From Lentimicrobium sp. (lineage in GTDB: Bacteria > Bacteroidota > Bacteroidia > Bacteroidales > Lentimicrobiaceae), in assembly GCA_023957275.1 (NCBI GenBank), contig JAMLHF010000040.1, positions 1 through 42,537 of the forward strand: a stretch of 42,537 bases of DNA, read 5' to 3'. Positions 1-42,537 of this stretch are shown piece after piece; the stretch's first letter is position 1; each line of letters starts with the position of its first letter. Under the pieces are notes generated by a model. It had not been told where the DNA came from, did no database searches, and saw only the letters and a program-made list of their open reading frames with translations. Made by a program: the position numbers and the translations under genes.

Positions 1-40
1 CTCAGATAAATTGTAAGCAGATGCCTGCCGTTAATGTTGA

Positions 41-1495
41 TGTAAAACGTTTGAGTTTTTCAGCAGACCCTATTTATATGATCATGGAATTGAAGATGCT
101 GATAATGGAGGAGTTATAACCTTTGGGGTTAACTTTGAAACAGCTCTTAAAAGTTTGGTTTACCCAAGTGCACATGCTGGAGAACTAGTTATGACAAATT
201 TGAATTATTGTCACCCAGGTGGTCATGCCTTGACTATTGTTGGGTATAATGATAGTATAATGTATGATTGGGGCGGCAATTACCACCTGGAGTGGTGCGA
301 AAAATGGCAAAAATATGATACAATTCCCGATCCTGATGGGATAATCTGTAACACATGTGATAATAATCATGATGGTATTATTGATATGCAGGACTGGGAA
401 ACAGGGGCAGTAAAAGTTTATAATTCTTATGGAACGGGACATGATTATAATGGATACAAGTGGATGATGTATAGTACTTTGCCATTCAGGAGGCCGGCTG
501 GTTTGCAATGGTGGGGCGGCCATGAATTATATACATTAACGCCCAAGGCAAGTTTTAATCCAGCAATTTTATTAAAAGTAAAAATTGAAGCAAATAAACG
601 TGATGATCTCAGATTTGGTTGTGGTTCTACTCCTTTAGCAAATTATACCGCTCCTGTAGGCAGTTTGAATTATTATACTGGGTATAGTTTCGATGGAGGG
701 CCTTTCCCTATTCAAGGGAAAGACAAAAATGGCAATTATCTAAATGGACCGATCGAGGTTATGTTCGACTATAGTTATTTCTATTGGAATACAGATGTTG
801 GGAAAGTTTTCTTTATAAATGAGAACACAGGGACAGAAGTGGGTCAGATCAAGTACTTAGCTTTGGTCGATTATCGTTGGAACGAAGTATTTGAATTACC
901 ATATGATCAATCAATGCCATTTAATATTGGGAATCCGACTGCTGCGGGCATCGAGTACGATTTAATCCCACATGAAACACCAATAGTGGATAATTTGACG
1001 TTTGAAGCCAATATGGTTTCAAGGTTTTCACCGAAAGTAGATAATAGCTCAACATTGACCATTAATAATGGTGTTCGCATTGACATGTACAACAGCGAAG
1101 TAACAATTGAAAATGGTAGTACTCTTCTTGCTGGTAACAATGTAACTTTTTTAGCGAAAAGAGGAAATAATAAACTTATTCTGAAGGGAAATGCAACCTT
1201 TGGGAATAATCTTTTGATAAAAGCTGAAGATGGGGCAACAATTGAATTTATAATAGAAAGTACTGCAATTGTTACAGCCATTGAAAATGCCTTCTTCGAA
1301 AATGCCAATATTAATATTGCTTGTCCGAACGTTTCCATCGAAGGATCAACTTTCAGCGCAAAACCGGAAAATAAATTAATAATCGAAAGAGGGGGAAAAT
1401 TGACCAGCAACAACAATTTGTTCAAATCAATTGATAATACCCTATGGCGTGGTATTGAAGTCAGGGGTAATAGTAATGCTGCACAAATACCCTAA
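41..1495 (+). CDS. Papain-like (C1A) peptidase / beta-helix T9SS protein, upstream fragment (frameshifted, 5' incomplete)
   Basis: This frame is open from about 41 to the stop at 1493-1495. Numbering from the TTG at 155, the histidine of the papain fold is H24 in GGHALTIVGY and the asparagine is N90 in KVYNSYGTG, so this is the C-terminal half of a C1A-like cysteine peptidase domain. The active cysteine would lie before the window. Between them is a perfect EF-hand/dockerin-type calcium loop (D69 to D80, DNNHDGIIDMQD). Residues from about 285 onwards become Asn/Thr-rich and repetitive, the start of a right-handed beta-helix. Frame 3 is open over 3-118 and also looks coding, so the reading frame probably changes near 60-75. 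Coding continues past the stop in frame 3 (1491-1574) and then in the frame of the next entry. I read both entries as one gene broken by small indels, either true decay or assembly error. The product would be secreted. Confidence 0.6.
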   Translation, partial: CKTFEFFSRPYLYDHGIEDADNGGVITFGVNFETALKSLVYPSAHAGELVMTNLNYCHPGGHALTIVGYNDSIMYDWGGNYHLEWCEKWQKYDTIPDPDGIICNTCDNNHDGIIDMQDWETGAVKVYNSYGTGHDYNGYKWMMYSTLPFRRPAGLQWWGGHELYTLTPKASFNPAILLKVKIEANKRDDLRFGCGSTPLANYTAPVGSLNYYTGYSFDGGPFPIQGKDKNGNYLNGPIEVMFDYSYFYWNTDVGKVFFINENTGTEVGQIKYLALVDYRWNEVFELPYDQSMPFNIGNPTAAGIEYDLIPHETPIVDNLTFEANMVSRFSPKVDNSSTLTINNGVRIDMYNSEVTIENGSTLLAGNNVTFLAKRGNNKLILKGNATFGNNLLIKAEDGATIEFIIESTAIVTAIENAFFENANINIACPNVSIEGSTFSAKPENKLIIERGGKLTSNNNLFKSIDNTLWRGIEVRGNSNAAQIP

Positions 1496-1546
1496 GCAAT
1501 CAGGGAGCAAGTTGGTTATAAACGGTGGAACAATAGAAAACGCTGA

Positions 1547-3802
1547 GTGTGGTACAGACGTACCTGGAAGCCAGTAAGCGGCACTGCAACACCTGATCCC
1601 AACTACTATGGCGGGCTGGTTATAGCAAATGATGCCAATTTTAAGAACAATATTGTTGCGGTAGAGTTTCTTCCTTATAGCTTTAAAAACTATAGTAACT
1701 TCAATAGGTGCGATTTTCTGACAAATTCGGTTTTATACGAAGGAAAATATCCTGATTATTTTGTAAAACTTAACGGTGTCTCCAACATAACTTTTAAGGG
1801 TTGTAAATTTACAAATACATACCTGAGCAATAATTTCACCCAATGGGGGAATGGTATATATGCATACGATGCCGATGTGCTAATTGACCAAATTTGCGAT
1901 GACATTGTTATACCATGTAGCAAATACAGAAGAAGCACTTTTGAAGGGCTTTACAGAGGAGTTTACTCACTGGGTGCCATACAGCAGCGGAATACAGTAG
2001 TTGATAACAGTGTGTTCAAGAATACTGTGAGAGGGATGTATTTTAGTAATGTTGATTTTGCTAATATAAAGCGAAATGATTTTGAAATCTTAGGCGAAGT
2101 ATCTGGTCTGAATCCTGGCGGGTATGGTTTATATATGGATGCATCAACCGCTTTTGCTATCGAAGAAAACAATTTCTATTGCCCTTTAACCGCTCGTAAA
2201 GGTATTGGTCTGGTTATCAACGAAGCAGGTCCCGACAACAATGAAGTTTACAATAACTTGTTCCAGAACCTTGAATATGGTTCAATTGCCCAGGGCTACA
2301 ACAGGCAAAGCGGAGGCTCCATTGATGGCTTGTGTTACAAATGCAATGATTTTATAAACAATGGTACCGATATAAGGATATCCCCACGCAATAGTTTTCA
2401 GGTTACTGCTATGGATGGCATAGCCTACCATCAGGGCGCAAATATCCCGGGTAATAATCTTGCACCGGCAGGAAATACGTTTACCAACACAAGCAACCTG
2501 AAGGATATCAGCAATGTATGTAACTGGATTATATATTATCGCCACCATTATGGCCCGGCTTCACTATTGCCCAATCCTGCCGACCTTACGACCAATTATC
2601 AGGTATTTGGCACCACTTACACCAAAACAGGCTCATGCCCAAGCCGTATTGGAACAGGAACAGGTAAAGAGGAAATTAAACTGGCAATGGAAGGGTCGGA
2701 GGCATTGGCTGAAGAAGCCCAGGCTGGCCTTGATGCTATTGTTGACGGAGGATCAACTACTGAACTTCACCAGGTAGTAATAAGCAGTACCCCTGATGAA
2801 GGTCTGGCCCTCCGTAATCAATTAGTGACTGATTCACCCTATTTGTCCGATACTATTTTAAAAACCTCCATCATTAAGGAGGAAGTACTTAACAATGCCA
2901 TGTTACGTGATGTGCTTGTGTCCAATCCGCAAGCGGCAAAATCGGCTCAAATGGTTGAAATGCTTGATAACAGGATGGTGCCAATGACAGATGAAATGAA
3001 GAACGAGGTACTTGCCGGGCAGTTAATCACAAGCGCAAAGGAAAACCTTGAAGCAACCCTTTCTTCTTATAAGCACGATGTTTGGGTAAAATTTTCAACC
3101 TTGTGCAACTTGTATGCCAATGACACACTTCATACCTGGCAATCAGATACCATAGGTTTACTGCTGGTGGGGGCAAATACACCGGGCACACGCTACCAAT
3201 TGGCATTCTGGCAGTTGTTTAAAGGCAACCCTTCTGCGGCGCAGCAAGTGATAAACAACATTCCCTCAGAATTCACGCTTGATGCAAGTGAACAATCACT
3301 TCATACCCGGTATTCTACGCTATTGAATGAATTGATAGAATTTGAAAATAACCAGGCAATAGTACTTGAGCCCGGTGCAGCCATTTACGAAGTCTTGTTG
3401 CAATTAAGCACTTCAGGTGAGGACAAGCCAGCTGCATTATCGCGTAATATTTTGCTCTCTGAGAACCTGATAAGTTATGAGGAGCCGATAAAAATTGATG
3501 ATGGTTTAAAATCAATGCCGATTTATAAACCCGAATTAAAGGCTGTACAATCTCAAAAATTCCGGGTATTTCCTAACCCGGCAAATACCTTTATTACAGT
3601 TTCATGGAATGTTCCCGGGCAAGTAACCAATACACTTATGATTCATGATGCAAACGGCAGACAGGTTCTTACCCGTCCATTGCAAGGCCAGCACAATGAA
3701 GCCATCGTTGATATTACTGGTTTCGTAAATGGAACATATGCTGTAATCCTTTCACAAGGCGGAAAAACCATTGCCGCAGAAACCCTGGTTATTGCCAGAT
3801 AG
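1547..3802 (+). CDS. Beta-helix protein with T9SS type A C-terminal sorting domain (downstream fragment of the preceding gene)
   Basis: The 751-residue frame lacks a signal peptide and a convincing start (GTG), as expected if it continues the preceding open frame. The first 330 residues or so are a parallel beta-helix with recurrent N-rich turns such as FKGCKFTN and FKNTVRGMYFSN. A helical, Glu/Leu-rich segment follows (about 370-650). The last 75 residues are a T9SS type A (Por secretion tail) domain beginning at FRVFPNPANTFITVSW and ending TLVIAR. By family knowledge, such domains direct export through the type IX system and attachment to the cell surface or release. The frame-3 piece 1491-1574 (SGSKLVINGGTIENAECGTD) bridges the two fragments. 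Substrate unknown. It ends just before a strong hairpin. Confidence 0.7.
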   Translation: MWYRRTWKPVSGTATPDPNYYGGLVIANDANFKNNIVAVEFLPYSFKNYSNFNRCDFLTNSVLYEGKYPDYFVKLNGVSNITFKGCKFTNTYLSNNFTQWGNGIYAYDADVLIDQICDDIVIPCSKYRRSTFEGLYRGVYSLGAIQQRNTVVDNSVFKNTVRGMYFSNVDFANIKRNDFEILGEVSGLNPGGYGLYMDASTAFAIEENNFYCPLTARKGIGLVINEAGPDNNEVYNNLFQNLEYGSIAQGYNRQSGGSIDGLCYKCNDFINNGTDIRISPRNSFQVTAMDGIAYHQGANIPGNNLAPAGNTFTNTSNLKDISNVCNWIIYYRHHYGPASLLPNPADLTTNYQVFGTTYTKTGSCPSRIGTGTGKEEIKLAMEGSEALAEEAQAGLDAIVDGGSTTELHQVVISSTPDEGLALRNQLVTDSPYLSDTILKTSIIKEEVLNNAMLRDVLVSNPQAAKSAQMVEMLDNRMVPMTDEMKNEVLAGQLITSAKENLEATLSSYKHDVWVKFSTLCNLYANDTLHTWQSDTIGLLLVGANTPGTRYQLAFWQLFKGNPSAAQQVINNIPSEFTLDASEQSLHTRYSTLLNELIEFENNQAIVLEPGAAIYEVLLQLSTSGEDKPAALSRNILLSENLISYEEPIKIDDGLKSMPIYKPELKAVQSQKFRVFPNPANTFITVSWNVPGQVTNTLMIHDANGRQVLTRPLQGQHNEAIVDITGFVNGTYAVILSQGGKTIAAETLVIAR

Positions 3803-3820
3803 CATAGTTTATTCAGATTT

Positions 3821-3857
3821 TATAAGGCATTCCGGAAAATTTCCGGAATGCCTTATA
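3821..3857. terminator. Long perfect hairpin, probable transcription terminator
   Basis: The 18-base arm TATAAGGCATTCCGGAAA is followed by one A and then its exact reverse complement. It lies between the stop of the T9SS protein (3802) and the 3' end of rnc on the other strand (3875), so it can end transcription from both convergent genes. Confidence 0.7.
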
Positions 3858-3874
3858 GCTTAAAGCTTATCCGG

Positions 3875-4618
3875 TTAATGCTTCCCGTTGCCGTTGATTC
3901 CGAAGTATTCGATGGCCTTCATGGCGGCATTCTGTTCGGCGCCTTTAATGGAAAAGTCGCGGCCCGAGCCGGCAACCTCCTGATCAACCGTAACCTCGAC
4001 AATGTATTGCTTGTTGTAGCCTGACCCTACCTCCTGTATCACATTGAATTCGACCTGTTTCTTGTCTTTTTGCGCCCACTCTATCAGCCGGCTTTTAAAG
4101 TTCAGGTCGGTATTGATCAGCTCGTTCAGGTCAAAATGGGTTTTAATTACCCTGTTTATCAGAACTTTCCGGGTAAACCCGTAGCCTTTGTCCAGGTACA
4201 TGGCGCCCACAATGGCTTCGAAGGCATCGCCCCTGATGGAGCGGTACACATTGTTTTTTTCCTGGGTATGGATGATCAGCTGATCGAGCCCGAGGCGGAG
4301 CGAAAGTTTGTTGAGCTGGGCGCGGCTCACGATCTTGGATCGCATCTCAGTAAGAAAACCTTCATCTTTGTAAGGGAACATCCTGAAGAGGTAATCGGCC
4401 ACCACTGTGCTGAGCACGGTATCGCCCAGGAATTCGAGTCTTTCGTTGCTGACCCTGATCCCGTTGTGCAGCTCTTCGGCCTGGGATTTATGGCGGAAAG
4501 CAAGTTTGTATAAAAAAATATTTCCGGGATAATACCCGAAAATATTTTTTATTGCTTCAAAAAAGTGTTTTTCAGCGGAAAAGTAAAACCGCGGTGGTTT
4601 TAATTTCAGGAGGAACAC
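3875..4618 (-). CDS. rnc: Ribonuclease III
   Basis: Endoribonuclease that cuts double-stranded RNA in rRNA processing and mRNA turnover. The 247-residue length is normal. The signature NERLEFLGD lies at residues 58-66 and the second acidic site is G130-D131-A-F-E134 within GDAFEAIVGAMYLDKG. A double-stranded-RNA-binding domain fills about 176-243 (FKSRLIEWAQ ... GAEQNAAMKAIEYFG). It is the last gene of acpP-fabF-rnc, separated from fabF by three bases, so probably cotranscribed. This gene order is common in bacteria. The 20-residue N-terminal extension before the catalytic domain fits the start chosen. Confidence 0.95.
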   Translation of the reverse strand: MFLLKLKPPRFYFSAEKHFFEAIKNIFGYYPGNIFLYKLAFRHKSQAEELHNGIRVSNERLEFLGDTVLSTVVADYLFRMFPYKDEGFLTEMRSKIVSRAQLNKLSLRLGLDQLIIHTQEKNNVYRSIRGDAFEAIVGAMYLDKGYGFTRKVLINRVIKTHFDLNELINTDLNFKSRLIEWAQKDKKQVEFNVIQEVGSGYNKQYIVEVTVDQEVAGSGRDFSIKGAEQNAAMKAIEYFGINGNGKH

Positions 4619-4621
4619 AGC

Positions 4622-5875
4622 TTATTTTACAAATTTCTTGATCAGGATGGAGGCATTGTGTCCGCCAAAACCGAAAGTGTTGCTGATGGCGACATTTACG
4701 GTTCTGTTTACAGCCTTTCCAAAGGTAAAGTTCAGTGTGGGATCGATTTCCGGATCATCGGTAAAATGGTTGATGGTCGGGGGAATGATGTTGTTCTGAA
4801 CGGCCAGTACGGTGGCGATGGCTTCAATGGCTCCGGCGGCTCCCAGCAGGTGGCCTGTCATTGATTTGGTACTGTTGATGTTGATTTTGGGCGCATGTTC
4901 GCCGAAAAGCGTAACAATGGCTTTAGCTTCGGCAATATCACCCAGTGGGGTGGAGGTGCCGTGCGTATTGATATGGTCAACATCGGCGGGGCTGAGTCCG
5001 GCTTCTTCAAGCGCGGCTTTCATGGCGCGCATGGCGCCGTCGCCTTCGGGATGGGGGCCTGTCATGTGATAGGCATCGGCGGTAAGACCGCTACCGGCCA
5101 CTTCGGCGTAAATTTTGGCTCCCCTGGCCAGGGCATGATCCAGTTCTTCGAGGATCAGGGCTCCGGCGCCTTCTCCGATCACAAAGCCGTCGCGGTCCTT
5201 GTCAAACGGACGGGAACCGGTTTTGGGATCATCATTTCTTGTGGAGATGGCGTGCATGGCATTGAAACCGCCGACACCGGGCGCATTTACCGCGGCTTCC
5301 GATCCGCCGCAGACAAACATATCGGCCTTTCCCCACTTGATGTAACTGAATGCGTCCACAATGGCGTTGGCCGACGATGCACAGGCCGAAACCGTGGCAA
5401 AGTTGGGCCCTTTGAAGCCATGTTTGATGGAAATATGTCCTGCCGTAATATCGGCAATCATTTTCGGGATAAAGAACGGGTTGAACCTGGGGGTTCCATC
5501 GCCGGTGGCGTAAGCGCTGACTTCCTCAAGGAAGGTAACCAGCCCGCCGATTCCGGAGGCCCAGATTACACCAATACGGTTGAGGTCGAGTTTTTCGGGT
5601 ATCAGTCCTGCATCGGCAACTGCCTCGTCAGAGCTGACCATACCGTACTGGGCATAGGGATCGTACTTGCGAACTTCTTTCCTGTCGAAATAATTCAGGG
5701 GATCGAAATTCTTGACTTCGCATGCAAACTGCGTCTTAAACCTGCCTGCATCGAACCGCGTGATACGGTCAGCGCCGCTTACTCCATTAACCAAGCCATC
5801 CCAGTATGCTGGAACAGTATTGCCTAATGGAGTAAGTGCACCTAGTCCGGTTACTACAACTCGTCTTAACTTCAT
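4622..5875 (-). CDS. fabF: Beta-ketoacyl-ACP synthase II
   Basis: Condenses malonyl-ACP with acyl-ACP in each round of fatty acid elongation, in the cytosol. The 417 residues match the family. The catalytic triad is visible: Cys165 in TVSACASSANA, His305 in NTHGTSTPLGD and His342 in KSMTGHLLGAAGA. The start MKLRRVVVTGLGALTPLG is the typical N-terminus. It lies 12 bases downstream of acpP and three bases upstream of rnc on the same strand, so substrate carrier and enzyme are cotranscribed. The long open frames on the opposite strand here are composition shadows. Confidence 0.97.
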   Translation of the reverse strand: MKLRRVVVTGLGALTPLGNTVPAYWDGLVNGVSGADRITRFDAGRFKTQFACEVKNFDPLNYFDRKEVRKYDPYAQYGMVSSDEAVADAGLIPEKLDLNRIGVIWASGIGGLVTFLEEVSAYATGDGTPRFNPFFIPKMIADITAGHISIKHGFKGPNFATVSACASSANAIVDAFSYIKWGKADMFVCGGSEAAVNAPGVGGFNAMHAISTRNDDPKTGSRPFDKDRDGFVIGEGAGALILEELDHALARGAKIYAEVAGSGLTADAYHMTGPHPEGDGAMRAMKAALEEAGLSPADVDHINTHGTSTPLGDIAEAKAIVTLFGEHAPKININSTKSMTGHLLGAAGAIEAIATVLAVQNNIIPPTINHFTDDPEIDPTLNFTFGKAVNRTVNVAISNTFGFGGHNASILIKKFVK

Positions 5876-5887
5876 TCAGGAAAATCC

Positions 5888-6124
5888 TTATTTGGTGTTG
5901 TTTTCGATGTAAGCAATGGCGTCGCCTACAGTACCGATTTTTTCAGCCTGATCATCGGGGATGGCAATGTTGAATTCCTTTTCGAATTCCATGATCAGTT
6001 CAACGGTATCAAGAGAATCTGCACCTAAATCGTTGGTGAAACTTGCTTCGGGAGTCACTTCGTTCTCATCAACGCCAAGCTTATCAACGATGATAGCTTT
6101 TACTTTTGTTGCAATGTCTGACAT
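5888..6124 (-). CDS. acpP: Acyl carrier protein
   Basis: 78-residue acidic carrier that holds acyl chains on a 4'-phosphopantetheine arm attached to Ser37 in [16 protein letters not shown] start at [17 protein letters not shown] rather than at the ATG 30 bases upstream. A Shine-Dalgarno GGAG sits five bases before this ATG, and other ACPs begin here. First gene of acpP-fabF-rnc. A short palindrome lies about 50 bases upstream (6177-6193). Confidence 0.97.
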
Positions 6125-6176
6125 TTTTTCTCCTTTTTTGGTTTGAGCCTGCAAAGAAACAAATTATTCAAATACC

Positions 6177-6193
6177 AAACAAAAGTTTTGTTT
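6177..6193. promoter_or_regulatory. Palindrome upstream of acpP, possible operator
   Basis: AAACAAAA, one base, then TTTTGTTT: a perfect 8+1+8 inverted repeat 53 bases before the acpP start. It could be an operator for the fatty-acid operon. AT-rich sequence makes chance symmetry possible. The rest of 6125-6546 (about 420 bases between divergent genes) shows only this and the promoter at 6404-6434. Confidence 0.25.
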
Positions 6194-6403
6194 ATCAGCA
6201 GGCGGTCTGAATTCCGTAAATAGCAGAAAAATAGCAATATAGACATATATACGTATGAATGCTAAATGCCTTGTAAATTAGATAAAGAACAGATAATCAG
6301 TATTATAGCATTCCAGCCCCGGATTGCATTAAAATTGGCTTAAATTTTACCGGTTTCGCCGGTTCGTTTGAACATATTCCGGCTTGTAAAAGGCTAAAAA
6401 GTG

Positions 6404-6434
6404 TTGACAAGAAAGGGTTTTTGCGTTACCTTGC
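6404..6434 (+). promoter_or_regulatory. Bacteroidota-type promoter for the 6547 transcript
   Basis: TTG at 6404-6406, 20 bases, then TACCTTGC at 6427-6434, close to the TTTG-N19-TAnnTTTG consensus (one mismatch in the -7 box). It lies about 110 bases ahead of the first plus-strand gene. Confidence 0.45.
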
Positions 6435-6546
6435 ACCTGACTAACCGATGATTCGATGCTACCTGTTCCGTTGTGACCGGAAAACCTTTAATATCTGATA
6501 ATTACACAGATTATAAAATATATTACCGTACGCTAAACGCATTTCT

Positions 6547-6753
6547 ATGACTGAAATTCCGGCTGAATCAACCTATCCGCAGCAACAAAAAAAGAAAAAA
6601 AGGGGATGTTGTTCCGGTTGCCTGATTGTAATACTCGTTATTGTCGTTGCCATTGCCGGCTTATTCGGTTATTACTGGTACAAGAGTATTCCGAAAAAGT
6701 CTCCGGTTGAAAAAGAGTACAATTCCATTCCCGGTTATTTTGAAAATGAATAA
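6547..6753 (+). CDS. Small Lys/Cys-rich single-pass membrane protein
   Basis: Sixty-eight residues that I do not recognise as a named family. A polar, Pro/Gln-rich N-terminus is followed by a basic patch (KKKKR), then CCSGC, then one hydrophobic helix at about 25-46 (LIVILVIVVAIAGLFGYYW) and a short polar tail. The positive-inside rule places the basic N-terminus in the cytosol. The Cys cluster at the membrane edge could be acylated or bind metal; this is inference. Only three bases separate it from the 1199-residue gene, so the two are almost certainly cotranscribed and may act together. Confidence 0.75.
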   Translation: MTEIPAESTYPQQQKKKKRGCCSGCLIVILVIVVAIAGLFGYYWYKSIPKKSPVEKEYNSIPGYFENE

Positions 6754-6756
6754 GCT

Positions 6757-9700
6757 ATGAAACGGACAATAATCGCAGGATTAATATTACTCGTGGCCCT
6801 TACAGGATTTCCGCAGGAATCGTTCAGGTTGCTGGTGGAGCCCGGAAAACCGCAACTTGCCGGCGACGGTGAGGATTTTACCACCCTGGTGATTTCGGCC
6901 CGTAACGGCGAGGGGGAAGTAATTACCAGCATGAGCGGCAAGGTAAAAATCGGCGTCAGTTCCGGCTTCCCCGATGAAACCGAGGTTAACATGCAATCGG
7001 GCGTGGCATTGGTAAAATTTACCAGCCCCATGTTCGGCACGCCGGTGAAATCATCGCAGCGCATGGTTTATTTTATGTTCCGTTTCATGCAAAAGTTTAT
7101 GGCCCGTGCTACCGGATCAACGGATTATGCTGCCAATCAGAGACTTGCCACAGGCATAGCCCTTGAAACTTTCCGCGAAGGACTGAACCCGATCACCCTG
7201 ATCCCTAAAAAGGAAGGCGACAATTTTGTGTATGTTGTGTGTGAGCTGAACGGCGTAAAGGGTAAAGCGAAGATTGAAATTACAAAAGCTACCGACGGCC
7301 GGAACGGGAACATTATTCCCGGAGTCTATTACGGTAAGGATATTACGGGGCAATCGGACTGGGTACTTGATATCAGCCGTGGTGGAGAAGGATATTTTGG
7401 TGAGGCCAGTGCAGGTTCGAGCGAACAGGTGGCCATACTTTTTTCCAATGAGGATTATTCCGAATTTAACGATGCGATGGGAAAAATGGCAGGAATGACC
7501 GGTTTTAAAAAGGCATTCCTGGGACCACCCGCAAGCGAGCAGAAGTATTATGAGAATTATGATATCCGCACCAGCGGAATGTCGTCGGCTTATATGCCTA
7601 TGCCCAACCACGGTGTTTTTGTTTACATACCCCCCATTTTATTTGAATATGCCGGTCAGAAAAAAAGCAGTGAGGTAGCCGGAACCAAAGAAGAAGAAGT
7701 AAAAACAGAAAAGACAGGCATTGTATTCAGCCAGAATAAAATTGTCGGCGACGGGCGCAGCAGGACAAAGGCCGTTTTTCATTTTGAAGATGAAAACGGA
7801 AGGCCTGTTGAGGGGAAAACCATCTCCTGGTCGGTTCCAGCCGGATTGAAGGTTATCTCGAAGGAAACGGTAACAAACGCCCAGGGGAATGCAGTGCTTG
7901 TGCTTGAAGCGCCCATCATAAAAGCTACTGATGAAAAAAGGGGCGAAAACACCGGCGGGCTGATCGATAATTACGATCTGTTTCTGCTGAAGGCCAGTTA
8001 TCCTTCGCTCAGCGAAAAAACCGAGACCACCCAGGCCTATCTCTCGGTTTATAAAACCCTTGAGCAGGATATTTATATCCTCAAACCCGGGATGGAAATT
8101 TTGCCCTATAAAGTGCTGCTTCCCCAGCTTGAATATTACAATCTGGAGAGCAGTATTTATGCTTTGCTCCCTGAAAGCTACATGACTGTTCCGAACAAAA
8201 AGACACCGGTCAACGATGCGGTGGTATTTCTGGCCAGCCGGAAGTTTGACAAGGCAGAGTTTCAGAAGATCTATAACCTTTATTTTAAAGAAGACCGGGC
8301 AATGTTTATACAATTGCTCGAAAATGAGAAGGGAGGATTTTCGGCCATTACGGAGCCTTCGGGTAAGTTTAAACTGGTGGTCAGGGATTTTGAAGGGAAA
8401 AGAAGGCTGTTTTCAGGAGATTATGACCGCACAATGCAGATAGAGCCATTGGAAGCGAAAATCGCTGATCTTACCGGCCGCAGGAAGGGCGCGCTTACCG
8501 AAGCCCTGGACCTGCTGGCCGGCGGGGATGCCGCTGTTGTTGATGCGCAGAATGCGGGGGAGCCCCCGGTGGTAACCACCCTCAAGGCGATGGATTTTAA
8601 GGCAAATGTCCTGACGAAGTTGCTCGAAATGGAAAACAGCCTCTGTTCCGGAGGTCACCAGGATGCCATGTACATTGAGGAAAAACTGCATGTGATCGGT
8701 ATGCTGATGACCAACATCAAAGGATCCGCGAGGTATGTGCGTGACTGCGCCAAAGTATTCGGTCAGCAAAGCTATGAAGCGCTGAAGTTCCTGATGTTTT
8801 ACGCCGCCGAAAAGTTTAAATTCAATGAGAAGGTCGGCAACTGGCTGGGCAATACCGAAACCGGCAAACAGTTGTCGGATGCGGGCGTGCAGGCCACAGG
8901 CTATGTTAACCAGCATCTGCTTGGTATGAGTGAGGATGCTGCCAAACGCAATATTGCCCAGAATTTTTTATTGGAGGTGATTGCACAGGTAAAGAAACTG
9001 CCGACGGATGAATATTACCGGTTGCTGGGCCATGCTGCCAATTATGCGCTCACCGAAAAGCAGAAGCAGATGATGGATGCTGTGGTGGATGCTGTTGTTT
9101 ATTACCTTCCGTTCCCCGACATGATTGCCGATAAGCTGGTGGCAAAGTTTTACGCCGGACAGACATCGGAAGTACTGAAGCTTTTAAACCAGGATCCGGC
9201 GAAAGTACACGCGGTATACGGACAGTTACAACCGGCCCTGCGCGACCGTTCCACCGATATCCGGCAGCAATACACGGATGTGGCTGCCTGGAGGCTTAAT
9301 CTGGATGATTTTAAGGCTTATACGGATCTTTTTGCAGATCTTATAGTCAAAGGGGCTGTAATTATCTGGGATGTAAAAACACTCAATTTTGCGAATATCC
9401 AGAAGCATCTGGAGTACATTGACAAAACCAAAAATGCCCTCAATGCCGCCTATCATGCTTCAAGCGTTGCCCTTGAATTCTGCAGCTTCCGCAATTTGTG
9501 GGCTGAAAGTGACGCCGTGCTGATCTATGCCAATAAATGCATTGAACAGGGTTTGATAAATCCGGTGACCCAAAACACCGGTTCACACTGGTCGCTGTTT
9601 CCCGCCGCGATGGCCGGTAACGGGCAGGAGGCCCTGCTGATGAAAGGCGTTCCGGCATTAAATGACAAACAACTCAAGCTCGGCAATGGCTCCTTGCCCG

Positions 9701-10356
9701 TTCAGGCGCTGAACCAGCTGTTACAAGGTTATCCTGAATTCAACCGCTGGTTTGAGCAGCATGAACTGAAGCTTCAATGGCTTACGGTAGAGTCTCCCGA
9801 AAAGGCAGCCCGCTTATTCAGCTCAGCCGGTGCATACCGGTCGGGAATAGAGTCACTGATTATCCTTGCACCGGGTGTTCTTCAAACTCCGGAGGATCCG
9901 CTCCTGAAAAGCCGCTGGGAGGAGGTTTCAGGAAAGGTGGTGGCGACCTCGGCCGAAATGATTGCCTCCTCCGGAGAGGCCGTAGCTGTGCTGAAATCCA
10001 TGGAGGTGAATCCCGGGGTCAATACTTTTGAGGAAAAGTCTTCAGCTATTATCCTGAAGACCGGAACCGACAAAAGGATGGTTTATGTTTTGATTGCAGC
10101 AGGATTTTTATTGCTGTTGTTACTTTTGCTGCTGTTGATCCGCAGGCGCCGGAGAAAGAGACAGCCGGCTTCCGGTCCGGTGAATGTAACTACCCCTGCT
10201 GCCCCGGTCATGCCGGCAGCAACTCCACCCGCTCCAATGCAGGCGGGTGGTACGGACATAAAACCTGCTTCTACACCCAAATTCTGCCCTAAGTGCGGAA
10301 ATCCGCTGAAACCGGGCGTAAAATTCTGCGGAAAGTGCGGGAATCAGTTTTATTAA
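6757..10356 (+). CDS. Large Ig-like envelope protein with C-terminal transmembrane helix and cytosolic zinc ribbon
   Basis: 1199 residues. An N-terminal signal peptide (MKRTIIAGLILLVALTGFPQ) leads to an Ig-like/invasin-type beta domain at about 25-110 and another near 330-430 (KAVFHFEDENGRPVEGKTISW). A long, largely helical region fills about 560-1050. A single transmembrane helix at 1109-1128 is followed by RRRRRKR, an Ala/Pro-rich linker and a C-terminal zinc ribbon with four cysteines (FCPKCGNPLKPGVKFCGKCG). The predicted topology is periplasmic body, cytosolic zinc ribbon. The same ribbon type opens three proteins of the facing minus-strand operon, suggesting a shared complex. Function unknown. 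The Ig-like domains suggest binding to protein or polysaccharide in the periplasm. Confidence 0.85.
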   Translation: MKRTIIAGLILLVALTGFPQESFRLLVEPGKPQLAGDGEDFTTLVISARNGEGEVITSMSGKVKIGVSSGFPDETEVNMQSGVALVKFTSPMFGTPVKSSQRMVYFMFRFMQKFMARATGSTDYAANQRLATGIALETFREGLNPITLIPKKEGDNFVYVVCELNGVKGKAKIEITKATDGRNGNIIPGVYYGKDITGQSDWVLDISRGGEGYFGEASAGSSEQVAILFSNEDYSEFNDAMGKMAGMTGFKKAFLGPPASEQKYYENYDIRTSGMSSAYMPMPNHGVFVYIPPILFEYAGQKKSSEVAGTKEEEVKTEKTGIVFSQNKIVGDGRSRTKAVFHFEDENGRPVEGKTISWSVPAGLKVISKETVTNAQGNAVLVLEAPIIKATDEKRGENTGGLIDNYDLFLLKASYPSLSEKTETTQAYLSVYKTLEQDIYILKPGMEILPYKVLLPQLEYYNLESSIYALLPESYMTVPNKKTPVNDAVVFLASRKFDKAEFQKIYNLYFKEDRAMFIQLLENEKGGFSAITEPSGKFKLVVRDFEGKRRLFSGDYDRTMQIEPLEAKIADLTGRRKGALTEALDLLAGGDAAVVDAQNAGEPPVVTTLKAMDFKANVLTKLLEMENSLCSGGHQDAMYIEEKLHVIGMLMTNIKGSARYVRDCAKVFGQQSYEALKFLMFYAAEKFKFNEKVGNWLGNTETGKQLSDAGVQATGYVNQHLLGMSEDAAKRNIAQNFLLEVIAQVKKLPTDEYYRLLGHAANYALTEKQKQMMDAVVDAVVYYLPFPDMIADKLVAKFYAGQTSEVLKLLNQDPAKVHAVYGQLQPALRDRSTDIRQQYTDVAAWRLNLDDFKAYTDLFADLIVKGAVIIWDVKTLNFANIQKHLEYIDKTKNALNAAYHASSVALEFCSFRNLWAESDAVLIYANKCIEQGLINPVTQNTGSHWSLFPAAMAGNGQEALLMKGVPALNDKQLKLGNGSLPVQALNQLLQGYPEFNRWFEQHELKLQWLTVESPEKAARLFSSAGAYRSGIESLIILAPGVLQTPEDPLLKSRWEEVSGKVVATSAEMIASSGEAVAVLKSMEVNPGVNTFEEKSSAIILKTGTDKRMVYVLIAAGFLLLLLLLLLLIRRRRRKRQPASGPVNVTTPAAPVMPAATPPAPMQAGGTDIKPASTPKFCPKCGNPLKPGVKFCGKCGNQFY

Positions 10357-10453
10357 TCTTTTATAGACGAACGGTTGATTTTGAAAGTGTAATGCTTTTA
10401 GTATCAATAATATGAGATCTTGATTCACTTAACATTAAATTAATTAGCCTTAC

Positions 10454-11107
10454 ATGAAAAAGCTATTCGTAATTCTGCTTGGCATCTCAGTCGGCGTTTT
10501 CTGCTTTTCCTGCGAGAAAATCCTTGACAAGGAAGATGCGAATGAACTCAAGGGCGACCAGTCACCCATGGGCGAGGTGGGCGTTATCGTTTCATCCGGT
10601 TCTGCTGAAATAGCTGGAGTAAGCGACTTTTCAGCGGTAGTTACCGAGCTGAAGGAGGGTGTTTCAACCTATACCGCCTCTGCCAAAGTCACCAACACTT
10701 TTATCAAAAACATGGTTTCGGGTTTCCCCGGTGTTACCATCAACGGGGATGATGTCACCATCACCAACCTGAAGATGCAGCAAACCACCGAAGGCATTAA
10801 ATGCCTGACGGGCCCGGGTGCCGGTGTACTGGTGAAGTACGATTCGAAGGTTGGCGACACCTACCCGGTTGGCAATACCGGTAAAGAAAGGAAGGTAGTC
10901 AGTAAAACCGGGGAAGATGACTATCCGTATGGGTTTTTCCTGATCAAAACCATTCAGGTTGAAACCACCCCGATTGACATGAAGAGCGGCGGGATTCAGA
11001 AAATCACCTACATTGCAAACCATAAGTTTGGGATGGTCGGAGTCAGGGTCGACTTTGATGATGAAACCAGCGTGACTTTTCCGGTTTATTCCAGTGCTGA
11101 GAACTGA
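10454..11107 (+). CDS. Lipoprotein of unknown function
   Basis: 217 residues. The signal sequence ends in a lipobox with Cys20 (FCFSCEK), so the mature protein is predicted to be lipid-anchored. The acidic stretch after the cysteine (EKILDKEDANE) resembles the export signal seen in surface lipoproteins of Bacteroidota, which is inference. The rest is beta-rich and Gly/Thr/Val-rich with no motif I can name. It follows the 1199-residue gene by 97 bases and precedes a membrane protein by 52 bases on the same strand. Confidence 0.8.
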   Translation: MKKLFVILLGISVGVFCFSCEKILDKEDANELKGDQSPMGEVGVIVSSGSAEIAGVSDFSAVVTELKEGVSTYTASAKVTNTFIKNMVSGFPGVTINGDDVTITNLKMQQTTEGIKCLTGPGAGVLVKYDSKVGDTYPVGNTGKERKVVSKTGEDDYPYGFFLIKTIQVETTPIDMKSGGIQKITYIANHKFGMVGVRVDFDDETSVTFPVYSSAEN

Positions 11108-11159
11108 TTTCAGCGCGTGATGGTATAATATTTTCATATTTGTATTTGATACATTATTA

Positions 11160-11627
11160 ATGAACAAGTTACTATTGCCTTACCGGTGGAAGTTGCCCGG
11201 TATGATACTGTCTTCCGCCGGCGTGTTGCTGGCGGTGCTCTTCACCTGGTTTGATTTCAGGTTGAAAATCCCGGTTTTTGCCGTTTACTCGGCCTTCCTG
11301 GAAACCAAAATGTTCGTGACTTTCCGGACGAACTTTTCCGATGAGCTGACCCTGCTGACTTTATTGACCGGCCTGGCCCTGGTTGCATTCTCTAAGGAAA
11401 AAAATGAACAGCAAGGCTTTGATCTGATCCGTTTGAAGGCTATGTTCAGGGCTGTGCTGGTAAATACTGCATTTCTTATCCTGTCTGTACTGTTTATTTA
11501 TGGAAGCGGGTTTATGGCAGTGCTGGTCGCGAATCTGTTTTCTTTTTTTGTGCTCTATCTGCTCTTTTTCTATTCCGGAAAACTAAGGGCAAATCATGCT
11601 GATCATCAAACATTAAAAATCCTATGA
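11160..11627 (+). CDS. Four-helix membrane protein
   Basis: 155 residues with hydrophobic helices near 12-30, 61-77, 95-115 and 117-138 and a short His-containing tail (NHADHQ). I do not recognise the family. The stop codon overlaps the start of the next gene by four bases (ATGA), so it is translationally coupled to the CxxCH lipoprotein. It may be the membrane partner of that protein, for example in redox sensing, but this rests only on context. Confidence 0.75.
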   Translation: MNKLLLPYRWKLPGMILSSAGVLLAVLFTWFDFRLKIPVFAVYSAFLETKMFVTFRTNFSDELTLLTLLTGLALVAFSKEKNEQQGFDLIRLKAMFRAVLVNTAFLILSVLFIYGSGFMAVLVANLFSFFVLYLLFFYSGKLRANHADHQTLKIL

Positions 11628-12208
11628 GAAAACTACTTTCCGTTATCCCTTTCCTGCTTCTGTTTGTTCTTATTTCCTGCAATCAATCAAATCAGCCTGG
11701 CAATTCAGACAGCAGGGGATTTGATACCACTGCTTTTATGCAGCTTGGCGATTCAATTACGGTGGCCGTTCAACAGGTCTTACTGTCAAACGTGATGCTT
11801 GCCACTAAAGCCGGAGGGGCAGGCCACGCGGTCGCTTTCTGTAACGAACGTGCCATGGCGCTTACCGATTCACTTGCGCTGAAATACAACTGCAGGATTC
11901 AGAGGATATCTGACAAATACCGCAATCCCGCCAATAAGCCCGGCGAAAAAGAAGCGGCCCTGCTGAAAAAACCGGGTTTTTTAAATGCTGCATCACCTTT
12001 GATCTTTAACGAAGACAGTACCCTTGTCTATTACAAGCCCATCAGGGTGGCGATGCCGGCTTGTCTCAGTTGCCATGGAGCAGCGGGGAAAGACATCCTG
12101 CCCGGAACACTTGAAGTTATCCGGCAGAAATATCATGACGACCTGGCAACAGGTTATAAAGAAGGTGATTTCCGCGGATTATGGAAAATCACCTTCACGA
12201 AAGAATAA
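11624..12208 (+). CDS. DUF3365-type lipoprotein with a CxxCH haem motif
   Basis: 194 residues. The N-terminal signal ends in a lipobox at Cys19 (LISCNQ). Residues 30-190 resemble the DUF3365 (Tll0287-like) sensor fold: FCNERAMALTDSLA, then a C-terminal half with a single c-type haem site at C147-C150-H151 (MPACLSCHG). Proteins of this family are thought to be extracytoplasmic haem-bearing redox or ligand sensors. Its start overlaps the stop of the four-helix protein. It ends the plus-strand arm and converges on the AIM24 gene 43 bases away. Confidence 0.8.
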   Translation: MRKLLSVIPFLLLFVLISCNQSNQPGNSDSRGFDTTAFMQLGDSITVAVQQVLLSNVMLATKAGGAGHAVAFCNERAMALTDSLALKYNCRIQRISDKYRNPANKPGEKEAALLKKPGFLNAASPLIFNEDSTLVYYKPIRVAMPACLSCHGAAGKDILPGTLEVIRQKYHDDLATGYKEGDFRGLWKITFTKE

Positions 12209-12251
12209 TGCGGTTTTTACCGGTGAAATATTACCGGGCCGGATCTGCGTT

Positions 12252-13118
12252 TTATGAATTCTTTATCGCAATCACCCTGCGGTAAATTGATCCCAGGTAG
12301 TTCATCATGGTAACATGACGGTTTGCGGCAGGGGCAATCAGCACCTTGCCGGTGCCGGTAAAGGTATTCACGATGCCCTCGCCCGATGTCCAGGATGAAA
12401 AGAGGCCCTTGGTCGCTTTATTCACGGTAAACTCAATACCTGCCGTACGCGCAACGGCGAAGGAACCGTCAACCACCAGCCGGTCATTCACCAGGTTAAT
12501 TTCTTCAAGCGGGCCGTTGGAGACCACAATCACTTTGCCCGTCCCTGAAACCTGCGTCTGGAAAAATCCCTCACCCGAAAACAGGCCGCTGATGGCCTTG
12601 TTGGTCCAAAGGCCGACTTCTATACCCATTTCCGAAGCATAATATGCGCCTTTATCCAGGATCCAGGTTTCATTTTTAAGATCCATAATGGTAAACTCTC
12701 CGAAACTTGGTTCCAGATAAACTGTTCCGGTTCCGCTGATGGTGGGCTTAAAAGCTGTTTCTTTTGTCACCATTGATTTGAGCAACCCACCGGCCGAGGG
12801 CATTTTTGATTCTATCTGAAGGTTGCCCTGCATGTAGTACATGGCGCCCGATTCGCAGCGGAACATCGTGTTCTGCATCTCAACCTTCACCATTTTCAGC
12901 ATCTGTTTCTCTTCAACGCTGAATTTTATCGCGCCTGTTACTGCCGTAGCGGGTGGCGGAGGTGGTGGGGCCTGATACACGGGCGGGGGCGGTGCTGAAG
13001 GGGGTTGCATGGTTTGCCTGACGGGTGGTGCTGCGCCGGCATCCTGCCGGGCACCGCATTCATGACAAAAAACGGCGCCGTCTTTCAAACGGGTTCCGCA
13101 ATTTCCGCAAAAAGCCAT
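12252..13118 (-). CDS. AIM24 family protein with N-terminal zinc ribbon
   Basis: 288 residues. A zinc ribbon (C4, C7, C18, C21; FCGNCGTRLKDGAVFCHECG) is followed by a Pro-rich linker (about 30-60). The C-terminal 220 residues are Gly-rich repeated beta strands (ISGTGTVYLEPSFGEFTIMDL; VSGTGKVIVVSNG; FTGTGKVLIAP), as in the AIM24/TIGR00266 family. Its mitochondrial namesake affects membrane organisation; the bacterial role is unsettled. The repeated 'GTGKV' strands are diagnostic. Last gene of the minus-strand arm, 110 bases after its upstream neighbour. Confidence 0.88.
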   Translation of the reverse strand: MAFCGNCGTRLKDGAVFCHECGARQDAGAAPPVRQTMQPPSAPPPPVYQAPPPPPPATAVTGAIKFSVEEKQMLKMVKVEMQNTMFRCESGAMYYMQGNLQIESKMPSAGGLLKSMVTKETAFKPTISGTGTVYLEPSFGEFTIMDLKNETWILDKGAYYASEMGIEVGLWTNKAISGLFSGEGFFQTQVSGTGKVIVVSNGPLEEINLVNDRLVVDGSFAVARTAGIEFTVNKATKGLFSSWTSGEGIVNTFTGTGKVLIAPAANRHVTMMNYLGSIYRRVIAIKNS

Positions 13119-13228
13119 ATCAGAGTTGTTTTAGTTGGTTATTTGTTTACATTTTTTTGAGCAGCATCCGGCTTCTTTCCGGATCACCCTGTTACTGTTA
13201 ATGGTTGAAATCTCCTGTTTGTCATTGA

Positions 13229-13948
13229 TCAGAAGCCGAGTTTTTTGCTTACCTCATGGGCTTCGTCCCATTTGTCATCGGGTACCGGCACCCTGATCAC
13301 GTAATGTTCAATGCCGGTGCGCGCCGGATAGCGCATTTCAATGCGCATCAGCCCTTTCCCCTGCGTCAGGTCAGTGCTTACGCGATGCAGGTTGGCGCCC
13401 AGCATTTCCCAGTTGAAGTATGTACCACCCACGTACACCGATTGCTCCGAAATTATTACCAGCCGCGGTCCGCGCAGTTTCCGGCGACGCCTGAACCAGG
13501 GAAAGGCAAAGGCCGGAAATATCAGCAATACGATAATGCCCAGGCAGATCAGGAGCATCAGGAAATCCTGAAACAAGAGGCTGAGGCCCACACCGATAAC
13601 CACCGAAATCACAGTGGTAAGTATAAATGTACCTTTGCTGATGGCCTTGTCTTCGCTGAAATCTTCAGCTACAAAAGTTTCCCAGGCAGCCGGGCTTATT
13701 TCCCAGCGGGCCAGGGGTCGGTCAGCGCTGAAAAGCTGATCGAGCTGACGCGCTCTTTTATAATATATTACGGTAACAAATATTCCGGAGATCACCAGGA
13801 AACCACAGATGGTGATGATGGCAAATCCGCCGTTCATCCCGTCGATGCCGGTTAATGCCGGGGTAAAACACCCGAAAAGGAACAATACCGTGAGGATGAT
13901 CCACGTTTTTACTATATTCCATTGCTTGTTCCGCGGTTTTTCCATCAT
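13229..13948 (-). CDS. Two-helix membrane protein, possibly YcxB-like
   Basis: 239 residues from the first of two adjacent ATGs (MMEKPRNKQWN). A longer TTG reading would overlap the upstream gene by 23 bases and is less likely. Hydrophobic segments form two hairpins: about 17-55 (IILTVLFLFGCF, then FAIITICGFLVISGIFVTVIY) and about 110-150. The C-terminal part (SEQSVYVGGTYFNWEMLGAN and onward) is soluble and resembles the YcxB/PH-like tail found after two such helices. I am not certain of the family. It lies within the zinc-ribbon operon, starting four bases after the stop of the five-ribbon protein. Confidence 0.7.
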   Translation of the reverse strand: MMEKPRNKQWNIVKTWIILTVLFLFGCFTPALTGIDGMNGGFAIITICGFLVISGIFVTVIYYKRARQLDQLFSADRPLARWEISPAAWETFVAEDFSEDKAISKGTFILTTVISVVIGVGLSLLFQDFLMLLICLGIIVLLIFPAFAFPWFRRRRKLRGPRLVIISEQSVYVGGTYFNWEMLGANLHRVSTDLTQGKGLMRIEMRYPARTGIEHYVIRVPVPDDKWDEAHEVSKKLGF

Positions 13949-13952
13949 CGGG

Positions 13953-15599
13953 TCAGTCAGCTTCGTAACCTTCAATAATCACCATGCCCTTACGGCCTGA
14001 TTTTGTGTTGAAAGACCAGGATTTATCATCCGAAACCACCACCTTGTAAGTGCCTGCTTCCATTCGTGCATTGGGTTCGCAGATCCATTTTTCGTTGGGT
14101 GTCCCGTCGCTGCCGGGCGCATTCCGCGCCTGCCAAGGACCGCCGGTCTCTTTTTTACGGCCTTCGAGGGTGATGGTGCCTGCGGGCGCCCCGTTTCCTT
14201 CATTATAGTGAAAAGTGATAATCCTTGTCACTACCATGGCCTTGTCAAACTTAACCTTATTGGCAAAGGGAGGGTTGCCCTTTACCGGTTCGGTATTGAA
14301 GGTGTTGTAAAGCGTTCTCGGCGATTTTGACGTGGTGGTGTTTTTCATTACCACGGTCAGGGGTTCGTTTTTTTTCACCGGCTCTTCCTGAGCGGGTTGT
14401 TGCTTCGGAGCTTCCGCCGGCTTTTTAGGCGTCGTCTTTTTCGGTTTTGGGGCTTTTTTTTCAGGTTCTTTTACCACCGGCACCTCTTCAGCAACTTCAG
14501 TGCTTGCCGAATCTTCTGCCGGCAGGATTATTTCCGGCTCAGTTACAGGAAGCTCCGGCACTGTTTCTGCAGGGATTACTTCCGCTACTTCTGTTTTTGG
14601 TCCGCTGAAGAAATGCTGATACGCGTACCATCCGCCTGCGCCCAACACCGCTAAGCCCAATAGTGCCAGTAAGGCAACCAGGATTCCTTTTCTGCTTTTT
14701 TGAGGTTTTCGGGCTTCTGATGCCAAAGGCTGTGGTGGTAAGGCAGCCGGAGGCGGAGCCTGGGCAGCGACCGGAGGGGTGTGAACCGTTTTTTCAACAA
14801 CCGGAACCACCGGGGGAGGCTGTTGGGTTTCGTGTTTCACTTCTTCGCCCGTGGCGGCTGCAACCATATCGGTCATTCTGTATCCGCAATCCTGGCAGAA
14901 AAGGTCGCCTGATACCACAAATGCGCCGCAGTTGGGGCAATACTGTCCGTCGGCCTGCTGTGCAACGGGAGCAGGCGGTTCAGGTGGCGCTTCCGGTGTT
15001 GCCGGAGGTGTAATTATTGCCGGCTCTTTTGGGGTTGCTGAGGTGTCGAAGCCGCATCCGGGGCAAAAGCGCTCTTCATAAGCCAACGGACCACCGCATT
15101 GCGGGCAAACAGGATTTGGTGCAACAGATTCTGCAACAGGCTCTTCCACCGGCTGTTCATTTGAAACCGCGTCAGCAATTACCTCTGCAGATCCGGCATC
15201 CGCCGGCGTTTCTCCACCTGCCGCTGCCATTGCTGTATCGAATCCGCATTGCGGACAAAACCGTTCTTCATCGGTAAGCAGGGCGGCACATTCAGGGCAT
15301 GTTTTTGCCGGCTTTTCAGGTTCCGGGGGTGTTTCTTCCGGGATATCAGTTGCCGTTATTCCGGCTGCTGCCGCAGCCTGTTTATCGAAGCCACACTCAG
15401 CGCAAAACCGGTCTTCAGCCGGCAAAGGAGCGGCGCATTTCGGACAAAGTTGCTGATGCTGCGGCCGGGGCTTATCAGATTGATCTGCGGATGCTGCTCC
15501 GGCTATTTCAGTTTCAAGACTCTGCTTGTCAAATCCGCATTCGTTGCAAAAGCGTGCGCCCGGTTCAAAACCGGTTCCGCACTGAGGGCAGTATTTCAT
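13953..15599 (-). CDS. Five-zinc-ribbon membrane-anchored protein
   Basis: 548 residues. Five successive CxxC-N10-CxxC ribbons at about 4-21, 52-69, 101-118, 165-182 and 221-238, mostly ending CGFD, are joined by Pro/Ala/Glu linkers of varied length. A Pro-rich segment leads to one transmembrane helix (about 305-328), then a Glu/Pro/Lys-rich spacer and a 125-residue C-terminal beta domain (VVMKNTTTSKSPRTLYNT to the end). With no signal peptide, the ribbons should be cytosolic and the C-terminal domain periplasmic, opposite in order to the 1199-residue protein but equal in final sidedness. The ribbons are near-copies, implying internal duplication. Function unknown; a scaffold is plausible. 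Confidence 0.85.
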   Translation of the reverse strand: MKYCPQCGTGFEPGARFCNECGFDKQSLETEIAGAASADQSDKPRPQHQQLCPKCAAPLPAEDRFCAECGFDKQAAAAAGITATDIPEETPPEPEKPAKTCPECAALLTDEERFCPQCGFDTAMAAAGGETPADAGSAEVIADAVSNEQPVEEPVAESVAPNPVCPQCGGPLAYEERFCPGCGFDTSATPKEPAIITPPATPEAPPEPPAPVAQQADGQYCPNCGAFVVSGDLFCQDCGYRMTDMVAAATGEEVKHETQQPPPVVPVVEKTVHTPPVAAQAPPPAALPPQPLASEARKPQKSRKGILVALLALLGLAVLGAGGWYAYQHFFSGPKTEVAEVIPAETVPELPVTEPEIILPAEDSASTEVAEEVPVVKEPEKKAPKPKKTTPKKPAEAPKQQPAQEEPVKKNEPLTVVMKNTTTSKSPRTLYNTFNTEPVKGNPPFANKVKFDKAMVVTRIITFHYNEGNGAPAGTITLEGRKKETGGPWQARNAPGSDGTPNEKWICEPNARMEAGTYKVVVSDDKSWSFNTKSGRKGMVIIEGYEAD

Positions 15600-15633
15600 G
15601 GTGTGGCAGTTTAATGAACTTTTTTAAGCTGGG

Positions 15634-16422
15634 TTACATACCCATCATTTTGGCGCCAAAGAACAGGCCGACAATAGCTCCGATAATCAGCGCGACAACA
15701 AATGTCAGCACAATCATGGCGATGATGGTTACAACAACATATCCCACAACCTTTTCTTTCGGGGTCTCCTTAAGAACCGGCATTCCAACCGCCAGCAGGT
15801 AAATGGCATATAGTCCGATAAGCAGTACCAATATGCTCATACTTGTACCCAGGATTAAAAGGATACCGGCCAGCCATTGAGGCGTTGTGGAATATACAGC
15901 CAGTTGCAATGATCTTCCGAAATCTTTTTTTGAGTCAAATGACGGTGCAAGCAGATCAATGATCCAGGCAAGAATGTACACGCCGATCAGGGCCGAGAGC
16001 AACTGAACAAGTCCGTACTGAATGCCGCCGGCAATGCTGCGCGAGGTATATCCCCAGTATGTAACTCCGATTACCCCGAATTTGATAAAGGAAGCAATTG
16101 CCGGGATGGCAGCCAGGATCAGGGCGTAACCGACCAGTAACTTTGTGGTGTCAGGTTTTTCCGAAGCAATTACCCTCCATTCTTCTTTGGGCTTGATAAT
16201 GATGTTGATCACCCTTTGAATAAGGTTTGTATGTTTCGTCGATCCGTAAACAGGTTCTTCATAAGCCGGCTGAGGCGCCTGATAAACCGGAGGGGGAGGC
16301 GGGGTTACAGGCTGGTTGACCGGGGATTGAGGCTGGCTCTCAGCCTGGATCGGTTTGCCGCATGAGGGACAGAATTTCACGCCCTCGCGAAGTTCACTAC
16401 CACAACTTGTACAGAATTTCAT
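15634..16422 (-). CDS. Yip1-family membrane protein with N-terminal zinc ribbon
   Basis: 262 residues. A zinc ribbon at residues 4-21 (FCTSCGSELREGVKFCPSCG) is followed by a Pro-rich linker and then a Yip1-type membrane domain (about 75-262) with about five hydrophobic helices and the sequence RVINIIIKPKEEWRVIASEK just ahead of them. In bacteria this domain is found in poorly understood membrane proteins. It is the promoter-proximal gene of the four-gene minus-strand operon (34-base gap to the next), with a good promoter match 100 bases upstream. Confidence 0.85.
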   Translation of the reverse strand: MKFCTSCGSELREGVKFCPSCGKPIQAESQPQSPVNQPVTPPPPPVYQAPQPAYEEPVYGSTKHTNLIQRVINIIIKPKEEWRVIASEKPDTTKLLVGYALILAAIPAIASFIKFGVIGVTYWGYTSRSIAGGIQYGLVQLLSALIGVYILAWIIDLLAPSFDSKKDFGRSLQLAVYSTTPQWLAGILLILGTSMSILVLLIGLYAIYLLAVGMPVLKETPKEKVVGYVVVTIIAMIVLTFVVALIIGAIVGLFFGAKMMGM

Positions 16423-16519
16423 AATGTTATTTTTGTTAGGTTAATGGATTTGCGTGATATAAGTAATGCCTGGCAGCCCGGAATAGTGGTGAATCAGTTG
16501 AGAATCGCTTTCAGCAAAA

Positions 16520-16550
16520 CAAAAATACCGAATCAATCGCCCTGTGGCAA
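16520..16550 (-). promoter_or_regulatory. Promoter of the zinc-ribbon operon
   Basis: On the minus strand TTG (16548-16550), 20 bases, then TATTTTTG (16520-16527), a full match to the Bacteroidota -33/-7 pattern. It predicts a leader of about 90 bases before the Yip1-like gene. The remainder of 16423-16910 contains no gene I can support. Confidence 0.5.
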
Positions 16551-16910
16551 GCGCAGATTGTTATTTAAACTTGATCTAAAGAAGCGGTCTGTATTTATGA
16601 ATAAAATTCCAATGACAGAGAGGTTCAGCATTGTTGTTGAAATCCAGTTTTTTTAAACAGCTTCGCTGTTGGTTGGAAGTCTCAGGAGAGAAATTTCGGG
16701 ATATTTGCTGTAATTAATCCATTGATATAAGGATTAATAACCAGTCACAGCATTTTTATTTTGTAAAGCTGGATAGCCAGCTAATTATGTTTGTATTTGA
16801 ATGGATTTGAAGGCCCGTTGTTGTTGAAAAATCCCGGGCGAATAATCATGTTCTTTTAAGAGATTCTCGGCCATTGAGAAGTATTCGATTTATAAAGTAT
16901 AAAATGGGTT

Positions 16911-17708
16911 TCAATTTTCAGGGAATACAACATTGCGTAAATCAGGCGTACTTTCAATATAATAATAGACTTCCCAGTTGCCTTGATAATCCTCTGTCAG
17001 AGCAGTCATACTCTCAACCCAGTCTCCGGAGTTCATATAATGGATATGGTCAATCATTTTGTTGGCAGGCTGGTGGATGTGCCCGCAGATGATTCCATGG
17101 CACATATTATAGCGGGCTATCCTGCACATTTCATTTTCGAAATTGCTGATAAATGAAACTGCGCTTTTAACTTTGTGTTTTACAGCCTGAGAAAAGGAAT
17201 AGTAAGGTTTGCCTTTGTGGATCCTGTAACTGTTGATCCGGCGGTTCAGCCAGAGGAGGAAAGTATAGCCTGTGTCTCCGAGCTTTGCCACACAACGCAG
17301 CCGGCTTGTAAACAGGTCAAAAATATCACCATGACAAACGTAATAACGCATGTTGCCGGATTCGAGGATATAATCCTTCACAATTGAGAATTTTCCGGAG
17401 GTGAAGGGGATGAATTGATCCAGGAAATCATCATGATTCCCCCGGATATATATAATCCTTGTTTTTTTCTGATCCAGAAGGTTGATAATCAGTCTGAAAA
17501 ATCGGCTGTGCTTTTTTTGCCATTTTCCTGTACGCTTCAGCCGCCAACCATCAATAATGTCTCCGTTAAGGATGAGTGTATCGCAGCTGTTTTTTTTAAG
17601 AAATCTTACCAGTTGCCTTGCCCCGGAATTCTTTGTTCCCAGGTGCACATCAGATACAACAATGGTTTTGTGATGTTTTTCCTGCAATTTTTTTTTACTT
17701 GATTGCAA
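16911..17708 (-). CDS. Calcineurin-like phosphoesterase, UDP-2,3-diacylglucosamine diphosphatase (LpxH) type
   Basis: 265 residues with the metal-binding motifs of the family in order: D20-x-H22 (SDVHLGT), G49-D50 (LNGDIIDGW), G90-N91-H92-D (RGNHDD), then CHGDIFD and GHIHQPANK. It has the general LpxH/LpxH2-like arrangement, which would place it in lipid A synthesis at the inner membrane, cutting UDP-diacylglucosamine to lipid X. Substrate is inferred. The frame starts with TTG; no ATG lies upstream before an in-frame stop and none downstream before the first metal ligand, so a non-ATG start is likely. It lies 64 bases downstream of mnmA. Confidence 0.85.
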   Translation of the reverse strand: MQSSKKKLQEKHHKTIVVSDVHLGTKNSGARQLVRFLKKNSCDTLILNGDIIDGWRLKRTGKWQKKHSRFFRLIINLLDQKKTRIIYIRGNHDDFLDQFIPFTSGKFSIVKDYILESGNMRYYVCHGDIFDLFTSRLRCVAKLGDTGYTFLLWLNRRINSYRIHKGKPYYSFSQAVKHKVKSAVSFISNFENEMCRIARYNMCHGIICGHIHQPANKMIDHIHYMNSGDWVESMTALTEDYQGNWEVYYYIESTPDLRNVVFPEN

Positions 17709-17772
17709 GAATAATACATTGATATTAACCTTGAATTATCGCAGGGTTAAGAAAATGTAAAATCAGCTGTTT

Positions 17773-18843
17773 TTACTGCCAGTCAATTTCCCCGCTGCCG
17801 TAACAGAGTTCGCCCGCAGCATCGTAAACCACGCCAAACTGTCCGGCGGCCACCCCCGAAACGGGTACTTCCGATTCTATAACGGCTCCGCTTCCGGTAA
17901 ATACCAGCCTGCCCCTGTTAAACTCGGGCGTGTGGCGGATTTTGAAGGTAATATCCGCCGGCCGGCTCAAATCATTCCAGGGATTGCCCGAGATAAAATG
18001 GAATCCTTTTAGCTGTATGCTGTTGCGGTACTGGGTCAGGGGGTCGTAACCGTTGGAGACGTAAACCACATTTTCATCCGTATCCTTTTTCACCACAAAC
18101 CAGGGCCCCTGGCTGAGCCCCAGCCCTTTGCGCTGCCCGATGGTGTGAAACCAATACCCCTTGTGTTTGCCCAGGATTTTCCCGGTCTCCAGCTCCACGA
18201 TATTTCCTTCCTTTTCACCCACATACTTCCGGATAAAATCGTTGTAGTTCACCTTTCCCAGGAAACAGATGCCCTGACTGTCCTTGCGGCCGGCGCTGGG
18301 CAGCCGGGCTTCAGCGGCAATCCTGCGAACCTCGGATTTAGGCAACCCGCCGATCGGAAACATAAGTTTTTGTAATTGTGCATAGGTGATCTGGGCCAGG
18401 AAATCGGTCTGGTCCTTGAACTTGTCTTTTGCCGTTGCCAGATACTTGATGCCATCCCTGAACTGGGTTGAAGCGTAATGCCCCGTGGCAATCGCATCGA
18501 AGTCTTTTCCGTATTTATCGTTGAAACTGCCGAATTTGATCATGCGGTTGCACATCACATCCGGGTTGGGCGTCAGCCCTTTCTTTACGGAATCTATCGT
18601 ATAGGCCACCACGCTGTTCCAGTACTCTTCCTGCAGGGTCACCACTTCCATGCGCAGCCCGTATTTTTTCGAAAGCCAGGTGGTGATTTCAATATCCTCT
18701 TCCGAAGGGCAGTCCAGAAAGCCTTCCTTGTCCTTCATCCCGATAAGGATATAAAAGATCACAGGCTCATAACCCTGCTCTTTCAGCAGGTGAAGCATCA
18801 CGGAGCTGTCGACTCCGCCGGATACGAGGGCGGCGATGGGCAT
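17773..18843 (-). CDS. mnmA: tRNA-specific 2-thiouridylase MnmA
   Basis: Thiolates U34 of tRNA-Lys, -Glu and -Gln using ATP and a sulfur relay. The PP-loop ATP site is at the extreme N-terminus ([10 protein letters not shown], residues 5-14). The two catalytic cysteines are C98 (PDVMCNR) and C193 (DSQGICFLG). The 356-residue length is normal. The DNA of its first 36 bases recurs, 27 bases of it exactly, at 23687-23722 on the same strand, bracketing the T9SS island. Two 11-base copies of AAGTAAAAAGT stand directly before the ATG (18846-18870) and no Shine-Dalgarno is seen. Confidence 0.95.
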
Positions 18844-18979
18844 ACAAGTAAAAAGTCTAAAGTAAAAAGTTCATAGCTCAAAGGGAAAAATCATTGCCTG
18901 ATGCAACCGGGCAGAAAAACCGTAGAAACCGTTAACTGCAGTCAGGTTTGCCTTTTAATGCAGGCAACAGAAATTGATG

Positions 18980-18987
18980 CAAAATTA
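18980..18987 (-). promoter_or_regulatory. Candidate -7 box for mnmA
   Basis: TAATTTTG on the minus strand, a full TAnnTTTG match about 135 bases before the mnmA ATG; no clear -33 partner. The stretch 18844-19365 otherwise has only the AAGTAAAAAGT repeats and a 63-codon minus-strand frame (19104-19295) that I cannot support as a gene. Confidence 0.35.
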
Positions 18988-19365
18988 GGATATTATTCTA
19001 AGAATTAGGGGAAATGGATAATCCGGTATATGAATGTCGAACAATGAATTGAAGAAATAATGCAATTCAGGAGTAATTTCAGAACCAACTATATAGAATG
19101 TTTCTAAATTGTAGGATATTTATCATTCACTACCAAAAGTGGTTGAATCTGAGTTAAGGATGTATTACTTTTGGATTCAACTTCAATACAATCGTGTTGA
19201 ATTTTATGCTTTTTAGGATTACCCTGAATAATCGTAAGTTTAAAATAGGATTTTGACAACAGGTCAGGTGGATTTAGCAGCGATATACTTGTCATTAATC
19301 TCCGTAAATAGAATTAGTTAACCCAAATAATTATAATTTTCAATAATCTATTAAAAACTAATGTT

Positions 19366-19808
19366 ATGAAAATCAATCAATTAACCCCCCCCCGCACACA
19401 CAAGGTGCTTTAAAGGGTACACCTATTCATGCACCCGTACCCACAACAACCAATTCGGCAGGCCAGCCACCTGATCGTGCTTGGAATTTCGGAAGAATTA
19501 AACCCTTCGCGTTAAGCATTTTGTTGATATTAATGGTGTTTGGAGAAGTAAAAGCCCAATTGCAGACATACCTTAATGGTGCAACACCTGCCACAACATT
19601 TCAATCAATTGAAGATAAAATGTTACCGTATCTTGACAGTCTTAAGTTTGTTACCGATGTTCAGGGAAGGTTGGTTGTTTCTTTCAGGTTATCCGGCAAC
19701 CGTGGCCAGCAGTTGATTGATACCCGTGCATGGATTGCAGGGCAGTATATTTACACACTTAAAGTTGCCGGATTTACACAATCGGGTAAACTTGTGGTAG
19801 TTAAGTAG
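19366..19808 (+). CDS. Short T9SS-tail protein interrupted at a poly-C tract
   Basis: From ATG 19366 the frame is MKINQLTPPR and then stops soon, because a run of nine C (19385-19393) puts it out of phase with the long downstream frame. Ten C would join it to a continuous 148-codon frame: a Pro/Thr-rich leader, a signal-like helix (KPFALSILLILMVFGEVKA) and a short region that ends like the last part of a T9SS sorting domain (GNRGQQLIDTRAWIAGQ, then SGKLVVVK). There is hardly any passenger between signal and tail, so it may be the remnant of a deleted T9SS cargo gene. The alternative is phase variation or a homopolymer sequencing error. A perfect terminator follows. Confidence 0.5.
19385..19393 (+). 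repeat. Homopolymer C9 tract
   Basis: Nine C in a row, seven codons after an ATG. Length change by one or more bases (to 7 or 10) would switch the downstream signal peptide and T9SS tail in frame. This is the position and kind of tract used for slipped-strand phase variation. Confidence 0.6.
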
Positions 19809-19821
19809 TTTTTAATAATCT

Positions 19822-19854
19822 ACCGGCAGGTATTATTAATACCTGCCGGTTTTT
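19822..19854 (+). terminator. Rho-independent terminator
   Basis: ACCGGCAGGTATT, three bases, perfect complementary arm, then TTTT. It lies 13 bases after the stop of the short T9SS-tail gene and 12 bases before the next ATG. Confidence 0.8.
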
Positions 19855-19866
19855 AAAATTTTTACC

Positions 19867-21474
19867 ATGAAGAGGTTATTATTAATTCTGCTTATCATCT
19901 GCCATTATTCTTACCTTTTTTCTCAACCCATAGTATTGGAATGGCAAGCATGTTTTGGTACTACAGTAAAGGAGGTTGCTTATGATGTTTGTTCAACCGG
20001 AGATGGATATATTATTGTTGCAGAAAGGGAAAGTAACACTTTAGGCTCTGACATTATCCTTATAAGAACTGACTTGTATGGAAATTTGGTTTGGCAAAAA
20101 TTTATCGGAGGCACATCTTCTGATGTTCCATATCGCATATTCCCTGCAGGTAATGACTGTTACTATATTTCAGCAATTTCTGCTTCAGAAGATGGAGATA
20201 TTTCAAATAATCCATATCCTGACGGTTATGTAAATTTTTGGCTTTTTAAGATAAATGGTAGCGGTGACATTATCTGGGACAAAATGTATGGTGGAACATG
20301 TTTTGATCAAGGATGGACTGCATGCCACACTCACGATGGAGGTATGGTAAGTTTGGGTTACACTTGTAGTGACGATGGCGATATCAGCAATTATTTTGGC
20401 AGTTGGGATACCTGGTTGCTTCGCACCGACAGTCTTGGTAATAAAGTATGGGATTTCACCATAGGCACCGAATTTCTTGATTTCCCCAATGCCATCATCC
20501 AAACCTCCGACCGGGGCTTTTTGGTGGCTTCGGGCTCCATGCCTACAACCGGTGGAAATATTACCTGCACACCGTTTAACTACGAAAACTCAGATATAGT
20601 GCTGTTTAAAATAGATTCATTGGCCAATATTGAATGGCAAAGATGTATCGGGGGTAGTGAAAATGAGGGAGTTAATGATATACTTGAAACCGAAGATGGA
20701 TACATAATTGTATGTAATGTTTATTCTGCTGATGGCGATATGACAGGCTCCGGTTATCATTATGGAACTTTACCACAAGGCCACCCAGCCGGTGATATAT
20801 GGCTTGCAAAAATGGATTTTGAGGGCAATATATTATGGCACAAATGTTATGGTGGCACACACAATGATTGGTCCAACAGAATTTTACCAACCCCGGATGG
20901 TGGCTATATTGTTATCGGAGAAACCTACTCCAACGATGGGGATGTTTCGGGCAAGCACAATGCACATGGCAGTCGTTCAGACATTTGGGTTTTTAAAATT
21001 AATGCCTCGGGCGATTTGCACTGGCAAAAATGTTTTGGTGGTTTAGGCGATGAAAGTCTTTTGAATGGTGTTATTGACAATGGAGATGGCAGTTATGTTA
21101 TTGCTTCAACACTAACTGGTATTAATAGTGGTGATATGACTTGTGTAACCACCCCGTCGCCTAATTACGATATCTGGCTTATAAAATTGCGCGATACCAC
21201 AGTGGTAAGTACAAATCATTTGCCTAAGCCTGAATATGCAGTTGAGGTTTATCCCAACCCGGCAGGGGATTTTGTAATTTTCGAGTTGCAAAATTCCAAC
21301 ATTCAGGCTACAATTAATATTACCGATCTCACCGGCCGCCTGGTTACCTCGTTTCCGCTTAACGGAGAAAAAACAGTATGGCAAACAACCGGGATAAAGC
21401 CTGGGGTCTATCTGTACCGGCTGAAGACCGGGCAGGGCAGCGCCTGCGGTAAATTGATGGTTGCACCTTTGTAG
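19867..21474 (+). CDS. Secreted T9SS type A sorting domain protein with repeated WQKCFGG-type blades
   Basis: 535 residues: signal peptide (MKRLLLILLIICHYSYLFSQ), then about six to seven repeats of roughly 55-60 residues, each ending in a version of 'D-IW--K-N--G---W-KC-GG' (for example SDIWVFKINASGDLHWQKCF), as in beta-propeller-like secreted proteins. The last 80 residues are a T9SS type A tail (VYPNPAGDFVIFELQNSNIQ onward). Predicted to be exported to the surface or medium; ligand unknown. Its tail-coding DNA is almost identical to those of the next two genes. Confidence 0.85.
   Translation: MKRLLLILLIICHYSYLFSQPIVLEWQACFGTTVKEVAYDVCSTGDGYIIVAERESNTLGSDIILIRTDLYGNLVWQKFIGGTSSDVPYRIFPAGNDCYYISAISASEDGDISNNPYPDGYVNFWLFKINGSGDIIWDKMYGGTCFDQGWTACHTHDGGMVSLGYTCSDDGDISNYFGSWDTWLLRTDSLGNKVWDFTIGTEFLDFPNAIIQTSDRGFLVASGSMPTTGGNITCTPFNYENSDIVLFKIDSLANIEWQRCIGGSENEGVNDILETEDGYIIVCNVYSADGDMTGSGYHYGTLPQGHPAGDIWLAKMDFEGNILWHKCYGGTHNDWSNRILPTPDGGYIVIGETYSNDGDVSGKHNAHGSRSDIWVFKINASGDLHWQKCFGGLGDESLLNGVIDNGDGSYVIASTLTGINSGDMTCVTTPSPNYDIWLIKLRDTTVVSTNHLPKPEYAVEVYPNPAGDFVIFELQNSNIQATINITDLTGRLVTSFPLNGEKTVWQTTGIKPGVYLYRLKTGQGSACGKLMVAPL
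21319..21381 (+). repeat. T9SS-tail DNA repeat, copy 1
   Basis: This 63-base block matches 22386-22448 at 62 of 63 positions; a related copy with a few more changes lies at 23401-23451. All three encode the same part of the sorting domain (LTGRLVTSFPLNGEKTVW). Confidence 0.85.
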
Positions 21475-21539
21475 GGTAAGGTATGCCGTGTCACTGCAAT
21501 GGCCACCTATTAAATTATTCACCTATAAAACCTTTACCC

Positions 21540-22538
21540 ATGAACAAATTCAGAAAAAAAATAAGAAATTCCCTTATTCTGTTTACAATAGTGTTTTCAG
21601 GTAATGGGTATGCGCAAAGCTATATGCCGCTGCCCGATTCAAATGTACTTTGGGAAGATTGGCGTCAAAGCGCCCAGGGGTGTGATTACAATAAGGTATA
21701 CATTCCGGATAGTGATGCTGATACGGTGATCAATGGCCTGACATACCGAAAATTATATTATCATCAGGTAACTACATCCGGCCCGCCGCCAGATCCGGGA
21801 AATATTTATTTTCATGATTCTCTGTATTTTGGGGCGTTTCGGCAGGACGATTCGGGGCGGGTCTATTTACGATACTATTATCGTAATTTTTTTGAACAGG
21901 AAGAGGTATTGTATATGGATTTAACGGTTCAGCAGGGTGATACCGTAAGGCAACTTCCATGCCTTTCTACTGCCGGGCAGGATCCCCTGACAGATTTGCG
22001 TGTTGATTCTGTTGATTATGTAAGCAATGGCCCGTATCTGCGGAAACGAATATTCTTAAGAAACCTTGCTCCATTTTTTACTAGGGTTTACGATTTAGTA
22101 TGGATTGAAGGGATTGGGAGTGTATATTCAGGATTAATAAACGTTGTGGATAACGGGTGGTCCGAGTTTTATTTTATGAAATGCATGAGTGCATATGATA
22201 CAACTTTCTATCAGGGTGATTTTTTGACTGGGGGTGTTGTTAACACACAGGGTGTATGTGTTTTGCCATATACCACCGCAATACGCAAAATTGAACCTGA
22301 AGTTCCGGTTGCCGTTTACCCGCTACCTGCCAATGACTATGTTATTTTTGAACTAAACACGAATGACAGAAACGGCACGGTTACCATTACCGATCTCACC
22401 GGACGCCTGGTTACCTCGTTTCCGCTTAACGGAGAAAAAACAGTATGGGACACAAGTGGAGTGAAACCAGGGTTCTATTTGTTCCGAATCGGAAATGGAA
22501 TAGCCTGGGAAACCGGGAAATTATTAATCTCACATTAA
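21540..22538 (+). CDS. Secreted T9SS type A sorting domain protein
   Basis: 332 residues from the ATG of MNKFRKKIRNSLILFTIVF, which gives a proper signal peptide ending GYAQ; an earlier in-frame ATG would only add an unlikely leader. The passenger (about 25-255) has no motif I know. It is rich in Asp/Tyr and beta-like (SLYFGAFRQDDSGRVYLRYY). The C-terminal tail carries a T9SS type A domain (VAVYPLPANDYVIFEL ... GKLLIS). It stands 65 bases after its upstream neighbour and 12 before the next gene. Confidence 0.82.
   Translation: MNKFRKKIRNSLILFTIVFSGNGYAQSYMPLPDSNVLWEDWRQSAQGCDYNKVYIPDSDADTVINGLTYRKLYYHQVTTSGPPPDPGNIYFHDSLYFGAFRQDDSGRVYLRYYYRNFFEQEEVLYMDLTVQQGDTVRQLPCLSTAGQDPLTDLRVDSVDYVSNGPYLRKRIFLRNLAPFFTRVYDLVWIEGIGSVYSGLINVVDNGWSEFYFMKCMSAYDTTFYQGDFLTGGVVNTQGVCVLPYTTAIRKIEPEVPVAVYPLPANDYVIFELNTNDRNGTVTITDLTGRLVTSFPLNGEKTVWDTSGVKPGFYLFRIGNGIAWETGKLLISH
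22386..22448 (+). repeat. T9SS-tail DNA repeat, copy 2
   Basis: Differs from copy 1 (21319-21381) at a single position, although the flanking tail sequence and the passengers differ strongly. That points to recent conversion or cassette exchange. Confidence 0.85.
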
Positions 22539-22550
22539 AGCAATAACAAC

Positions 22551-23546
22551 ATGAAACCAAGAAAGAGAAGTATAAGGCTTTTATTACTACTTGCCCTTAT
22601 CCTGGGCGCTTTTTCATGGAATACTGACAATTTGCACGCGCAAACATGGCCAATGCCAGGCGCGACCTGGGAATATTGTATCACCGGTTGGAATGGAATG
22701 CCTGCCGGGCATCTGATTTTAGGTTTAAAAGGCGATACGATTATTAATAACAGAGCTTATAGGATAATAGGTACTATTAGTGAATCGGGTTGGAATGGAA
22801 ATAGGTCAACTTCGGCTTTAATGACAATCTATACGAGGTTTAGCAATGACTCAGTGTACCGGTTCGTGAATAACCGTGAGTATTTATACTTTAATTTTAA
22901 CAGTAGTGACGGAAATGTTTTTTCAACCTTCAGATCAGCAGGTCATTACTACAATTGGAACGACTCTGCCTGCACTTCAATACTGCCGTTAAAAACAATC
23001 GGCACTGATATGTTGAGTTTAAACGGTATGCAATTAAGGAGGTCAATACTCAGGGATACGTTGTTTAAGACTATTTATAATGTTCCTGATGAAGATGAAG
23101 TTGAATATACTCTTGTTGAACGAATCGGCATTTTAAACGGATTGCCCCTGATAAATTCGAGAGAGCCTGCCGGCTTTGGTTATGGCTGCTCGTTACCAAG
23201 CGATTATGCTTCTTACACATTAGGGAGTTATTCGGATGATGAATTTTTTGCTGTACAGTTTTTGAATTGTGAAGGAGTCGGGATTAAGGATATATCCAAT
23301 GTGTATAGAGTAGTAAAAGCATATCCTAACCCGGCAACTGATTATATTGTTTTTGAAGTACAAAATTCCCTGCCTTCAGGCACTATCACGATTTCCGATA
23401 TCACCGGCCGCCCGGTTGCCTCGTTTCCGCTTAACGGAGAAAAAACTTTATGGCAAACAACCGGGGTAAAGCCGGGGGTCTATCTGTACCGGCTGCAAAC
23501 CAAGGAGGGGAGTGCAAGCGGGAAATTGTTGATTGCACCGTTGTAA
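22551..23546 (+). CDS. Secreted T9SS type A sorting domain protein
   Basis: 331 residues: signal peptide (RLLLLLALILGAFSW, cleavage near HAQ), a 220-residue passenger with the same general style as the preceding gene (NGMPAGHLILGLKGDTIIN; NDSVYRFVNNREYLYF), and a T9SS type A tail (KAYPNPATDYIVFEVQNSLP onward, ending SGKLLIAPL). It looks like a diverged paralogue of the preceding gene. Role unknown; predicted surface protein. Confidence 0.82.
   Translation: MKPRKRSIRLLLLLALILGAFSWNTDNLHAQTWPMPGATWEYCITGWNGMPAGHLILGLKGDTIINNRAYRIIGTISESGWNGNRSTSALMTIYTRFSNDSVYRFVNNREYLYFNFNSSDGNVFSTFRSAGHYYNWNDSACTSILPLKTIGTDMLSLNGMQLRRSILRDTLFKTIYNVPDEDEVEYTLVERIGILNGLPLINSREPAGFGYGCSLPSDYASYTLGSYSDDEFFAVQFLNCEGVGIKDISNVYRVVKAYPNPATDYIVFEVQNSLPSGTITISDITGRPVASFPLNGEKTLWQTTGVKPGVYLYRLQTKEGSASGKLLIAPL
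23401..23451 (+). repeat. T9SS-tail DNA repeat, copy 3
   Basis: A somewhat more diverged copy of the same block in the third gene. Similarity to copy 1 then resumes through the next 50 bases (tail residues TTGVKPGVYLYRL). Confidence 0.7.
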
Positions 23547-23647
23547 TTTGTAGAGTCACCCTGCCACGGCAAGTTCAAAGCAGACAGATCAGGCCCAAAG
23601 AACAGAGGCTTGAATCGGGAGCCATGACCCAACAGGGGACTTATGTC

Positions 23648-23682
23648 GTTCACATGCATCAGAAAATAAGATGCGTGCGAAC
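23648..23682. repeat. Imperfect hairpin next to the mnmA fragment
   Basis: Thirteen-base arms GTTCACATGCATC and GATGCGTGCGAAC pair at 11 of 13 positions around a 9-base loop. It ends five bases before the mnmA-like fragment. Confidence 0.4.
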
Positions 23683-23686
23683 ATGA

Positions 23687-23722
23687 GTCGACTCCGCCGG
23701 ATACGAGGGCGGCTATTTGCAT
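23687..23722 (-). pseudogene. Fragment of the 5' end of mnmA
   Basis: Read on the minus strand from ATG (23722) it encodes [13 protein letters not shown], the MnmA start with one residue changed, then diverges at once into non-homologous sequence. Twenty-seven bases (23687-23713) are identical to 18808-18834 inside mnmA, in the same orientation. A TAATTTTG box (23766-23773, minus) lies 43 bases upstream, so this may be the original mnmA promoter and start cut off by an insertion. The rest of 23547-24113 holds hairpin repeats and no gene. Confidence 0.6.
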
Positions 23723-23847
23723 GTAGTGATTTCGGATTTCGGATTGCCTGATTTCTCAGCGTTTGCAAAATTACATTAAAAAAATGACAGCCTCTGCTGT
23801 TTGCAGATGCTATCTGCGGATCCGGAAACCCGGAGTCAATAAAAGAA

Positions 23848-23882
23848 GACCCGACAAGTTGAAATAGAGAACTTGTTAGTTC
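23848..23882. repeat. Intergenic hairpin repeat, copy 1
   Basis: GACCCGACAAGTT, a 9-base loop, then AACTTGTTAGTTC: arms pair at 10 of 13 positions. The flanks (AGAAGAC before, CACCTCAAT after) match those of copy 2 about 106 bases on. Confidence 0.55.
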
Positions 23883-23953
23883 ACCTCAATGGATATTGGT
23901 CACGATAGCTGACGGGAAAAATAGAAAATCCGAAAAATCAAAGTAAAAAAGAA

Positions 23954-23986
23954 GACCTAACAAGTTAAAAGAAAACTTGTTAGGTC
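23954..23986. repeat. Intergenic hairpin repeat, copy 2
   Basis: GACCTAACAAGTT, a 7-base loop and its perfect 13-base complement. Followed by CACCTCAAT as in copy 1. There is no U tract, so it is better seen as a dispersed intergenic repeat than a simple terminator. Confidence 0.65.
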
Positions 23987-24113
23987 ACCTCAATAGAAAT
24001 TAGTTCTGATATCAATCGGGATAGGAAGTCAGAGGTAAAAGTTCAGAACTTGAAATCCGCAACCGAACGAAGTGAGCTCACCGAAGGTAATCCACAATCT
24101 TAAATCCGCAATC

Positions 24114-25076
24114 CTAGATCAGTCCTTTCGCATGTTTCTCGCCGATCACCTTCAGCATATCTTCGGTCATGGCGCGGAGGTTCCATTTCGGGTTCCAGCC
24201 CCACTCATGGCGGGCGCAACTGTCGTCCATGCTGTTGGGCCACGAATTGGCGATGGCCTGTTTCATGGGATCAACATTGTAGGTCATTTCGAAACCGGGA
24301 ATATGCTTTTTAATTTCTGCGGCAATAATCTCCGGATCGAAGCTCATGGCGGTCACGTTGAAGGAGTTCCTGTGCTTCAGTTTTGAAGGATCGGCTTCCA
24401 TCAGGTCGATGGCTGCGTCGATGGCGTCGGGCATGTACATCATATCGAGGTAGGTGCCGGCGCCCAGGGGACAGGTGAACTTTTTGTGTTTGATGGCCTC
24501 ATAATAAATTTCAACGGCGTAATCGGTGGTGCCGCCGCCGGGCAGGGTAACGTTTGAAATAATGCCCGGGTAACGGACCGAACGGGTGTCCACACCAAAA
24601 CGTTTGAAATAATAATCGCTCAACAGCTCACCGGCAACCTTTGAAACGCCGTACATGGTCTGCGGACGCATGATCGTATCCTGGGGGGTGTTGTCAAGGG
24701 GAGTGCCACCGCCGAAAGCGCCGATGGAGCTGGGGGTTGAAACGGCGCAGCCATATTCGCGGGCTACCTCAAGGCAGTTCATCAGTCCGCCGATGCCGAT
24801 ATTCCAGGCAACCTGGGGTTTGCTTTCTCCCACAGCCGAGAGAATAGCTGCCAGGTTATAGATGGTGTCTATTTTATACTTTTTAACAACATCAGCAATC
24901 TGCTGGGCATTGGTGGCGTCAACCACCTCAGCGGGACCCGATTCCAGCAGTTCGCCGGTGGGTAAGGTTGAGCGGTATCCGGCAACTACATTGCCGTTGC
25001 CATATCTTTTGCGAAGTTCAAGGGTGAGTTCTGATCCGATCTGGCCCACCGAGCCAATTACCAAAATGTTTTTCAT
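24114..25076 (-). CDS. L-threonine 3-dehydrogenase, NAD-epimerase (SDR) type
   Basis: 320 residues of the extended short-chain dehydrogenase fold. Nucleotide site G8-xx-G11-xx-G14 (VIGSVGQIGSEL), catalytic Y142-xxx-K146 (MYGVSKVAGE) with Ser near 116-117 (TPSSIGAFGG). The sequence STPSSIGAFGG together with the typical RYPGIIS segment marks the threonine dehydrogenase branch rather than sugar epimerases. It oxidises threonine to 2-amino-3-ketobutyrate. The kbl gene for the next step is divergent, with 250 bases between them, which supports the assignment. Confidence 0.92.
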   Translation of the reverse strand: MKNILVIGSVGQIGSELTLELRKRYGNGNVVAGYRSTLPTGELLESGPAEVVDATNAQQIADVVKKYKIDTIYNLAAILSAVGESKPQVAWNIGIGGLMNCLEVAREYGCAVSTPSSIGAFGGGTPLDNTPQDTIMRPQTMYGVSKVAGELLSDYYFKRFGVDTRSVRYPGIISNVTLPGGGTTDYAVEIYYEAIKHKKFTCPLGAGTYLDMMYMPDAIDAAIDLMEADPSKLKHRNSFNVTAMSFDPEIIAAEIKKHIPGFEMTYNVDPMKQAIANSWPNSMDDSCARHEWGWNPKWNLRAMTEDMLKVIGEKHAKGLI

Positions 25077-25125
25077 GGGTTTAAGTAGGTTTATTTGTTT
25101 GTTAACCGGTTAACAATGAGTGCGG

Positions 25126-25156
25126 CAAATGTACAATAATTTGCAGAATCACAAAA
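25126..25156 (-). promoter_or_regulatory. Promoter of threonine dehydrogenase
   Basis: Minus strand: TTTTG (25152-25156), 18 bases, TACATTTG (25126-25133), a full -7 match, 49 bases before the ATG. Confidence 0.5.
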
Positions 25157-25246
25157 CTTTGATCAGTTTTCATATCGTTGCATTTCAGGGTATTCACATT
25201 GTTTTTAAACAGGCTGAAAATCACTGCTAAATATTTGCAAAATCCC

Positions 25247-25276
25247 TTTTCCTGAAAATCAAAAGTGATATCTTTG
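25247..25276 (+). promoter_or_regulatory. Promoter of kbl
   Basis: TATCTTTG at 25269-25276 is a full -7 match, with TTTT 18 bases upstream as a weak -33. It predicts a leader of about 45 bases before the kbl ATG. Confidence 0.5.
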
Positions 25277-25326
25277 CGCCACTGTTATTCCAAAAACAAT
25301 CAACTGTAACTTTAAAAAAATACACT

Positions 25327-26520
25327 ATGTACGATCGTCTTCAGGCCCATCTGCAGAAAGAACTGGCCGACATCCGGGAAGCCGGACTCTACAAGAATGA
25401 ACGGGTTATCACCACTCCCCAGGGAGCTGAAATCAAGGTGAACAGCGGCGCCGAAGTGCTGAACTTCTGTGCAAACAACTACCTCGGATTATCCAACAAT
25501 CCCAAGCTGATCGCCGCCGCCAAGGAAGCCCTCGATACCCACGGTTACGGACTATCGTCGGTTCGTTTTATCTGCGGTACCCAGGACCTTCACAAAAGAC
25601 TGGAAGCCAAGATCGCCGAGTTTTTCGGCACGGAAGATACCATTCTGTATGCAGCCTGCTTCGATGCCAACGGCGGTGTGTTTGAACCCCTTCTCGGTGA
25701 AGAGGATGCCATTATTTCTGATTCCCTGAACCACGCATCCATCATCGACGGCGTTCGTCTCTGCAAGGCACAGCGCTACCGTTATGCCAACGCCGATATG
25801 GCCGATCTGGAAGAGCAGCTGAAACTTGCCCAGGCACAGCGTTTCAGGCTGATCGTTACCGACGGCGTATTCTCTATGGACGGAAACGTCGCCCCTATGG
25901 ACAAAATTCACGAACTGGCACAGAAATACGATGCCATGGTGATGGTTGACGAATGTCACTCTGCCGGCGTGGTTGGCGAAACCGGTCGCGGGGTAACCGA
26001 GCTTTTCAACATCCGCGGAAAGATTGAAATCATCACCGGTACGCTGGGCAAGGCCTTTGGCGGCGCCATCGGCGGATTTACCACCGGTAAAAAGGAAATC
26101 ATCGAAATGCTGCGTCAGCGTTCGCGTCCCTACCTCTTCTCAAATTCCATTCCTCCCACCGTTGCTTCCGCCGGTATCAAGATGTTTGATATGATGGCCG
26201 AAACCAATGAACTGCAGGATCGTTTGCACGAGAATACCGCTTATTTCGTGAAGAAGATGGTGGATGCAGGATTTGACATCAAGCCAACCCGCAGCGCCAT
26301 TTGCGCCGTGATGCTCTACGATGCCAAACTGAGCCAGGATATGGCCGCTAAATTATTGGACGAAGGAATTTACGTGATCGGATTCTACTACCCGGTTGTG
26401 CCCAAAGGACAGGCCCGTATCCGCGTTCAGATCTCAGCCGCCCACAAGCGCGAGCATCTGGATAAATGTATTGCAGCCTTTACCAAAGTTGGTAAGGAAC
26501 TTGGAGTACTGAAGGGATAA
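25327..26520 (+). CDS. kbl: Glycine C-acetyltransferase (2-amino-3-ketobutyrate CoA ligase)
   Basis: PLP enzyme that splits 2-amino-3-ketobutyrate with CoA to glycine and acetyl-CoA, completing threonine breakdown. The 397-residue length is standard. The PLP lysine is K242 in TGTLGKAFGGAIGGF, and DECHSAG (208-214) and the SLNHASIIDG segment are the usual cofactor contacts. MYDRLQAHLQKELADIREAG is the family N-terminus. The gene is noticeably more GC-rich than the T9SS island. Divergent from its pathway partner; ended by a clear terminator. Confidence 0.96.
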   Translation: MYDRLQAHLQKELADIREAGLYKNERVITTPQGAEIKVNSGAEVLNFCANNYLGLSNNPKLIAAAKEALDTHGYGLSSVRFICGTQDLHKRLEAKIAEFFGTEDTILYAACFDANGGVFEPLLGEEDAIISDSLNHASIIDGVRLCKAQRYRYANADMADLEEQLKLAQAQRFRLIVTDGVFSMDGNVAPMDKIHELAQKYDAMVMVDECHSAGVVGETGRGVTELFNIRGKIEIITGTLGKAFGGAIGGFTTGKKEIIEMLRQRSRPYLFSNSIPPTVASAGIKMFDMMAETNELQDRLHENTAYFVKKMVDAGFDIKPTRSAICAVMLYDAKLSQDMAAKLLDEGIYVIGFYYPVVPKGQARIRVQISAAHKREHLDKCIAAFTKVGKELGVLKG

Positions 26521-26545
26521 AATCCTTCCGCTTACGATTTTAAGG

Positions 26546-26574
26546 ACGCCCGGTTTATCGACCCGGGCGTTTTT
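26546..26574 (+). terminator. Terminator after kbl
   Basis: ACGCCCGG, a 9-base loop, CCGGGCGT, then TTTT, 25 bases after the kbl stop. The following 26575-26859 has no gene I can support; it contains one perfect 12-base palindrome GCGCAGCTGCGC (26625-26636). Confidence 0.8.
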
Positions 26575-26859
26575 GCTTTCTGCAGGATTTACAGCATTAA
26601 CAATCAGAAGAGTCGGCTCCGGAGGCGCAGCTGCGCGTTAGAGCAGATCGGGGGAATGCAAAATGTTATGTAGATCCAACGTTCAACTTTCGATTTGCAT
26701 AAAACATCTGGTTTCGTAAGCCTGACTAACCAACAAACCCAAACCGGTCAGGTTGGAACACGACGAATTCTATCCCTGTAACCATTATTCTTTTGTACTT
26801 GCCTTTGATACAGCAGGAGTTCGGATGTTTCAGAATTTCTGATGAGCTTGAATCATGTT

Positions 26860-29016
26860 TCATTTTTTATCCGCTTCAATCACCGCGCGGATTTCATGAT
26901 ACTGAAACGCATCCCCCAGCGCCGCTTTCAGGGTCTTCAGCGATACGGTACCATGTGTCTTAATGGCTGCGCGGATGGCCGGGACCTTCGTGATATCGAT
27001 CAGTTGATGCAGTTGTATTTCTCCGGTCGGAAGAAAGCCGGTCAGATGGTTATAGATGGTCTGAATGGTCAACTCCCGCTCAGCGGCAATCTGTTCTACC
27101 GTTTTACCTTGCCGGAACAGTTCAAGCGAAAGGGCGCCGGGCCGCACCTTACTCAATTTTGGCGTTTTTGGCATTTTTGGCTTTCTCTCCCTTGCGCTTT
27201 TGGGCATTTTCAGATGTATGCGGCTTCCTTGCCCCGTTTTATCGCAGTAATCGTTGATGATTTCCAGAAATTCACTTCCATACTTATTGATCTTGAAGTC
27301 TCCAAATCCTGTGATTATTTTCAGGTGTTCTTTCGTCAGCGGTAGCAATGAGGCCATTTCAATCAGGCTGGAATCGCCCAGCACCATATAGGCAGGCACT
27401 CCTTCCGAATCGGCAATCAGGCGGCGGAGATTTTTCAGGTCTTTCAGCAGTTCTTCATTTTCGGTGGAGACCTTTGGAGCGGCTGCCTTTTGTTTCCGGG
27501 GTTCGGATGCTTTCAGCAGCTGAACCGATGCTTTGCCTTTCAGAATTTCGCGGCTCCGGTCATTCAGTTTCAGCACCGGATATTGTCCTTCGGTGACATC
27601 CAGCAATCCCTGCGAAAGCAATTGATTAAATACATCATACCATTCCTGTTCGGTAAATTCCATACCTACACCCCAGGTTTTAAAGGTTTTCTGTACAGGG
27701 GTAAACTTCTGAAGATCCGCGCCACGAAGGTATTCAACGGTAGTTTTAATCCCGTATCGCTCATCCAGCCGCGCTACGGCCGATAAGGCTTTTTGAGCAG
27801 GTATGGTTCCATCGTATGTAGTGTATTTGCCGAGGCAAAAGTCGCAGGAGTTGCACATGCCGTGATGCGCCTCGTTGAAGTAATTCATCAACTGTTGCCG
27901 CCGGCATTGACGGGCTTCGGCAAATTTTGACATTTTTTCGAGCTTACGGTACATAATATCCGCATGTTCCGGATTGGTGCCATTGTCGATAAAATAACCG
28001 AGTTTGGCCACATCGCCCCGGCTGTAAAAAAGAATGGCATCGGCCCTGAGCCCGTCGCGCCCGGCCCTGCCGGTTTCCTGATAGTAGCTTTCGATGTTCT
28101 TTGGCAGATCGGCATGGATTACAAACCGTACATCGGGTTTGTCGATCCCCATCCCGAAGGCGATGGTTGCCACAATGATTTTTATACGGTCATGGATAAA
28201 ATCATCCTGTACTTTTTGCCGCACCCCTCTTTCAAGGCCGGCATGATAGCACTCAGCCTGATATCCCATAGATTTCAGGTCAGCCGCCATCATTTCGGTT
28301 GATTTCCGGGAGAGACAATAGATGATTCCGGAATTCTCCTTTTGTTTGTCGAGATATACCGGTAAGAATTCGTCCATCAGGTATTTATCCATCACAAAAT
28401 ACCAGATATTGGCCCGGTTAAAGGAGGAGATGAACCTTTTCTCATTGTTCAGTTTCAGTTGGACAGCGATGTCGTCGCGGGTAAGTTTATCGGCGCTTGC
28501 GGTCAATGCCATCACCGGAATTCCGGGAAACTGCTGCTTGAGCGAGCCGAGAGCGAGGTAGTCGGGTCTGAAATCGTGCCCCCAGTGCGAGATACAATGG
28601 GCTTCATCGATGGCAAACAACGAAACTTTAGTTTCTCCGAGCAGGTTTTTCAGTGCATTTTCGGCGGAGATCCGCTCCGGGGCGACATAACACAGCTTCA
28701 AACGGTTGTTTCTTAGCAGGTTGATCACCCTGTTTTGTTCAGATGTTGATTGGGATGAGTTCAGAAATTCAGCCGCCACCCCGTTGTTTTTCAATCCGTC
28801 AACCTGATCTTTCATCAGGGCGATCAGGGGAGAGACCACGATGGTTACCCCCTCCTTCATCAGGGCCGGAATCTGATAGCAAACCGATTTACCACCTCCG
28901 GTTGGCATAATTACCAGGGTGTCTTTGCCGGCTAATGCCGATGTAATCACTTCCTCCTGGTTGAGGCGGAAATGATCATAACCGAAGTATTTCTTAAGTA
29001 ATGCCTGAGGGTTCAT
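26860..29016 (-). CDS. recQ: ATP-dependent DNA helicase RecQ
   Basis: 718-residue 3'-5' helicase for recombination and repair. Walker A is GGGKSVCYQ with K43, and the DEAH box is at 137-140 (IDEAHCISHWGHDFRPDY). The helicase C domain ends with SYYQETGRAGRDG. A zinc-binding RecQ-C region follows (CRRQQLMNYF, then CNSCDFC), a winged helix, an HRDC domain at about 530-600 (LRRLIADSEGVPAYMVLGD), and a C-terminal helix-turn-helix of the HTH_40 type (GKTVEQIAAERELTIQTIYN). That last domain is usual in the Bacteroidota form. Five copies of the heptamer GGATTTT abut the start codon. Confidence 0.95.
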   Translation of the reverse strand: MNPQALLKKYFGYDHFRLNQEEVITSALAGKDTLVIMPTGGGKSVCYQIPALMKEGVTIVVSPLIALMKDQVDGLKNNGVAAEFLNSSQSTSEQNRVINLLRNNRLKLCYVAPERISAENALKNLLGETKVSLFAIDEAHCISHWGHDFRPDYLALGSLKQQFPGIPVMALTASADKLTRDDIAVQLKLNNEKRFISSFNRANIWYFVMDKYLMDEFLPVYLDKQKENSGIIYCLSRKSTEMMAADLKSMGYQAECYHAGLERGVRQKVQDDFIHDRIKIIVATIAFGMGIDKPDVRFVIHADLPKNIESYYQETGRAGRDGLRADAILFYSRGDVAKLGYFIDNGTNPEHADIMYRKLEKMSKFAEARQCRRQQLMNYFNEAHHGMCNSCDFCLGKYTTYDGTIPAQKALSAVARLDERYGIKTTVEYLRGADLQKFTPVQKTFKTWGVGMEFTEQEWYDVFNQLLSQGLLDVTEGQYPVLKLNDRSREILKGKASVQLLKASEPRKQKAAAPKVSTENEELLKDLKNLRRLIADSEGVPAYMVLGDSSLIEMASLLPLTKEHLKIITGFGDFKINKYGSEFLEIINDYCDKTGQGSRIHLKMPKSARERKPKMPKTPKLSKVRPGALSLELFRQGKTVEQIAAERELTIQTIYNHLTGFLPTGEIQLHQLIDITKVPAIRAAIKTHGTVSLKTLKAALGDAFQYHEIRAVIEADKK

Positions 29017-29051
29017 GGATTTTGGATTTTGGATTTTGGATTTCGGATTTT
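29017..29051 (+). repeat. Heptamer tandem repeat directly before recQ
   Basis: GGATTTT five times (one copy with final C), beginning at the base next to the recQ ATG. The related GGATTTC-GGATT stands 11 bases before the mnmA fragment start (23734). Confidence 0.75.
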
Positions 29052-29176
29052 AGAATGTAGATTTAATTCTTCCTATTTGTATGGTTTACCGGGATTTGCA
29101 ATGATCATAACGTGGAGAACATGAGATGTAAAAGCTGAATACTGCTTTTCGGTCCGGTAGCGGTTTACTGATTGTT

Positions 29177-29240
29177 ATTCAGAAAAACAGGCCTGATATT
29201 CTGAATATAATCAGAAAAACAGGCCAAAAAATCTGAATAT
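29177..29240 (+). repeat. Paired 32-bp repeat, downstream flank of the ATPase gene
   Basis: Two head-to-tail 32-base units (29177, 29209), each with core TCAGAAAAACAGGCC and ending in TCTGAATAT. Within the first, TATTCAGAA (29176-29184) and TTCTGAATA (29199-29207) are inverted. The same pair is on the other side of the ATPase gene. The remaining intergenic sequence (29052-29176, 29241-29286) shows nothing further. Confidence 0.85.
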
Positions 29241-29286
29241 CTGTTATAACATACTTAATTGAACAGTCACATTAATGAATCTATTA

Positions 29287-30429
29287 TCATTCAGGGTCTG
29301 ATCCGGTAAAGGATTCATAGTTTTCTTTGTTTACCAGCAGGGTTTGATGCTGAGGATAGGCTTCGAGAAATGAAGCAGGGAACCTGTTCCTGGTCTCTTT
29401 CCATTTTATCTCATATGCATAAAGAACGCCATCCTGCTCTTCGATGTAATCGATTTCGGCCTGATCATGCGTCCTCCAGAAATAGGTATTCGGGTACGCT
29501 GCCGTGTAATGGTTTCTTTTCATGCGTTCTGAAAGCAAAAAATTCTCCCATAATGCACCTTTATCCAGGCGGAATTCGAACGGTGCAAAGTTGCTGATCA
29601 GCACATTTCTTATCCCATTATCGATGAAATAGTACTTTTTCCCTTTCTTGATCTCATTGCGCATATTTCTGTTCAGCGCAGGCAGCTTGTATATTACATG
29701 GGTTTTTTCAAGCAGATCAATGTATTTTTCTACGGTATTGCTATCAATATTGCCAATGGTATTTGACAATTCATTATAGCTGACTTCATTGCCGGTCTGA
29801 AAAGCCAGTGATTGAAGGAGTTTCTGGAGCTGAGCGGGTTTTCTGATCCCTTCGAATTTCAGGATATCCTTGTACAGATAACTTTGGGCTATTTCAATCA
29901 GAATTTCTTTTTCATACCCGGGATTGTTGATTACTTCGGGGTAGGACCCGAAAATAAGTCTGTTTTCAAGACTTCTTCTGGCTTCGAGAATGCTTGTATG
30001 ATTTACCAGTTCATTGTAACTTATCGGAAACAGGTAGAAGGTCCGCTTTCTTCCGGTAAGAGGTTCCTGCATCTGATTCATCAGATCAAAAGCGGATGAT
30101 CCGGTGGCTATTATCTGCAGCCCGGGTTTCGTATCGTGCAGAAGTTTCAGTTTTAATCCGATATCAGGTACCTGCTGTGCCTCATCAATGATAACAAGGC
30201 GGGTATCATTCCCGATCAGGTGGAGGAGTCGTGTGCTGGTGTCAGCCAGGGAAAGCTCGCTGAAGATATCAGCTTCATCGGCATTCAGCCAGATTGTTTT
30301 TACCTGTAATGATTCCACTACCTTTTTCAACAAGGTTGTTTTTCCTACCTGACGGGCTCCGAGCAGCAGGATTATCTTGCTTTTAAAGCAGGCATTTTCA
30401 ATCGTTTTCTGAAGGGTACGGGTTATCAT
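29287..30429 (-). CDS. AAA-type ATPase with DUF4143 C-terminal domain
   Basis: 380 residues. Walker A is GARQVGKTT at 24-32 and Walker B with the family-specific extension is LVIIDEAQQVPDIGLKLK at about 78-95. Sensor segment IIATGSSAFDL follows. The C-terminal half contains the DUF4143 region with a winged-helix-like part (NELSNTIGNIDSNTVEKYID), the motif YFIDNGIRNVLI and a nuclease-like D-x-E-x-K ending (QAEIDYIEEQDGVLYAYEIKW). Such ATPases are widespread, often in many copies per genome, and their role is unsettled. This one is bracketed by identical paired repeats 41 bases before its start and 46 bases after its stop. Confidence 0.9.
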   Translation of the reverse strand: MITRTLQKTIENACFKSKIILLLGARQVGKTTLLKKVVESLQVKTIWLNADEADIFSELSLADTSTRLLHLIGNDTRLVIIDEAQQVPDIGLKLKLLHDTKPGLQIIATGSSAFDLMNQMQEPLTGRKRTFYLFPISYNELVNHTSILEARRSLENRLIFGSYPEVINNPGYEKEILIEIAQSYLYKDILKFEGIRKPAQLQKLLQSLAFQTGNEVSYNELSNTIGNIDSNTVEKYIDLLEKTHVIYKLPALNRNMRNEIKKGKKYYFIDNGIRNVLISNFAPFEFRLDKGALWENFLLSERMKRNHYTAAYPNTYFWRTHDQAEIDYIEEQDGVLYAYEIKWKETRNRFPASFLEAYPQHQTLLVNKENYESFTGSDPE

Positions 30430-30470
30430 GAGTTCTCTTTATCTGCAAAAATACGCAAACATTTTATAAT

Positions 30471-30534
30471 ATTCAGAAAAACAGGCCGGATATTCTGAAT
30501 ATAATCAGAAAAATGGGCCTGAAATTCCGAAAAA
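30471..30534 (+). repeat. Paired 32-bp repeat, upstream flank of the ATPase gene
   Basis: Two head-to-tail 32-base units (30471, 30503). The first has the core ATTCAGAAAAACAGGCC exactly as on the other flank. ATATTCAGAA (30469-30478) and TTCTGAATAT (30493-30502) form a perfect 10-base inverted repeat. The orientation is the same as the downstream pair. It lies between the ATPase start and the 3' end of the spmAB-like gene. Confidence 0.85.
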
Positions 30535-30578
30535 GTATGTTTGTAAGGATATAATCACTTCAGATCCCGGGCTGCAGA

Positions 30579-31811
30579 TCAGTGAAAAAACAAATACGCT
30601 ACAAAAATGGCGGCTATTACTCCGGCCAGGTCGGCCAGCAGGCCGGCGGTAATGGCGTAACGGGTCTTTTTTATACCGACTGATCCGAAATAAACGGCGA
30701 CGATATAAAAGGTGGTATCGGCCGCGCCCTGGAAAACACAGGATAACCTTCCGGCAAATGAATCCGCGCCATATTGTTTCATGGTGTCCACCATCATGCC
30801 TCTTGCGCCTGAGCCGCTGAGCGGTTTCATAAAGGCGGTGGGAAGGGCATCCACAAAGTCAGTGTTCATCCCCAGGGCGGCAAAACCGCTTCCTATCCCC
30901 TGTACCAGAAAGTCCATGGCACCACAGGTCCTGAAAACACCCACAGCCACCAGTATGGCGACCAGGTAAGGGATGATCCGGATGCTGATGCTGAAACCTT
31001 CTTTTGCCCCTTCGATAAACGACTCATAAACGTTGATCCGTTTGAAAAGCCCCAGGATAATGAATGAAAAAATGATCCCGAAAAGGATAAGATTTCCGGC
31101 TACGGAGGAAATCACCGTCACCTGTTCCTGAGAGATGGTGCTGAAGTACCAGATAATGGACGCGATCAGCAGTGTAAATCCTCCCAGGTAAGCGAGAATC
31201 ACCCTGTTGAACAGGTTTATTTTCTGAAATGCCGATACCGCGATAATTCCGGTAAGTGTGGAGCAGAAGGTCGCCAGCAGGATAGGAATAAACACATCGG
31301 AGGGGTCGGCGGCACCCAGCTGCGCCCGGTAAACCATAATGCTCACGGGGATCAGGGTAAGCCCTGACGCATTCAGTACCAGGAACATGATCATGGCATT
31401 GCTTGCCGTATCCTTGTCTTTATTCAGTTCCTGGAGCTGGGTCATCGCCTTGAGCCCCAGGGGAGTTGCGGCATTGTCGAGCCCCAGCAGGTTGGCGGCG
31501 ATATTCATCATAATGGATCCGCTGGCCGGGTGGCCTTTGGGGATTTCGGGGAACAGCCGGCTGAAGAGCGGCCCGACTGCCTTTGACATCAGGTTGACAA
31601 TACCTCCGGATTCACCTACCTTCATCAGTCCCATCCACAGGGTCATCACCCCTGTCAGCCCCAGGGATATTTCAAATCCGGTCCTGGCCATGTCAAAGGT
31701 ACTGTTCATCATTTCTGGGAAAATAGACACATCTCCCATGAAAATCAAGCGGAACAGCCCTACAATAAAAGCGATGATAAAAAATGCTACCCAGATGTAA
31801 TTCAGAACCAT
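30579..31811 (-). CDS. SpmA/SpmB fusion, nucleoside-recognition (Gate) membrane protein
   Basis: 410 residues from the ATG of MVLNYIWVAFFIIAF. An upstream TTG would fall inside the candidate promoter. The N-terminal half matches SpmA (GFEISLGLTGVMTLWMGLMK; MNIAANLLGLDNAATPLGL) and the C-terminal half SpmB (FSISIRIIPYLVAILVAVGV; KPLSGSGARGMMVDTM; CVFQGAADTTFYIVAVYFG). Each contains a Gate domain of hydrophobic helices, about ten helices in all. In spore formers the two are separate proteins needed for spore core dehydration. Fused forms occur in non-sporulating bacteria, probably as transporters of unknown substrate. Confidence 0.9.
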   Translation of the reverse strand: MVLNYIWVAFFIIAFIVGLFRLIFMGDVSIFPEMMNSTFDMARTGFEISLGLTGVMTLWMGLMKVGESGGIVNLMSKAVGPLFSRLFPEIPKGHPASGSIMMNIAANLLGLDNAATPLGLKAMTQLQELNKDKDTASNAMIMFLVLNASGLTLIPVSIMVYRAQLGAADPSDVFIPILLATFCSTLTGIIAVSAFQKINLFNRVILAYLGGFTLLIASIIWYFSTISQEQVTVISSVAGNLILFGIIFSFIILGLFKRINVYESFIEGAKEGFSISIRIIPYLVAILVAVGVFRTCGAMDFLVQGIGSGFAALGMNTDFVDALPTAFMKPLSGSGARGMMVDTMKQYGADSFAGRLSCVFQGAADTTFYIVAVYFGSVGIKKTRYAITAGLLADLAGVIAAIFVAYLFFH

Positions 31812-31838
31812 ATATAGTCTGATAAGATGTTCGGACCC

Positions 31839-31846
31839 CAAATGTA
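31839..31846 (-). promoter_or_regulatory. Candidate -7 box for the spmAB-like gene
   Basis: TACATTTG on the minus strand, 27 bases ahead of the chosen ATG; no clear -33 partner. It supports the shorter start. Confidence 0.35.
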
Positions 31847-31935
31847 TTAATTTAATGTCGAATTCAGGCTGTCATTTTTTTCGGTCCGATTGCAATTGTT
31901 CACTTCATGAATGGGTTCTGAATGTCATATTTGGC

Positions 31936-31943
31936 TACATTTG
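31936..31943 (+). promoter_or_regulatory. Candidate -7 box for the beta-CASP ribonuclease gene
   Basis: TACATTTG, identical to the box of the divergent neighbour, about 48 bases before the ATG; -33 weak. Confidence 0.4.
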
Positions 31944-31991
31944 AAATTCATAACTCCAAAAACTTATTTATTCATCTCATAGCACTCAATT

Positions 31992-33392
31992 ATGAAACTG
32001 CAATTTTTAGGCGCTGCCAGGGAGGTAACCGGAAGCCGGCACCTTATCACCACCGAAGCCGGGAAAAAAATCCTGCTTGACTGTGGGGTTTATCAGGGCA
32101 AAGGGCTTGAAACCGATGCCATGAACCGCGATCTGGGTGTGGATCCGACGGAAGTCGACCACATCATACTGTCGCATGCCCACATAGACCATTCGGGATT
32201 GATTCCGTTTATGTACCGTCACGGTTTCAGGGGGTCGGTGGTGTGTACCAATGCCACCCGCGATTTATGTTCCATTATGCTTCCCGACAGCGGGCACATT
32301 CAGGAGAACGATAACTACTATTTCAATAAGAAGAGGGCCCGTCAGGGACTGAAGCCTGTTGAACCGCTGTATACCCTTGACGACGCCCGTAAATGTATGG
32401 AGCTGTTTATCGGGGTTCCTTACAACCGTAAGTTCAATATCGACAACAACATCAGGGTGAAATTCACCAATACCGGCCATATGCTGGGCAGCGGGGTTAT
32501 CAGCCTTGAAATACGTGACAAGGGCGATTTTGTGAGGATAGCTTACACCGGTGACATCGGCAGGCCTGAAAACCGCATCCTGCGGCCCCCCGATGCTTTT
32601 CCGCAGTGTGATTACCTTATTACTGAAGCTACCTATGGCGACCGCCTGCATCCGGCCCGACAGGATGCCGAGGCAGAACTTCTGCGCGTGGTTACTGAAA
32701 CCTGTGGCGAGAAAAAGGGAAAACTGATTATCCCTTCGTTTGCCATCGGCCGCACCCAGGAGCTTGTTTATACCCTGAATAACTATTTCAATGAGGGAAA
32801 GCTGCCAAGAGTGAAAATCTATGTAGATAGTCCGCTGGCTGTAAATGCTACCGATATCTTCCGCCTGCACACCGACACCCTGAACCGTGACGTGCAGGAA
32901 GTGATGGAGAACGATCCCGATCCGTTCGGATTCAGTTCGTTGCATTACATCAAAAGCGCGGATGACTCCAAAAAGCTGAATACCCTGAAAGAACCCTGCG
33001 TGATCATTTCTGCTTCGGGCATGATGGAGGCGGGCCGCATCAAACACCACCTTGCCAATAACCTGAGCAACGCGAAGAACACCGTGCTGGCCGTCGGTTA
33101 CTGCAGTCCGTCAACCCTCGGGGCAAGAATTCTCAGGGGGGATCCTGAAGTATCCATTTTCGGGGTGATTCACAAGGTCAGGGCTAAGGTTGAACGCATA
33201 GAAGCGTTCAGTGGTCATGGTGATTACAAGGAAATGATCAGCTATCTGGGTTGCCAGTCGAAGGAGAAGATCAAAAAGACATTTCTGGTGCACGGGGATG
33301 CGGATGCCACCACAGCCTACCGGGCGCACCTTCACGACGCGGGATTCGACAAAGTAGAAATCCCTGTGTTAAAGCAGGTTTATAATTTGTAA
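31992..33392 (+). CDS. Metallo-beta-lactamase-fold ribonuclease of the beta-CASP (CPSF/KH-less) family
   Basis: 466 residues. The zinc motif H62-x-H64-x-D66-H67 (SHAHIDHSG) is followed by TGHMLGSG, AYTGDIGRP and TEATYGDR. The beta-CASP segment holds SFAIGRTQELVY and SASGMMEAGRIKHHL, and the RNA-specificity C-terminus ends with AFSGHGD and FLVHGDADA. Enzymes with this layout process RNA (archaeal CPSF and bacterial YSH1-like relatives). It is shorter than RNase J and lacks that C-terminal domain. Preceded by a promoter-like box and followed by a bidirectional terminator. Confidence 0.9.
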   Translation: MKLQFLGAAREVTGSRHLITTEAGKKILLDCGVYQGKGLETDAMNRDLGVDPTEVDHIILSHAHIDHSGLIPFMYRHGFRGSVVCTNATRDLCSIMLPDSGHIQENDNYYFNKKRARQGLKPVEPLYTLDDARKCMELFIGVPYNRKFNIDNNIRVKFTNTGHMLGSGVISLEIRDKGDFVRIAYTGDIGRPENRILRPPDAFPQCDYLITEATYGDRLHPARQDAEAELLRVVTETCGEKKGKLIIPSFAIGRTQELVYTLNNYFNEGKLPRVKIYVDSPLAVNATDIFRLHTDTLNRDVQEVMENDPDPFGFSSLHYIKSADDSKKLNTLKEPCVIISASGMMEAGRIKHHLANNLSNAKNTVLAVGYCSPSTLGARILRGDPEVSIFGVIHKVRAKVERIEAFSGHGDYKEMISYLGCQSKEKIKKTFLVHGDADATTAYRAHLHDAGFDKVEIPVLKQVYNL

Positions 33393-33410
33393 ATTACTGA
33401 TTGTAAATAC

Positions 33411-33447
33411 AAAAAAAAAGGCGGCTCTGCAAAGAACCGCCTTTTTT
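33411..33447. terminator. Bidirectional terminator
   Basis: A9-flanked hairpin GGCGGcTCT, GCAA loop, AGAaCCGCC, then T6. The A and T runs on either side let it serve both the ribonuclease gene and the convergent exbD operon. Confidence 0.85.
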
Positions 33448-33466
33448 GAATCACTAACTATGAAAA

Positions 33467-33940
33467 TTATTCTAGTGTTTTAGCCGCTTTTTTGCGGGTT
33501 GAATAGTTGATTTTAAAAGCGCCGACTTTGCGCAGTTCCTGTTTTACATCAGTCACAACGCCCATCTTAACTTCCTGATCAACTTTTAAAGAGGTTGTCA
33601 GCAACGGCCGGTCGGCTTCAACACGGGCTTCCCTTTCGGTGTAGATAAACTCAGCGATATCAGCAACGGTGCGGAAGCTGTCGTTCAACTGAATGCGGGA
33701 TTCCGTACCGTAGAGTTTTGACTGAATGGGGGGGCCGATATAAATAAAGCTAACCAGCGCTTTCTTTTCAAGTTTCTGAACTTCGGTTGCTTCGGGCATT
33801 TTGTTACGTACTTTCAGGGTAACTTCACGCATGGTGGTGGTTACCATAAAGAAGAAAAGCAGCATAAAAATGATGTCGGGCATCGAAGCAGTGCTGATTG
33901 CAGGCAATTCTCCTGACTTTTCTTTCTTAAACCGTGCCAT
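33467..33940 (-). CDS. ExbD/TolR-type energy transducer subunit
   Basis: 157 residues: one N-terminal helix (about 22-37, PDIIFMLLFFFMVTTTM) with the conserved membrane aspartate D22, and a periplasmic domain. It passes proton-motive energy to TonB-dependent outer membrane transport together with ExbB. Last of four genes; one base separates it from the paralogous exbD before it. Two different ExbD proteins in tandem is the usual Bacteroidota arrangement. Confidence 0.92.
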   Translation of the reverse strand: MARFKKEKSGELPAISTASMPDIIFMLLFFFMVTTTMREVTLKVRNKMPEATEVQKLEKKALVSFIYIGPPIQSKLYGTESRIQLNDSFRTVADIAEFIYTEREARVEADRPLLTTSLKVDQEVKMGVVTDVKQELRKVGAFKINYSTRKKAAKTLE

Positions 33941-33941
33941 A

Positions 33942-34514
33942 TTACTTTGTCCCTCCTATATCTTCAGGTTCAGCTTCAGAGATTGACATCGGGATGGCTT
34001 TCTGAATTGCGTCGGTGTAATCCTGGCTCAATTCGGAAAATTTTACCCCGAATTTTTGTCGCGAGAGTTCGTCCCTGAGCTCATTCACGGCGGCGGTCAA
34101 CTCGTTTTGTACCTGAATGTACATATTATACGAGGTCCCCCTGTCGTTTTTGAGTGAAATGATGCCCCTGGAAACCGGATATTCGCCCAGGTAGGGGATT
34201 ACTTCAAATTTTTTCTCAGGCAGGTCTTCACGGTTATTGGGATTAGCCAGGAATTCCTTTGCTTCAGCGCGCAGGTTACTGATGTCGCCCCATCTGCCTT
34301 CCACAAACAGACGGTCGCTTTTATTCACCAGTACATTGAAAATATTGCGCTCTTTAACTTCAGGAATATCTGCTGTAGGGTCCGGAGGTGGAGGCAGTCT
34401 CCTTACGATACCTGAGTCCACATCCATGGTTGTGGTAACCAGGAAGAAGATCAGCAGGAGGAAGGAGATATCCGCCATTGACCCGGCATTGATTTCGGGA
34501 ACTTTTCTTGCCAT
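33942..34514 (-). CDS. ExbD/TolR-type energy transducer subunit (second paralogue)
   Basis: 190 residues: the N-terminal helix (MADISFLLLIFFLVTTTM, D15) is followed by a larger periplasmic domain than its neighbour, with a Pro-rich segment (RRLPPPPDPTADIPEVKERN) right after the membrane. It probably forms a hetero-oligomer with the other ExbD in the ExbB pentamer pore; the pairing is inference. Confidence 0.92.
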   Translation of the reverse strand: MARKVPEINAGSMADISFLLLIFFLVTTTMDVDSGIVRRLPPPPDPTADIPEVKERNIFNVLVNKSDRLFVEGRWGDISNLRAEAKEFLANPNNREDLPEKKFEVIPYLGEYPVSRGIISLKNDRGTSYNMYIQVQNELTAAVNELRDELSRQKFGVKFSELSQDYTDAIQKAIPMSISEAEPEDIGGTK

Positions 34515-34541
34515 AATTCATCCTTTCTTAAAGGAGTTTTT

Positions 34542-34874
34542 TTATTTAAACCACTTTGCCACTTCGGCATAGAGGATACTGATGACTACACCTGCGAAAA
34601 CAATGTAAGTCGCCAGTAAGCCGCCACCGATTGCTTTGGACGCAGTTGCCGAGATCTCATGCTTTTCGTAGAATGCGCCGGTTTCGGCCGGTGATAAAGC
34701 AAAAGCCAGCAACAACACGCCAACCAGCACCAGAAATCCGATCAGTCCGCCCTTGGCTTTCTTGAAATTGCTGAAAGTCTGAATCAGGGGGAATACAATT
34801 GCTGTAACTGCAGCAACAAAGATCAGGATGTAAGCGAGGTAGAGGCCTATGTTAATTAAAGGACTGTCTTGCAT
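34542..34874 (-). CDS. Three-helix membrane protein of the ExbB/ExbD operon
   Basis: 110 residues with helices at about 8-30, 42-62 and 82-104. A small protein of this type lies between exbB and the exbD pair in many Bacteroidota genomes; its role is not defined. It starts five bases after the exbB stop, so it is cotranscribed. Confidence 0.85.
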   Translation of the reverse strand: MQDSPLINIGLYLAYILIFVAAVTAIVFPLIQTFSNFKKAKGGLIGFLVLVGVLLLAFALSPAETGAFYEKHEISATASKAIGGGLLATYIVFAGVVISILYAEVAKWFK

Positions 34875-34879
34875 GGGTT

Positions 34880-35701
34880 TTACTTTTTAACGTTTTTGTG
34901 TTTTACCAGGATATCCATGAATGAGATGGTAGCATCTTCCATGGAGTTTACAATACCGTCGATCTTGGAGATCAGGTAGTTGTAGAAGATCTGGAGGATA
35001 ATGGCCACGATAAGACCGAATACGGTTGTCAAAAGGGCCACTTTCATACCACCGGCAACAACGGTCGGAGAAATATCGCCGGCAGCTTCGATGGCGTCAA
35101 AAGCCTGAACCATACCAACAACGGTTCCAAGGAACCCGAGCATGGGGGCCAGTGCGATGAACAAACCAATCCAGGAAAGATTGTTTTCGAGACGTCCCAT
35201 TAATACACCGCCATAGGAAACAATTGATTTTTCAACCATTTCAAGACCTTCATCGTGACGGTCGAGACCCTGGAAGAAAATGCTGGCAACAGGGCCACGG
35301 GTATTTTTGCAGATTTCTTTGGCAGCAGCCACGCCTTCCATTTCCAGCGCTGTTTCAACCTTGTTGAGCAGTTTCTGGGTGTTGGTAGTTGAAAGGTTAA
35401 GATAAATGATGCGCTCAATTGCCAGGCCAAGGCCGAGGATAAGCACAAGCAGAACAGGGAACATCCATCCGGGTGAACCTTCGATAAATTTTGCTTTCAG
35501 CACCTGGTGGAATGATTTAGGCGCTTCTTCTTCAGCTACCAGGGTTTCCTGGGTTTCCTGGGGAGCTGCAGCTTCTTCCTGTACTGTAGTGTCAGCAGTC
35601 TGTTCAGTCTGCGCAGCAGCCTCATCCTGTGCCATAACAAAGCTGGTTACTCCAAAAGTGAGCATTCCTGCTACCGTCAAAAACGCAATTAATTTTTTCA
35701 T
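34880..35701 (-). CDS. ExbB/TolQ/MotA-type proton channel protein
   Basis: 273 residues. A signal-like N-terminal helix (1-24) is followed by a Glu/Ala/Thr-rich periplasmic spacer (25-65). A helix at about 78-98 precedes the MotA/TolQ/ExbB core (LSWIGLFIALAPMLGFLGTV ... GGMKVALLTTVFGLIVAI). The extra N-terminal helix and acidic spacer are typical for Bacteroidota ExbB. First gene of the four-gene operon. Confidence 0.93.
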   Translation of the reverse strand: MKKLIAFLTVAGMLTFGVTSFVMAQDEAAAQTEQTADTTVQEEAAAPQETQETLVAEEEAPKSFHQVLKAKFIEGSPGWMFPVLLVLILGLGLAIERIIYLNLSTTNTQKLLNKVETALEMEGVAAAKEICKNTRGPVASIFFQGLDRHDEGLEMVEKSIVSYGGVLMGRLENNLSWIGLFIALAPMLGFLGTVVGMVQAFDAIEAAGDISPTVVAGGMKVALLTTVFGLIVAIILQIFYNYLISKIDGIVNSMEDATISFMDILVKHKNVKK

Positions 35702-35784
35702 AGTTAATGGTTATTGATTTTTGTTTTAAAAGGAACTTGTTTTTGTTTCAGTTTATTGTGTGAATTATCAGTTTTTCAAATTAT

Positions 35785-35875
35785 TGGCGGAGAGAATGGG
35801 ATTCGAACCCATGATACGCTTTTGGCGTATACACACTTTCCAGGCGTGCGCCTTCGACCACTCGGCCATCTCTCC
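35785..35875 (-). tRNA. tRNA-Ser (GGA)
   Basis: On the minus strand the seven-base acceptor stem GGAGAGA pairs with TCTCTCC. The anticodon loop reads CTGGAAA (GGA). A long variable arm with a 7-8 bp stem (TACGCC ... GGCGTA type) marks a class II serine tRNA. G discriminator and an encoded CCA end are present (35785-35787). Confidence 0.95.
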
Positions 35876-36081
35876 GTAACAGGCTCAACTTAACGCCTCT
35901 TATTCGAATTTCAGGGCGCTAAAATACAAAAAAAAGTGTACAATAAGTTTTCAGCCATATTTTTTAATCATCCACTTTTGATCATTTAGCCGTTAATCAG
36001 CACTTTAGCAATTTAGACAGTTTCTAAATGATGTTTCAGGTGAACTTTTTCAGTGTTTGTAATTACCTGATAAGGGTCTCT

Positions 36082-37107
36082 CTAATCGATGGTTAATTCT
36101 CCCCTGAGCGGCGTTTGCAGCATTTGTGAAAGTTGCCCCCCCGAAAAGCCCTCTCCGAGCAGATACATAGTCTTGGCAACTGCCGATTCGGTGGTAATAT
36201 CGTATCCGCCCACTACACCAATGCTGCCAAGTTGTACGCTGGTTTCATATTTACCCATCTCAACAGAGCCCCCTTTGCACTGCGTTACATTAAAAATGGT
36301 TATTCCGCTTGTAATACCCTCGCTCAGGGCTTTTAAAAACCATGCATCCGTGGGCGCATTGCCGGCTCCGTATGTCTCTAGAATAAGCGCCTTCAGGCCC
36401 GGGATATTGAGGATACTCCTGACCACGTTTTCGGTGATCCCCGGGAAAAGTTTCAGAATCGCCACATTGGGATCAAGATTGAGATGTACTTTCAGTTTCC
36501 TGAAGTTTGGTTTGAGAATGTGCTGGTGATTATACCGGATGTGTACTCCCACCTGGGCAAGCAAAGGATAGTTTCCGCTCAGGAAGGCATTGAAATTTTC
36601 AGCGTTGAATTTATTGGTCCGGTTCCCGCGCATCAGTCTGTTTTCGAAACATATAGATACTTCAGGGACAATGGGCGTGTCATCGGTCCGGGCCGCCGCA
36701 ATTTCAATGGCGTTGATAAAATTTTCCCTGCCATCGGTCCGCAAAACCCCCATGGGCAACTGTGAGCCGGTGAATACCACAGGCTTGTTGAGATTCTCAA
36801 GCATAAAACTCAGCACGGATGCCGTATAAGCCATGGTGTCGGTGCCATGAAGCACCACGAAACCATCGTATTTCTCGTAATTCTCCTCAATAACCTTAGC
36901 CAGTTTGATCCAGAAGGAAGGATTCATGTTGGATGAATCTATAAGCGGATCAAAACAGTAGGAGTCAATCCTGCAGTTGAAATTCTGAAGTATGGGGATG
37001 TGCTTGTACAGGGCATCAAAGTTGAACGGCGTCAGGGCTTCCGTAGCAGGGTCCTGAATCATGCCGATGGTGCCGCCGGTGTATATTACAAGAATATTGG
37101 ATTCCAT
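36082..37107 (-). CDS. ansA: Type I L-asparaginase
   Basis: 341 residues of the bacterial cytosolic type: no signal peptide. The first catalytic threonine is T13 in TGGTIGM, the second is T89 in LHGTDTMAY. Hydrolyses asparagine to aspartate and ammonia. The segment GNRTNKFNAENFNAF is typical of type I enzymes. A -7-like TAACTTTG lies 36 bases upstream (37143-37150). It may instead act on related amides, but the sequence gives no hint of that. Confidence 0.92.
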   Translation of the reverse strand: MESNILVIYTGGTIGMIQDPATEALTPFNFDALYKHIPILQNFNCRIDSYCFDPLIDSSNMNPSFWIKLAKVIEENYEKYDGFVVLHGTDTMAYTASVLSFMLENLNKPVVFTGSQLPMGVLRTDGRENFINAIEIAAARTDDTPIVPEVSICFENRLMRGNRTNKFNAENFNAFLSGNYPLLAQVGVHIRYNHQHILKPNFRKLKVHLNLDPNVAILKLFPGITENVVRSILNIPGLKALILETYGAGNAPTDAWFLKALSEGITSGITIFNVTQCKGGSVEMGKYETSVQLGSIGVVGGYDITTESAVAKTMYLLGEGFSGGQLSQMLQTPLRGELTID

Positions 37108-37184
37108 AAAATTTAAGGCTAAATATTAAAAATCAGATCCGCCAAAGTTAAATAGAACAACCGGTACGTTGAATATGAAACTGA

Positions 37185-37958
37185 TTAATCGTCAAAACGG
37201 AAAAGCTTTCTGGCGTTTTCAGTTGTAGCGCGGGCCACCTCTTCAACACTGATCCCTTTAATCTCTGCTACTTTCTCAGCAATAAGCGGAATGTAGGACG
37301 GATCATTCCGCTTGCCGCGATAAGGCATGGGCGCCAGGAAGGGGGCGTCTGTCTCAAGCACAAGATGTTTCATATCAACATGTTTCAGTGTTTCCTGCAT
37401 CCTGTTGTTCTTAAATGTGATCACCCCGCCGAGCCCCAGGCTGAAACCCAGCCCGGTGGCCTGTTTTGCCTGCTCGGGACTTCCGGAAAAGCAATGGAAA
37501 ATGCCGCGGAGGTCCGGTTTGTTCGCATCCCTGAGTATCCGGATCACCTCATTGAACGATTCCCGGATATGCACAATCAACGGCAGGTTATATGAGAGCG
37601 CCAGTTCAATGTGATGCCTGAAAACAACCTCCTGTTCTTTTGCGAAGGTCTTGTCCCAGTAAAGGTCTATACCACACTCACCTATTCCGTAAAATCTCCG
37701 GTTCTGAAGCTGGTTTTCAACAATGGCCAGCTCTTCCCTGAAATTTTCCTTCACAGATGTGGGATGCAGGCCCATCATGGGAAAGCAGTTGGCGGGGAAC
37801 TCATCAGCCAGCGCAAGCATAGTGGATATGGAGGTGCTGTCGATGTTGGGCAGCATCATGTATCTGACGCCTGCGCCGGTCGCCTTTTCGATTACTTCGC
37901 GGCGGTCCTGGTCAAACTCCTCCAGGTAAAGATGGGTGTGGGTGTCGGTAAAAATCAT
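37185..37958 (-). CDS. TatD family metal-dependent hydrolase (DNase)
   Basis: 257 residues. Metal ligands are in DTHTHL (5-10), the conserved GECGIDLYWD, the HIR and FHCFSG motifs and the LETDAPFLAP end. Family members are 3'-5' DNases or RNases involved in repair and RNA turnover. A full TATCTTTG promoter box stands only four bases before the ATG, so the message is probably leaderless. Confidence 0.93.
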   Translation of the reverse strand: MIFTDTHTHLYLEEFDQDRREVIEKATGAGVRYMMLPNIDSTSISTMLALADEFPANCFPMMGLHPTSVKENFREELAIVENQLQNRRFYGIGECGIDLYWDKTFAKEQEVVFRHHIELALSYNLPLIVHIRESFNEVIRILRDANKPDLRGIFHCFSGSPEQAKQATGLGFSLGLGGVITFKNNRMQETLKHVDMKHLVLETDAPFLAPMPYRGKRNDPSYIPLIAEKVAEIKGISVEEVARATTENARKLFRFDD

Positions 37959-37962
37959 GCCG

Positions 37963-37970
37963 CAAAGATA
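37963..37970 (-). promoter_or_regulatory. Promoter box abutting the tatD-like gene
   Basis: TATCTTTG on the minus strand (same as in front of kbl), ending four bases before the start codon. No clear -33 partner. Confidence 0.4.
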
Positions 37971-38079
37971 AATGTTTATAGCAGTAAAGAAGTCAGTCTT
38001 CCCGGAGGCAAGTTGCTTGTGAAGTGAACAGGATGCAACACCCGTCGAAACTGGTACGGGCTAATCTGTGCATTTGTAT

Positions 38080-38087
38080 TACTTTTG
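38080..38087 (+). promoter_or_regulatory. Candidate -7 box for the glycosyltransferase gene
   Basis: TACTTTTG, 24 bases before the ATG at 38112; -33 not evident. Confidence 0.35.
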
Positions 38088-38111
38088 CTTTTCTGAACAT
38101 TGCATTGCCCG

Positions 38112-39128
38112 ATGGCCCGAAAAATCCTGATCGTCCGGTTCAGTTCTATTGGTGATATCGTGCTTACCTCTCCGGTGGTAAGGGCGGTAAAACGGCAATT
38201 GCCGGGTGCTGAAGTCCACTTCCTGACCAAGGAAACCTATGCCCCGGTGCTGCAAGCCAATCCGCGCATCGATAAAGTTATCACCATCAGGAAGAAAGTA
38301 GGGGAAGCGCTCCCGGAGCTCCGGAGCCATTGTTACGATTTCATCATCGACCTGCACAACAACCTGCGTTCCTGGCAGGTAATTCTCGCGCTGGGCAGGC
38401 CTTTCAGCCGGTTTAACAAACTCAACCTGCGCAAATGGCTGCTGGTAAGGCTTAAACTCCGGGTGATGCCGGATGTACATATAGTTGACCGCTACCTCAA
38501 AACCGCGGCAAGGCTGAAGGTGTCCGGGGATGGAGAAGGTTTGGAGTTTTATATACCTGAAGGAGACGAAGTTGATACTGGTCGGCTGCCGGAGCAATTT
38601 CGTACCGGTTATGTGGCCCTGGTGACCGGGGGCCGGCACAAAACCAAGATATTACCGGCGGAAAAGATGATTGAGATCTGCCGGTTGCTCCGCCTGCCTG
38701 TGGTGTTGCTCGGCGGCCCCGAAGACAGGGAAAGGGCAGGGATTGTCGCGGAAGCGCTGGGCTCCGGAGTTCTGAATGCCTGCGGAGAGTTCAGCCTGAT
38801 GCAGTCGGCCTCGCTCGTTAAGCAGGCGGTGGCCGTGGTTTCGAACGATACCGGGCTGATGCACATTGCTGCGGCATTTCATAAGCCGGTGGTCTCGGTA
38901 TGGGGAAATACCGTTCCCGAACTCGGGATGTATCCCTATCTTAAAGCCGGAGAACCCCATCTTGTAGCGGAGGTGAGAAACCTGAGCTGCAGGCCCTGCA
39001 GCAAGATCGGTTTTGAAAATTGTCCGAAAGGGCACTTCAGGTGCATGATGGACCAGAACAGCAGGGAGATCGCTGATTTTGTCAACCGGCTTTCTGATGC
39101 AACCGGTCAGGATAACAATAAAATGTAA
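38112..39128 (+). CDS. Glycosyltransferase family 9 (ADP-heptose:LPS heptosyltransferase-like)
   Basis: 338 residues from the ATG of MARKILIVRFSSIGDIVLTS; a TTG four codons earlier is less likely. The N-terminal RFSSIGDIVLTSPVVRAVK and the C-terminal NDTGLMHIAAAFHKPVVSVWG, with GNTVPELGMYPY, are the family 9 hallmarks. LTGG-type motif is LVTGGRHKTKILPAEK. A short Cys-rich tail (CRPCSKIGFENCPKGHFRC) is usual. It probably adds a heptose or similar sugar to lipopolysaccharide core at the inner membrane face; the exact donor is unknown. Confidence 0.9.
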   Translation: MARKILIVRFSSIGDIVLTSPVVRAVKRQLPGAEVHFLTKETYAPVLQANPRIDKVITIRKKVGEALPELRSHCYDFIIDLHNNLRSWQVILALGRPFSRFNKLNLRKWLLVRLKLRVMPDVHIVDRYLKTAARLKVSGDGEGLEFYIPEGDEVDTGRLPEQFRTGYVALVTGGRHKTKILPAEKMIEICRLLRLPVVLLGGPEDRERAGIVAEALGSGVLNACGEFSLMQSASLVKQAVAVVSNDTGLMHIAAAFHKPVVSVWGNTVPELGMYPYLKAGEPHLVAEVRNLSCRPCSKIGFENCPKGHFRCMMDQNSREIADFVNRLSDATGQDNNKM

Positions 39129-39134
39129 GGCTGA

Positions 39135-39746
39135 TTACAGCCGTTTTGCCGTCTCCGATTTCAGGTCATCGATCCATTTACTGTCCACTTTCTGGTTTAC
39201 GTGATTGCGAATGCCGGCGATCAGCGTGGCAGGATCTTCATGCACAATAAGGTTGTTCCGGTGCTCAGGCCTGACAAACTTCTGGTGGGTAACGTGGTCG
39301 AGAAACTTAACGAGGTCGTTGTAAAAACCGGCAGTATTCAGCAGGGCGATGGGCTTGTCCATGATTTCAAGCTGGTTCCACGACATGGCTTCAAAAATCT
39401 CATCCAGTGTGCCGATTCCTCCCGGCATTGCAATGAAAGCATCTGATAGTGCTGCCATTTTCTCCTTTCGTTCGCTCATTGAGGCTACAACATGGAATTC
39501 CTTCAGATCACGGTAAGCCACTTCCCGGTCAATCAGCCCGTGAGGCATCACCCCGATCACGTGCCCCCCGTTGGCCATGCAGGCATCGGCAATTACGCGC
39601 ATCAGCCCGATGTTGCTGCCTCCGTAAACAAGCGTAAGTCCCTGAAGGCCCATCAAGCGGCCCAGTTCGCGTGCGGCCGAGCTGTATTCGGTTAAAGCTC
39701 CGGGAGAAGAACCGCAAAACACACAAATTGATTTTATGTCACTCAT
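39135..39746 (-). CDS. LOG-family / TIGR00730 Rossmann-fold protein
   Basis: 203 residues: FCGSSPGALTEYSSAARELG, LVYGGSNIGLMRVIADA, the signature PGGIGTLDEIFEAMSWNQL. Relatives hydrolyse nucleoside 5'-monophosphates, releasing the base (the plant LOG reaction). In non-plant-associated bacteria the role is likely nucleotide salvage or clearance. Two bases after lipB, so cotranscribed. The RxxK motif is at M-S-E-R-K-E-K-M. Confidence 0.9.
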   Translation of the reverse strand: MSDIKSICVFCGSSPGALTEYSSAARELGRLMGLQGLTLVYGGSNIGLMRVIADACMANGGHVIGVMPHGLIDREVAYRDLKEFHVVASMSERKEKMAALSDAFIAMPGGIGTLDEIFEAMSWNQLEIMDKPIALLNTAGFYNDLVKFLDHVTHQKFVRPEHRNNLIVHEDPATLIAGIRNHVNQKVDSKWIDDLKSETAKRL

Positions 39747-39748
39747 AA

Positions 39749-40462
39749 TTAATCGGTTAAAAGTAGTCCGTGTGGCAATTCCCTTAATTTCAGCCCGTAA
39801 ACTTCCGCCAGTTCTGATGCCAGCAGTTTTTTTACCTCATCGATATTCACATGGGTTCTGAGTTCGGCTGACAAAGAGGTAACTGCTTTGTCGGTAAAGC
39901 CGCAGGGATTAATGTAATTAAAGTAATTAAGGTCGGTATTTACATTAAAGGCAAAGCCGTGCATGCTGACCCAATGGCTGGTCCTGACGCCGATGGCGCA
40001 AATCTTTCTTGTTTTTTCAGGGAACTCTGTATCCAGCCAGACCCCGGTAGCGCCGGCCAGTCTTTCGGCAGCCAGGCCGTAACGGGAGAGGGTCCGGATA
40101 ATGGCTTCCTCCATTTTTCCGACATATTCCCGGGCGCCGTGAACAATGGGTTCAAGATTCAGCACCGGATAGCCGACAATCTGACCCGGTCCGTGGTAGG
40201 TGATGTCGCCACCCCGGTTGGTATGATAAAAAGTGGCATCCTTAGCCTTTAACTGAATCACGTCAAGCAGCAGATTCGATTCCGAACCGCTTTTCCCGAG
40301 GGTGTATACATGCGGATGCTCGCAAAAAAGCAGGTAATTATCCGTGGGGAAAACCCCTGATCTTTTCTGACCGATGATGCGGGAGAAAAGCCTCTCCTGC
40401 AACTGCCAGGCAGCGCCATATTCTATCAGTCCCAGATCTGAAAAATCAACTTCCGTTTTCAA
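39749..40462 (-). CDS. lipB: Octanoyltransferase LipB
   Basis: 237 residues. Moves the octanoyl group from octanoyl-ACP to lipoyl domains, the first step of lipoate synthesis. Motif NRGGDITYHGPGQIVGYPVL (82-101), catalytic K153 (RKICAIGVR) and C187 (INPCGFTD). The 237 residues match the family. First of the lipB-LOG pair on the minus strand. Confidence 0.96.
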   Translation of the reverse strand: MKTEVDFSDLGLIEYGAAWQLQERLFSRIIGQKRSGVFPTDNYLLFCEHPHVYTLGKSGSESNLLLDVIQLKAKDATFYHTNRGGDITYHGPGQIVGYPVLNLEPIVHGAREYVGKMEEAIIRTLSRYGLAAERLAGATGVWLDTEFPEKTRKICAIGVRTSHWVSMHGFAFNVNTDLNYFNYINPCGFTDKAVTSLSAELRTHVNIDEVKKLLASELAEVYGLKLRELPHGLLLTD

Positions 40463-40584
40463 TGTTTCAGGTTCCCTCTGTAAAAAGTCAGTAAATGTTG
40501 GCCGGATGCATCTGCATGAAAACTATGAGTGTGCTTTTTTCAGGCATAATTTCAGGCAGCTCCCGTAGTTTTTTGCATTTCCTT

Positions 40585-41853
40585 TCAACGGATATAAATT
40601 TCCATCATTTCCCTGATGGCTTTCTGGCATACCGGACAGAAATTGTTATAGGACAATGATTTCATGGTACAGTCATGCGCCGGACGATAAATGCCCTTCG
40701 TCATATATCCTCCTCCTTCGTAAGCGCCCACAGGATATTTGTTCTTATCTCCTGCCGGGGTCGGAACGGGGGTTCCTTCCGGTACCATATCCTTCCATTT
40801 CGTATCGAAATCAACCAGGGTGGTCAGATTCGGTTCCCAGGGTTCTATGCTGAGGTTGTAGAAATCTTCATATGCCACTTCGGAGTTGTAATACTCATCT
40901 CCCAGTCCGGCAAAACTGTGGCCGAACTCATGCACAAAAACATAATTGGCAAAAGGATTGTCGCTGGTAAAAAGGGCGTAGTGGTTGTAAATACCCCCTC
41001 CTCCGTATACCTGGGAATTGGCGATGATGCAGATGTGGTCGTAGGGGACATTGGCGGCTACATCGCGCACGCTTTTCATATCATAGGTCGTCAGATAACG
41101 CTCAATGTCGAAGGTGTAAAAGTTACTGTTGAGGATGGTTTTCTTCCAGATGTCCTTGCCGGGGATATCTGCCCCGCTTTCGGCCGATGCAGCTTCTACA
41201 CCATAAATATTGATATTTCCCCGGTATTCGTCGAATGGCTTGCACTGAAGCAGAAAGTCAGCCAACCGCCGGCTGTCGGCTTTGAATTTATCCATTTCTT
41301 CAGCGGTGTAACCCTCGGGAATAAAGACAATGTCGAGGCAGGTTTCAGGTTTTCCGGCCTCATTTACCATAAAGTACGGAAACTCATGCCTCCGTTCTTT
41401 TTTGATGAAATAGCTCTTCGGGTCGATGTTGAGGGTAAACTGCTTTTCCCATTGACCATCGCGGTTTCTTTTGTAAAAATCCACGATTGCCGGTTTCTTT
41501 GGATAGGGCATAACGACATTTTCGGGATAGGCCCGGCGCGTTTCCCTGGCTTCCGCGGTTGTCTGCCATTCGGCAAACAGGCTGGAATAGCCTTTTGAAT
41601 AGATAATTTCGCCGGAGGCTGTATCGGTAACCGTGAATTTATAGTTGCCGTAATCAAAAGGACAAACCAGGTTCGTTTTTGATCCCCCCCAGTAAGGTTC
41701 TTCAATCAGTTCATCGAGCGCATAAACATTCGAACCGGCGGTACCGGCATGCATATAGTCGATACGCAGGGTTTTATTGTAGAAATGTTTTTCAAACTGC
41801 GCGGTGGCTGTGACGGAGATAAGCAGCAACAGAAAGGCCAGAGACTTTTTCAT
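40585..41853 (-). CDS. Secreted M64 (IgA peptidase-type) zinc metallopeptidase
   Basis: 422 residues from MKKSLAFLLLLISVTATAQ, a clean signal peptide; a longer frame from 41901 would cross the promoter box. The zinc site is H308-E309-x-x-H312 with downstream D319 (HEFGHSFAGLGDEYY). CLDIVFIPEGYTAEEM and the KPFDEYRGNINIYGVEAASAE segments are typical of the M64 family. N-terminal 20-150 is a beta-rich pro or binding domain. No T9SS tail is present, so it would reach the periplasm or be lost by another route. The family was named for an IgA1 peptidase, but most members have unknown substrates. Confidence 0.92.
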   Translation of the reverse strand: MKKSLAFLLLLISVTATAQFEKHFYNKTLRIDYMHAGTAGSNVYALDELIEEPYWGGSKTNLVCPFDYGNYKFTVTDTASGEIIYSKGYSSLFAEWQTTAEARETRRAYPENVVMPYPKKPAIVDFYKRNRDGQWEKQFTLNIDPKSYFIKKERRHEFPYFMVNEAGKPETCLDIVFIPEGYTAEEMDKFKADSRRLADFLLQCKPFDEYRGNINIYGVEAASAESGADIPGKDIWKKTILNSNFYTFDIERYLTTYDMKSVRDVAANVPYDHICIIANSQVYGGGGIYNHYALFTSDNPFANYVFVHEFGHSFAGLGDEYYNSEVAYEDFYNLSIEPWEPNLTTLVDFDTKWKDMVPEGTPVPTPAGDKNKYPVGAYEGGGYMTKGIYRPAHDCTMKSLSYNNFCPVCQKAIREMMEIYIR

Positions 41854-41878
41854 AGTTAATGGAATGAAAATGAGGGGA

Positions 41879-41886
41879 CAAAAATA
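41879..41886 (-). promoter_or_regulatory. Candidate -7 box for the M64 peptidase gene
   Basis: TATTTTTG on the minus strand, 25 bases before the ATG. Confidence 0.35.
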
Positions 41887-41966
41887 GGGATTGTTGGGCA
41901 ACGGAAGGCTGAAAAGCAGGATTATATGCTTAATTTTCTGAAAAATATAAAGCGCCTTATAAGCGC

Positions 41967-41997
41967 TTGCATGATGTTTAATTATTGTTTATTTTTG
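41967..41997 (+). promoter_or_regulatory. Promoter of tRNA-Arg
   Basis: TTG (41967-41969), 20 bases, TATTTTTG (41990-41997): full match, 15 bases before the tRNA. The palindrome-like GCGCcTTATAAGCGC (41952-41966) abuts the -33 element. Confidence 0.55.
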
Positions 41998-42012
41998 CAG
42001 CCCGTTAACCAT

Positions 42013-42084
42013 GGCCCTGTAGTTCAATGGATAGAACGGAAGTTTCCTAAACTTTAAATATAGGTTCGATTCCTATCGGGGCTA
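42013..42084 (+). tRNA. tRNA-Arg (CCT)
   Basis: 72 bases that fold as a cloverleaf: acceptor GGCCCTG/CGGGGCT (two wobbles), D stem GTTC/GAAC, anticodon stem GAAGT/ACTTT with loop TTCCTAA (anticodon CCT), T stem ATAGG/CCTAT with loop TTCGATT. Discriminator A; CCA not encoded. It reads AGG arginine codons. tRNA-Arg genes are common attachment sites for integrative elements, and what lies right of the window is unknown. Confidence 0.93.
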
Positions 42085-42191
42085 CAAAAAGAGATGCAAT
42101 CCATTGAAAGTCAGATACAATAGCCTCTGATTTTTAACATGTACGCAAATGGTGTGCACTTTGCATCAGATTTTTCTTAATTTACAATTAC

Positions 42192-42220
42192 AAAAGGTTG
42201 GAAGTCGTCCAGCCTTTTTT
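42192..42220 (+). terminator. Hairpin terminator downstream of tRNA-Arg
   Basis: AAAAGGTTGGA, 5-base loop, TCCAGCCTTTTTT: 11 pairs including one G-T. It would end the tRNA transcript or that of a short RNA from 42085 on. The remainder of 42221-42537 has no supported gene. Confidence 0.65.
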
Positions 42221-42354
42221 GTTTTGTGAAAAAGGTATTCACAGCGCTTCTGAATGGCTATTGTGTTTATATAATTTTCTATCGCTTATTGCATTTTTTC
42301 CTTTAATGCTATACATTTGGGCCTGAGTTGCGTATATAATTTTGCGATTTCAAG

Positions 42355-42366
42355 CGCTTATAAGCG
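42355..42366. promoter_or_regulatory. Perfect 12-base palindrome, possible regulator site
   Basis: CGCTTATAAGCG; nearly the same sequence stands at 41952-41966 before the tRNA-Arg promoter. Two copies within 410 bases suggest an operator for one regulator. Confidence 0.35.
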
Positions 42367-42524
42367 TTTAAAAATAAGAACAGTATCCGTGATTTTTGGA
42401 TTTTATTCCTGAATGACAATATGTTAAGGCTAATCTTAAAAGTTGATTAAATTACCTGGATTAGTCGCGGGTATGCGCTCGTTAGCGGCTATATTACGAC
42501 CGACAGTGCTAAACAGAAAATTCG

Positions 42525-42532
42525 TATATTTG
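42525..42532 (+). promoter_or_regulatory. -7 box of a gene beyond the window
   Basis: TATATTTG followed by GCAGAC at the window end. It is a full match to the -7 pattern. The coding region would lie outside. Confidence 0.35.
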
Positions 42533-42537
42533 CAGAC

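Follow-up and report, generated by a model that had tools for sequence, protein, structure and literature searches.

A DUF4143 ATPase gene of Lentimicrobium and its upstream array of 32-bp repeats probably form a self-recognising mobile unit

Why does a single ATPase gene in a Lentimicrobium genome stand between two pairs of palindromic repeats, and do gene and repeats belong together? The locus lies in a 42,537-nt stretch of DNA that was analysed as a whole (the window). The gene, an ORF of 380 aa on the minus strand (29287..30429), is preceded by an array of two palindromic units with a period of 32 bp (30470..30531, minus strand) and followed by a second array in the same orientation (29176..29237, minus strand). 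The core palindrome CTGATTATATTCAG lies at 30495..30508 in the upstream array, where the motif statistics place a GATT core with T at base -1, and at 29201..29214 in the downstream array (both minus strand). The original prediction, two pairs of palindromic 32-bp units flanking the gene in one orientation, is borne out in the form of 62-nt direct repeats, each made of two head-to-tail palindromic units spaced by 32 bp, with 1294 nt from start to start. The copies had been called identical and placed 41–46 bases from the coding ends; they are 89% identical, differing at 7 of 62 positions, and lie 40 nt from the start codon and 49 nt past the stop codon. With up to three mismatches the core TCAGAAAAACAGGCC is matched eight times in the window, against 1.82 expected, a number reached in 0 of 100 shuffles of the window. 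Six of the matches are inside the repeats and the other two are isolated three-mismatch matches elsewhere in the window. The 28-nt unit, again with at most three mismatches, occurs twice in the 4,408,024-base genome, both times at this locus, and all five rows of a looser repeat pattern in this genome fall within the four units of the locus. The window shuffles, together with the 32-bp lag statistics and the direct-repeat controls given below, rule out a chance repeat. An RNA hairpin or terminator was likewise rejected, since the upstream array precedes the start codon and the likely promoter; a terminator scan of 29050-30650 returned two sites, both within the ORF and none at the arrays. The promoter-like element TATTTTTG (30446..30453, minus strand) resembles the -7 promoter element of Bacteroidota.

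The encoded protein matches the Pfam models AAA_14 and DUF4143 with 105 and 143.9 bits (curated cut-offs 27 and 28.1) and the PADLOC model PDLC04789, which stands for PDC-S01, with 525.8 bits over almost its full length. An AlphaFold2 model built from 79 sequences (mean pLDDT 92.4, pTM 0.90) is, in our reading, composed of an AAA+ part (residues ~1–145), a winged helix (~198–268) with a predicted recognition helix at residues 230–242 (codons at 29704..29742, minus strand), and a PD-(D/E)XK-like C-terminus (~287–368). The winged-helix-like and nuclease-like parts that had been anticipated from the translation fit this model. In the 79 proteins, G29, K30 and T32 of Walker A, D82 and E83 of the DE-box, and E325, D327 and K342 are invariant, and E340 is conserved in at least 90%; the last four residues mark the nuclease-like region (29326..29571, minus strand). 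A sequence search for solved structures gave weak AAA matches only. The best solved match to the model in Foldseek was the archaeal AAA+ ATPase SSO1545 (PDB 2fna; E 4.6e-09, TM 0.52), yet the identity is 14%, and we know of no array or mobility of SSO1545. A comparison with SSO1545 has also been made for a domain of IniR, an AAA+ regulator of mycobacteria that is reported to bind a promoter (PMC5760070). Domain searches of the unit's one ORF matched ATPase-type and DUF4143 models only and no transposase, integrase or recombinase domain, and a mobile element of known kind was rejected for want of a transposase or integrase domain in the unit. DUF4143 genes were expected to be abundant and are so, with 14 matches, some partial, in the window's genome.

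The repeats of the window are one case of a hallmark of the sub-family to which the gene belongs. We collected 162 distinct members, much of the material being MAGs, and scanned the 180 bp upstream for tandem repeats at lags of 20–60 with a threshold of 19/24 matches; L168 (the same as L021), L184 (the same as L158), L019 (near L018) and L160 (near L159) were dropped before counting. A repeat at lag 32 was present in 74 of 161 upstream regions (46.0%) and one at lag 33 in 5.0% (either lag, 82/161), and every other lag between 20 and 60 in 0–0.6%. Lag 32 was found in 0.1% of 2,699 distant windows and in 4.4% of 158 downstream regions. A new set comprised 54 members from 31 of 296 genomes of the phylum (E <= 1e-90), further copies and three plasmid or phage records; with L285 taken out as identical to L082, 27 of the remaining 53 peak at lag 32 and three at lag 33, and no other lag rises above the threshold. 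The core GAWTNNAWTC is found in 61 of 109 upstream regions versus 41 of 2,024 distant windows. The best 14-pair arm of the arrays scores 11.2 on average versus 9.1 in shuffles (n = 82), and 32 of 82 arrays, versus 0 of 82 shuffles, are strongly palindromic (at least 12/14). Similarity of arrays tracks similarity of proteins (Mantel r 0.51, n = 82). The upstream array is the general rule; flanking repeats that overlap it are confined to 12 of 156 members. Of 29 loci of other DUF4143 sub-families in ten genomes of other groups, two peak above the threshold at lag 32 and two at lag 33, and in the window's genome L006 and L010 score 19/24 at lag 32 as well as the window gene (L003); in view of such matches outside the sub-family, the hallmark is strongest in it and not strictly confined to it. 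Two further loci may be mentioned here. Plasmid CP054202 of Bacteroides uniformis (L281) has a perfect 32-bp upstream repeat (24/24) before a frame that stops soon after its start, and another DUF4143 gene of the window's genome, L014 (G000:C66:1-3403), has tandem repeats of ~120 bp on both sides with CACCTGACAGGTT...AACCTGTTAGGTG palindromes.

The arrays end at a median of -40, beside the start codon, and resemble operators in that they repeat a site, in many cases a palindrome, at the promoter of the gene that they accompany. One may ask, then, whether the array is an autoregulatory operator and nothing else, in which case gene and operator would have spread by ordinary horizontal transfer and host recombination and been kept whole by selection, e.g., as a defence gene, the direct repeats being by-products. 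The position by the start codon is what this account would expect; it also draws on other DUF4143 sub-families, in which palindromes occur close to the start but for the most part lack the 32-bp period (judged by eye), on the listing of the family by PADLOC as the defence candidate PDC-S01, and on orphan arrays that remain where the gene is absent. We nevertheless consider it unlikely, for reasons that lie in the edges of the moved segments and the long duplications described below.

The strongest result of this study is a covariation between residue and base, which bears on the earlier suggestion that the gene product itself recognises the repeats. It was examined in 60 of the 162 members, those with a GATT-like core at the motif threshold, and for base -1, picked after a first scan of the two bases outside the core (48 members) in which protein columns 231 and 230 ranked highest. 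For base -1, column 231 has an MI z of 16.8 and the next, column 230, 6.4; bases -2 and -3 gave no single outstanding column in the 60 members. Lys at residue 231 goes with G (29/29), Glu with C (8/8), Gln with C (7/7) and Asn, the residue of the window protein (codon 29737-29739, minus strand), with T (6/8). Between proteins of less than 60% identity, the base is shared in 97.1% of pairs with the same residue 231 (n = 415) and in 15.9% of pairs with different residues (n = 1238), the mean identity being equal in the two classes (0.512 and 0.513). Of the 54 new loci, 11 have the motif and nine of these a residue in the code, which gave the right base in 8/9, or in 7/8 without the duplicate L285. 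Within the window's own clade, Asn-T (window), Ser-C (G007) and Ala-G (L079) shift together at 68–76% identity. Clustering at 60% identity leaves 15 groups, and the number of independent residue–base changes is therefore moderate. The suggestion of self-recognition is supported by this pattern, new loci included: very probably each protein binds the array next to its own gene, and residue 231, at the N-terminal end of the recognition helix as predicted, would read the base beside the GATT core.

The same covariation bears on a second account, by which mobility would be supplied in trans, through a transposase or recombinase of conventional type that recognises the array. The single ORF of the unit has no recombinase domain of known kind, which is compatible with such a helper, and so is the presence of relatives on 545 plasmid records (all below 60% identity; 170 from Acinetobacter) and on phage-like records, but the array base follows a residue of the unit's own protein and not of a shared enzyme, and the duplications are long and variable with no fixed length; we regard this account as improbable.

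Among 99 relatives, 53 had a match at E <= 1e-30, and four further orthologues with 75–96% identity to the window gene were recovered (G005, G016, G012 and G007). Orthologues lacking the repeats, named beforehand as evidence against a repeat-bound unit, are not found at this level, as 4/4 genes of at least 75% identity have repeats on both sides. The next relatives (L079, L283 and L284; 65–68% identity) do not have arrays on both sides, L284 sitting between a long repeat of another kind. The repeat pattern is found in 7 of 19 genomes of the genus, with the drifted copy of G007 missed by the pattern. It flanks the gene in four of the seven (G000, which is the window's genome, G005, G012 and G016), in agreement with the expected association, is present in G001 as one pair with no ATPase gene, and is seen in G017 and G018 as three single three-mismatch matches away from any family gene. 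Occurrence of the repeat apart from the ATPase, also named as adverse, is seen in these three genomes. A reversed-pattern control gave one match, in G012. One of the three single matches, at G017:C29:11862-11888 (L057), looks like a worn orphan copy of the window's repeat pair; it lies between genes, with no family gene nearby.

The orthologues in G005, G016 and G012 occupy the same site as the window gene, adjoining a spmAB-like gene (we assign this name, as well as recQ, nifU, scpA and kbl, from our own reading of the translations). The ATPase of G016 is 96% identical to that of the window, its neighbour gene only 88%. The spmAB-like gene is present in 8/19 genomes of the genus; the partial matches in G004 and G014 were kept outside the site comparison. 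At this site, the search for an empty locus that had been proposed was successful: G001 has the spmAB-like gene, then one repeat pair, then the recQ-side flank, and no ATPase gene. Over its 62 positions the pair has one difference to the upstream copy of the window and six to the downstream copy, while the sequence on its right matches what follows the downstream copy in the window, the arrangement that recombination between two pairs would produce. As the gene is present at this site in G005, G012 and G016, we favour excision as the direction of the event over an ancestral empty site. In G006, the same site has neither gene nor repeat. Beside the empty site of G001 (L055), the recQ-like sequence is cut to its 5´ part where the window has a 718-aa ORF, and the contig continues into a kbl-like gene.

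The orthologue in G007 (75% identical) is in a different place. Its flanks are unrelated to those of the window, without similarity outside the array and the ORF, and the common stretch runs from 1400 to 2622 in L021 and from 30531 to 29308 in the window. This stretch (29308..30531, minus strand), comprising array, promoter region and ORF, is the proposed mobile unit. That the locus is fixed, mobility being an illusion and the gene having been lost once in G001 through a chance deletion by homology between two operators, is already disfavoured and in our opinion highly improbable, for although G000, G005, G012 and G016 share the site by the spmAB-like gene and 62-bp repeats can delete by homology, only array and ORF are common to the orthologue found elsewhere in G007, and near-identical units occur in unrelated flanks in other clades.

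Arrays without a gene are found at other sites as well. In G012 and G013, a member adjoins a nifU-like gene; at the corresponding site in G000, G001, G005 and G006 the gene is absent and matching repeats are kept, as a pair in three of these genomes and as one unit in G005, with no gene remnant in a tblastn search of the four. Beside this orphan array stand three GGGATTNNATTCC-type palindromes ~40 bp apart, also without an ATPase gene (L241 in G000, L242 in G001, L231 in G006, and L229 in G005 with one of the three worn), and the nifU-like stretches examined in G018 and G014 have neither matching repeats nor GGGATTNNATTCC-type units. Past the scpA-like gene, G012 has one palindrome that matches the array of the member in G010, and no gene; no such palindrome was seen at this site in the six other relatives compared. 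G004, at another site, has neither gene nor array. The nifU-like and scpA-like sites indicate that an array can remain after its gene has gone, or be in place before the gene arrives; the persistence of orphan arrays is also allowed by the operator-only account.

Signs of movement come from near-identical units in different surroundings. L173 (G013) and L176 (G018) share 97.7% identity over a stretch that begins at -122 and ends 6 nt short of the stop codon, and L134 and L138 are 96.8% identical from about -100, each pair in unrelated flanks; L210 and L211, both in one genome, are 94.2% identical from about -137, with short flank matches only. In these three pairs the homology begins at or just outside the array and ends 2–20 nt before the stop codon, past the codons for the C-terminal N-Y/F-x-x-F motif. 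Taking nine non-allelic pairs together, the left edge is at -99 to -137, i.e. at or just outside the array, in 5/9, and in 8/9 no more than 25 nt separate the right edge from the stop codon. In L087/L118, L200/L203, L199/L203 and L107/L119 (73–80% identical) the homology starts at -37 to +36 and not at the array, and in these diverged pairs only the gene is recognisably shared. The array and ORF thus appear likely to move as one unit. Together with the empty site in G001 and the different location in G007, these pairs favour the mobile or excisable unit that had been proposed.

Insertion is also suggested by repeats in the flanks. Flanking direct repeats with a score of at least 50 are found in 37 of 156 members and in 0 of 524 control intervals, which were drawn from the same loci at comparable length (28/103 versus 3/520 in an earlier draw), the other 119 members having no flanking repeat above the threshold. 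Twelve of the 37 overlap the array position, as in the window (one of them, L132, without a 32-bp array), and 25 lie elsewhere. The count retains several weak or less clean cases, namely L132 and L135, which have low-complexity tandem repeats, L024, L175 and L153, in which the repeat is present more than once per locus, and L083, whose copies are 78% alike and could be paralogous gene ends. Direct repeats near the ends of the unit are seen in L117, L143, L119, L102 and L158, the last being outside the count for a flank that is too short. The lengths vary from 23 to ~190 bp, with 335 nt in L083. In four of ten loci examined the end of a host gene is duplicated, and the other six are without this pattern. 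In L143, L115 and L083 the end of a long ORF lies in the upstream copy, with a mere fragment downstream, and the order is reversed in L169. Both copies of L169 map to a single position in 9 of 13 scpA-like loci of relatives, and the other four match the intact copy only. To judge from their sequence, the flanking duplications have the form of long target-site duplications. Misassembly may be the source of such repeats in single MAGs; isolates have them too (Runella limosa L119 and Lacihabitans L099, and Pedobacter foliorum L111 with a 23-nt repeat below the count threshold). L045 is nested: an array repeat flanks the gene on either side, and an outer direct repeat of ~90 nt encloses the whole.

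These observations weigh against an array that is an operator only. The left edge of the shared segment falls at or just outside the array in 5/9 pairs and the right edge close to the stop codon in 8/9, the long duplications need an insertion process, and in the closest relatives of the window the arrays are found downstream of the gene as well.

We return to the reading that the gene and its upstream 32-bp-spaced array are a single self-recognising mobile unit, which is probably correct and draws on features observable in the genomes themselves: the hallmark array, the covariation, near-identical units in unrelated flanks, the duplications and the empty sites. In such a unit, the winged helix of an AAA+/PD-(D/E)XK-like protein would bind the repeats, residue 231 reading the base by the GATT core, and the spacing of 32 bp, about three helical turns, would place neighbouring protomers on one face of the DNA. 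As the array lies just before the promoter, the protein would probably repress its own gene, and autorepression is plausible from this position. The left end of the unit would be the outer edge of the array and the right end that of the ORF. A new insertion would bring in both and often leave a long and variable target duplication, which could keep a gene that is hit near its end intact. In the closest relatives of the window, recombination between the two arrays would then remove the gene and leave one array, as in G001. Several observations count against it: most members (119/156) have no flanking repeat above the threshold, the duplications vary widely in length, the 32-bp period is rare downstream of the gene, fewer than half of the arrays are strongly palindromic, the code covers 60 of 162 members and has its misses, the homology of the more diverged pairs starts at the gene, and no circle or excision junction was seen. 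Whether the ATPase/nuclease catalyses the movement is speculative, and we think it possible without holding it to be the likelier case. One intriguing version, which we put forward tentatively, is a novel class of mobile element with one gene, whose AAA+/winged-helix/PD-(D/E)XK product would itself act as the recombinase, assembling on the left-end array and inserting array and ORF with long staggered duplications. Such a gene would be abundant in Bacteroidota, and perhaps in further phyla, without having been recognised as mobile.

The unit is reminiscent of several known systems and coincides with none of those compared. Insertion sequences and MITEs share with it the format of a single-gene mobile unit of ~1.2 kb. 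Here, however, there is no transposase domain, and the duplications, from 23 to ~190 bp and more, are not short and of fixed length. As to terminal inverted repeats, inverted matches between the two flanks are mostly at the palindromic arrays. Duplications so long and so widely varying are unlike those of any transposase known to us. Tn7-like systems with TnsA/TnsB/TnsC similarly combine PD-(D/E)XK nuclease and AAA+ parts with tandem binding sites at the ends; the window unit differs in having one polypeptide, no DDE transposase, no fixed 5-bp duplication and an array mostly at one end. The array-gene-array arrangement versus the single array of G001 is like attL/attR versus attB of a site-specific integrative element only in form, as the unit has no integrase. 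Among the closest described systems is PDC-S01, the candidate defence ATPase of PADLOC with AAA_14 and DUF4143, which the window protein matches over nearly its whole length; its description, in the part accessible, mentions no cognate repeats, mobile unit or recognition code. PDC-S01 is reported to rank fourth in frequency among the defence-type systems of prokaryotes (PMC12988326), and another paper has DUF4143 in a table row (PMC4406477). A literature search that covered few subscription papers and no preprints found nothing on an array, code or mobility of the AAA_14/DUF4143 family.

DUF4143 ATPases are common but unexplained, and a self-recognised array with a residue-to-base code offers a concrete handle on them. 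The code predicts part of the DNA ligand of sub-family members from sequence, and the array makes binding, autoregulation and excision directly testable. They also raise the question of whether the family serves in defence, is mobile, or combines the two; a defence role is neither supported nor excluded by our data. Apart from the ATPase locus, the window has at 21310-23545 three consecutive ORFs with a common 164-nt 3´ end, 71–85% identical, which is probably a shared sorting-domain end.
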